From a virus: 34,278 bases of DNA. This document shows, piece after piece, positions 1 through 34,278 of the stretch (its first letter is position 1; every line of letters begins with the position of its first letter). The stretch is taken from the IMG/VR virus record IMGVR_UViG_3300027754_000259, positions 1-34,278 of that record. One strand, given 5' to 3'. The notes beneath the pieces were generated by a model, which did not search any database, was not told where the DNA came from, and saw nothing but the letters and a program-made list of their open reading frames with translations. Made by a program: the position numbers and the translations under genes.

Positions 1-173
1 TACAAGCTACATTACAAGATGGCGACATAGTAGATATTAGTAGATTCATGCCAGATATGAAAGCTAGTACATTCTTTGAAGCTGAAATGTTAATGGCTAA
101 CCTTTATTTTAGTGACCCTGACATCTACGGAGTGATTAAAATAGAACCTTTAAACGATTTTTACCAACCTACA
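1..173. repeat. Left copy of the contig-end overlap
   Basis: Positions 1-173 match 34106-34278 without gaps, with 9 mismatches (14, 20, 23, 27, 122, 125, 134, 165, 173). Both copies lie in the same reading frame of the same tail gene. Seven of the nine differences are synonymous; the other two are Ile/Val at 27 and Gln/Lys at 165. This fits one locus sampled from two population variants and left at both ends of a circular or circularly permuted assembly. A true terminal repeat would be expected to be identical. Confidence 0.93.
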
Positions 174-1058
174 ACCGAATTTTGGGACATTACAGATATA
201 GTTGACCATTCAAAAGATATTAATATAATGCCATCTAGTAAAATTGAGGGTAAAATATACAAGTTTCAATGGATGAAAGACCAAGACTATGACAATAAAA
301 AGTATTTTGCTTACTTCGGTATAGATTATGGTAATCATTGGTACACAGTTCCGTCTACGTTTCAAGTAGGCGAGCGAGTTTATCAATTACCATACGCTCA
401 AACAGTACCAACAGATGCTATATTTCCATTCGTAGCTCCTAGAATTATAGATGTTGACATACAAACGGGAATAGTAAAGCCATTTAAAGGTAAACCTAGA
501 ACATACTTATGGAATGGTTTAAAAAGTGGCTCATGGAGGTTAACAGATACCAATACAACTATGTATTCAGACTTAACAACTTACCCTAGTGTGCATCATT
601 TTGATAATTGGGAAAGTCCAAACTTTGATTTGAATTGGGGTATGCCTATACTATTTGATTACGCAGCCACTTCGGTAACAAGTGACAATCTATTCACTAG
701 ATACCATGAAAGGTTTGTTAAGGAAATGACGGGGCGAGATAGTAAGATAGTAGAACTTTACGCAAAGATAAGCGTTAACGATATTAATAGCTTAGACTTT
801 AGTAAATCTGTAATGTGGAACGGAGTACTTTATAGACTTAATCAAATAACGGATTTTGATAGTAATATATCTGAATCTACAAAAATAGAATTAATAAAAA
901 TAATACAAGCCAACAACCCCGTAACGGGTACTATAACATGGACGGAAATATCTACTATAGATGCTGAGTTTTCACCATCAGATACGGGTACAGATGTTGG
1001 TGTTGGTTTTGGAGGGATTGAAGACGCATTAATTTACAGTGATATATTTTTTGGATAA
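3..1058 (+). CDS. Tail hub/baseplate-like structural protein, C-terminal part (continues the gene at 32794)
   Basis: The frame is open from the left edge, so the apparent ATG at 48 is internal. The upstream codons reproduce the end of the gene beginning at 32794. Joined through the 173-base overlap, the gene encodes about 789 residues. This part is beta-rich, with many Trp, Tyr and Phe and no catalytic motif I recognise. It sits between another tail protein and a minor structural gene, two genes before the tape measure, the usual place for distal-tail or hub proteins. The stop overlaps the next start (TAATG at 1056-1060), suggesting translational coupling. Function is inferred from position and from the general look of the family in Bacteroidota phages. 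Confidence 0.75.
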   Translation, partial: QATLQDGDIVDISRFMPDMKASTFFEAEMLMANLYFSDPDIYGVIKIEPLNDFYQPTTEFWDITDIVDHSKDINIMPSSKIEGKIYKFQWMKDQDYDNKKYFAYFGIDYGNHWYTVPSTFQVGERVYQLPYAQTVPTDAIFPFVAPRIIDVDIQTGIVKPFKGKPRTYLWNGLKSGSWRLTDTNTTMYSDLTTYPSVHHFDNWESPNFDLNWGMPILFDYAATSVTSDNLFTRYHERFVKEMTGRDSKIVELYAKISVNDINSLDFSKSVMWNGVLYRLNQITDFDSNISESTKIELIKIIQANNPVTGTITWTEISTIDAEFSPSDTGTDVGVGFGGIEDALIYSDIFFG

Positions 1059-1552
1059 TGGACATAAAAAGAAGACAAGTAATTAAAAGAAGTACAGGAG
1101 TTGCGACAGTTCCTGTAAGTGCTGACCACAGAAACGGTGACTGGATTGTTACAGACATCTACGAAGGTGAGTTGATGCAAGACATTACCACGGGTTTATT
1201 ATACACACGTTTAGGAAATGATATACTAGACGCTAACGGAAAGCCTTTAGTGAAAAATTACCGTGCTTTAATATCACAAGTAAGCACAAGCGCGCCAAGT
1301 GTAATAGAGTTTGAAAACACTATAGGAGCAATTGTATGGACTAGAATTTCAGCGGGTAAATATATGGGTACACTAGTAGGAGCTTTTACAATAAACAAAG
1401 TAGAATGTTATTGCGGTACTCCAATGGTTACTGATAGGGTTTACAACTTCTATAGAAAGTCAGCTAATGCTATTGAATTATACACTTATGAGGGAGGTGT
1501 GTTAACGGATGCAATTATAGATAATTTATCAATTAAAATAACTATTAACTAA
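1058..1552 (+). CDS. Minor structural (tail-associated) protein, 164 aa
   Basis: The product is a small beta-rich protein with no signal peptide or membrane segment. The N-terminal half (about residues 15-50) has the look of phage fibre or baseplate attachment segments, with a GDWIVTDIYEGEL stretch. The C-terminal half (residues about 75-164) carries a Trp-Thr-Arg followed by a Gly-rich beta segment. It is coupled by TAATG to the hub-like gene before it and by TAATG to the tape measure gene after it, so it is probably made with the tail tip. No specific family is recognised; a fibre-tip or assembly role is a guess from context. Confidence 0.6.
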   Translation: MDIKRRQVIKRSTGVATVPVSADHRNGDWIVTDIYEGELMQDITTGLLYTRLGNDILDANGKPLVKNYRALISQVSTSAPSVIEFENTIGAIVWTRISAGKYMGTLVGAFTINKVECYCGTPMVTDRVYNFYRKSANAIELYTYEGGVLTDAIIDNLSIKITIN

Positions 1553-3687
1553 TGGCTGAAGAAATAGTATTTAAGACCACGGTCGACACAGGTAATAGTG
1601 TTTCTGCAATCAACAACGTAGACAAAGCGTTAAAAGAAGTTAACTCAACGGTAAAGGTTGCTACTACTGATTCAGCAAAAGCATTTGAGGAACTGAATAG
1701 AAAAGTTGAGAGTGGTGAGTTATCTATAAAACAACTTGCTAGAGCTGTAAAGGAATACGCTAGTATTGCAATAATGGCTGGAGAGGACAGTCCTATAGGT
1801 CAAGAAGCTATAAAAAAGGCAGGTCAATTAAAGGATAGGTTATCAGATTTAGGAACGCAAATAAACGCAAACGCAAATGACGGGCGTAATATGCAAACAG
1901 CTATACAAGTTGGTTCAGGGGTTGCTGCTGGTTATGCAGTTGCTCAAGGTGCTATGGCTTTGTTTGGGAATGAGAATAAAGACCTACAAAAAACTTTAGT
2001 AAAACTGCAAGCTATTCAAGCTGTTTTAGCTGGACTTGAACAAATACGCGCTACCCTTGAAAAGGAAAGTTTAGTAAGGTTAAAAGCTACTCAAATATGG
2101 AATAAGATAAAGATTGCTAGTGAGTACGCTTACACAACTGCAATCGGTACAAGTACGGGAGCTTTACGTATAGCTCGTATAGCAATGTTAGCTTTGCCAA
2201 TAGTCGCTATTATTGCTGGTATAGTCGCTATTGCTGGAGCTATGGGAGCGTTTAGTAGTTCAACAGCTGATGCTGCAGAAAAACAAGCTGCATTAAATCA
2301 ACATGAAAAAAGAGGTTTAGAAATTGCCCTTCAAGTTATATCTCAGTCTGAAAAAATAAGAGCAAATAAACAAGGGGGTGTTAATATGATTCAAAAAGAA
2401 ATTGACATTCTAAAAGCTAAAGGAGCTACAGACCAAGAGGTGTTTCTTAAAGAGCAAGAGTTAGCAAATGCAAGAATACAGAATTTAAAAATAAAAGGTT
2501 TATCACTAGATCAAAATAATAAATACGAAAGAACAGAAGCATGGAAAACAGTATTTGAAATAAAACAAGCTCAACATGAAAAACTAGTATTAGAAACTGC
2601 TAATGATAAAGCAATTGCAGAAGCAAAAAAAACAAGTTCCGATGAAGCTAAAAAGAAACGTGATGAAAGAAATAAAGAGCATATTCAACAAGAACGTGAA
2701 AGATTGTTAAATCTTAAAAAGTTAGATAATGATTTTTTAATGGAGATTGAACAAGCAGAAACTGAATACTTTGACTCTTTATTAACTCAAAGACAAAAAG
2801 ACATACAAGATGTTAACGATTATTATTTTAATTTAATTTCACAAGCAGAACAGAATGGACAAGACACTACAGTACTGAAGCAAGCACAATCGCAAAAATT
2901 ATATCTAATAAACAAAGAATTTACAGATAAAGAAACTGAAGACCGAAAAAATGCTTTAGATATACAAGCACAAGCTGAAGAAGATTTTTATACAACTTAT
3001 CAAGAGGCAATTAATACTTCACAAGATAACGAAATAACTGCTATAAATGATAAGTATTTTTTACTTATAAAAACAGCTGAACAATACGGACTTGATACTG
3101 TAGAACTTGAAAAGAAAAGACAAGATGAATTAGATAAGGTAGAAGAAACTGCAATTAATAAAAAGATAGATAATATTAAAAAAATTGCAGACGCTACAAT
3201 GACATCTTTAAATGCTTTAAATGATTTACAAAATCAATTAGATGCTAATAAATTAAAGAATCAAAACTTAACAGAAGCGCAAATATTAGAGATTAAAAAG
3301 AAAGCATTTAATAGAGATAAAGCTTTAAAGATTGCTAGTGTTTCTATAAACACAGCAGAAGCTATAAGTAAATCCGTTGCTGCAAGTCCATTAACATTTG
3401 GAGCGCCTTTCTCTGTATTCTCAGCGGTCACGGGAATAGCACAAATAGCAGCAATTGCAAGCACTAAGTTTGATGGAGGTAGCGGTAATATTGCACCACC
3501 ACCAGCTCCAAGTAATGACGCTCAAGGCGGTGGTGGTGGTTTTGGTTCTGGTTCTACTAGTCAAGTTAGTAGTGTTGGACTTACAGATAATGCAACTGGA
3601 ATAAAAGTAACCGTTGTAGATTCTGAAATAAAAGCCGTTATGGATGCCTCGGCTGCAGCTAGTGCGTTGTCTACTTTTGGAGGTTAG
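1552..3687 (+). CDS. Tail tape measure protein
   Basis: At 711 aa this is one of the two longest proteins here. It has the tape-measure layout: a helical N-terminus, a Gly/Ala-rich hydrophobic segment (about 119-139), a strong hydrophobic stretch around 207-232 that can enter the host membrane, a long charged coiled coil (about 270-560), and a second Ala-rich hydrophobic region (about 595-645). A Gly-rich linker and small C-terminal domain follow. The protein sets tail length and is ejected with the DNA in siphoviruses. It starts at a TAATG overlap with the previous gene and ends just before a palindromic motif and new promoter, so it closes the tail operon. Its short length predicts a short tail. 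Confidence 0.87.
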   Translation: MAEEIVFKTTVDTGNSVSAINNVDKALKEVNSTVKVATTDSAKAFEELNRKVESGELSIKQLARAVKEYASIAIMAGEDSPIGQEAIKKAGQLKDRLSDLGTQINANANDGRNMQTAIQVGSGVAAGYAVAQGAMALFGNENKDLQKTLVKLQAIQAVLAGLEQIRATLEKESLVRLKATQIWNKIKIASEYAYTTAIGTSTGALRIARIAMLALPIVAIIAGIVAIAGAMGAFSSSTADAAEKQAALNQHEKRGLEIALQVISQSEKIRANKQGGVNMIQKEIDILKAKGATDQEVFLKEQELANARIQNLKIKGLSLDQNNKYERTEAWKTVFEIKQAQHEKLVLETANDKAIAEAKKTSSDEAKKKRDERNKEHIQQERERLLNLKKLDNDFLMEIEQAETEYFDSLLTQRQKDIQDVNDYYFNLISQAEQNGQDTTVLKQAQSQKLYLINKEFTDKETEDRKNALDIQAQAEEDFYTTYQEAINTSQDNEITAINDKYFLLIKTAEQYGLDTVELEKKRQDELDKVEETAINKKIDNIKKIADATMTSLNALNDLQNQLDANKLKNQNLTEAQILEIKKKAFNRDKALKIASVSINTAEAISKSVAASPLTFGAPFSVFSAVTGIAQIAAIASTKFDGGSGNIAPPPAPSNDAQGGGGGFGSGSTSQVSSVGLTDNATGIKVTVVDSEIKAVMDASAAASALSTFGG

Positions 3688-3696
3688 TGTAAACAC

Positions 3697-3717
3697 TATT
3701 TAGAATTAATCTAAATA
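3697..3717. promoter_or_regulatory. 21-bp palindromic motif, copy 1
   Basis: TATTTAGA-ATTAA-TCTAAATA is a perfect 8-bp inverted repeat with a 5-nt centre, 9 bases after the tape measure stop and 27 bases before the -7 element at 3745. Copies with 19 of 21 identical bases occur at 6388-6408 and 14501-14521, all in short spacers next to promoters. It could bind a dimeric regulator or form a small RNA hairpin. There is no T-run after this copy, so a simple terminator is unlikely here. Confidence 0.5.
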
Positions 3718-3744
3718 AAATGTAAATAATTCAATTTTAATTAA

Positions 3745-3752
3745 TAACTTTA
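3745..3752 (+). promoter_or_regulatory. Late-type promoter -7 element (TAACTTTA), leaderless start
   Basis: TAACTTTA fits the Bacteroidota -7 consensus TAnnTTTG except for the last base. It is followed by exactly four bases and the ATG at 3757. No TTG is present 17-23 bases upstream, where a -33 element should be. The same arrangement occurs at 6421, 10324 and 24485. It would drive the protease-capsid-tube unit and give an mRNA beginning at or next to its start codon. Confidence 0.5.
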
Positions 3753-3756
3753 TATC

Positions 3757-4833
3757 ATGTTACCAATATACAAGCTTACAATTAACGATAATGACGAGAC
3801 GGGCGTAGACTATAACGCGTTTGTCGACACGCCTGCCCACTTAAAAGCCTTTATTGCTTTTGATAAATCAATGCCTTATAAGTTTAAAGAAGAGCAAAGA
3901 ATTGTAACGGGCGTTATGATGAGTGCAAATACTTTGATTTACAGAAACAGTCCAGATATTGGAGAACATCAAGTTTTCTTTGACGTTGCTACTATTAAAC
4001 AAATTGTTTTAAAGTTCTTTAAGAACAGTTTTGGAAACAATGTAAATAAGATGCACAATGAAAACGATAAAGTAAACGGTGCTATAATGCTAGAAAGTTT
4101 CTTTATTGATTCAAAGCGTGGTATTAACGCACCTATTGAATTTAGTAAACAAAATCTACAAGACGGTACTTGGATAGCGTCTTACAAAGTAGAGAATGAC
4201 CAACTATGGAACGAAGTAAAAAGTGGAAAGTTTCAAGGTTTTAGTGTCGAAGGAATTTTTGATAGAATACAAGTAAATATAAAAACAAATAATAAACAAA
4301 AGATGAACAAAAAAGAAGTAAGTGGAAAGTCACTTTTCAATTTGATCTTTGGAAAAAGCAAGTTTGAAGATGTGCCAGTTACAGAAGAAACAGTTTCATC
4401 ATTTGCGGAGGTTACATCAATAGACGGCACGGTGCTGACTTATGAGGGTGAGCTAGCAATTGATGCGCCTATCTTCGTAATTGATGAGAATGGCGACAAG
4501 TTGCCAGCTCCAGCGTTAGACTATCAATGTGATATCGACGGTAAAACAGTTATAATTTCTGTTAACGAAAGCGGTTTAGTTTCTGCTGTCGAAGATGTTA
4601 TAGTTGAAGAAGCTGAGATGAGTTCAGACCTTAAAGAAGAAATCTTATCAGAAGTTGCTGAAGTAATGAAAAGCACTTTAGAGGCTACATTCGCTAAGAT
4701 TGAAGAATTGACATCTGAAATCAAAAAGATTAAAGAAGTAAAAGAAAGTAAGTTTCAAAGTGAAGCTAAAACGGGAGTTAAAGAAGTTGCTAAAATGACA
4801 GCAAACGAAATCCTAAAAAATATTAAAAACTAA
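3757..4833 (+). CDS. XkdF-like prohead protease fused to scaffold region
   Basis: Residues 1 to about 175 resemble the XkdF-type putative prohead serine proteases. Features are an N-terminal beta strand, a GVMMSANTLIYR segment, an NxxH-like helix region, and GFSVEGIF near residue 167. Residues about 180-358 are acidic and end in a long charged coiled coil, typical of a capsid scaffold (delta) domain. The protein would shape the procapsid, then cleave scaffold and possibly the capsid precursor. It directly precedes the major capsid gene, the normal order for this pair. The ATG at 3757 is supported by the -7 element four bases upstream. Protease identity rests on pattern recognition, without a confirmed catalytic triad. 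Confidence 0.7.
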   Translation: MLPIYKLTINDNDETGVDYNAFVDTPAHLKAFIAFDKSMPYKFKEEQRIVTGVMMSANTLIYRNSPDIGEHQVFFDVATIKQIVLKFFKNSFGNNVNKMHNENDKVNGAIMLESFFIDSKRGINAPIEFSKQNLQDGTWIASYKVENDQLWNEVKSGKFQGFSVEGIFDRIQVNIKTNNKQKMNKKEVSGKSLFNLIFGKSKFEDVPVTEETVSSFAEVTSIDGTVLTYEGELAIDAPIFVIDENGDKLPAPALDYQCDIDGKTVIISVNESGLVSAVEDVIVEEAEMSSDLKEEILSEVAEVMKSTLEATFAKIEELTSEIKKIKEVKESKFQSEAKTGVKEVAKMTANEILKNIKN

Positions 4834-4851
4834 ATTTAAAAATAAATAAAG

Positions 4852-5838
4852 ATGAATAAAATTGGTAAATTGGGTAAAGCCCTTAAAGAAAAATTTGATT
4901 ACGATGTAGCTGGATTACCAGCATGGACTGACAACACAATGCCTGTAGTAATTACAGACTTGATTAACAACTCTGATTTTTTAAGCTCTTTGACTTTAGA
5001 GTCAGATGTTAAAGGAACGAAAGAGATTGCTTTGCTTAATGCAGATGTAACACTTCAAGCTAAAGTTGCTTGTACTCCTTCACCTGATGGTTCTGTTATC
5101 TTTACAAAAGCTGACCTTACAACTGTACCTTTATACATGGGTATCGAGTTTTGTAATGAAGACCTTAATGGTAAAATGACACAAATATTAAACAAGTTAG
5201 GTTTGAAAATGCAAGACGGACAATTGCCAGCTGACCTTGAAACTGTTTTAGGTGCTTACCTTGGTAAATTGTTACAACGTAAAGCTCAGTTAGTTGTTGT
5301 TTCTGGTGACACTTCTTCAATCGACCCTGAATTAGTTTTGATGAATGGTTTACGTCACATCTTAGTTAATGATGCAGATGTATTAACTTACAATGCGCCT
5401 GATGCTACAATGACATCTACAAACGCTTATGACCAATTTCTAGGAGTACATGATAAAATACCTACTGAACTTTTTGATAACGAAATGACTATCAAATTAT
5501 ACACAGGACGTACTGAAGCTAGAAAAGCAATTACTGCTTGGAACACTGCTAATCAATATGATCATGTAGTTGTTACTAATACTAAATCTAGTGTTTCTTT
5601 TATCCTTCCTGGTACTAACGTTGAAGTTGTTACTTTACCAGAATTAGATGGTAAATCTGAAATTTACGCTATTCCTTTAGATTTAACTTTCTTAGGTGTT
5701 GACTCTTTAGACGATATGAACTTTGAAGTTAAATATAACGCTTATGACGATAAATTAAAAGCTGAAGCTTCTTTCAGATTAGGTACTCAAATTGTTTGGG
5801 GTCAATACTTTGTTAGACTTCATTTGTTAAACTCTTAA
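4852..5838 (+). CDS. Major capsid protein
   Basis: This 328-aa protein follows the protease/scaffold gene after an 18-base A-rich spacer. It has the features of a Bacteroidota-phage major capsid protein: an N-terminal region with YDVAGLPAW, a mixed alpha/beta core, and a C-terminal segment with SFRLGTQIVWGQYFVRL. A HK97-like fold is likely from position and length but cannot be proved by eye. The unit is bounded by its own promoter (3745) and a strong terminator (6382-6419), as expected for a highly expressed virion protein. No obvious protease site is visible near the N-terminus. Confidence 0.8.
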   Translation: MNKIGKLGKALKEKFDYDVAGLPAWTDNTMPVVITDLINNSDFLSSLTLESDVKGTKEIALLNADVTLQAKVACTPSPDGSVIFTKADLTTVPLYMGIEFCNEDLNGKMTQILNKLGLKMQDGQLPADLETVLGAYLGKLLQRKAQLVVVSGDTSSIDPELVLMNGLRHILVNDADVLTYNAPDATMTSTNAYDQFLGVHDKIPTELFDNEMTIKLYTGRTEARKAITAWNTANQYDHVVVTNTKSSVSFILPGTNVEVVTLPELDGKSEIYAIPLDLTFLGVDSLDDMNFEVKYNAYDDKLKAEASFRLGTQIVWGQYFVRLHLLNS

Positions 5839-5850
5839 TATTACTGAATT

Positions 5851-6360
5851 ATGTGTGAAATCCTAGAAGGAAAGAACGCAGTATGTGATAGCGTAGGCGG
5901 TGTAAAAGCCATCTACGCTTGGAATACTGCAGACGCTACAATCACAAAGGCAAATGGTACTATTTCAGCTTTGGCTTTGTCTGCTGGAAAATATATCCAC
6001 AAGTTTTTTGTTGAAATGGAGACGTCTAAATTTACAGCTACGAAAATAGGTGATAGAAAGAACCAATCTGTAGCATACGAACAAACAGGAACTATGATGT
6101 TGAGTGGTAATACTGCAACTGATATCGTAAACCTTGAAGCTTTAGAAATCGCTAGAACTACTTTTGCTGTAGAATTGAACGATGGTACTTATGAAGTATT
6201 CTACGAAACTAATGGAGCGAGTGTTTCAGGGGTTAGAGATTCTGGACAAGCTTATGAAGATGCGAACGGTAACGTTTTAACTTTATCTGGTAAAGAAAAG
6301 AATAGACCTAATAAAATTGCTGCAGGATTAATTACAGCATTGTTAGACCCAGTTTCTTAA
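5851..6360 (+). CDS. Probable major tail (tube) protein, 169 aa
   Basis: A 169-aa protein rich in Thr, Ala and Gly with alternating beta strands. Residues about 70-165 contain a strand-rich block with GTMMLSGN and a later TLSGKEKNRP segment, which recalls the tail-tube proteins of Bacteroidota phages. It starts 12 bases after the capsid gene and is the last gene before a strong terminator, so it shares the capsid gene's high expression. That fits a protein needed in many copies. A capsid decoration protein is the main alternative. Confidence 0.5.
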   Translation: MCEILEGKNAVCDSVGGVKAIYAWNTADATITKANGTISALALSAGKYIHKFFVEMETSKFTATKIGDRKNQSVAYEQTGTMMLSGNTATDIVNLEALEIARTTFAVELNDGTYEVFYETNGASVSGVRDSGQAYEDANGNVLTLSGKEKNRPNKIAAGLITALLDPVS

Positions 6361-6381
6361 TTAGAAATAATAAATTAATTA

Positions 6382-6419
6382 AAACCTTATTGAGAATTAA
6401 TCTTAATAAGGTTTTTTTT
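6382..6419 (+). terminator. Rho-independent terminator after the capsid unit
   Basis: A perfect 10-bp stem (AAACCTTATT at 6382-6391 with AATAAGGTTT at 6405-6414) encloses a 13-nt loop and runs into eight Ts (6412-6419). It lies 21 bases after the stop at 6360. It should end the protease-capsid-tube transcript, and the next -7 element begins two bases later. Confidence 0.88.
6388..6408. promoter_or_regulatory. 21-bp palindromic motif, copy 2, inside the terminator hairpin
   Basis: TATTGAGAATTAATCTTAATA matches copy 1 (3697-3717) at 19 of 21 positions, with the identical AGAATTAATCT core. The two changes convert its ends into part of the terminator stem. It ends 12 bases before the -7 element at 6421. 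The overlap with the terminator could be chance or could link termination to a DNA-binding factor. Confidence 0.4.
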
Positions 6420-6420
6420 G

Positions 6421-6428
6421 TATCTTTG
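6421..6428 (+). promoter_or_regulatory. Late-type promoter -7 element (TATCTTTG), leaderless start
   Basis: TATCTTTG matches the Bacteroidota -7 consensus perfectly. It sits directly after the T-run of the terminator and four bases before the ATG at 6433, so transcription would begin at the start codon. No TTG is found at -33 spacing; that stretch is the terminator hairpin. Confidence 0.55.
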
Positions 6429-6432
6429 AACT

Positions 6433-6822
6433 ATGACAATTTTAATAACGAAATCTAGTTTAAACATTATAGCTTTGACATTGTCAGAACTTGAAGACCA
6501 AACATTAGATATTAATTGGCTTTTTAGATTTACTAAAGACGAAGGTAGACAAGAAATATTTTGCTATCTAAATGATTTAAACGAGTCAACAGCACGTTAT
6601 AATTTGTTTAATTTATTGGAGGGTGTAGATGCTACATTCACAAAGTTAGGTGATTATACGTACAGAGTTTATCAAATGCCTAACGGTGGCTCTTTAGATT
6701 ACTCCTTAGGTATTCAATGCGAGATAGGTAAAGTGAGAGTTATAGATAACATTATAGTAGTGCCAGCAAGCTTTGAGCCTACATTAACATCAAATATTTA
6801 TGGAGGAGAAACAAACAGCTAG
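6433..6822 (+). CDS. Structural protein of unknown role, 129 aa
   Basis: A 129-aa beta-rich protein with charged turns and conserved-looking aromatic residues (GDYTYRVYQMPNGG near residue 76). Similar small proteins occur beside head and tail genes in Bacteroidota phages, but I cannot name a function. It is first in the unit that includes portal and connector, and its 3' end overlaps the portal gene by 23 bases in another frame. The start is fixed by the -7 element four bases upstream. A head-decoration or fibre-attachment protein is possible. Confidence 0.6.
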   Translation: MTILITKSSLNIIALTLSELEDQTLDINWLFRFTKDEGRQEIFCYLNDLNESTARYNLFNLLEGVDATFTKLGDYTYRVYQMPNGGSLDYSLGIQCEIGKVRVIDNIIVVPASFEPTLTSNIYGGETNS

Positions 6823-8545
6823 AACGTTTAGTACATTTAGAGAGGTTGCAATCATTGACCCCGTTGAAATAGTAGCCAAAGAAGGGTGGGTAAAATGGGG
6901 TATCGACAATCTTTACCCTCAATTTTTATGGTCTTTATATGTTAATAGCCCAATTCATGGAGGAATAATCAACTCTAAAAATACTTTTATTTCTGGAGCT
7001 GGTTTAAAATATGAAGGTGTTGAAAATTGGGACGAGATTAATAAAAATGGACGATCTAAATACACACTAGACGAACTTGTTGAAATGTACTCACTAGACC
7101 AAGAAGTTATTAACGGTTATTATATTAAATGCGTTTATGATTCATTAAATCAAAAGTGGCAATTAGAACACTTAGATTTTGAGTTGATGCGACCTAACGA
7201 AAACGGAACTATATACTATTATTCTGAGAATTGGGCAACGTCTAGACAAAATGATAAAACTAAATTCAAAGAATATACTAGCTTTTTTAACCGTACAATC
7301 GAAACAAAAGAATGCGTTTTATTTGTAAAGGCTAAATCTAGACAATTTATACTAGAAACTAAAAAGCTGACTTCAGGATATTATCCTATTCCATTGTACA
7401 GCGGTGGTATTGATTCAATATTGACTGATATAGAGATTAATTTCTTTAGATTATCGGAAGTTGTAAACGGTTATAAGGGTGGGACATTGATATCTTTGAA
7501 CAATGGAATACCAGAAAGTGAAGAGCAAGCAGAAAAGATAGTTTATGACCTTAAATTAAACGCTACAGATAAGCGTAAACAAGGCGGTGTAAGCGTTACT
7601 TTCTCTGACGGTAAAGATAGAGAACCTAGCATTGTACAATTAAACGGAAATGACTTAGATAAGCGCTATGAAAGTACAGAGGTTGGACTTTCTAAAAAGA
7701 TATTTATTTCGCATTCTGTAATTAATCCTAAAATGTTTGGGTATATTCAAGACAATTCTATGTTTTCACAAGACTTAGAAAATGACTTTAAACTATTCAA
7801 TCGTACATACGTAAAGAAAAGACAAAAGAATATAGCAGACTCTTTGAACTATGTACTTTCAGAACTTAACGGAATGACGGGAGAAATTAGTTTTAATGAA
7901 TACGAACTATTTGATAAAGCTGAAGTAATACCTACTACTCCCGTAGCTTTAAAGTTGTCAGCAGAGGACAATGAAACGCAAATACTAGATTTATTTGTAA
8001 GTTGTGGACGTTCAAAAAGTGATGTTAAAATTATAAAATCTAATGAATTTACGAATCAAACGGATGAAGAAATTATTGAAGGTTTCTTTAAAGACAAATT
8101 TGCTGTTAACGATAATCAAAATAGAATCTTATCCATGCTTTCAAATGGTGAGAGTTATGATGCAATTGTAAAAGCTTTAGACATGAAACCTATTGAAGTT
8201 TCAAAAATAATTGTAGGATTGCAAAATAACGGTTATTTAGACGGTGGCAATGTTACCGACAAAGGACTTCAAGAAATTGTAAGCAAAGAACAGATAAGTG
8301 TTGTTTATTCTTATGAGAAAAGACCAAACGCGCCCGACTTAGTTAAGGGGGGTAGTTCTAGACCATTTTGCAAAACACTTATCGAAATGGATAAAGTTTA
8401 CACAAGGGAAGAAATAGACAATATCAGCTCAGCGGTTAACCGTGACGTATGGAGCTATAGAGGCGGTTGGTATCATAACCCAAACACAGATATAAATACT
8501 CCTTCATGTAGACATTTTTGGAAACAAAACGTAATCTTTAAATAA
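6800..8545 (+). CDS. Portal protein with C-terminal winged-helix-like and Mu gpF/SPP1 gp7-like extension
   Basis: Residues 1 to about 390 look like a phage portal, the dodecameric ring through which DNA is packaged. Features are an N-terminal WGIDNLYPQFLWSLYVNSP segment and a helical stem region with SVINPKMFGYIQDNSM followed by a long helix. At 581 aa it is longer than many portals. Residues about 434-480 form a winged-helix-like unit (ILSMLSNGESYDAI, then IIVGLQNNGYLD). Residues about 495-581 resemble the C-terminal part of Mu gpF/SPP1 gp7 minor head proteins, with RPFC (Cys524), an acidic YTREEI helix and CRHFW (Cys570-His572). This suggests portal and minor head functions on one chain. 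It overlaps the previous gene by 23 bases. Confidence 0.85.
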   Translation: MEEKQTARTFSTFREVAIIDPVEIVAKEGWVKWGIDNLYPQFLWSLYVNSPIHGGIINSKNTFISGAGLKYEGVENWDEINKNGRSKYTLDELVEMYSLDQEVINGYYIKCVYDSLNQKWQLEHLDFELMRPNENGTIYYYSENWATSRQNDKTKFKEYTSFFNRTIETKECVLFVKAKSRQFILETKKLTSGYYPIPLYSGGIDSILTDIEINFFRLSEVVNGYKGGTLISLNNGIPESEEQAEKIVYDLKLNATDKRKQGGVSVTFSDGKDREPSIVQLNGNDLDKRYESTEVGLSKKIFISHSVINPKMFGYIQDNSMFSQDLENDFKLFNRTYVKKRQKNIADSLNYVLSELNGMTGEISFNEYELFDKAEVIPTTPVALKLSAEDNETQILDLFVSCGRSKSDVKIIKSNEFTNQTDEEIIEGFFKDKFAVNDNQNRILSMLSNGESYDAIVKALDMKPIEVSKIIVGLQNNGYLDGGNVTDKGLQEIVSKEQISVVYSYEKRPNAPDLVKGGSSRPFCKTLIEMDKVYTREEIDNISSAVNRDVWSYRGGWYHNPNTDINTPSCRHFWKQNVIFK

Positions 8546-8546
8546 A

Positions 8547-9089
8547 ATGAGTACAGCATTATTAATAAACGCATATAATCTTAAACAACTTTCTTTGATT
8601 CATGGAAATGTTGAAGATAGTATATTAACACCTACAATTAAGATAGTACAAGACACAATGATAGAACCTATTATAGGCACGTCTTTGTACACTAGAATAC
8701 TAGAAGGTATTGACCTAGATAATCTTAACGCTGATGAGGTTATTTTAATGGATAAGTATATTATTCCCGTAGTTGCTATGGGTTGTAATTTAGAGGCCGT
8801 TGTAATGACTACGTACCAAATTAGAAACAAAGCTACAGGAATAACAAACGACGAGTTTCTAAGGGGTGCAAGTGAAAGCGAAATAAATAGACTTCAGGAT
8901 TCATTTAGATCAAAATTTGAACACTATAGACAAAAATTAATACAATATTTAAAATATAATTCTGTTCTATATCCTGAATACTATCAATACTTTTCTAATC
9001 CTGACTCTTTTTATAGTTGTTTAACAGATGGCGGTGAAGGAATTAAACCAGACTTAGGTAAAACTAGAAGTAATATCTATTTTAAATGA
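8547..9089 (+). CDS. Head-tail connector (adaptor) protein
   Basis: This 180-aa, mostly helical protein begins one base after the portal stop. It carries the pattern of the Bacteroidota-phage head-tail connector family (I recall it as DUF6712): an N-terminal LIHGNVEDSILTPTIKIVQD helix, a TSLYTRILEG segment, and a long helical C-terminal half with charged residues. It would bind under the portal and close the packaged head. Its end overlaps the next start by four bases (ATGA), as expected for proteins made in matching amounts. Confidence 0.75.
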   Translation: MSTALLINAYNLKQLSLIHGNVEDSILTPTIKIVQDTMIEPIIGTSLYTRILEGIDLDNLNADEVILMDKYIIPVVAMGCNLEAVVMTTYQIRNKATGITNDEFLRGASESEINRLQDSFRSKFEHYRQKLIQYLKYNSVLYPEYYQYFSNPDSFYSCLTDGGEGIKPDLGKTRSNIYFK

Positions 9090-9715
9090 AGAAAACTTTA
9101 AATAATCTTAATACAGAACTACAAGCAATTGCAGACGCACACCTTCAGGTTAACACTTACTATTGGGGTGACTTTCTAAATGCTATAAACCAAGACAAGG
9201 CGGTTACTTACCCTTTAATGTGTTGCTTTGTTACAGGAAATAGTTTAGAAAAGGTTACTATTCCTGTTACTATTAATATAATTGTAGCTGATAAGTTTTT
9301 TAAGAATGGTCGACAAGGTAATTTAAACGATACTGAAAGTGATACTTTGCAAGTTGTTAGAGATGTTTACGAAGTTATTAGTAAAAGCCCTAGATGGCAA
9401 AACATTGGTAAGATAACGGGCGCAACGGCAAGTAAATTTCTAGAAAAGGGTGCAGATGAAAGCGCTGGATGGATTTTAGCAATATCATTTACAATATACG
9501 ATAATCAAAGTATTTGTAATTTACCTATGATGGGTTACGACTTTGAAACGTCTGCTAATATGCAAATGTGTGAAGACGTTATTATAATAAACTCAGATGG
9601 TTCATTTACCCATACGGCTGCAAGTGGTGACGTTTATACGCTTCCAGATACTACATACAATGTTTATGTAAATGGTAACTTAAATAGTACGTTCAATATT
9701 CCAACATTAAGCTAA
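9086..9715 (+). CDS. Neck/tail-completion protein with C-terminal add-on
   Basis: Residues 1 to about 150 resemble small neck or tail-terminator proteins: an N-terminal helix, a WGDFLNAINQDK segment, strands flanking a conserved central beta region (PVTINIIVADKF), and a long helix with VVRDVYEVISKSPRW. Residues about 165-209 form a separate beta segment with SDGSFTHT and a LPDTTYNVYVNG strand, of the kind used to attach fibres or decorate neck proteins. It is coupled to the connector (ATGA) and to the fibre-like gene after it (TAATG). The exact neck role is inferred from order. Confidence 0.62.
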   Translation: MKKTLNNLNTELQAIADAHLQVNTYYWGDFLNAINQDKAVTYPLMCCFVTGNSLEKVTIPVTINIIVADKFFKNGRQGNLNDTESDTLQVVRDVYEVISKSPRWQNIGKITGATASKFLEKGADESAGWILAISFTIYDNQSICNLPMMGYDFETSANMQMCEDVIIINSDGSFTHTAASGDVYTLPDTTYNVYVNGNLNSTFNIPTLS

Positions 9716-10305
9716 TGAAAAACTTTACAACCGACTTAGCATTTACAGAAGAACTTACAACGCTTGCAAGTGATGACACTATACTAGTAAGACAAACTAG
9801 TCAAAGCAAAAAGAATACAGAGATAAGTGTAAGTAATTTCTTTGAGTCAAATATAACTCCACATATAGCTTTATTAGATACAACTATTCAAACCATTGCC
9901 GTTGCACACACTCCACAAGTAATTACATTTAATACTTTAGATTTTGCGGCTAAAATAGCACAAACTTCTAGTTCTAGGTTTACAGTTTTAGAAGGTGGTA
10001 ATTTTATAGCTAATATTTCAGCACAAACAGAACTTTCTAGTGGTGCTAATAAATTACTAGATATTTGGATAAAAGTAAACGGAACTAATTTAGCTAACTC
10101 AAATAGTAAGATTAGAGTTGCAAATGGTAACGATCAGAAAAGGTTAACTATTTCAATACCATTCACTTTAAACGCTAATGATTACGTTGAATTATGGATG
10201 AGTGGTAATGATGTACATTTACGATTATTAGCAACGGGAGTAGAAACAACACCTGACAGACCCGCAACTCCAAGTATTTTTTTAACAATAGATAAATTAC
10301 CGTAA
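9715..10305 (+). CDS. Virion fibre/head-spike protein with C1q/TNF-like C-terminal domain
   Basis: A 196-aa protein in two parts. Residues 1-45 form a short attachment segment (FTEELTTLASDDTILVRQ). Residues about 65-196 have the strand pattern of a C1q/TNF-type jelly roll, with alternating hydrophobic strands, a FIANISAQTELSSG segment, a DIWIKVNG strand and an ANDYVELWMSG strand near the end. Such domains trimerise and often bind receptors at fibre tips. It lies between the neck protein and the long fibre gene. No enzyme motif is seen. The domain call is by eye, and a structure prediction would decide it. Confidence 0.6.
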   Translation: MKNFTTDLAFTEELTTLASDDTILVRQTSQSKKNTEISVSNFFESNITPHIALLDTTIQTIAVAHTPQVITFNTLDFAAKIAQTSSSRFTVLEGGNFIANISAQTELSSGANKLLDIWIKVNGTNLANSNSKIRVANGNDQKRLTISIPFTLNANDYVELWMSGNDVHLRLLATGVETTPDRPATPSIFLTIDKLP

Positions 10306-10323
10306 AAATTAAATAATTATTAA

Positions 10324-10331
10324 TATCTTTA
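10324..10331 (+). promoter_or_regulatory. Late-type promoter -7 element (TATCTTTA), leaderless start
   Basis: TATCTTTA is followed by four bases and the ATG at 10336, the same geometry as at 3745, 6421 and 24485. The 30-base spacer after the preceding gene holds nothing else, and no TTG occurs at -33 distance. It would give the fibre and lysis genes their own transcript. Confidence 0.48.
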
Positions 10332-10335
10332 TACT

Positions 10336-12057
10336 ATGGCGAATAACATTAATATAACATTTAGCAAGGCAGATATGGGTCTTGAAAATGTGGATAACAC
10401 TTCTGACTTAAACAAACCAATATCTACAGCTACGCAAACGGCATTAGATGATAAGGTAGATAAAGAAGCTGGAAGCCGTTTAATAACTAGCGCTGAAGCT
10501 ACATTGTTGGGTAATACTAGTGGAACGAATACAGGCGACCAAGACCTTCAGAGCGTTGTAACTGCTGGAAACACTACAGATACAGATATTCAATTTGGGG
10601 ACGGTGTTGGTGTGTTATTAAATAATACTTCAAGACTTAGAGAGGGGACAATTGACTCAGGTGCTGGCGGTGGTATTGCTCAAATTTGCGCAGTTGGTTA
10701 CGAGCTGAAGTGGGAAGCTGGCAGTCAGTATGTAATGGACGGTAACGGTGTTTTAATAAGAGAGGTTAACCATAAATTTACAAGTATTCCAGACGCAAAT
10801 AATGACAATTCACAAGGCTTTTATGCTGGCTCACGTTGGATATTAGATAATGGAGATTTATATATTTGCACAGATTCAACAATAGCTAATGCTGTTTGGG
10901 AATTACAAACTATTGACACCGTGCCAACAGATGGAAGTGTTAAAGCTGTAGAATCTAACGGGGTCTTTGACGCTTTAGCAGATAAAGTTGATAAGGTTGC
11001 AGGGGAAAGACTTATAACAAGTGCAGAAAGTACGCTATTAGGCAATACTTCAGGAACGAATACGGGAGACCAAACACTAGGTTCTTTAAATGCTGAAGAT
11101 TTAGCTAATAAAGCAACTAATTTTACAACTGTAAATGATACACTCTATCCAAGTGTTAAAGCGGTTGATGACCATATAAATAGTAAACTTGTTGGGCTTT
11201 GGGATGACAGAGGTTCTTATGATGCTTCAGTTAATTTATTTCCTTCAAGTGGGGGTAGTGGCACAGCAGGATCTATAATGAAGGGTGATATATGGACTAT
11301 TAACGTACAAGGTACTTTAGGTGGTACTGTTATGCACGTTGGTGATACGGTTAGAGCTTTAATAGATTCACCAGCTCAAACTGCAGCAAATTGGGCTTTA
11401 CTAGAAAGTGCTATAGGTTACGTTCCTGAAAATGTTACCAATAAAGTTACTACTTTTAGCGGTAATACTACTTCAGATATTAAATATCCAAGTGTTAAAG
11501 CAATTGTAGATAATTATACTAGTTCAAATATTAAAACTATTCTAGGAATTACAACATTAAGCGGAAGTAATACAGGAGACCAAGACTTAAGCGGTTACCA
11601 AGCTACATTAACGGCCACAAACTTAAAGACTTTAGTGGATACTTTTGCAGCTACTACTACGCCTGTAGACGCTGATGTTGTACCGATTACTAATAGTGCA
11701 GGAACGACAACAAAAAAGCTATCATGGTCTAATTTTAAGAGTACTTTACTAGCTTATTTTGATACTATTTTCCCAAGAATAACAGCAGCTACAACGGGGT
11801 CTGTAATTTCGTTCAATGTTCCAGTTGTATGGAATACTCCCGCAAGTCCTTCAAGTTCAAATTTAACAGACGATTTAACGAATGCTAAGATTGGATATAT
11901 TCAAAAGATATACCATAACAAGGCAACCGCTCCGACTGTTCCAGCTGGGTGGGTTTTGATTGGAACTGGAACTTACACGACATCGACTTTGAATATTATA
12001 TTCGCTGAATGGGTGAGTAGCACAAGAGTTGAATATTGGATTGTAAAACCAGCATAA
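10336..12057 (+). CDS. Tail/head fibre protein with repeated shaft modules
   Basis: This 573-aa protein is built of phage-fibre repeats. The N-terminus has GLENVDNTSDLNKPIS, a hallmark of fibre shafts. A block ending LLGNTSGTNTGDQ appears around residues 52-71 and 228-247, and a shorter SGSNTGDQDLSGY copy around 408-420. YPSVKA units occur near residues 271 and 384, joined to ALDDKVDK-type coiled segments. The last 100 residues form a distinct head with SWSNFKSTLLAYFD and a WVLIGTGTY strand, probably the receptor-binding tip. It is followed after one base by another receptor-type gene. Trimeric fibre is the expected form. Confidence 0.85.
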   Translation: MANNINITFSKADMGLENVDNTSDLNKPISTATQTALDDKVDKEAGSRLITSAEATLLGNTSGTNTGDQDLQSVVTAGNTTDTDIQFGDGVGVLLNNTSRLREGTIDSGAGGGIAQICAVGYELKWEAGSQYVMDGNGVLIREVNHKFTSIPDANNDNSQGFYAGSRWILDNGDLYICTDSTIANAVWELQTIDTVPTDGSVKAVESNGVFDALADKVDKVAGERLITSAESTLLGNTSGTNTGDQTLGSLNAEDLANKATNFTTVNDTLYPSVKAVDDHINSKLVGLWDDRGSYDASVNLFPSSGGSGTAGSIMKGDIWTINVQGTLGGTVMHVGDTVRALIDSPAQTAANWALLESAIGYVPENVTNKVTTFSGNTTSDIKYPSVKAIVDNYTSSNIKTILGITTLSGSNTGDQDLSGYQATLTATNLKTLVDTFAATTTPVDADVVPITNSAGTTTKKLSWSNFKSTLLAYFDTIFPRITAATTGSVISFNVPVVWNTPASPSSSNLTDDLTNAKIGYIQKIYHNKATAPTVPAGWVLIGTGTYTTSTLNIIFAEWVSSTRVEYWIVKPA

Positions 12058-12058
12058 T

Positions 12059-12841
12059 ATGAGTTACTACCATCATTTAATTAAAAGCGCAGTAGTGCCA
12101 GCTTACGGCCCGTTAACTACTGCATGGATAGCGGCAACGTCTGAAACTGATACCACTATAATAGGAGCTTTAAACACCTTAGAAACAGACTTAACAACTT
12201 ACGGTTTAACTGCTAAGATTAAGGCTTTATATCCTATGGTTGGTGGAACTGCTGCAAAACATAAGTTTAACTTCATGGATGCAAGGGATTTAGATGCTGC
12301 ATTTAGATTGACTTTCAATGGAGGTTGGACTCACGCAAGTACGGGAGCAACTCCGAATGGAACAAACGCTTATGCTAATACTTATTTAAACCCATTTAAT
12401 TATGGACAAAATGATTTTTCATTTGGTTGTTATTTAAGGACAACTGCGTCTTATGGTTGTTATATTGGCGCACTTGCTACTTATAGAAACTATCTTTTGC
12501 CAATTGGGACAATTTATTATGCTCAGATAAATTCATCTAATTATGCAAGTGCTGGAATTACATCAGCGCAAACAACTAAACTTCACATAATTTCAAGAAC
12601 AACATCTGCAACAGCAAGCACTTATATTAACGGAACATTATTGTTCAATGACAATGTTGTAAGTGATGGTAAAACTAATCGTAATATGTATATAGGTGCT
12701 TTAAATGGGAGCGGAGCAGAGTATTTCTCCAGTAATGAGCAAGCGTTTACATTTATTGCTGATGGGTTAAGTCCAACAGATGTTACCAATCTTACAAATA
12801 CCGTACAAGCATTCCAAACAACACTTTCAAGAAACGTTTAA
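12059..12841 (+). CDS. Receptor-binding-type virion protein, concanavalin-like fold suspected
   Basis: A 260-aa protein rich in Thr, Tyr and Asn. A helical N-terminal segment (ALNTLETDLTTYGLTAKIKA) is followed by YPMVGGTAAKHKFNF and DARDLDAAFRLTFNGGW, a motif I associate with fibre-associated proteins of Bacteroidota phages. Residues about 110-235 read like a LamG/concanavalin-type beta sandwich (FGCYLRT, STYINGTLLFND, MYIGALNG). Such domains usually bind glycans, which would suit host recognition. It sits one base after the long fibre gene. The fold is inferred, and a chaperone or tip role is also possible. Confidence 0.65.
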   Translation: MSYYHHLIKSAVVPAYGPLTTAWIAATSETDTTIIGALNTLETDLTTYGLTAKIKALYPMVGGTAAKHKFNFMDARDLDAAFRLTFNGGWTHASTGATPNGTNAYANTYLNPFNYGQNDFSFGCYLRTTASYGCYIGALATYRNYLLPIGTIYYAQINSSNYASAGITSAQTTKLHIISRTTSATASTYINGTLLFNDNVVSDGKTNRNMYIGALNGSGAEYFSSNEQAFTFIADGLSPTDVTNLTNTVQAFQTTLSRNV

Positions 12842-12844
12842 TTT

Positions 12845-13093
12845 ATGAAACTAACAGACATAACACAAGCAGAATGGACTACCTATGTAGGTCTATTGAC
12901 TATTGAGCAAAAAGACTTAATAGTTGGAAAACAATATACTACGGATTCTTATTTCAATCCTATTCAGGACCTAAACGATAACTGGGTAATATCTATTGAA
13001 GAGATGGAATATTGCACAAATGTAGATTATCTTTGGGTTAAGAATTTAGATTTAATTATATATGATCCAAAGGTTCAGGTAAACCCTTTTTAA
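12845..13093 (+). CDS. Small acidic protein of unknown function, 82 aa
   Basis: An 82-aa acidic protein with no hydrophobic segment and no motif I recognise. It contains VGLLTIEQKDLIVGKQYTTD in the first half and repeated Trp/Tyr in the second. It lies between receptor-type and membrane-protein genes, three bases after the former, so it is made with the fibre and lysis genes. Similar small proteins often follow fibre genes, where some act as fibre chaperones. That is only a suggestion here. Confidence 0.6.
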   Translation: MKLTDITQAEWTTYVGLLTIEQKDLIVGKQYTTDSYFNPIQDLNDNWVISIEEMEYCTNVDYLWVKNLDLIIYDPKVQVNPF

Positions 13094-13096
13094 GAT

Positions 13097-13777
13097 ATGG
13101 AGTTTATAAAGTACATTACACAGTCTAACTTACCACCTTACTTGCTATTCTTTGCAATTATATTACTAGGTGCGATGTACTTTTTTAGGAAGCCAATAAG
13201 CACAATCTTAACAAATATAAAGTTTAAGAAAACTATTGAGAAAGATATTATAGATTTAAAAAGTCATGATATATTCAACACACTAGAAAGGGTTAAGAAT
13301 GAAGCTATGTTTTTAAAGTTTTATTCACATGGCAAATATGATGCTACTAAGTCGAGAATGTCATGCGATTTCGTTAGTTTTAAATGTGATGTTTGCTATG
13401 AAAAGTTTAATGAGTTTTTAGATAACGACTTTACAAAGGTAAGTAGTGATGAGTTAAAGAGAATGATACTAGCTGCTATGTGGGGAATGCACGCTGAATA
13501 TGTTAAGCAAATTAAAGCGCATTGGAGCGATAGAGGTATAGACAAAGCAGATATTGACTATGTCATTCAATTGTTTGAGAAGTTTAGGCACGATGTAATT
13601 GTAAGCTTTCAACACAGAATAGATGCTATATTTTCGTGTGAACATTATATGACTAACTTTGATAAGATACTAGCTTGTTATAACATATTTTCATTCGGCA
13701 TTGATTTACTGCCAAAGGACTTACAAGACACGTTTGAGAATGTTAACGGAAAATTTTACGATATAAAATACAATTAA
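13097..13777 (+). CDS. Single-pass membrane protein, 226 aa, near lysis genes
   Basis: Residues about 12-30 form one transmembrane helix (PPYLLFFAIILLGAMYFF). After it comes a basic stretch and a long, mostly helical soluble domain with five cysteines (for example SFKCDVCYEKF near 90 and IFSCEHYM near 180). The protein lies three bases after the previous gene and one base before the holin-like gene. Its place suggests a lysis accessory or membrane-anchored late protein, but it lacks the features of a known spanin. Function is unknown. Confidence 0.65.
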   Translation: MEFIKYITQSNLPPYLLFFAIILLGAMYFFRKPISTILTNIKFKKTIEKDIIDLKSHDIFNTLERVKNEAMFLKFYSHGKYDATKSRMSCDFVSFKCDVCYEKFNEFLDNDFTKVSSDELKRMILAAMWGMHAEYVKQIKAHWSDRGIDKADIDYVIQLFEKFRHDVIVSFQHRIDAIFSCEHYMTNFDKILACYNIFSFGIDLLPKDLQDTFENVNGKFYDIKYN

Positions 13778-13778
13778 T

Positions 13779-13967
13779 ATGAGAGAATTAAAAAAAAGAT
13801 GGAATAGCGAAACACCTCACTTCTTTAAGAAGTTAATCCACGCTGGTATAGTAGTTGGTTTAGTTGGTGGTGCATTAGTTACGTTTCCTGTAACTGCTTC
13901 AGTTGGTGCGGTGTTAGTTACAATAGGAGCAACTGCTGCGACAATTTCTAAGCTTACTAAAATATGA
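13779..13967 (+). CDS. Holin-like small membrane protein
   Basis: A 62-aa protein with a basic N-terminus (RELKKRWNSETPHFFKK) followed by two closely spaced hydrophobic stretches rich in Gly, Val and Ala (about 21-37 and 40-57), ending in Lys. Size, charge distribution and position directly upstream of the endolysin fit a holin that permits endolysin release. Similar KxW-TPxFFKK proteins precede lysozymes in other Bacteroidota phages. It overlaps the lysozyme start by four bases (ATGA). Two short helices would make it a class II-type holin. Confidence 0.72.
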   Translation: MRELKKRWNSETPHFFKKLIHAGIVVGLVGGALVTFPVTASVGAVLVTIGATAATISKLTKI

Positions 13968-14401
13968 AGGTTTCACAAAACGGTATTCAATTGATCAAAG
14001 ATTTTGAAGGGTGCAAATTGAAAGCTTATAAATGCCCTGCTGGTGTTTGGACTATAGGTTATGGTTCAACTTACTACTTAGATGGTAGTAAGGTGTTCAT
14101 GGGTCAAAAGATTAGCCAAATAGAAGCTGATATGCTAATGCTAAAACTATTGCCAAAATACGAAGCCACAGTAATCAAAAACATAAAGGTTATTTTAAAT
14201 CAAAACCAATTTGATGCTTTAGTTTCTTTCTGTTGGAACTGTGGTAGCTCACAAGCTTTATTTAGATTAGTAAACCAAAAAGCTACAGATGAGGTTATTT
14301 ATGATTGGTGGATTAATCACTACGTTACAGGTGGAGGTAAGTTACTACAAGGCTTAATTAATAGAAGACGTAAAGAAGCTGATTTGTTTATTAAAAAATA
14401 A
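13964..14401 (+). CDS. Endolysin, GH24 (T4-type) lysozyme
   Basis: The 145-aa product has the GH24 signature: FEGCKLKAYKCPAGVWTIGYG at residues 14-34. By spacing to T4 lysozyme (Glu11/Asp20/Thr26), the catalytic triad is Glu15, Cys24 and Thr30. Cys in place of Asp is common in this subfamily. The His usual after IGYG is replaced by Ser35. The C-terminal half has the conserved NQFDALVSFCWNCG helix and NRRRKEADLF end. It hydrolyses peptidoglycan glycosidic bonds at lysis. There is no signal peptide or SAR helix, so it depends on the holin upstream. Complete length for the family. Confidence 0.94.
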   Translation: MKVSQNGIQLIKDFEGCKLKAYKCPAGVWTIGYGSTYYLDGSKVFMGQKISQIEADMLMLKLLPKYEATVIKNIKVILNQNQFDALVSFCWNCGSSQALFRLVNQKATDEVIYDWWINHYVTGGGKLLQGLINRRRKEADLFIKK

Positions 14402-14413
14402 TTACTATATTTA
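14384..14413 (+). promoter_or_regulatory. Promoter (TTG-N19-TATATTTA) at the end of the lysozyme gene
   Basis: TTG at 14384-14386 and TATATTTA at 14406-14413 are separated by 19 bases, the favoured Bacteroidota sigma-A spacing. The -33 part lies within the last codons of the lysozyme gene. Transcription would start around 14417 and produce the structured RNA described next. Confidence 0.5.
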
Positions 14414-14490
14414 CATGGGTTTTTCATAATTTCCCGTGTGTTTGGTTAGGTAAATTAACGCTATAGGCTCCACGCTTATAGCGTTTCTTA
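14414..14490 (+). ncRNA. Putative small RNA or double-hairpin terminator downstream of lysis genes
   Basis: Hairpin A pairs CATGGG (14414-14419) with CCCGTG (14433-14438), 6 bp with one G-U. Hairpin B pairs AACGCTATA (14457-14465) with TATAGCGTT (14477-14485), a perfect 9-bp stem with an 11-nt loop, followed by the short tract TTTCTT. With the promoter at 14384-14413 this could be a stand-alone RNA of about 70-75 nt. Alternatively hairpin B alone ends the late transcript; its U-tract is weak. A four-codon ORF (ATG at 14415) is present and probably meaningless. Confidence 0.4.
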
Positions 14491-14500
14491 GTTAATACAC

Positions 14501-14521
14501 TATTTAGAATCAATATAAATA
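14501..14521. promoter_or_regulatory. 21-bp palindromic motif, copy 3
   Basis: TATTTAGAATCAATATAAATA matches copy 1 (3697-3717) at 19 of 21 positions. It lies 21 bases upstream of the TTG of the early promoter (14543). Extended by one base on each side, it forms CTATTTA (14500-14506) and TAAATAG (14516-14522). An activator or repressor site for early genes is possible. Confidence 0.45.
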
Positions 14522-14542
14522 GTAATTATTTTATAATAAAGT

Positions 14543-14572
14543 TTGTTATAGTCAATATTATAACTAACTTTG
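14543..14572 (+). promoter_or_regulatory. Early promoter (TTG-N19-TAACTTTG)
   Basis: TTG at 14543-14545 and TAACTTTG at 14565-14572 with a 19-base spacer form a near-ideal Bacteroidota housekeeping promoter. It stands in the 206-base gap between lysis and early genes and should drive the operon from 14608 towards 19595. A perfect dyad, ACGTC-AATAA-GACGT (14575-14589), lies exactly at the expected start site. It could be an operator or a 5' stabilising hairpin. Confidence 0.75.
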
Positions 14573-14607
14573 AAACGTCAATAAGACGTAATTAAAAACT
14601 AAAAATT

Positions 14608-14775
14608 ATGAAAGTTACAAAAAACCACACAGCAAGAACATTCACTTTGAGAAACGAAACAGCAAAGTACAGAACAATTAGAATGAGTAAACAAGAATTC
14701 AATTCTGCAACTTATTGGACTGAGAATGATTGGAAACAATTTTTAAAAACAGATGAGTATTATAAAGTTAAATAA
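14608..14775 (+). CDS. Small basic early protein, 55 aa
   Basis: The ORF encodes 55 aa, starting MKVTKNHTARTF and ending DEYYKVK. It is basic in the first half, with Trp/Tyr-rich helix-like sequence (YWTENDWKQFL) in the second. It is the first gene behind the early promoter, with a leader of about 30 bases ending in an A-rich stretch identical over 20 bases (14594-14613) to that of the next gene (14775-14794). First-position early genes often act on the host, but no function can be assigned. Confidence 0.62.
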   Translation: MKVTKNHTARTFTLRNETAKYRTIRMSKQEFNSATYWTENDWKQFLKTDEYYKVK

Positions 14776-14788
14776 AAAACTAAAAATT

Positions 14789-14929
14789 ATGAAAAAAGAA
14801 AACACGTACATCGCACCTCCATTAGGTATCTGTATTAAATGGTGGAAATCAAAAGGACAAGCAGAAGCTACAACGGGAAGTTTCAACTATGAATTGTACC
14901 TACAGTATTTAAAAGCAATAAACAAATAA
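14789..14929 (+). CDS. Small early protein, 46 aa
   Basis: The ORF encodes 46 aa beginning MKKENTYIAPPLGI, with a Trp-Trp-Lys in the middle and a C-terminal helix (YELYLQYLKAINK). It shares its start-codon leader exactly with the previous gene, which supports real translation of both. The next ATG follows after two bases. No family is recognised. Confidence 0.6.
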   Translation: MKKENTYIAPPLGICIKWWKSKGQAEATTGSFNYELYLQYLKAINK

Positions 14930-14931
14930 TT

Positions 14932-15150
14932 ATGAAAAGCAGAGCAAACACAACCTACGTTAATTATATGGACGTAGAATTAGAAGTAGAATATGAAGAT
15001 ACCTACGACAATAGATTTCCTGAAGATGGACAAACGATCTATGTTCACCGAGTATATTGTGCGGGTGTTAACATTACAGGTCTATTTGATGTAGACAAAG
15101 GACAGATGAGATACGATTTAATTAACCTTTATTTAGAATTAACGACATGA
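14932..15150 (+). CDS. Hypothetical acidic protein, 72 aa
   Basis: A 72-aa acidic protein, probably a small beta domain (MDVELEVEYEDTY, then QTIYVHRVYCAGVNITGLF). Proteins of this type, with a YxDVxLEVEYxY opening, are frequent in phage early regions, but I know no function. The stop overlaps the next start (ATGA at 15147-15150). Confidence 0.62.
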   Translation: MKSRANTTYVNYMDVELEVEYEDTYDNRFPEDGQTIYVHRVYCAGVNITGLFDVDKGQMRYDLINLYLELTT

Positions 15151-15398
15151 AAAATTTAAACGACTTAATGCAGTTAACTGCTGAAATGATGCAGACAGAA
15201 GGTGAAAGCCATAAATTTTTTATTAATTTTTTCGGACACGTTCAAAAAATGGATATTAGATATTATAAAAATGGATGGAGTGCCGACTCAAATTTAAAAC
15301 CTATTGAAAAAAGCGCTTGCTTTAACAATCCTGAACAAATTGAAGAATTATATTGGTGGTTTAAAATATTATTAAAAAGTAATAACTATGAAAATTGA
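15147..15398 (+). CDS. Hypothetical protein, 83 aa
   Basis: The 83-aa product has a helical N-terminus (NLNDLMQLTAEMMQTEGES) followed by an aromatic-rich segment (FFINFFGHVQKMDIRYYKNGW) and a C-terminal helix (EELYWWFKILL). It looks like a small alpha/beta protein without membrane segments. It overlaps its neighbours by 4 and 11 bases. No function is recognised. Confidence 0.6.
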   Translation: MKNLNDLMQLTAEMMQTEGESHKFFINFFGHVQKMDIRYYKNGWSADSNLKPIEKSACFNNPEQIEELYWWFKILLKSNNYEN

Positions 15399-15567
15399 AA
15401 TGAATGAAGGTTTTGAAATCACAGAAGAGATTATCAAAATAGCGAACGGTTATGATTTCTATACATCGTATATTGATAACTACGGACAGATGATGGAAGC
15501 TAAAGAAAAAAATACAAAAATAATAATCACGTTAAATAATTTAGGAGTTAAAACTTTAAAAAGATAA
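15388..15567 (+). CDS. Small acidic protein, 59 aa
   Basis: The ORF encodes 59 aa, beginning MKIEMNEGFEITEE and ending LNNLGVKTLKR. It overlaps the previous gene by 11 bases, and the ERF gene starts two bases after it. Its place directly before the annealing protein suggests shared expression, but no motif is visible. Confidence 0.55.
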   Translation: MKIEMNEGFEITEEIIKIANGYDFYTSYIDNYGQMMEAKEKNTKIIITLNNLGVKTLKR

Positions 15568-15569
15568 TC

Positions 15570-16082
15570 ATGAAGATATACGCAAAAATACACGAAGCAA
15601 AACAAGAGATAGGAGTAGTTAAAAAGAACGCTAAGAACCCACACTTTAAAAACACTTATGCTGATTTAAACGCATTAATTGATGCAGTTGAACCAATACT
15701 ACTAGAAAAAGGTTTAATACTATTACAGCCCATTAAAGACGGTAAAGTGTTCACACAGATAATAGACATTGATAACGGAGAAATGATTGAGAGTAATATT
15801 GAACTAACTCCAAACTTAACTGCGCAGGCTCTCGGGTCTCAAATTACGTACTACCGTCGTTACCAAATTTCGGCGATTTTATCGTTGCAATCTGACGACG
15901 ATGATGGTCAAAAAGCAAGTGCGCCACAAGCAATAACAAAACCAATTTGCTCTCCTGCAGCATTCGAGAAAGCAGTAAGTAGATACGAAGGTTTAGAGTT
16001 AGACGTGTTTGATAAACTTAAAACAGTATATACATTAACAGCACAGCAACAATTAGAAATTAACGAAATAACTAAAAACTAA
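15570..16082 (+). CDS. erf: ERF-family single-strand annealing protein
   Basis: The 170-aa product carries the ERF superfamily pattern: KNPHFKNTYADLNALIDAV at residues 22-40, the core LTAQALGSQITYYRRYQIS (83-101), and the acidic end SLQSDDDDG (105-113). ERF proteins form rings that anneal complementary strands and drive phage recombination, repair or circularisation of terminally redundant DNA. The C-terminal tail (about 115-170) is short and variable, as is usual. It lies in the early operon ahead of a coiled-coil protein likely to work with it. No exonuclease of the Red type is adjacent; the VRR-NUC protein (23589) is the only clear nuclease elsewhere. Confidence 0.92.
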   Translation: MKIYAKIHEAKQEIGVVKKNAKNPHFKNTYADLNALIDAVEPILLEKGLILLQPIKDGKVFTQIIDIDNGEMIESNIELTPNLTAQALGSQITYYRRYQISAILSLQSDDDDGQKASAPQAITKPICSPAAFEKAVSRYEGLELDVFDKLKTVYTLTAQQQLEINEITKN

Positions 16083-16087
16083 ACAAG

Positions 16088-16537
16088 ATGAATAATTTAG
16101 AAAGACAACAAAGAGAAAGCGTGATAGAGATTACACCAACTACGCTACAGGATTACTTCGGAATACTAATCGAAGCGGTTAGAAATGGAGAACTAAATGC
16201 TTTAGAGCTATTCGGTAAAGCAAAAGAGATTGAAGAGTTAGCGCAAAAGGTTAAGATTGAAATACAAATGCTGGCAATAGATGAAGCTGAAAAACGTGCC
16301 GAGAAAACTTTTAATTTTGGTAACTTTAAATTTACAAAAGTAGAAGGACGTAGAATGATTGACTATTCAGAAATTGAAGAATATCAGATTGCTAAGGCTA
16401 ACCTTAAAGAGATTGAAGATAAGTACAAGCAAGTTGCTCTAAGTAGCTTAGCAAGTTTAGATGAAAGTACTGGAGAGATTTTAAAACGTCCAATCGTAAC
16501 ATTTAGTAAAAGTTCAATTTCAGTTAAAAACATTTAA
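16088..16537 (+). CDS. Helical protein next to ERF, possible recombination accessory
   Basis: The 149-aa protein is mostly helical: a helix with ALELFGKAKEIEELAQKVKIEIQ (residues about 39-62), then NFGNFKFTKVEGRRMIDY, a second long charged helix, and a C-terminal IVTFSKSSISVKNI strand. Small proteins of this size often accompany ERF or RecT genes. Some are Gam-like nuclease inhibitors, but I cannot assign it to that family. It starts five bases after the erf stop. Confidence 0.58.
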   Translation: MNNLERQQRESVIEITPTTLQDYFGILIEAVRNGELNALELFGKAKEIEELAQKVKIEIQMLAIDEAEKRAEKTFNFGNFKFTKVEGRRMIDYSEIEEYQIAKANLKEIEDKYKQVALSSLASLDESTGEILKRPIVTFSKSSISVKNI

Positions 16538-16538
16538 T

Positions 16539-16664
16539 ATGAGAGAGTTCCAAGACGATGACAATATTAGAGAGATGAAGTTTATAGTACGGTTATTCCT
16601 AACAGTTATAGGAATAGCAGGGTTAATTTTAGCATTTACAATTTACGAAATACTTACAAAATGA
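16539..16664 (+). CDS. Small single-pass membrane protein, 41 aa
   Basis: A short ORF encoding 41 aa. Residues 1-14 are charged (MREFQDDDNIREMK), followed by a clear transmembrane helix (IVRLFLTVIGIAGLILAF, about 16-33). It starts one base after the previous stop and ends in an ATGA overlap with the next gene, which supports it as real. Small early membrane peptides in phages may act in host takeover or exclusion, but nothing specific can be said. Confidence 0.58.
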   Translation: MREFQDDDNIREMKFIVRLFLTVIGIAGLILAFTIYEILTK

Positions 16665-16834
16665 AAAGACAACTTAAAAAGAATATAATAGATTTTAGTG
16701 AGATTGACCTTACTAATATCTTAAAGATTACAGAGATTAACGGACTAAAAGAAGACGCAAACAACCTGGTGAAGTTAGCGTTTAAATTAGTAGATCAAAT
16801 GGTTGAAGCAGACTTAAAAACATTAGAGCTATGA
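16661..16834 (+). CDS. Hypothetical helical protein, 57 aa
   Basis: The ORF encodes 57 aa, basic at the N-terminus (MKRQLKKNIIDF) and then helical and acidic (ITEINGLKEDANNLVKLAF). Four-base ATGA overlaps at both ends (16661 and 16831) place it firmly in the operon. No motif or family is recognised. Confidence 0.58.
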   Translation: MKRQLKKNIIDFSEIDLTNILKITEINGLKEDANNLVKLAFKLVDQMVEADLKTLEL

Positions 16835-17040
16835 AAACAGCAGTGGAATGGGTTTTAGAAAAGTTAACTGAAACATATACAAACGATGAGTGGAAAGCAA
16901 TTATCAGCCAAGCCAAAGAAATGGAGAAGCAACAGATTATAGAAGCTCACGGAAATAAACTAAGGAAATCTAGGGGAACAAGTAATTGTGAAGTTTGGGT
17001 AGGAGGTATTGATTACTACAACGAAACTTTTAAATCATGA
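16831..17040 (+). CDS. Hypothetical protein, 69 aa
   Basis: The protein begins MKTAVEWVLEKL and continues with IISQAKEMEKQQIIEAHGN. This opening is very common in small proteins of Bacteroidota phages and prophages, though no function is known to me. It is overlapped by ATGA junctions on both sides, so it is probably translated by coupling. Confidence 0.68.
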   Translation: MKTAVEWVLEKLTETYTNDEWKAIISQAKEMEKQQIIEAHGNKLRKSRGTSNCEVWVGGIDYYNETFKS

Positions 17041-17363
17041 AACTAGAAGAAGCTATAAACCTTTTAAAAATACACCAAGAGTGGAGATTAGGTGCTGATA
17101 CAGAAATGATATACCCTAAGGAATTAACACAAGCAATTGATATAGTAATAAACGAATTTACATTAATTAAAAAAGAGATGACAGCAAAAGAGAAATCGGA
17201 ACACCTGATAAGACAAATGACAGTAGACTTTAATATAGACTATCAACAAAGTAAATTATGCGCTTTAATATGCTGCGACGAGGTACTAGAACACTTACAG
17301 CTTCACGATATAGTAATGATAGATTATTGGGATAGAGTTAAATTAGAACTAGAGAAACTATGA
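17037..17363 (+). CDS. Hypothetical protein joining two common phage segments, 108 aa
   Basis: Residues 1 to about 38 (LEEAINLLKIHQEWRLGADTE, PKELTQAIDIVI) match a pattern often found as a separate small phage protein. Residues about 50-108 (AKEKSEHLIRQM, SKLCALICCDEVLEHL, YWDRVKLELEKL) match another. The joined form suggests a fusion of two early accessory domains. Function is unknown for both. It overlaps the previous and next genes by four bases each. Confidence 0.62.
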   Translation: MKLEEAINLLKIHQEWRLGADTEMIYPKELTQAIDIVINEFTLIKKEMTAKEKSEHLIRQMTVDFNIDYQQSKLCALICCDEVLEHLQLHDIVMIDYWDRVKLELEKL

Positions 17364-17620
17364 TAACAGAATATTGTTTAGTAGGGTGCAAAGAAACGCA
17401 TCACCATACAAACTGCAGCGAGTACACAATAGGAATAGACTACGTAAAACCAAACTTCTTAGAAGCTAAGCAAGTTATTGCACGCGCTGGATACGCTAAT
17501 TTAATAAGTACATTGAACATTTACACGATCATAGAAACTTATAAGCAGCAATATAGAATACAATGCGACAACGGAAAAGTACATAATCTATCAAAGAAAT
17601 TATTTTATAGTAAAATTTAA
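17360..17620 (+). CDS. Hypothetical protein, 86 aa
   Basis: An 86-aa protein whose N-terminus has clustered Cys and His (YCLVGCKETHHHTNCSEY, residues 5-22) that could bind a metal. An alpha/beta segment with a lysine-rich end follows. The metal idea is only suggestive. ATGA overlap with the previous gene; the next start follows after three bases. Confidence 0.58.
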   Translation: MITEYCLVGCKETHHHTNCSEYTIGIDYVKPNFLEAKQVIARAGYANLISTLNIYTIIETYKQQYRIQCDNGKVHNLSKKLFYSKI

Positions 17621-17623
17621 GAT

Positions 17624-17803
17624 ATGGATAGCGAAATAGCATACATGAAATGGCTAAAACGGTTTAAACGTACTAGATTAATGCCATTAGATAGAAAACA
17701 TAACGGAGGTATTTTAAGAAACAAATACGAACGTAAAGATAAGATAGCATTTATGAAGTGTTTGAGTGGCTTAGAATGGTTTAAAAACAATGAATATGAA
17801 TAA
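17624..17803 (+). CDS. Small basic protein, 59 aa
   Basis: The ORF encodes 59 aa, very rich in Lys and Arg (KWLKRFKRTRLM, NKYERKDKIAFMK), suggesting nucleic-acid binding. Its start follows the previous stop by three bases, and its last 14 bases overlap the following gene in another frame. No motif identifies it. Confidence 0.55.
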   Translation: MDSEIAYMKWLKRFKRTRLMPLDRKHNGGILRNKYERKDKIAFMKCLSGLEWFKNNEYE

Positions 17804-18179
17804 TAAGATAACATTAGCGAAAATGGTTAGAATGGACTTAACGCTGTTAGTAGGTGATTCAGCACTGGCTTTGTTTGATTACTTTGAAGTTGATGAATTA
17901 CATGGATTGAATCGTCAAGCTTGCATTGATAGGATTGCTCAAGGCGGTACGTACTTCGATGGTATGCAAAACTTATATCCTAGAACTACCGATATGTATT
18001 ACTTGTTTTTAAATACCTCATCATTTACTGATAATATGGCTCAAAACTTTGGGTTAGTATTTCACGAAGCTACACACTACCAGTTCGAAAAGTATTACGA
18101 TAATCTACAAGATAAAGAAGAGGAATTAATAACAGATGCTGAAGAGTTAGCATTAGAAATCATCAAAATAATATTTTAA
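17790..18179 (+). CDS. Putative mini-zincin with HEATH motif, 129 aa
   Basis: Residues 88-97 read GLVFHEATHY: a HExxH zinc motif (His92, Glu93, His96) preceded by hydrophobic residues, as in zinc metallopeptidases. About 22 residues later comes ELITDAEELALEI (Glu118/Glu119), a plausible third ligand like the EAD of ImmA/IrrE-type peptidases. The short length and the N-terminal helical half without other motifs leave catalysis unproven. Anti-repressor or host-factor cleavage would fit an early gene but is inference. The start at 17790 overlaps the upstream gene by 14 bases; ATG 17796 is an alternative. Confidence 0.6.
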   Translation: MNMNNKITLAKMVRMDLTLLVGDSALALFDYFEVDELHGLNRQACIDRIAQGGTYFDGMQNLYPRTTDMYYLFLNTSSFTDNMAQNFGLVFHEATHYQFEKYYDNLQDKEEELITDAEELALEIIKIIF

Positions 18180-18180
18180 G

Positions 18181-18477
18181 ATGAATAAGAAATTTAAAAC
18201 ACAAGAACGAAAGTTGAAGTTGATCAACAACCAACTACACTATAATAAGCTGATAGCTGAAACAATGACAATGCAGCCGCTATTCTTAGAAAACTTTGAG
18301 GAACTTAACGAGGTCCTCCCAGAGTTTTTCACAACGGACTTACTTAAGAAGTTAGAGATGTTTAGTAATAGTTTGTACTGGAGTAAGTCAAGTGATGATT
18401 TAGCAGATGTAGCAAACGAGCAAATTTCAAACGTAGAAGAACTTCGTAAATTTTTTGATAAAAGTTTTGAGATATGA
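18181..18477 (+). CDS. Hypothetical protein, 98 aa
   Basis: The 98-aa product is basic at the N-terminus (NKKFKTQERKLKLINNQ) and acidic and helical afterwards (FEELNEVLPEFFTTDLL, VANEQISNVEELRKFF). It starts one base after the zincin-like gene and overlaps the methyltransferase start by four bases (ATGA), so it is translated together with both. A partner for the methyltransferase cannot be ruled out. No family is recognised. Confidence 0.57.
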   Translation: MNKKFKTQERKLKLINNQLHYNKLIAETMTMQPLFLENFEELNEVLPEFFTTDLLKKLEMFSNSLYWSKSSDDLADVANEQISNVEELRKFFDKSFEI

Positions 18478-19595
18478 ATGTATTAAGTTTATTTAATGGA
18501 ATGAATACAGGACGTCAAGCACTAGAAAACGTAGGAATTAAAGTTGATACATACTATTCAAGTGAGATTAAACCGTATGCTATTGAATTAACTCAATATC
18601 ATTTTCCTGATACTATTCAAGTAGGAGATGTAACTAAATGGAAAGAATGGGATATTGATTGGTGTAAAATTGATTTGATATTAAGCGGATCACCTTGTCA
18701 GGATTTAAGTGCAGCTGGAAAAAGGGCTGGTATAAATGGTAAAAAGTCAAGTTTGTTCTTTGTTTTTATTGAAATATTAGAGCATATTAAATTACTGAAT
18801 CCAAATGTATTATTCCTTCAAGAAAATGTAGGAAGTGCAAGTAAATTGGACGTTGGTATTATGAGTAGAGCGCTTGGAGTTTATCCGGCCCGAATTAATT
18901 CAAGTTTAGTAACCGCACAATTACGTGATCGTTATTACTGGTCCAATATAAAAACAAAGGAAACAATGTTTGATATTGTGACTGATATACCTCAACCAAA
19001 AGATTTAGGTATAATGTTTAAAGATATTATTACAGATGGATATGTTGAAAGGGTTAAATCACTTGCACTATTGGAATCCGAAAGTAGAATTTGTACAAGT
19101 CAAGAAAGTATTAAAAAACGAGCAAAAAAAGAATTTATAAATATGATTTATGTCGATACAGATAAACACACCTGTTTAAATACAGGAAGTGGTAAGGATG
19201 GTTCACAAAGATATTTAAAACACAGAAACGAAACAACTGGAATGTTGACTTTAATATACGAAGAAAACAACGAATTAAGATGCAAAACAAATACTTTAAA
19301 AGGTTTTGATATAGTAACGGAAAATGATTGCATTGATTTGAGTTTTCCCACCTCAGTAACAAGAAGAGGAAGATTTACAAAAGGGAAAAGTCCTTGTTTA
19401 ATGGAATCAAATAACAACCTTTATTCCTACAAAGATGGAATAGTTAGAACAGTTAACCAAATAGAAATGGAAAGGTTACAAGGTTTTCCTGATGGATATA
19501 CAAGTATATTATCTAAAGCAAAAGCTGGATCATTGCTTGGAGATGGTTGGACGTTGCCAATAATTGAACATATTTTTAGTTTTATAGTTGCTTAA
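18474..19595 (+). CDS. C5-cytosine DNA methyltransferase (orphan)
   Basis: The 373-aa enzyme shows the ordered C5 motifs: motif I VLSLFNGMNTG (residues 3-13, AdoMet binding), motif IV SGSPCQDLS with nucleophile Cys75, motif VI ENV (117-119), and motif VIII QLRDRYYWSN (149-158). The C-terminal motifs are RTVNQIEMERLQGFPDGYT and GSLLGDGWTLPIIEHI. The region between about 165 and 315 is the target-recognition part. It would transfer a methyl group to cytosine C5 at an unknown site. No restriction enzyme lies next to it, so protection from host restriction or a regulatory mark is likely. It is the last gene of the early operon. Confidence 0.94.
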   Translation: MNVLSLFNGMNTGRQALENVGIKVDTYYSSEIKPYAIELTQYHFPDTIQVGDVTKWKEWDIDWCKIDLILSGSPCQDLSAAGKRAGINGKKSSLFFVFIEILEHIKLLNPNVLFLQENVGSASKLDVGIMSRALGVYPARINSSLVTAQLRDRYYWSNIKTKETMFDIVTDIPQPKDLGIMFKDIITDGYVERVKSLALLESESRICTSQESIKKRAKKEFINMIYVDTDKHTCLNTGSGKDGSQRYLKHRNETTGMLTLIYEENNELRCKTNTLKGFDIVTENDCIDLSFPTSVTRRGRFTKGKSPCLMESNNNLYSYKDGIVRTVNQIEMERLQGFPDGYTSILSKAKAGSLLGDGWTLPIIEHIFSFIVA

Positions 19596-19619
19596 TGCGT
19601 ATTGTTCGGTTAAGCAGCT

Positions 19620-19678
19620 GAATAGGGGGAGTAAAATAAACGCAATTATTTTGTCTAAAACTTTCCCTATTCTATTTT
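19620..19678 (+). terminator. Long nested hairpin after the methyltransferase gene
   Basis: An outer 13-bp stem (19620-19632 with 19660-19672, two G-U pairs) encloses an inner perfect 7-bp stem (AAAATAA 19633-19639 with TTATTTT 19646-19652) with a 6-nt loop. A 7-nt bulge (19653-19659) lies on the 3' side. TATTTT follows the outer stem. A smaller hairpin precedes it (TGCTTAA 19589-19595 with TTAAGCA 19610-19616). It should end the early operon. Its size leaves room for a processing or stability role. Confidence 0.65.
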
Positions 19679-19737
19679 GGCACTATTATTCATTTACTGC
19701 CAAAACACAAATACACTACAAACACAATCATTTGCCG

Positions 19738-19745
19738 TATATTTG
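19738..19745 (+). promoter_or_regulatory. -7-like element (TATATTTG) just before the lipoprotein gene
   Basis: TATATTTG fits the Bacteroidota -7 consensus and lies three bases before the ATG at 19749. No TTG is found at -33 distance. It would give a leaderless mRNA for the small lipoprotein. Confidence 0.42.
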
Positions 19746-19748
19746 TGC

Positions 19749-19946
19749 ATGAAATATTTACCAATCTTACTATTATTATCATGTAGTACTAGCGTTCACC
19801 AATACAATCTAGATATTCAACGTAAGAAAATGCTGAAATATGACAAGCAAAGCATACGTAAACAGCAGAATATAAGAGATAAGAGGGGTAAAACACTATT
19901 TATAAAACGTAAAAAAGTAAAACAAAACGTAAAAAAGTATATTTGA
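19749..19946 (+). CDS. Small lipoprotein, 65 aa, reading into the iteron array
   Basis: From the ATG at 19749 the protein begins MKYLPILLLLSCSTS, a lipoprotein signal with lipobox LLSC (Cys12 would be the lipidated residue). The mature part is short and extremely basic, ending in KRKKVKQNVKKYI. The in-frame upstream ATG at 19677 would bury the signal, so 19749 is preferred. The last 13 codons are made of the 11-bp iterons (19908-19918, 19928-19938), so the C-terminus may be imposed by the DNA repeats. A surface or exclusion role is possible but unproven. Confidence 0.5.
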   Translation: MKYLPILLLLSCSTSVHQYNLDIQRKKMLKYDKQSIRKQQNIRDKRGKTLFIKRKKVKQNVKKYI

Positions 19947-20308
19947 TTTTTTTACGGAAAACATAGTTGATTTTCAAATAGTTATAAGCCACCGTAAAAA
20001 AGTGGTTTTTTTTTGCTTTATTTTTTTACGGTCTTAAACGTACTGTTAATAGGCTTCTACGAGCAAAACGTAAAAAAGTTTATAAAAAAAGGGAAGTTTT
20101 TTTAAAAATAATATTTTTTATTTTTTTAGGGTAAAAAACAATTTACTTTTTTACGTTTTCAATCTAAACCTTTACTGCCATTGACTTTAAGACCGTAAAA
20201 AAATAAAAACACTTTTTTACGGTTAAAATACAAAAGCCTATTCCTATTGACTTTGAGACCGTAAAAAAATCATTTTAACTTTTTTACGTTTTAGTTAACT
20301 TTTTTACG
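19908..20308. repeat. Iteron array, 12 copies of CGTAAAAAA(G/A)T: likely replication origin
   Basis: Twelve 11-bp copies are present. + strand: 19908, 19928, 19993, 20069, 20194, 20260. - strand: 19946, 20020, 20145, 20211, 20278, 20298 (first base given). Three sit in a longer repeat sharing TAAGACCGTAAAAAAAT or near variants (20186-20204, 20252-20270, and the reverse strand at 20020-20038). A strongly AT-rich stretch (20098-20128) may be the unwinding element. The array lies directly upstream of the SF3 helicase gene. Phages of this kind often have initiator sites beside the helicase gene. A transcription-control array is the alternative. Confidence 0.72.
19989..20014 (+). terminator. Weak terminator-like hairpin within the iteron array
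   Basis: CCAC (19989-19992) pairs with GTGG (20002-20005) around one iteron, followed by nine Ts (20006-20014). The stem is only 4-5 bp, so strength is uncertain. It could end the lipoprotein transcript. The same bases form an iteron, so the hairpin may be incidental. Confidence 0.3.
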
Positions 20309-20329
20309 TTTTAATTAAAATATTATATA

Positions 20330-20337
20330 TATATTTG
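20330..20337 (+). promoter_or_regulatory. Promoter -7 element (TATATTTG) for the replication operon
   Basis: TATATTTG lies just after the last iteron (20298-20308), within an AT-rich run. A clear TTG at -33 spacing is missing; the last iteron occupies that place. Transcription would start near 20341 and read the structured leader. Binding of the iteron protein could therefore control this promoter. Confidence 0.5.
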
Positions 20338-20340
20338 TAT

Positions 20341-20423
20341 CAGGTAAGCCTGGAAACTTCCATAAGATATTATTTAGAACCCATTTGTTTAAAGTCATTC
20401 CAGGCACTTTATTCAAATGGGTT
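20341..20423 (+). promoter_or_regulatory. Structured leader RNA with potential H-type pseudoknot
   Basis: Two perfect inverted repeats are interleaved: GCCTGGAA (20348-20355) with TTCCAGGC (20398-20405), and AACCCATTTG (20378-20387) with CAAATGGGTT (20414-20423). The left arm of the second lies in the loop of the first, which gives a pseudoknot of 8 and 10 bp. The second stem covers the ATG at 20417 and is followed by a T-rich stretch (TTTGTTATTT), so it may also work as a terminator. CAGG at 20341-20344 can pair with CCTG at 20349-20352 instead, an alternative fold. It lies between the promoter at 20330 and the replication genes. Confidence 0.6.
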
Positions 20424-20611
20424 TGTTATTTAAAAAACTTTATATGAATTACAGATTAAAAAAAGATGATTCAATTATTGAAGTGTTAAACTTTGATAAA
20501 ACAACTAGAATTATTATTCAAAATAATGATGGTCAAACCTACATTGATTTGAATAAAAAACAATTAGATGAGATAATATATCAGTTAACAATTTCATTAA
20601 ACGAACTATGA
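20417..20611 (+). CDS. Small protein upstream of the SF3 helicase, 64 aa (or 55 aa)
   Basis: The product is a small alpha/beta protein: two strands (SIIEVLNF, TRIIIQNNDGQTYIDL) and a C-terminal helix (KKQLDEIIYQLTISL). The ATG at 20417 lies inside the second stem of the leader structure. The in-frame ATG at 20444 would give a 55-aa protein starting MNYRLKKDD and is perhaps the better start. It overlaps the helicase start by four bases (ATGA at 20608-20611). Function is unknown; small DNA-binding or regulatory proteins are common in this position. Confidence 0.6.
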   Translation: MGLLFKKLYMNYRLKKDDSIIEVLNFDKTTRIIIQNNDGQTYIDLNKKQLDEIIYQLTISLNEL

Positions 20612-22023
20612 ACGATAACAATTTAAAACCTTTTTATGACATTAGTCAAGATGGTAAGCCTTCACTAAGTATTTATAGATTTAGATTATTTTTAGAATAT
20701 AGTGGGTTTTTTAAAAATCGACCTAATGAAAATAGTGCTTTTAATTTAATTAAAAAGAATGGTATGTTTTTAGAAATTAAAGATGAAACTGATATAAAAG
20801 ATTTTGTTTTAACATATATTTTAAATGATTCAAAATCTGAAGCAGTTTATAATTTGATGGCAGGAAAAACAACTACTTTTAAACGTGATTTTTTATCTCA
20901 AATAGCTACAAAAGAAATAAAAATATTAAGAGATACTAAATATATTTGCTATTTGTTTTATGAGAATGGAGTAGTTGAGGTAAAAAAAAATAGTCAAAAT
21001 TTAAAAAAATATAGTGATTATGGTTTATCAATATGGAAAGACCAGGTTATCAAAAGAAACTATATTGAAAGCGACCACCACGATAGCGAGTTTAGAACTT
21101 TTATATGGAAGATTTCAGGTGAGAATGTAGATAGATATAATACGTTTCAAAGTGTAATAGGTTACTTAGTACATTCGTATAAATCTAAAGGAGATAATAA
21201 AGCTATTATTTTAAATGATGAAATGATTTCAGACGAACCAAACGGTAGGAGTGGTAAAGGTTTATTTTGGAATGCTTTATCTAATATGAAAAAAGTACAG
21301 TCTATTGACGGTAAAAAGTTTTCGTTTCAAGATCAATTCCCTTATCAATCTATAAAAACAGATTGTCAAGTTTTAGTGTTTGATGATGTAAAAAGAAATT
21401 TTGCTTTTGAGAATTTGTTTAGTGTAATTACTGAAGGAATAGAAATAACTTACAAGGGACAAAATACTATTAAGCTTCCTGTTGAAGACAGTCCTAAAAT
21501 ATTAATTACTACAAATTATGTTTTAAAAGGTACAGGAGGCTCACATGATGCTAGGAAATTTGAAGTTGAATTAAGTACGTTTTTTAATGCTACACACACA
21601 CCGATTAACTTCTTTGGCCATATGCTTTTTGATGATTGGGACTTAGAAGAGTTTGCAAGGTTTGACTGTTACATGATTGAATGTGTAAAAAAATATCTTA
21701 ATAATGGGTTAATGAACTATGAAAGCATATCTTTACCGTTCAAAAAATTTGAAATTGATATAAGTAAAGAATTACTAGAATGTGTTGAGACTTTAAAAAG
21801 TGGACAATGGTACGAGTCTTTGTGGTTCTATGAATTTTACGAGAATCAATTAATCAATAAATTTGATAGGAATAAGAAAACTAAAAACATGGTAACAAAA
21901 TACATAATAAAATATTGTGAATTTTATGATTTTAAATATGAATCAGTTTCACCTGGCGGAGTTAAAAAATTTAAAATTGAAAGACCTACTATTAACCCAA
22001 AAACTTTAGACAAATGGAACTAA
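20608..22023 (+). CDS. SF3-type replicative helicase (phage primase/helicase-like ATPase)
   Basis: In this 471-aa protein residues about 195-330 form an SF3/AAA+ core: Walker A EPNGRSGKGL (Lys217), Walker B QVLVFDD (Asp259, Asp260), sensor-1-like KILITTN (297-303) and an arginine in SHDARKFEVELS (316) as a possible finger. Residues 1-190 have no primase motif I recognise; residues about 380-471 are helical and may bind DNA. Such proteins unwind DNA at the origin, here probably recognising the iteron array 300 bases upstream. The stop overlaps the next gene by 10 bases. It is probably the initiator-helicase of the phage. Confidence 0.85.
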   Translation: MNDNNLKPFYDISQDGKPSLSIYRFRLFLEYSGFFKNRPNENSAFNLIKKNGMFLEIKDETDIKDFVLTYILNDSKSEAVYNLMAGKTTTFKRDFLSQIATKEIKILRDTKYICYLFYENGVVEVKKNSQNLKKYSDYGLSIWKDQVIKRNYIESDHHDSEFRTFIWKISGENVDRYNTFQSVIGYLVHSYKSKGDNKAIILNDEMISDEPNGRSGKGLFWNALSNMKKVQSIDGKKFSFQDQFPYQSIKTDCQVLVFDDVKRNFAFENLFSVITEGIEITYKGQNTIKLPVEDSPKILITTNYVLKGTGGSHDARKFEVELSTFFNATHTPINFFGHMLFDDWDLEEFARFDCYMIECVKKYLNNGLMNYESISLPFKKFEIDISKELLECVETLKSGQWYESLWFYEFYENQLINKFDRNKKTKNMVTKYIIKYCEFYDFKYESVSPGGVKKFKIERPTINPKTLDKWN

Positions 22024-22373
22024 CTAAACCAAAATGTGTAATACTAAACACTCCTTTTATATCAATCAAAGAGGAGTTAGCTAAACAGTATATTGAATTA
22101 TCAGAGCATGAAAAGATAAACGGTAATTTAAGAACAGAAATAGATATTAATACAGCGTTTCATTATATAAAGAATTTAGCCTTTAGGACTGAAGCTACGC
22201 TATTAAAGCAACAATCTAAAGACATAGACACAAAGATTATAGAAAACACGTTAAAACGGCTTATGTTTATCCAATATCAATTTAGCAAGTTAGATGTAGA
22301 AATACAATCTTTAAAAAGACAGAATCAATTATTAGAAGAGAAGTTGAATTATTTTAAATCTCAATTTAAATGA
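22014..22373 (+). CDS. Coiled-coil protein between the two helicases, 119 aa
   Basis: A 119-aa protein almost entirely helical and charged. The last 35 residues have heptad-like spacing of Leu and Ile (FSKLDVEIQSLKRQNQLLEE), suggesting dimerisation. It overlaps the SF3 gene by 10 bases and the SF2 gene by four (ATGA), so it is produced with both and may link or load them. No family is recognised. Confidence 0.6.
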   Translation: MELTKPKCVILNTPFISIKEELAKQYIELSEHEKINGNLRTEIDINTAFHYIKNLAFRTEATLLKQQSKDIDTKIIENTLKRLMFIQYQFSKLDVEIQSLKRQNQLLEEKLNYFKSQFK

Positions 22374-23614
22374 TTTATAAATTAAGAGATTATCAGATTG
22401 AACTTTCATTAAAAGCTGTTAAAATATTAAGAGTTAAAAAGATCGTTTATTTATCAATGGAAGTTAGAACAGGTAAAACTTTAACTGCTTTAGAAACGGC
22501 TAAATTATATGGAGCAAAACGAGTTTTGTTTTTAACAAAGAAAAAAGCTATATCTAGTATTATTGATGATTACACTAAATTTAATTATGTAAATGATTTT
22601 GAAATAGAAGTTATCAATGATGAATCTATAAGTAAAGTAAAAGGTAAATTTGATTTGATAATACATGATGAGCATCATAGATTTGGAGCTTTCCCAAAAC
22701 CCGGTAAGTATACAAAGGAATTTGCGCAAAGATTTAATACTTTACCAATGATTTTTTTGTCAGGGACACCTACTCCAGAATCCTTCTCACAGATTTATCA
22801 TCAATTTTGGGTTTCTTTATACAGTCCTTTTCCTAATCCTAATTTTTATGCTTGGGCTTCAGCTTATGTAAACGTAAAACAAAAACGAGTTTCTTTTGGT
22901 TTTATTAATGATTATTCAGATGCTAATGTAGAAATGATCAATGATAAGATTAAAGACTATTTAATAACATTTACACAAAAAGAAGCAGGATTTGAAACTG
23001 AAGTAAAAGAAAATATTATGTATTGCGATATGAAACCTATAACATATTCATTGATTGATAAACTAGCAAAAGATTTAGTTATAGATGGTCAAACTGAAAC
23101 TATTTTAGGAGATACTGCTGTTAAATTAATGAGTAAATTCCATCAAATGTTTTCAGGTACTGTCAAATTTGAAAGTGGCAATACAATGATTTTGGATGAT
23201 AGTAAAGCTATATTTATAAAAGAAAGATTTAAAGGAATTAAATTAGCTATATTCTATAAATTTAAAGCAGAACTAGAGATGTTAAAGCAAGTATTTAAAG
23301 ATGAGTTAACAACTGAATTAGAAGAGTTTAATAATACGAATAAATCTATTGCTTATCAAATTGTTTCAGGACGTGAAGGTGTTAATTTAAGCAAAGCAAA
23401 ATATTTAGTTTATTTTAATATTGATTTTTCTGCAACGTCTTACTTTCAATCTAGAGATAGACTTACAACTAAAGAAAGATTAAGTAATGAAGTTTTTTGG
23501 ATATTTTCAAAAGGCGGTATTGAACAGAAAATTTATAAAGTAGTAAAAGATAAGAAAAAATATACAAGCAATTATTTTAAAAAAGACTATGTTAGAATCA
23601 ATTATTCAAAGTAA
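22370..23614 (+). CDS. SF2 DNA helicase (DEAH/SNF2-like)
   Basis: The 414-aa protein shows SF2 motifs in order: a Q-like N-terminus (LRDYQ), Walker A MEVRTGKTLT (Lys36), Walker B HDEHH (Asp100-His103), motif III LSGTPTPES (130-138), and motif VI around 359-364 (FQSRDR). Only the two RecA-like domains seem present, so this is a compact phage form. Such helicases act in replication restart, recombination or D-loop formation. It lies between a coiled-coil protein and a VRR-NUC nuclease, forming a likely replication-recombination set. Its end overlaps the nuclease gene by 26 bases. Confidence 0.9.
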   Translation: MIYKLRDYQIELSLKAVKILRVKKIVYLSMEVRTGKTLTALETAKLYGAKRVLFLTKKKAISSIIDDYTKFNYVNDFEIEVINDESISKVKGKFDLIIHDEHHRFGAFPKPGKYTKEFAQRFNTLPMIFLSGTPTPESFSQIYHQFWVSLYSPFPNPNFYAWASAYVNVKQKRVSFGFINDYSDANVEMINDKIKDYLITFTQKEAGFETEVKENIMYCDMKPITYSLIDKLAKDLVIDGQTETILGDTAVKLMSKFHQMFSGTVKFESGNTMILDDSKAIFIKERFKGIKLAIFYKFKAELEMLKQVFKDELTTELEEFNNTNKSIAYQIVSGREGVNLSKAKYLVYFNIDFSATSYFQSRDRLTTKERLSNEVFWIFSKGGIEQKIYKVVKDKKKYTSNYFKKDYVRINYSK

Positions 23615-23864
23615 AATAATAGCCGAAGCAAAAAAAAATGGTTATTTAGTTTTAAAGATTGTTAAGTGTAATATAAATGGAATGTCTGATTTAATATTAT
23701 TTAAAGATAATTCAACTATATTTGTCGAAGTTAAGAATGAGAAAGGTAAACAAAGCGAAATTCAAAAGTATATTCAAAAACAAATAGAACAACAAAATTT
23801 TGAATATTACATAGTAAGAAGTTTAGATGAGTTTAAAAATATAATAGAAACAAAATGGATATAA
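23589..23864 (+). CDS. VRR-NUC domain nuclease
   Basis: The 91-aa protein is a bare VRR-NUC domain: LESIIQSKIIAEAKKNGYLV (2-21), GMSDLILF with Asp34, FVEVKNEKGKQSEIQ with Glu47, Lys49 and Gln59, then a helix and a final strand (FEYYIVRSLDEF). These residues are the PD-(D/E)xK active site. Stand-alone VRR-NUC proteins are widespread in phages beside helicases and may resolve branched DNA. It overlaps the SF2 helicase gene by 26 bases and the next gene by 10. Confidence 0.9.
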   Translation: MLESIIQSKIIAEAKKNGYLVLKIVKCNINGMSDLILFKDNSTIFVEVKNEKGKQSEIQKYIQKQIEQQNFEYYIVRSLDEFKNIIETKWI

Positions 23865-24055
23865 CAATGTGCAGCGGCACTAACTGCCCTAAAAAAGAAG
23901 AGTGCTACAGATTTACAGCATACGCAAGCGAACACCGTCAAAGCTGGTTTAATGAGCCGCCATTTAAGATAGTGGAAAACAAGTTTACGTGTGATATGTT
24001 TTGGGGTGATAGGAACGAGGGAATTATAAACCAATTTAAAGATATAATGAAATGA
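23855..24055 (+). CDS. Small Cys-rich protein, 66 aa, putative metal or Fe-S binding
   Basis: The 66-aa protein has four cysteines: MCSGTNCPKKEECYRF (Cys6, Cys11, Cys17) and FTCDMFW (Cys46), plus QSWFNEPPFK. This arrangement is a recurrent family in Bacteroidota and their phages and suggests a zinc or iron-sulfur site. No experimental role is known to me. It sits in the replication operon, overlapping its neighbours by 10 and 4 bases. Confidence 0.7.
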   Translation: MDITMCSGTNCPKKEECYRFTAYASEHRQSWFNEPPFKIVENKFTCDMFWGDRNEGIINQFKDIMK

Positions 24056-24249
24056 GTACAACCTTCGGAGTAAAGATACCTAGCACTGGTGAAGTTATAC
24101 CAATAGCTAGAAGAATGAACGGTAATATAAACTTTACTAATCCAATAGCTGAACTTTTAGCAGACGAAATTAAAGTGATAGCAATGAATAACGATAGACA
24201 AGGTATTTACACAATTAAAGATTTAAAAGATGGGCAAAGTAATAATTGA
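24052..24249 (+). CDS. Hypothetical protein, 65 aa
   Basis: A 65-aa protein with several short strands (FGVKIPSTGEVIPIARRMNG) and a C-terminal charged segment. It is coupled by ATGA to the Cys-rich protein and overlaps the following gene by 20 bases. No motif is recognised. Confidence 0.58.
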   Translation: MSTTFGVKIPSTGEVIPIARRMNGNINFTNPIAELLADEIKVIAMNNDRQGIYTIKDLKDGQSNN

Positions 24250-24466
24250 ATTCGATTCAGTAGAAGAGCAAGACGATATAAACATGGCATTAAATGGCTA
24301 TAAGTACAGCGTTATTCTGCATCAATTAGACAATGATTTAAGAAGCATTACTAAACATGGAGTTTATAAAAATAGAGATGCCACAGAGCAAGAACTAGAT
24401 TTAGCACAGGACTTAAGAGATAGCATACAATCGTATTTATCAGAATTTAACTTATCTTTAATATAG
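24230..24466 (+). CDS. Hypothetical protein, 78 aa
   Basis: The protein opens with a strand (KVIIEFDSVEEQDDINMALNGYK), followed by a helix with WxxD-like HQLDNDLRSITKHG and a final helix. This pattern is frequent among small phage proteins, but its function is unknown. It is the last gene before the promoter-like site at 24485. Confidence 0.65.
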   Translation: MGKVIIEFDSVEEQDDINMALNGYKYSVILHQLDNDLRSITKHGVYKNRDATEQELDLAQDLRDSIQSYLSEFNLSLI

Positions 24467-24484
24467 CCATTTAAAAAACTTGTT

Positions 24485-24492
24485 TATCTTTA
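24485..24492 (+). promoter_or_regulatory. Late-type promoter -7 element (TATCTTTA), leaderless start
   Basis: TATCTTTA is followed by four bases and the ATG at 24497, the same geometry as at 3745, 6421 and 10324. No TTG occurs at 17-23 bases upstream. It would give the phosphoesterase gene a separate leaderless transcript. Confidence 0.47.
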
Positions 24493-24496
24493 TCAA

Positions 24497-25618
24497 ATGA
24501 TAGAAAACATTGAGCGAATAATGGTGCTATTTAATTCTGGAATAGGAAAAACAAACGTAGCCAGACAAATATGTGAAGAGCAAGGAATAGAATTTAATGA
24601 CAATAATAGACGAAGCGTAGGTAAGCTAATCAATAAAAGAATTGATAAAGGTATATTTGATGAGTGCGAAACCGTAGGTATTGACTTTGATAAAGTAAAG
24701 CACTATTGGTATAAGGGGAAACATTATTCTATAAATGTAAAGGGGGTCGAAAACGACTCCTTTAACTATCATGAATTTAAACAAGATTTTATAGATACAG
24801 TTGAAAAGATTAAACCTAATCACATTAAAATTGAGCGGTCGGAACTCATCGAGGACTCGCACTGTTTACTTATCGACCCAGCCGACATTCATATAAATAA
24901 ACTTTGTTCTGCATTTGAAACGGGTGAAGAATACAACTCACAAATTGCAGTTCAAAGGGTAAAAGATGGTGTTAATTCAATACTTAAGAAAAGTAAATAT
25001 TTCAACATTGACAAAATTATATTAATAGTTGGTAACGATGTTCTAAACACTGATAACACCAAAGGACAAACTACAAAGGGTACCGACCAAGACTCACATT
25101 TAAAGTGGTTCGATGCTTTCATAATGGCTAAACAATTATACATTGACATTATAGAAACTTTGGTTCAGATTGCAGACCTAGAAGTAATTTACAACGTCTC
25201 TAATCATGACGAGATGAGTGGTTTCTTTCTAATGGATTCACTTTACAGTTGGTATAACACACATCGGAATATAGAATTTAATAGAAGCCCATCACATAGA
25301 AAATATACAACGTACGGTAAAAACCTTATAGGGACTACTCATGGAGATGGAGCGAAGCAAAACGATTTACCTTTATTAATGTGTCATGAAGCTTCAAATT
25401 ATTGGCACGATTGTAAACATAGATATTGGTTTACTCACCACTTTCACCACAAGACGTCAAAAGATATTATGAGCGTACAAATAGAGTCATTACGTTCACC
25501 AAGCCCTGCAGATAGTTGGCATCATAAATCAGGACATCAACACTCACCCTTAGCAATTGAAGGATTTATATTTCATAAGGAGTTCGGGCAGGTCGCACGG
25601 CTCACCACTTTGTTTTAA
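24497..25618 (+). CDS. Calcineurin-like metallophosphoesterase with N-terminal HTH-like region
   Basis: The 373-aa protein carries the metallophosphoesterase ligands in order: DPADIH (Asp130, His132), VGNDVLN (Asn180-Asp181), SNHD (Asn236-His237), THGD (281-284) and HHFHH (314-318). Residues 1 to about 50 form a helix-turn-helix-like unit (KTNVARQICEEQGI, SVGKLINKRI). Similar proteins in Bacteroidota phages are annotated as phosphoesterases or Mre11/SbcD-like nucleases, so a DNA-end or DNA-repair role is plausible. The canonical Gly-Asp is Asn-Asp here, which does not rule out metal binding. The start is set by the -7 element four bases upstream. Confidence 0.82.
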   Translation: MIENIERIMVLFNSGIGKTNVARQICEEQGIEFNDNNRRSVGKLINKRIDKGIFDECETVGIDFDKVKHYWYKGKHYSINVKGVENDSFNYHEFKQDFIDTVEKIKPNHIKIERSELIEDSHCLLIDPADIHINKLCSAFETGEEYNSQIAVQRVKDGVNSILKKSKYFNIDKIILIVGNDVLNTDNTKGQTTKGTDQDSHLKWFDAFIMAKQLYIDIIETLVQIADLEVIYNVSNHDEMSGFFLMDSLYSWYNTHRNIEFNRSPSHRKYTTYGKNLIGTTHGDGAKQNDLPLLMCHEASNYWHDCKHRYWFTHHFHHKTSKDIMSVQIESLRSPSPADSWHHKSGHQHSPLAIEGFIFHKEFGQVARLTTLF

Positions 25619-25633
25619 GGTTATATACTTAAA

Positions 25634-25738
25634 ATGGATATTTACGAAACCAAATTATTAAATTTATATTTCAATTATCATTGTATTAAACAAAAAAACG
25701 TATCTTTGTCAATGATATTCACTTATTACTTAAACTAA
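25634..25738 (+). CDS. Possible small ORF, 34 aa, crossed by a promoter
   Basis: An ORF from ATG 25634 to the stop at 25736-25738 would encode 34 aa (beginning MDIYETKLLNLYFNY). An in-frame ATG at 25712 gives an 8-aa peptide, MIFTYYLN, starting four bases after the -7 element at 25701-25708. The stop overlaps the next start (TAATG at 25736-25740), so either could couple translation to it. The promoter lies within the longer version, so the short leader peptide is the better guess. Confidence 0.3.
   Translation: MDIYETKLLNLYFNYHCIKQKNVSLSMIFTYYLN
25681..25708 (+). promoter_or_regulatory. Promoter (TTG-N17-TATCTTTG) for the terminase region
   Basis: TTG at 25681-25683 and TATCTTTG at 25701-25708 with a 17-base spacer is a full Bacteroidota promoter. 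It is the only clear one between the replication genes and the terminase genes. Transcription should begin around 25712 and read the membrane protein, SAP-like protein and terminase genes. Confidence 0.7.
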
Positions 25739-25977
25739 TGTACACTATAATAATATCACTATTCATTGCTATACTACTACTAAGGGAATGGTCATTATCT
25801 AGCAGAGCGAAAACTTTGCTAGGTATAGACCCCTTCAAATTTGTTAAACTATTAGATTGTTTTCCATGCTTTACTTTTTGGACTTCAGTAATAGTTGTAA
25901 TTTGCACACAAGAAAATATAATTTATTCACTAGCTACTTTTGTAGTGGCTTCAATAATCGACAAGTTATGGAACTAA
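25738..25977 (+). CDS. Small membrane protein with CFPC motif, 79 aa
   Basis: The 79-aa protein has an N-terminal transmembrane helix (IIISLFIAILLL, about 3-16), a short loop with LLDCFPCFTFWTSV, and a second hydrophobic stretch (TSVIVVICTQ to about residue 70). The C-x-x-C-x-x-FW pattern resembles small phage/Bacteroidota membrane proteins sometimes grouped with DUF1360, and could bind metal or form a disulfide. It starts at a TAATG junction after the leader ORF and overlaps the next gene by 10 bases. Confidence 0.62.
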   Translation: MYTIIISLFIAILLLREWSLSSRAKTLLGIDPFKFVKLLDCFPCFTFWTSVIVVICTQENIIYSLATFVVASIIDKLWN

Positions 25978-26327
25978 ACATTCAAGGACGTATATCTTTA
26001 GATATATTAAGAAACAAAATAACTGCTAACAATAACAAGTGGGACTTTGACGAAAAAATACATATCCAAACAATATACCAAGCGATCACAAAAAAAACGT
26101 TGTCTTTAAATTGCTCAGGTTGCTGGATTAATGCGGTTAACATAATTAACAACTTTATTAGATTTCACGAAACTGCACCCTTAACGATAGTTTTAGATAC
26201 TGAAGTAATACAAGGTCAGTTTGAAATAATGAGTTTTAAAGAGATGAAAGCATTACTGAAAGAGAAAGGTATTAAAATCCCGCGTAACGCTACAAGGACA
26301 ATACTAAACAAATTAATCAATGGCTAA
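25968..26327 (+). CDS. Protein with C-terminal SAP/HeH-like helix, 119 aa
   Basis: The frame is open upstream to 25857, but the ATG at 25968 is preferred because the upstream part lies inside the membrane-protein gene. The 119-aa product starts MELNIQGRISLDILRN. It has a central region with CSGC and a C-terminal helical unit (FKEMKALLKEKGIKIPRN followed by a short basic helix), typical of SAP or helix-extension-helix DNA-binding segments. It lies immediately before the small terminase subunit (overlap 8 bases) and could assist packaging. The function is inferred. Confidence 0.62.
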   Translation: MELNIQGRISLDILRNKITANNNKWDFDEKIHIQTIYQAITKKTLSLNCSGCWINAVNIINNFIRFHETAPLTIVLDTEVIQGQFEIMSFKEMKALLKEKGIKIPRNATRTILNKLING

Positions 26328-26718
26328 GTCAGATGAGTTTATAATCAATTTAGGCAAGCATGCAGATAACTATATTTCTGAATGTTTAGCGCATACTAAA
26401 GAAGTTGTTTCTGGAAGCGGAAAAGTTATAGAAGTTAGAGATAGACATATCCCTACAATAGATTATTTTCTTAATATTTGGATACCTTTATTGAATATGG
26501 ATAGTATATCTAGAGTTACTTATTATAAATGGCTTCATTCAGAAGATGAGTTAAAAGCTTACACTATAAAAAAGATAGAGGGTACTTTTAAAGCCTTAGC
26601 AACCGATATAGTAGCCAATGAAGGTAAAGGTATATTCTACGCTAAGAACCGTTTAGGAATGCATGACAAACAACATATTGAAACTAAAACCGTAGAAGGA
26701 TTCGACTTTGATAATTAA
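26320..26718 (+). CDS. terS: Terminase small subunit
   Basis: The 132-aa protein has the terminase-small outline: an N-terminal helix, a middle HTH-like region with ISRVTYYKWLHSEDELKAY, and a C-terminal part with GIFYAKNRLGMHDKQHIE (the KNR-GW-DKQ-like signature). It binds the packaging site and hands DNA to the large subunit. It overlaps the large-subunit gene by 11 bases. The packaging site itself cannot be located from sequence. Length is usual for the family. Confidence 0.83.
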   Translation: MAKSDEFIINLGKHADNYISECLAHTKEVVSGSGKVIEVRDRHIPTIDYFLNIWIPLLNMDSISRVTYYKWLHSEDELKAYTIKKIEGTFKALATDIVANEGKGIFYAKNRLGMHDKQHIETKTVEGFDFDN

Positions 26719-27910
26719 AGGATATAGACCGCACGATAAGCAAAAGGAAATACATCATAGTATAAACCATGAGCCGTACAAGTATTATATTTTAAATATC
26801 GGTAGGCAGTTTGGTAAAACTATGCTAGGCATTAATCAATTGCTTTATTGGTCGATGAATGATAAAGGTTGTAGTATTGCATGGGTTACTCCCATCTATA
26901 AGCAATCCAAAAAGGTATTTGATGAAATGGAAAAGGTTTGTCAACGTAGTGGATTCTTTCAATTCAATAGGTCAGATTTAACTATCAAAGGTTTCGGTTC
27001 TACAATACAATTCTTTTCTGGTGAACGTCCTGATAATATAAGGGGTAATACATTTGACTATCTTATAATGGATGAGATAGCATTTAGTAGAGAGCAGTTA
27101 TGGAGTGAAGTATTAAGTGCGACCGTATTAGTTAAGGGTAAAAAGATACTGTTTATTTCAACTCCAAAAGGTAAGAACCATTTTTATAAGCTATCACTTC
27201 AACACAACTACGACAATAGATACAAGTACTTTCATTTTTCTAGTTATGATAATCCAATGATTAGCTTTGAAGATTTAGAAGAGCGTAGACGTAATTTGCC
27301 AGATCATATATTTAGACAAGAATACTTAGCTGAATTTCTAGATAATTCTTCAGGTCTATTTAAGAATGTAAAAGACTGCGTCAATGAATTTCCTATATCA
27401 ACTCCGTTAATGTTTGGTGGTTTAGATATTGGACGAGCAGATGATTATACTGTACTCACTATTATAAACCGTGATAATCAAATGATACACGTAGAACGAT
27501 GGAGACAGGACGACTGGACTAATATAATAAACAAGGTTGCTGAAGTAATTAATAGATTCAGAGCAAAGATATACGTGGAGGTTAATAACCAAGGTGACGT
27601 ATTCTATGAGATGCTGCATAAACAATGCCGTACATTTATAGAACCTTATGTTACATCTAGTAAAACAAAACCCGTTATGATTGAAGATTTAGCATTACTG
27701 TTTGAGCAAAAGAATATATCTATACTTAATGAAGAGTGGTTAATAAACGAACTAGAAGCCTTTACTTATATTTATGACACAAAGACTAGAGGTGTTAAGT
27801 ATTCAGCTCCTCAGGGTGTGCATGATGATGGGGTTATATCTTTGGCTTTAGCAATACAATCTAGAAAAGACTTAATCAAAAAAGGTCATTATATTGGTAC
27901 TCATGCGTAA
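26708..27910 (+). CDS. terL: Terminase large subunit (TTG start)
   Basis: The 400-aa protein has the ATPase motifs: Walker A GRQFGKTM (Lys37), Walker B DYLIMDE (Asp122, Glu123) and coupling motif FISTPKG (149-155). The nuclease residues are GLDIG with Asp240, VEVNNQGD with Glu291, and VHDDG with Asp373/374. It pumps DNA into the procapsid and cuts it. The start appears to be TTG at 26708, overlapping the small-subunit gene. No ATG lies near it, and the conserved N-terminal RPHDKQKEIH needs this start. Length is normal for compact terminases. Confidence 0.95.
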   Translation: MIIKGYRPHDKQKEIHHSINHEPYKYYILNIGRQFGKTMLGINQLLYWSMNDKGCSIAWVTPIYKQSKKVFDEMEKVCQRSGFFQFNRSDLTIKGFGSTIQFFSGERPDNIRGNTFDYLIMDEIAFSREQLWSEVLSATVLVKGKKILFISTPKGKNHFYKLSLQHNYDNRYKYFHFSSYDNPMISFEDLEERRRNLPDHIFRQEYLAEFLDNSSGLFKNVKDCVNEFPISTPLMFGGLDIGRADDYTVLTIINRDNQMIHVERWRQDDWTNIINKVAEVINRFRAKIYVEVNNQGDVFYEMLHKQCRTFIEPYVTSSKTKPVMIEDLALLFEQKNISILNEEWLINELEAFTYIYDTKTRGVKYSAPQGVHDDGVISLALAIQSRKDLIKKGHYIGTHA

Positions 27911-27951
27911 TAATTAATATTAAAGTATAGTATATTGGTTAAATAAAATGT

Positions 27952-27959
27952 TATATTTG
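27952..27959 (+). promoter_or_regulatory. -7-like element (TATATTTG) before the small ORF at 27965
   Basis: TATATTTG lies five bases before the ATG at 27965. A TTG occurs at 27935-27937, but the spacer is only 14 bases. It may start the glycosyltransferase/tail transcript after the terminase gene. Confidence 0.42.
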
Positions 27960-27964
27960 CAAGC

Positions 27965-28174
27965 ATGAAAAACAATATCTTTAAAAATATGGTATTGAGA
28001 GAGATACCAGATGCTGAGTTTATTAATAATATTCTTATTAGTCCTTTGCCTAAGATAAAGATAAATGGTATATTCAGGGAAGGCAACGATATAATACTTA
28101 TAGCTATTTCAAAGTTTAGTTATTCATCTGTAATTGAAGCTATGAAGAACCAAAAGATAATCATAATGTTATGA
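27965..28174 (+). CDS. Hypothetical protein, 69 aa
   Basis: The 69-aa protein has a charged N-terminus (KNNIFKNMVLREIPDAEF), a central strand region and a hydrophobic C-terminal part (NDIILIAISKF and KIIIML). No family is recognised. It is the first gene after the terminase pair and ends in an ATGA overlap with a tiny membrane-peptide ORF. Confidence 0.5.
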   Translation: MKNNIFKNMVLREIPDAEFINNILISPLPKIKINGIFREGNDIILIAISKFSYSSVIEAMKNQKIIIML

Positions 28175-28248
28175 GTTCAAAATCATTTATAATGGTAATA
28201 ATAATTTCATCAATACTATGGTATATAATTATAAAATCCTTAATTTAA
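28171..28248 (+). CDS. Tiny hydrophobic peptide, 25 aa
   Basis: An ORF from ATG 28171 encodes 25 aa, MSSKSFIMVIIISSILWYII and five more residues, a single membrane helix. It starts at an ATGA overlap with the previous gene, and its 3' end overlaps the glycosyltransferase gene by 31 bases in another frame. It may be a real small membrane peptide or only a coupling ORF. Confidence 0.35.
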   Translation: MSSKSFIMVIIISSILWYIIIKSLI

Positions 28249-29126
28249 GTAGTAATGACTACGCTAACATGGCGCACAATAACGCAAACGCTTTAAGGTC
28301 GATAGGTGTTATCTGTGAGGACTTAACATTAAACAGTCATGTGTTTGGATATACTGAAGAAAGCAAGGTTGTAGATAGAAAGTATATTATAAACCACGTT
28401 AACAACTATGATGTGGTACAGATATTCCATAGTTGTCCAGTGATCCTTTCGCTTATTGAAATAGCTAAATTCAAAGGTCGATTAATTGTTTACCATTCAG
28501 GAAGTAGATATAGAGACGAACCGTTTTTTTATAACAACATATTCAATCCAATTGTTCACCGTTGCATTACAGACCAAACAGAGTTCATGGAGTTGGGAGC
28601 AAAAGATATTGCATACTTAGCACCACATACCGATTTAAAGACTGTAGACAAGCGCAAAGACGGTAAACTTATTGTCGGTCATTATCCTAGTAATGCAATT
28701 GTAAAAGGCACGAAAGATATTAGGGAAATGTTAGAACCGTTTAAAGATGACTTTGAAATAAGAATCGACGAAACGATACTACCACATGAAGAAAATCTAA
28801 AACGTATTGCAGAATGCCATATCTATATTGAACTATTTAAACCTGAGTTAAACGGTAAACCTTATGGATGTTTTGGAGTGACTGCATTTGAGGCTACTGC
28901 CTTGGGTTGTGTTGTGGTTACGAATGATTTGAATACTAGTGTTTACGAAAATGTTTTTACTAGACATGATTTTTTAATAGCAAATGATAAAGAAACTTTT
29001 AGACAAGTTTTACTAGTGACATCAATGTTAAAAACAGAAACGTTTAATGATAGGTTTCATAAAGACTTTCATAGCAAACATTCAATTGAATCTACAGGAA
29101 AACGAATACTAGATTTAATAAAATGA
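28218..29126 (+). CDS. Glycosyltransferase, GT-B fold, GT4-like
   Basis: The 302-aa protein has a GT-B outline: an N-terminal half with YDVVQIFHSCP and YHSGSRYRDE, a linker with GHYPSNAIVKGTKDI (about 153-167), and a nucleotide-sugar-binding half with KPYGCFGVTAFEATALGCVVVTN (the GT4 E-x7-E region, about 213-235). It would move a sugar from an activated donor to an unknown acceptor. It is coupled by ATGA to the tandem GT2 gene, so the two probably act in sequence. Targets could be virion protein or host surface glycans. Confidence 0.82.
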   Translation: MVYNYKILNLSSNDYANMAHNNANALRSIGVICEDLTLNSHVFGYTEESKVVDRKYIINHVNNYDVVQIFHSCPVILSLIEIAKFKGRLIVYHSGSRYRDEPFFYNNIFNPIVHRCITDQTEFMELGAKDIAYLAPHTDLKTVDKRKDGKLIVGHYPSNAIVKGTKDIREMLEPFKDDFEIRIDETILPHEENLKRIAECHIYIELFKPELNGKPYGCFGVTAFEATALGCVVVTNDLNTSVYENVFTRHDFLIANDKETFRQVLLVTSMLKTETFNDRFHKDFHSKHSIESTGKRILDLIK

Positions 29127-30349
29127 ATCCACTAGTAACAATAATAATCCCTTATTCAATTGATAGGGGTTATCTTAGTCAAGCAATTGAAAGCGTTAAA
29201 AAACAAACGTATTCCAATATTGAATTATTAATACAAAATGATAATGTTAACGTATCTACTAACATAAACAACGGTATTAAACGTGCGAAAGGTTTATATA
29301 TTAAGTATTTATGTGAAGATGACTATTTAACAACTAACTCAATTACAGATAGCGTTGAAGCTATGCAAGGGTTCGACTTTATTCACGGGGTTGCTAATAA
29401 TGTACACACAAATATCGTGCAAGTGCAAGTGCCAAGGTTTAAGCAGCCTACTTTTAATGATATGATATACAACAATGTTATTCACGGAGGTACACTAATG
29501 TTTAGAAAGGACATTTTAGACGCTGTAAACGGCTTTGATGAGTCATTAACTTGTGCTGAAGAGTACGATTTAAACCTTAGATTGTTAGATGCTGGTTATA
29601 AGTTAGGATATACAGATAAGATTCTATACAATTACCGTAGACATGACGCTCAAAAGAGCTTAGGTAAAGGAATAAACCAAGGTGAACGAGCGCAAAAGAT
29701 ACAAGCAATTAGAGATAAGTTTACTAGAACACCTATAATTGTAGGAATAGCAACCTTTAAAGGGCGTGAATTGTTATTACAAAGGACTATAGAATCTTTA
29801 AAGGGTCAAGTTGATAAGATAATAGTTTACAATAACGAACTAAATACAGACTTAACCGATAACGGTAAGTTTTACGGGTTAAATTATGTGACTAAACCGT
29901 CTTACTATTTCAGTTGTGATGATGATATTATTTACCCTAGCGACTATATACAGAAAACAATACAAGCAATAGACAAACATAATTGTATAGTAACTTACCA
30001 CGGTCGTAGATTGAAAGGTATAGGAGTGGAATACTATAGAGGACATGATTCTTATAGCGCATTTAAAACCGTTAATAATGGAATGTATTTAGATGTATGT
30101 GGGACGGGAGTAACGGCATTTAAAACAGATTATTTTAACCCGTCAAGCTTACTAGATTCTGAACACAAAAAAATGAGTGATGTTATATTCTCACTTAAGG
30201 CAATAAAGGATAAAAAGAAAATGTTTATGTTACCACATTCCCAAGGGTGGATAATAGAACAAAGAACAATAGTAAATATACATACTGAACAAATTAAAAA
30301 CTCACAAATACAAACTAAGTTATGCGACGAAATACTGAATTTGAAATAA
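29123..30349 (+). CDS. Tandem-domain GT2 glycosyltransferase, 408 aa
   Basis: Two GT-A/GT2 domains lie on one chain. Domain 1 (about 1-200) has VTIIIPYSIDRGYLSQAIES, an acidic CEDDYL site (Glu65-Asp67) and HGGTLMFRKDIL, then DESLTCAEEYDLNLRLLDAG. Domain 2 (about 203-408) has VGIATFKGRELLLQRTIESL, a CDDDIIYP site (Asp266-Asp268) and CGTGVTAFK. Both DxD-type sites look intact, so the protein may add two sugars in turn. Its end overlaps the tail-chaperone gene by 28 bases, so it is made with late proteins, which favours glycosylation of a virion component. The acceptor is unknown. Confidence 0.85.
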   Translation: MNPLVTIIIPYSIDRGYLSQAIESVKKQTYSNIELLIQNDNVNVSTNINNGIKRAKGLYIKYLCEDDYLTTNSITDSVEAMQGFDFIHGVANNVHTNIVQVQVPRFKQPTFNDMIYNNVIHGGTLMFRKDILDAVNGFDESLTCAEEYDLNLRLLDAGYKLGYTDKILYNYRRHDAQKSLGKGINQGERAQKIQAIRDKFTRTPIIVGIATFKGRELLLQRTIESLKGQVDKIIVYNNELNTDLTDNGKFYGLNYVTKPSYYFSCDDDIIYPSDYIQKTIQAIDKHNCIVTYHGRRLKGIGVEYYRGHDSYSAFKTVNNGMYLDVCGTGVTAFKTDYFNPSSLLDSEHKKMSDVIFSLKAIKDKKKMFMLPHSQGWIIEQRTIVNIHTEQIKNSQIQTKLCDEILNLK

Positions 30350-30939
30350 AGCTACCTAAAACAATAAACGATTTAAGGATAAGACATTTAAAAGCGTTTA
30401 GTGACGAACACTTTAAGGTTGAAAATATTACACTGAATGATAAGGTTATATTCTTAGCTAATATTACTTTGGTTTCAGTACCTAAGTTATTGACTATTGA
30501 TTATAAAGACATAGAGAAAATGTTTAGTCATTGCATGAATTTATTTGATGGTTACAAAGTGAACGGTAACCCCAAAGAATTGATAACGGTAAATGATATA
30601 GACTATCAATTAGTAGATCAAAAGAAAGTTGGTATAGGTTACCATATTGACGTAGAAAATTCAGACTTTATAAATGACCCTGTAAGATTAGCTTGTGTTA
30701 ATTACATACCTAAGGGAACTATCTACGGTTGCATGGACGAAAACGAAAACATGCTTTACCCTATAAGCTCCAGATATGAAGACTTTAAAGAACATTTTAA
30801 GATGACAGACTTTGTAGAGCTTCAAGGTTTTTTTTTGCTCAGAGACGTAAGATTAATGAGCAACTATATGGAAAGCCTAAAGTTAAAAAAGATGATAAAA
30901 AAGAAGTTAAAAATGTTTGGGCTTGGCACGAAATCATAA
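30322..30939 (+). CDS. Tail assembly chaperone, short form (gpG-like)
   Basis: The 205-aa product of unshifted reading resembles Bacteroidota-phage tail-assembly chaperones: ELKLPKTINDL-like opening (residues 7-17), a central segment with IPKGTIYGC and a C-terminal FFLLRDVRLM helix. It ends in a Lys-rich stretch (LKLKKMIKKKLKMF) encoded by the slippery region. In lambda-type tails the short chaperone coats the tape measure. Its start overlaps the GT2 gene by 28 bases. Order chaperone, tail proteins, tape measure is conserved here. Confidence 0.78.
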   Translation: MRRNTEFEIKLPKTINDLRIRHLKAFSDEHFKVENITLNDKVIFLANITLVSVPKLLTIDYKDIEKMFSHCMNLFDGYKVNGNPKELITVNDIDYQLVDQKKVGIGYHIDVENSDFINDPVRLACVNYIPKGTIYGCMDENENMLYPISSRYEDFKEHFKMTDFVELQGFFLLRDVRLMSNYMESLKLKKMIKKKLKMFGLGTKS

Positions 30940-31079
30940 TTTATCTATCAAAAGAATTAGGTGAAAATAGAAAAGATATAATAAAAATGAATATCTTTAC
31001 ATTTAATAACTGGGTAAACTTCTTTACGTATAAGATAAAAAAAGATAACCCTCCGACAAAGACAATAGTTAGAAGATGA
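30322..31079 (+). CDS. Tail assembly chaperone, -1 frameshift long form (gpGT-like), about 252 aa
   Basis: Reading shifts by -1 at A_AAA_AAG (30885-30891, or 30897-30903) and continues to a TGA at 31077-31079. After the shift at the first site the chain reads KKDDKKEVKNVWAWHEIIIY and then SKELGENRKDIIKMNIFTFNNW, a T-domain-like helical extension with aromatic residues. The stop overlaps the next start (ATGA at 31076-31079), which is what a real gene end looks like, while the unshifted frame would leave 136 bases unused. The long form would recruit tail-tube protein to the chaperone-coated tape measure. Confidence 0.82.
30885..30903 (+). promoter_or_regulatory. Two tandem slippery heptamers A_AAA_AAG (programmed -1 frameshift)
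   Basis: In the frame of the gene starting at 30322, both 30885-30891 and 30897-30903 read A AAA AAG, the most efficient bacterial -1 heptamer. They are five bases apart (30892-30896). Shifting at either leads into the same -1 frame that stays open to 31077. No strong downstream stem is obvious. Confidence 0.8.
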
Positions 31080-31645
31080 CAGAAGCTGAGATATTAGGTA
31101 AGTTGAATTTAGGTAGTTCTAAAGCTATACTTAATAATACGGCTGGTAATCCTATGTCTGCATTACTTTTAAAACTCACTCAGGACGTTATAGATGATTT
31201 ACGTAAAGCAATAGCTGCGCGAGATATAGACGCTAGTAGAAACCTATCACAAGGTATAAAGCCAACAAAGGTAATATACAACGGTAAAGCGGTTAGTGTT
31301 GGTATTGAAATGGATTTCTATTGGAAGTATGTAAACTATGGAGTAAACGGTACTGAAGTTTCACATGGTGCGCCTAATTGGGGTAAAGCTCCTGATAGTG
31401 GTTATTCATTCCATGATTCTATTAAAAGTTGGATAGCTCAAAAGGGTATAGGTTTACCAGAACAATTTAAAACTTATGATTCATTTGCTTGGGCGGTTCA
31501 AAATAGTGTTGTTAAGAAAGGACAAAAACCAAAGCCATTCTTTGAGGACGTTGTTAATGAAAAACTTATTAACGTACTTAAAAAACCTATTCAAAAATTA
31601 TTAGGTAAATCAATTAAAATAAATATTATATCACCATGGCGGTAA
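31076..31645 (+). CDS. Tail completion/neck protein, HK97 gp10-like
   Basis: The 189-aa protein has a helical first half, then FYWKYVNYGVNGTE, a SFHDSIKSWIAQKGIGLP helix region and a C-terminal AWAVQNSVVKKGQKPKPFFEDV. The YVNxGxxGT and KxxKPKPFF pattern recalls gp10-like neck or tail-terminator proteins. It follows the frameshifted chaperone with an ATGA overlap and overlaps the next gene by 10 bases. Together with the neck protein at 9086, this gives two candidate tail-completion proteins; their exact roles are not separable from sequence. Confidence 0.65.
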   Translation: MTEAEILGKLNLGSSKAILNNTAGNPMSALLLKLTQDVIDDLRKAIAARDIDASRNLSQGIKPTKVIYNGKAVSVGIEMDFYWKYVNYGVNGTEVSHGAPNWGKAPDSGYSFHDSIKSWIAQKGIGLPEQFKTYDSFAWAVQNSVVKKGQKPKPFFEDVVNEKLINVLKKPIQKLLGKSIKINIISPWR

Positions 31646-32793
31646 CAATAGCAAGCTCACCACAAAAATACACACCTTCAGATAATCCTATTATTTGGAC
31701 TTTCTACAGCGGTGCAATTGGTAACCCTAACTTTAGTTACATTATTGAGGTTTATGTTAACGCTGTGTTGATTTCATCTCATCAAGTATTCCCTGAAATT
31801 GGCGGTGGTTATTCTCATTTTGATATTAGCGAAATAATTAGACCTATCACACCCGTAGCCATTGTAGGTAGTTCCACTATTGTAACCGATGCAAGTAATT
31901 ATAGAAGCGCGTACGTTAAAATTAGAGAGTTCTACGGATCTACTCCAGCGTTTCATGCTGATGCTACAAGTGCCACAATATATCCTTTTAAAGCGTGTTT
32001 AAATCCTATCGATTTTGATACGTTTGACTATACAGATTTTAAATGTACATCAAATAGTAAAAGATTTTTAACAGACTCACCAAATGATTTGTACATTCGA
32101 GAGGGTAAAGATTATTACTTAAACATAATAACAGACGAGCAAACAGATATAGGTATTATATTAACTTTTTACGATTCAAGTAATACGCTAATAACTTCTA
32201 TCGATTATAATTATGCGACAAGTTTTAAGATAACACAATTCAATCTTAATTCTGACAACTATTTAGCTACTTTAACACAGCCCGTTTTAGATACTGTTTA
32301 TTATGTTGATTATTACATGGCTGATTTAGGGGGTAGTCCAATTAGTGAAACTAAAAGAATGTATTTTGATAGGGGTTGCGACAATGGAGCTGAGCTGATA
32401 TGGTTAAATAAATATGGCTCATTTGATGTTTACAACTACGGACAAAATTTAATAGCTTCATCTGAAATAACTGCTAAAACTTTTGAAAAGCAATATGGCG
32501 GTTGGGTAGATGTTAATTATGTTTTAGATTCGTCTAATGCTGGTGTACATTCTTATTTTAAAACAGCTACAGACAAGGTTAAATTAATTAGTAAATACAT
32601 TGATTCAGATACACAGAACTGGTTAGTAAGGTCGGCATATATATCTGCGCTTGTTTACATGTTTGATGCTACTAGACAGATGGTTAATATTGCGTCCACT
32701 TCTTATGAAGAAAGTAATAACCGATTTGTAGAAGAAACAACAGAGATGGTCGACCTTACACTTCCTAATATTCGTAAATCAATACTATTATAA
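31636..32793 (+). CDS. Tail structural protein, 385 aa
   Basis: A 385-aa beta-rich protein with many aromatic residues (PIIWTFYSGAIGNPNFSYII near the N-terminus) and a C-terminal helix-rich end. The segment MYFDRGCDNGAELIWLNKYG followed by SFDVYNYG (around residues 237-275) is a pattern I associate with tail proteins of Bacteroidota phages. No enzyme motif is visible. The stop is followed directly by the hub-like gene (32794), which suggests a distal-tail or baseplate pair. Confidence 0.68.
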   Translation: MAVTIASSPQKYTPSDNPIIWTFYSGAIGNPNFSYIIEVYVNAVLISSHQVFPEIGGGYSHFDISEIIRPITPVAIVGSSTIVTDASNYRSAYVKIREFYGSTPAFHADATSATIYPFKACLNPIDFDTFDYTDFKCTSNSKRFLTDSPNDLYIREGKDYYLNIITDEQTDIGIILTFYDSSNTLITSIDYNYATSFKITQFNLNSDNYLATLTQPVLDTVYYVDYYMADLGGSPISETKRMYFDRGCDNGAELIWLNKYGSFDVYNYGQNLIASSEITAKTFEKQYGGWVDVNYVLDSSNAGVHSYFKTATDKVKLISKYIDSDTQNWLVRSAYISALVYMFDATRQMVNIASTSYEESNNRFVEETTEMVDLTLPNIRKSILL

Positions 32794-34278
32794 ATGGATA
32801 GATTAGTAGTTAATAATACGGAATTAGATTTAAACGATAGAGTACCATTCCCTTTAAACTTTTCCATAGCAGATAGTAAAGAACCTAATAAGCGTAAAAG
32901 GAATTACTCGAAAGAAGTTGTTATTCCCGGCACGGCTTCAAATATGGCTTTCTTTAGTTCAGCTTATCAATTAGCTTTATCAACTGTTGACAATACTACT
33001 TTAATCGGTTTTAACTTTGACCCAACGGTAAGAGTAAAAGCAAAGTATTATAAAGAGGGTTTACTTGTCTTTAACGGGTTATTAAGATTGAACCAAGTTA
33101 CTATATCAAATGGTGACTATTCGTTTAAATGTACCTTATTCTCAAACTTCATTGATTTATTCATGAAGCTAGGAGATAAAAAGATAAGCGAGTTAGGATG
33201 GTCAGAATATAACCATTTATTAAATAGAACCAACGTAATTAATTCATTTGCTACTTCGGTAAAACTAGAAGGTGTAGATACGGTTAATTTCACAGCAGGC
33301 TTGCCAGATGGTTTTGGTTATCATTACGGATTAGTTGAATACGGCTATACAGCTTATTCGACAAGGTCAACAACTGATATAATACCTTTGACTTATGCGC
33401 GTGAAATATTCACTAAATGTTTAGAGGTTGCTAACTTAACGCATGAGTCTGATTACTTAGATTCTGCAATATACAAAAAGAAACTTGTAGGTTTTGGGGG
33501 AGGTCAAAAAATATCTTTACCATCTACGGAGGTTGCAAATAGACGCGTTAAATTTACAAGCACTTTAAGTAATGTTAAAGAATATGTTTATATAGCTGTA
33601 GACCCTGACAATGCGAATAGATATAGATACTTAGCTAATAATTGGATTGATATGTTAGCAACGTGGGACGGTATAACATCAACTTTAGTACATGATAATT
33701 TTGATCAATACTATATAGACCACACAAATACAGCAGCAGGATATTACAATTACATAACTATAAAAAAACAAGGTTTATATAATCTAAATATATCACACCC
33801 TATAGAAGTAGCTTTTGATTTTGGAGCTATGAGTAACGCTGGAGGTATATTTAATGTTAAGTGGGAAGTTTTAAAAAATGGCGCGGTTATAGATTCTCAA
33901 TTAGTTGAAGAGGGTGATATTAGTACAACTTACGCAAATACATTTATCTATAATAGCAATATTCAATTAAATGTTGGCGATGTTATTACTATGCGGTTTC
34001 AAGTTTATTTAGATTATAAGCTAGACGTCACAATGTTTTCAGGAATAGAACCATTAGAGATAAGTATAACTTCTAGTTCTAACTTTACTACGGATTTAAC
34101 AAGTGTACAAGCTACATTGCAAGACGGTGACGTAGTAGATATTAGTAGATTCATGCCAGATATGAAAGCTAGTACATTCTTTGAAGCTGAAATGTTAATG
34201 GCTAACCTTTATTTTAGTGACCCTGATATTTACGGAGTAATTAAAATAGAACCTTTAAACGATTTTTACAAACCTACT
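32794..34278 (+). CDS. Tail hub/baseplate-like structural protein, N-terminal part (gene continues at position 3)
   Basis: The gene starts at ATG 32794, immediately after the previous stop, and stays open for 495 codons to the right edge. Its last 57 codons repeat the start of the window. The N-terminus (RVPFPLNFSIADSKEPNKRKRNYSKEVVIPGTASN spread over residues 17-51) has the PF-LNFSIAD and KR-NYSK-IPGT pattern seen in large tail-tip proteins of Bacteroidota phages, which resemble gp27-type hubs. Residues about 190-430 are mixed beta. With the 3-1058 part it encodes about 789 aa. Exact role is inferred from position between tail protein and tape measure. Confidence 0.78.
   Translation, partial: MDRLVVNNTELDLNDRVPFPLNFSIADSKEPNKRKRNYSKEVVIPGTASNMAFFSSAYQLALSTVDNTTLIGFNFDPTVRVKAKYYKEGLLVFNGLLRLNQVTISNGDYSFKCTLFSNFIDLFMKLGDKKISELGWSEYNHLLNRTNVINSFATSVKLEGVDTVNFTAGLPDGFGYHYGLVEYGYTAYSTRSTTDIIPLTYAREIFTKCLEVANLTHESDYLDSAIYKKKLVGFGGGQKISLPSTEVANRRVKFTSTLSNVKEYVYIAVDPDNANRYRYLANNWIDMLATWDGITSTLVHDNFDQYYIDHTNTAAGYYNYITIKKQGLYNLNISHPIEVAFDFGAMSNAGGIFNVKWEVLKNGAVIDSQLVEEGDISTTYANTFIYNSNIQLNVGDVITMRFQVYLDYKLDVTMFSGIEPLEISITSSSNFTTDLTSVQATLQDGDVVDISRFMPDMKASTFFEAEMLMANLYFSDPDIYGVIKIEPLNDFYKPT
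34106..34278. repeat. Right copy of the contig-end overlap
   Basis: This stretch aligns without gaps to 1-173 with 9 mismatches, mostly third-codon-position changes. The reading frame of the gene from 32794 passes into the frame of the gene at 3-1058. One of the two copies should be removed when the genome is closed, leaving about 34,105 bp. Confidence 0.93.

Follow-up and report, generated by a model that had tools for sequence, protein, structure and literature searches.

What is the function of a twelve-copy repeat array that lies immediately upstream of a helicase gene in a phage genome? The array occupies positions 19908-20308 of the 34,278-nt phage record IMGVR_UViG_3300027754_000259, which was analyzed over its whole length and is referred to here as the window (WIN in comparisons of loci). 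We consider it very probable that the array serves a circularly mapping ~34-kb Bacteroidota phage as its replication origin, and that the initiator is the SF3 helicase encoded downstream, which would read the repeats (iterons) by a C-terminal winged helix. A nucleotide search against known phages gave no match for the window. Its ends (1-172 and 34107-34278) overlap over 172 bp with 95% identity, which points to a probable circular map of ~34.1 kb, likely put together from a mixed population. GC skew is positive almost throughout the window, as nearly all of its genes are on one strand, and is therefore uninformative, with no origin signal. Two adjacent glycosyltransferase genes are also present (28218-30349).

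An exact search of the window finds 12 copies of CGTAAAAAA(G/A)T, six on each strand, as a preliminary description of this DNA had reported. All of them fall into one 401-bp cluster at 19908-20308, with none in the rest of the window, and no stoperator-type scatter of sites is seen. When one mismatch is allowed, the window contains 17 matches against 5.1 ± 2.2 expected, a number reached by 0/100 shuffles. In the left half of the array, iterons 1 (19908-19918), 2 (19928-19938), 4 (19993-20003) and 6 (20069-20079) read CGTAAAAAAGT on the plus strand, and iterons 3 (19946-19956) and 5 (20020-20030) read CGTAAAAAAAT on the minus strand. In the right half, iterons 8 (20194-20204) and 10 (20260-20270) read CGTAAAAAAAT on the plus strand, and iterons 7 (20145-20155), 9 (20211-20221), 11 (20278-20288) and 12 (20298-20308) read CGTAAAAAAGT on the minus strand. 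Iterons 6 and 7 form the inner pair, 76 bp apart, and enclose a central spacer (20080-20144) that is a candidate unwinding region and holds one of the one-mismatch sites (20120-20130, minus strand).

The preliminary description did not mention the mirror symmetry of the array, which was added by this analysis. The order of the sites (++-+-+|-+-+--) is its own mirror image, and the spacings (20,18,47,27,49|76|49,17,49,18,20) place 6/6 mirror pairs within 8 bp of symmetry, which none of 2000 simulations equaled; permuting the observed gaps gives 6/6 mirror pairs at 0.001. The ends of the array form a large imperfect palindrome, in which the 55-bp left arm (19903-19957, plus strand) and right arm (20259-20313, minus strand) are complementary at 87%. 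An AT-rich element had been proposed inside the array, and the inner gap is indeed 89% AT, compared to 76% for the array and 73% for its flanks in the window, although a stability test of the candidate unwinding region shows that the central spacer is not the thermodynamically weakest stretch there. In several relatives the central spacer is no AT-richer than the array around it. The AT-rich center thus fits unwinding but is not singled out by stability.

Three iterons had also been placed in longer repeats with a common flank, which holds: (C/T)ATTGACTTTRAGAC adjoins the iterons at 20194 and 20260, while the iteron at 20020 has a related sequence in reverse complement beside it. These accessory boxes read CATTGACTTTAAGAC by iteron 8 (20179-20193, plus strand; also in L009/L010), TATTGACTTTGAGAC by iteron 10 (20245-20259, plus strand) and CAGTACGTTTAAGAC by iteron 5 (20031-20045, minus strand). 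They sit in the 49-bp spacers, are kept in part by relatives, and are perhaps the site of a second protein.

Upstream of the array, a C5 cytosine methyltransferase gene (18474-19595) is followed by a small lipoprotein-like ORF (MKYLPILLLLSCSTS..., 19749-19946), which runs into the array so that its 3′ end overlaps the first iterons and which is kept upstream of the array in many relatives. Downstream follow a promoter −7 box at 20330, a structured leader, a 64-aa ORF, and the helicase gene at 20608, whose start is exactly the 300 bp past the last iteron that had been noted before. The small ORF (20417-20611) was considered as the initiator and rejected, since it lacks conservation and several relatives are without any ORF in that position; a comparison of the relatives' loci found no gene conserved between array and helicase. 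The first ATG of this ORF falls within a hairpin of the leader; translation more likely begins at the following one, at 20444. Genes for HNH and GIY-YIG homing-type endonucleases recur beside the origin in relatives, between array and helicase in L013 and L041 and upstream of the array in L024 and L026, and could possibly be origin-directed nucleases.

The proposed initiator (20608-22023, plus strand) is an SF3-type helicase of 471 aa without a primase domain and is assigned to PHROG 28855. This short form has no Pfam match and no PDB match by sequence. Its AlphaFold2 model (pLDDT 87.5) shows an SF3/D5-like helicase core by Foldseek, and the best solved structure is the SaPI5 Rep primase-helicase (7OM0/7OLA; E = 1.3e-12, TM about 0.5, 16% identity). 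One long-form relative reaches DUF5906. Long-form relatives carry an N-terminal primase of either BT4734-like_N/PriCT_1 or Prim-Pol type, and the presence and kind of this module change relative by relative within the family. At the other end of the protein, predicted structure and covariation point to a C-terminal winged helix (residues 377-460; 21736-21987, plus strand) as the proposed iteron reader. In the AlphaFold2 model the fold itself spans residues of about 400-460 and comprises helices 404-414, 418-423 and 426-439 and strands 443-447 and 454-458, of which helix 426-439 (21883-21924, plus strand) is the predicted recognition helix. A structure search with this domain did recover the winged-helix fold, but every match had E > 0.01. 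The initiator is modular at both ends.

If the array is the origin for this helicase, is it found beside related helicases as well? We compared 80 IMG/VR loci that encode helicase relatives (labeled L###). The preliminary description had suggested a search for clusters of CGTAAAAAAGT beside the helicases of relatives, and had held that absence of the array from close relatives would speak against an origin. Conservation of the word was rejected by exact search: none of the 80 relatives has such a cluster, which leaves the array itself unaffected. A literal search for the same word would fail for the wrong reason, because the exact word changes even at 80% helicase identity. In many relatives an array does stand in this position, but it is built of another word, of 10-12 bp. 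Arrays were scored by word counting against 1500-bp tiles of the same contigs, with a threshold of ≤1e-9, after a free EM motif search had drifted to AT-rich noise and was dropped. By this measure 29/49 short-helicase loci carry an array, compared to 3/199 control tiles, as do 8/76 long-form loci, compared to 2/186 tiles; at least one control-tile match is a displaced array itself, in L017. Word counting found no array in about a quarter of the short-helicase loci and in most long-form loci.

The words include CGTAAAAAGT (L012, L016), CGTAAAAA (L009, L010), YGTANNAAGT (L013-L019), AGTGRACTTT (L021, L024, L027), AGTAATCTTTTT (L025, L026), AGTAAWAAAGT (L029) and AGTAAAAGTT (L040-L049), with AGTACACAT, AGTACGAATC and GGGCACATT in long-form relatives. 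Among distant relatives from Bacteroidota and Ignavibacteria assemblies, the array lies upstream of the gene in L194, L195, L197, L201 and L206 and downstream in L202, L206 and L212. A core layout of about (- 47 + 78 - 47 +) recurs over different words, down to about 54% helicase identity, and the inward-facing iterons of relatives are separated by spacers of about 70-100 bp. In WIN, L009, L010, L012 and L016 the DNA between the sites aligns, and the sites are therefore in the same positions. Every copy in the window has six A's while those of the other four have five, so that a dozen sites have changed in step.

The arrangement of words in relatives also bears on whether the repeats are simply AT-rich hairpins that work as terminators or cruciforms, the shared word being a by-product of palindromy. 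Several plus/minus pairs in the window could fold as stems, but no such hairpin is possible with the direct-repeat words, 10-12 bp apart, of L009, L172 and L175, or in L024, where the words point one way along an arm, and we regard this explanation as very improbable.

For an origin read by the helicase, the iteron word would be expected to follow the domain that binds it, and in partial Mantel tests, which can be anticonservative, it does. Within a 15-locus clade, iteron distance correlates with winged-helix distance once the ATPase core is accounted for (partial r 0.76, p 2e-4), while its correlation with core distance, given the winged helix, is absent (partial r −0.08, p 0.79). With all 37 loci included, the partial correlation drops to 0.30 (p 2e-4) for the winged helix and stands at 0.05 (p 0.24) for the core. 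A sliding window across the close clade finds strong partial correlation only at residues 381-460. Linkage can be ruled out as the cause, because the winged helix is coded at the end of the gene farthest from the array and linkage should have given the opposite result. The top covarying residue, K431, lies inside the predicted recognition helix, although its link to recognition is suggestive only.

Apparent recombinants follow the same pattern. L021 shares residues 201-320 with the window at 98-100% but carries a winged helix and an iteron of the L024 type, while L023 matches L009 over most of its first 100 residues and has a different winged helix and iteron. Assembly chimerism was considered for both and is disfavored; in L021, the core shared with the window is only about 80% identical in nucleotides, which argues against it. 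The match of word to domain is not one-to-one. L218, an out-of-sample check, was not cleanly passed, since it has CGTAAAAAAGT copies yet an L043-like winged helix that is 23% identical to that of the window, and L012 and L019 have near-identical winged helices but words that differ at inner bases. This covariation also weighs against a partition (centromere-like) or packaging site. Clustered repeats can be centromeres, but the protein that covaries with these is a helicase, and no ParA/ParB-like gene was found among the window proteins scanned, which makes such a role hardly credible.

A more serious question is whether the sites are operators, through which the helicase or another regulator represses an early or replication promoter at 20330, in place of an origin. 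The operon promoter has a Bacteroidota-type, TAnnTTTG-like −7 box, TATATTTG (20330-20337, plus strand), and iteron 12 sits where the −33 box is expected, as had been observed before; in many relatives, too, a promoter and structured leader follow the array. The relatives mostly leave 30-69 bp between the end of the last iteron and the −7 box, and several of them retain a −33 box of its own, TTTG/TTG. The earlier suggestion that initiator binding controls its own operon is thus possible mainly in this phage, where iteron 12 takes the −33 position, and has little footing in relatives. As for the whole array, a promoter operator would be far smaller than these twelve mirror-symmetric sites spread over 401 bp, the covariation is with the winged helix of the helicase itself, no repressor gene was recognized among the window proteins scanned, and the arrays of L202 and L212 lie downstream of the gene. 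We therefore judge operators in place of an origin to be unlikely, if less so than hairpins or a partition site. The origin and initiator first proposed for this locus are supported by the arrays beside the helicase family, the SaPI5 Rep-like fold and the covariation of winged helix and iteron.

The promoter leads into a leader RNA (20343-20424, plus strand) for which folding and covariation indicate two hairpins. The short hairpin P1 (20343-20348/20357-20361) carries loop A (20348-20355); a linker, AAGATATTA (20364-20372), connects it to the longer hairpin P2 (20377-20387/20414-20424), whose loop contains A′ (20398-20405), complementary to A. The linker AAGANATTA is conserved among the leaders, which often have a U-run behind them, and a TAnnTTTG-like box precedes the leader in 12/13 loci measured. 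Loops and stems differ completely between phages yet remain complementary, with 19 different A sequences in 25 elements. In eight aligned leaders, 98.2% of cells pair, and 0/500 shuffles attained their covariation score; pairs were counted on these close sequences because the MAFFT alignment of divergent leaders was too poor. The other leaders were judged by a rule-based search with shuffles, in which 18/131 loci reached the score compared to 0/393 shuffles. Across both strands of about 4 Mb there are 26 distinct leader elements, 25 of them at these origins. Rfam gave no relevant match for the window stretch or for seven relatives.

Leaders were found in the window, L009, L012, L013-L019, L021, L023, L024, L067, L069/L097, L077, L081, L121, L170, L171, L178, L218, L219 and L227. 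In L017, L067 and L171 the leader is displaced far upstream of the helicase, and in L017 the array is beside the leader there. L227 (2225-4474 and upstream) has the same lipoprotein ORF and leader, with a GTGTAAACT-type array beside an unrelated initiator, a DUF3987 protein with a C-terminal helix-turn-helix of winged type; origin and initiator have apparently been exchanged as a unit. The leader, which occurs almost exclusively at these origins, has the look of a regulatory RNA not described before; it may act in attenuation, antitermination or priming, and may be a more novel part of the locus than the array.

How might such an origin work? What is observed is the array with its symmetry, the recurrence of arrays beside helicases of this family, and the covariation of iteron and winged helix; from these we infer binding, the assembly of rings, melting, firing and reliance on host enzymes. 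The C-terminal winged helix would bind the iterons, which would form two mirror-image half-origins flanking an AT-rich center about 76 bp wide. Two helicase rings could then assemble, one per arm and loaded in opposite directions, and would melt the AT-rich center to give bidirectional forks, for which the host would supply polymerase and primer. The mirror layout is compatible with loading of two hexamers of this protein, whose helicase activity is predicted. It is tempting, though doubtful, to see the locus as a two-part device. One part would be fast-diverging iterons that co-evolve with the winged helix, perhaps under pressure from origin-directed nucleases or decoy origins. A new kissing-loop leader RNA with a AAGANATTA linker would be the second part; it would start at the origin promoter and control or prime replication. 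A related conflict may drive the divergence here, since in Vibrio satellites an origin-directed nuclease is thought to select for a similar swapping of origins and DNA-binding domains (PMC8263062), and phage lambda can be blocked by additional origin copies (PMC4488673).

With one helicase scaffold, about 17 winged-helix groups, many words and a recurring layout, the family provides a natural series of matched pairs. This series makes the recognition code of a helicase initiator directly testable. The same holds for the question of how a dozen sites change together without loss of function.

SV40 large T and papillomavirus E1 are of SF3 type and load as double hexamers at their own origin. They are alike in being viral helicases that recognize their own origin, but belong to eukaryotic viruses and have an N-terminal origin-binding domain (PMC7581432), whereas a C-terminal winged helix is proposed here. 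P4 alpha is described, in a passage citing Yeo 2002 and Ziegelin & Lanka 1995, as a helicase whose winged helix binds the repeats of its origin (PMC4234260). It has a TOPRIM-type N-terminal primase, which the window helicase lacks, and the P4 origin-binding domain is not among the top 50 matches to the winged helix of the window.

Closer to this locus is SaPI Rep, which recognizes iterons by its C-terminal domain and seems to do so as two hexamers; for Cch2, the C-terminal domain on its own binds the putative origin (PMC7581432). SaPI Rep and Cch2 share with the system described here a helicase initiator, C-terminal reading of iterons (proposed here) and an origin beside the gene, and SaPI5 Rep is the best structural match. 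The SaPI origin lies downstream of the gene, whereas the array lies upstream in the window and most relatives and downstream in a few distant ones; further differences here are the 12 mirror-laid sites, a tailed phage in place of a satellite, and a helicase without a primase domain. The swapped RepA/ori modules of the PLE satellites of Vibrio (PMC8263062) are alike in that pairs of origin and DNA-binding domain covary. Matched pairs were shown to be needed there, while here this is concluded from sequence, and PLE RepA is a RepA_N-type initiator of another fold, with no predicted helicase activity and three ~30-bp iterons (PMC8263062). As an origin the array is well supported, and to the SaPI Rep-like origins and PLE-like covariation of origin and domain already known, it adds a series of iterons matched to winged helices and a leader RNA.

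What the first reader, a model, noticed from the sequence alone, without database searches (positions are those of the whole stretch)
30885..31079. Programmed -1 frameshift with two tandem A_AAA_AAG sites in the tail chaperone
Both heptamers are in the correct phase, and the -1 frame remains open for 62 codons and stops exactly at the ATGA overlap with the next gene. Otherwise 136 bases would be non-coding in a genome that has almost none. Lambda-type G/GT frameshifting is well known; doubling of the slip site within 19 bases is unusual and may raise or tune the ratio.
Basis: partly seen in the sequence, partly recalled or inferred. Interest (0 to 1): 0.6.

Follow-up and report, generated by a model that had tools for sequence, protein, structure and literature searches.

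The report
Conserved nine-T slip site in phages

Summary
In detail: both A_AAA_AAG heptamers (30885-30891, 30897-30903) are in phase, and the -1 frame is open to the ATGA overlap at 31076-31079. The frameshift is almost certainly real, but the site is wrong. The heptamers are poorly conserved: at least one is in phase in 8 of 50 records of the gene's own family and both in 4 of 50. What is conserved is a run of nine T's 49 bases upstream of the first heptamer (30828-30836, GGT TTT TTT TTG). With a second, distant family that includes the isolates Nonlabens phages P12024S and P12024L, 192 of 192 loci carry a T-run of at least nine at the frame junction (T9 165, T10 22, T11 5). The run lies in three codon phases, and the -1 frame is the longest open frame in 186 of 186 testable loci. 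The -1 frame is better conserved than the 0 frame directly after the run. Conservation of a run of nine or more whatever the codon phase points to programmed transcriptional slippage. Ribosomal slippage at U_UUU_UUU in the same run is not excluded. A tail-assembly-chaperone role is plausible but unproven.

The parts
30322..30939 (+). 0-frame ORF, 205 aa plus TAA; short product (N-terminal domain plus a K-rich tail poorly conserved between lineages)
30828..30836 (+). T9 run = inferred slip site (0 frame GGT TTT TTT TTG)
   Evidence: exactly T9 in 50 of 50 records; T>=9 in 192 of 192 loci with the second family; only T>=8 run inside ORFs >=150 aa in 16 of 16 loci
30834..31079 (+). -1-frame coding part (81 aa plus TGA); with residues 1-171 of the 0 frame it gives a 252-aa fusion
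   Evidence: AlphaFold2 model of the fusion pLDDT 82.5, helix 161-182 runs through the junction
30897..30903 (+). second A_AAA_AAG heptamer; present, in phase, not conserved
31076..31645 (+). next gene, neck1/HK97-gp10-like head-tail protein, 189 aa; ATGA overlap
   Evidence: PHROG 5 E 1.6e-4; used as site-independent bait
1552..3687 (+). putative tape measure protein, 711 aa; downstream of the frameshift gene across the permuted ends, not adjacent to it
   Evidence: window ORF hits phrog_21917 as does L022:10460-11879, which hits Porphyromonas phage tape measure proteins; L022 spans the window's two ends

Best explanation
The gene at 30322-31079 makes two proteins sharing 171 N-terminal residues: a 205-aa protein read in the annotated frame and a 252-aa protein whose last 81 residues come from the -1 frame. 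The switch is at the T9 run 30828-30836. Most likely RNA polymerase slips on the run and adds one U (U10), or an equivalent +3n, in a fraction of transcripts, which are then translated normally (programmed transcriptional slippage). Shown by sequence: both open frames, absence of a start codon for the -1 part, invariance of a T-run of nine or more at the junction, direction -1. Inferred: that slippage is by the polymerase rather than the ribosome, the ratio (tens of percent if like the Shigella and T6SS cases in print), and the role as a tail-assembly-chaperone-like pair analogous to lambda gpG/gpGT.
For: (1) T-run >=9 at the junction in 192 of 192 loci: 165 T9, 22 T10, 5 T11, none shorter. 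In one search, 189 loci fall into 36, 22 and 11 clusters at 70, 50 and 40% N-terminal identity. (2) The run sits in different codon phases (xxT TTT TTT TTN, xTT TTT TTT Txx, TTT TTT TTT Txx), and the frame relation stays -1 whether it is T9, T10 or T11, so the run and not a phased heptamer is kept. (3) In the 36 cluster representatives T>=9 occurs once elsewhere in 224,142 nt of ORFs >=150 aa, versus 36 of 36 sites. (4) The run is kept in GC-richer relatives such as L048 and L053 (GC 0.48, 0.47), where TTT is used for only 0.34 and 0.49 of Phe codons. (5) -1-frame residues straight after the run are more conserved than 0-frame ones in 12 lineages (mean BLOSUM62 1.16 vs 0.15). (6) No consistent downstream RNA structure (16 loci, mean z about -0.25, mononucleotide shuffles). 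(7) Print: nine A or T is the length at which selection against slippage appears in a large proportion of bacterial genomes (PMC1088944, passages); E. coli RNA polymerase prefers poly(T) and needs at least 7 T (PMC6260861, passages); slippage of 15-55% in Shigella genes (PMC4256274, passages).
Against: No RNA or protein data. Direction is -1 in 186 of 186 loci with a readable -1 end; PMC3711429 (passages) reports that orthologs using ribosomal shifts keep one direction whereas those with confirmed slippage need not. U_UUU_UUU lies inside every run >=9, so a ribosomal slip is always possible. Part of the run is also demanded by amino acids of the two frames (F-F-F in one family). E. coli polymerase is reported to slip at T7-T8 too (5-10%), so nine is not a strict minimum. 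Runs of 9-12 A's are tolerated in coding sequence here (A9 3, A10 3, A12 1; one A9 lies at window 20982, inside ORF 20608-22023). The window itself has a short hairpin right after the run (z -2.7), not seen consistently in relatives.
Confidence: 0.7

Rival explanations
1. Programmed -1 ribosomal frameshifting on U_UUU_UUU (or U_UUU_UUG) inside the same T run; the mRNA is faithful and tRNAs re-pair one base back.
For: The heptamer is present in phase in every run of nine or more T; direction is always -1 (186 of 186), as reported for ribosomal cases (PMC3711429); lambda-type tail genes use ribosomal shifts (PMC5009743 passages); a Porphyromonas phage in these collections has a pair of overlapping ORFs before its tape measure gene with an in-phase A_AAG_GGG.
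Against: Seven T's would suffice, yet 0 of 192 loci have a run of 7 or 8. With a T_TTT_TTG slip the third base of codon 1 would be free, yet it is T in every group-A locus listed (usage of that codon 0.12-0.56 among its synonyms). No consistent downstream structure.
Confidence: 0.25
2. One reading: ribosomal -1 shift at the tandem A_AAA_AAG sites at 30885-30903.
For: Both heptamers are in phase and followed by an open -1 frame.
Against: At least one heptamer in phase in 8 of 50 and both in 4 of 50 records; both broken by substitutions in L002, L003, L008, L009; the conserved -1 residues AQRRKINEQLYG upstream of them would be lost; AAAAAAG count in the window equals chance.
Confidence: 0.03
3. 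DNA-level phase variation: the homopolymer changes length by replication slippage and switches the fusion on or off.
For: Long homopolymers inside genes are typical of contingency loci (recalled).
Against: All loci that can be read through keep the -1 relation at the DNA level; none has the fusion in one frame. T10 and T11 cases keep the same frame relation.
Confidence: 0.01
4. Sequencing or assembly error at a homopolymer, or a decayed gene.
For: Homopolymers are error-prone on some platforms (recalled).
Against: Same T>=9 and same open -1 frame over 192 loci, including two deposited isolate genomes, JQ823122 and JQ823123.
Confidence: 0.01

Closest known systems
Lambda gpG/gpGT and other tail assembly chaperone frameshifts
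   Same: Small structural-module gene; -1 shift near the end of a first ORF; short product plus C-terminally extended product with an extra small domain.
   Different: Here the conserved element is a run of nine or more T's in variable codon phase, not a phased heptamer; the gene precedes a neck1-like gene and not the tape measure gene; no curated chaperone family matches above cut-off.
Programmed transcriptional slippage on A9/T9-type runs (Shigella mxiE, spa13; Thermus dnaX; IS transposases; Citrobacter tssM1)
   Same: Homopolymer of A or T at the junction of two overlapping ORFs, kept under selection; one added base restores the second ORF (mxiE).
   Different: Phage structural-module gene; conserved over 22 clusters at 50% identity; direction uniformly -1; heterogeneous mRNA not yet seen.
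Nonlabens phages P12024S and P12024L (Inhavirus), genes P12024S_38 and _39
   Same: T9 run, -1 frame open from the run into gene _39; product of _38 matches the predicted fold (Foldseek E 1.6e-5). Annotated as two separate hypothetical proteins.
   Different: Codon phase of the run is xTT TTT TTT Txx; gene follows the terminase large subunit gene.

Membership tests
Programmed transcriptional slippage (realignment) | Slippage-prone homopolymer (about 9 A/T) at the ORF junction, maintained in homologs | tested here: met
   192 of 192 loci with T>=9
Programmed transcriptional slippage (realignment) | Run conserved independently of codon phase | tested here: met
   three phases, lengths 9-11
Programmed transcriptional slippage (realignment) | mRNA population heterogeneous in run length | not testable with these tools
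   no RNA reads available
Programmed transcriptional slippage (realignment) | Shift direction may differ among orthologs (tendency, not a requirement) | tested here: inconclusive
   always -1, 186 of 186; counts against slippage but does not exclude it
Lambda-type -1 ribosomal frameshift of tail assembly chaperones | Conserved X_XXY_YYZ heptamer in a fixed phase | tested here: inconclusive
   A_AAA_AAG not conserved (8 of 50); U_UUU_UUU is contained in every run
Lambda-type -1 ribosomal frameshift of tail assembly chaperones | Two overlapping ORFs joined by -1 shift | tested here: met
Phage tail assembly chaperone | Gene immediately upstream of the tape measure gene | tested here: not met
   neck1-like, 385-aa, ~789-aa and ~169-aa genes lie between (L022; tape measure)
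Phage tail assembly chaperone | Match to a curated chaperone family | tested here: inconclusive
   Phage_TAC_7 E 0.087 in 1 of 6 members; no PHROG named as chaperone and no other Pfam chaperone hit
Phage tail assembly chaperone | Similar fold | tested here: inconclusive
   BFVD rank 43 Arthrobacter phage Kitkat tail assembly chaperone E 0.037, prob 0.96; no PDB match at E<=0.001
Phage tail assembly chaperone | Binds tape measure and tube proteins; absent from virions | not testable with these tools
   needs bench work

The most novel reading that the evidence does not exclude
A large group of phages (probably of Bacteroidota) sets the ratio of the two forms of a tail-assembly-type protein by RNA polymerase slippage on an obligatory T>=9 run instead of lambda-type ribosomal frameshifting, and has kept this through deep divergence and changes of codon phase.
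Probability: 0.5. Interest if true: 0.75.

Novelty: new variant of a known kind. Interest (0 to 1): 0.62.

Why it matters
Phage tail genes are a textbook case of ribosomal frameshifting. If this family does the same job by transcriptional slippage, the two mechanisms are interchangeable in morphogenesis as they are for dnaX, the long form would probably be made at a higher and differently regulated level, and frameshift predictors that look for phased heptamers would mis-place or miss it, as happened here. Two deposited isolate genomes make it directly testable.

Tried and rejected
Tandem A_AAA_AAG as slip site: rejected on conservation. Phase variation and assembly error: rejected because all readable loci keep the same frame relation. 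Downstream stem-loop or pseudoknot: none consistent (mononucleotide shuffles, 16 loci, simple folding only). First AlphaFold2 job (11 rows) failed (pLDDT 36.3) and was not used; a deeper alignment worked (pLDDT 82.5). PDB fold search gave nothing usable (best VIA Z 3.3); this does not show the fold is new. Profile comparison with the Porphyromonas pair gave no convincing match, and with the Nonlabens fusion only a weak one (E 0.13), in which the FFF/FFL positions nevertheless line up. BFVD also lists unnamed 258-268-aa proteins aligning over the whole fusion; whether some relatives encode the fusion in one frame could not be checked. Flavobacterium phage 6H (weak fold hit) shows no T9 at the corresponding end (T6 only); relationship uncertain. 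Polaribacter P12002L, Riemerella RAP44, Olleya Harreka_1 and Bacteroides BS-TP2 records were fetched and scanned for runs; no comparable gene was established in them. Genome contigs: no relative by tblastn in two scans. phages collection: no relative of the window's own gene (two chance-level hits at E about 1-2). Literature searches for slippage in phage tail genes; nothing describing this was listed, but most subscription papers are not held.

Rows dropped: loci whose contig ends before the site or starts after it (L012/L029, L032, L044, L055, L058) and repeat fetches of one contig were left out; the A4 search used one pattern that includes FFF, but the neck1-based search and one search did not touch the site, and of the patterns none covered the run. 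One of the six patterns begins at the run. One search kept 80 of 153 relatives. The 192 loci carry about 190 distinct contig names (L102/L182 and L112/L183 are the same contigs), and one contig is apparently the IMG copy of P12024L.

Full report
OBSERVATION. The 0-frame ORF 30322-30939 contains A_AAA_AAG in phase at 30885 and 30897. The -1 frame is open from 30801 to a TGA at 31077-31079 that overlaps the next ATG, and no ORF of 60 aa or more with its own start exists in that frame. AAAAAAG is as frequent in the window as in shuffles (30 against 28.2), so its presence alone means little. A run of nine T's lies at 30828-30836, inside the overlap and upstream of both heptamers.

WHERE THE SHIFT IS. 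Close relatives keep GGTTTTTTTTTG letter for letter while substitutions break one or both heptamers in most of them. I then looked for distant relatives by ways that do not depend on the site: the neck1-like neighbour gene, the 0-frame protein, and a profile of the fusion (one of its two patterns touches the site). In 50 of 50 records covering the site, one per contig, the run is exactly T9, the upstream frame is open and the -1 frame is open (one contig, L066, ends shortly after the run). These 50 include three of the second family (L059, L093, L094). A_AAA_AAG is in phase in 8 of 50, twice in 4 of 50. Between the run and the heptamers the -1 frame is the better conserved one: mean BLOSUM62 1.16 against 0.15 over 12 residues in 12 lineages; pairwise counts point the same way for the more distant loci L008 and L009, less clearly for close pairs. 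A shift at the heptamers would exchange these conserved residues for the poorly conserved 0-frame ones.

A SECOND FAMILY. A distant locus (L059, neck1 24% identical) led by protein search to the isolates Nonlabens phages P12024S and P12024L. Gene P12024S_38 runs over a T9 at JQ823122 23578-23586, from which the -1 frame is open into gene _39; the record annotates two hypothetical proteins. Profile and protein searches from these gave 142 further loci; all 142 have a T-run of at least nine in the overlap: T9 115, T10 22, T11 5. Over both families: 192 of 192 loci with T>=9. The -1 frame is the longest open one after the run in 186 of 186 loci where its stop is inside the contig (75-94 aa; 0 frame 18-86; +1 2-13 with two exceptions of 46 and 72). 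clusters 189 of them into 36, 22 and 11 groups at 70, 50 and 40% N-terminal identity. The run lies in three codon phases, and the frame relation is the same for T9, T10 and T11. In the 36 representatives, ORFs of 150 aa or more (224,142 nt) contain T8 twice and T9 once outside the site, and T>=9 at all 36 sites. A-runs are less restricted (A8 25, A9 3, A10 3, A12 1). In 16 of 16 loci the site is the only T>=8 inside such ORFs.

MECHANISM. U_UUU_UUU is present in every such run, so ribosomal slippage is possible everywhere. But a heptamer needs seven T's in a fixed phase, and no locus has a run of seven or eight. In the first family the third base of the first codon (GGT, GCT, TCT, AGT, CGT) is T in every locus listed, though such codons are used 12-56% of the time among their synonyms, and a T_TTT_TTG slip would not need it; a T_TTT_TTT slip would. 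The common factor is the length of the homopolymer, which is the signature of slippage by RNA polymerase: 9A/9T runs in PMC1088944 (passages), preference of E. coli polymerase for poly(T) in PMC6260861 (passages), slippage of 15-55% in Shigella genes and 20-25% in tssM1 in PMC4256274 (passages). No consistent downstream structure was found. Against: direction is uniformly -1, which PMC3711429 (passages) associates with ribosomal shifts; amino acids account for part of the run; and there are no RNA data.

WHAT THE PROTEIN IS. A model of the fusion (one Phe short; 37 rows) has pLDDT 82.5: an N domain of helices and a few strands, a helix 161-182 running through the junction, a low-confidence linker 186-195 and a small helical C domain 198-241. 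BFVD returns P12024S_38 (I6R9M9, E 1.6e-5) and, far down and weakly, named tail assembly chaperones (Kitkat, E 0.037). Pfam Phage_TAC_7 touches one of six members at E 0.087. The gene precedes a neck1-like gene; the tape measure gene lies several genes further. So it works like a chaperone pair in layout, but membership is not established.

NOVELTY. Recoding of a phage structural-module gene and slippage on T9 are each known; their combination, fixed across this much divergence, was not found in nine searches of the held papers. PMC5009743 and PMC10885494 were read only in passages. I rate it a new variant of a known kind.

Noticed in passing
window 1-172 and 34106-34277: The two ends match over 172 bases at 95%; contig L022 runs through the junction. 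The record is therefore probably a permuted, nearly complete genome of about 34.1 kb joined from two variants.
   Followed up: partly
window 19903-20313: Intergenic array of repeated CGTAAAAAAGT / ACTTTTTTACG units in both orientations, iteron-like, possibly a replication origin; it lies upstream of the 471-aa ORF at 20608 (phrog_28855). No Rfam match.
   Followed up: partly
window 31076-31645, alignment A2 columns about 111-152: The neck1-like protein has exchangeable versions of an internal stretch (SFHDSIK...FAWAVQ versus SMTAALKNWERDRGI...) between more conserved flanks, suggesting modular recombination.
   Followed up: no
L027 5769-6014 and L009 2168-2434: A small extra ORF before the frameshift gene begins with MRRNT(E/K)FEI, the same start as the frameshift gene in other relatives, as if an insertion split off the start.
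   Followed up: no
L027 1383-2558 versus L022 1508-2722: Relatives with the same downstream gene order carry terminase-position proteins of very different sequence.
   Followed up: no
window 20982-20990: An A9 run inside the 471-aa ORF; if the host polymerase slipped there too, part of that protein would be truncated. Not tested for conservation.
   Followed up: no
L095 6897-7606: Porphyromonas phage007a has two overlapping ORFs directly before its tape measure gene with A_AAG_GGG in phase near the first stop: an apparently ordinary, unannotated chaperone-type frameshift.
   Followed up: partly
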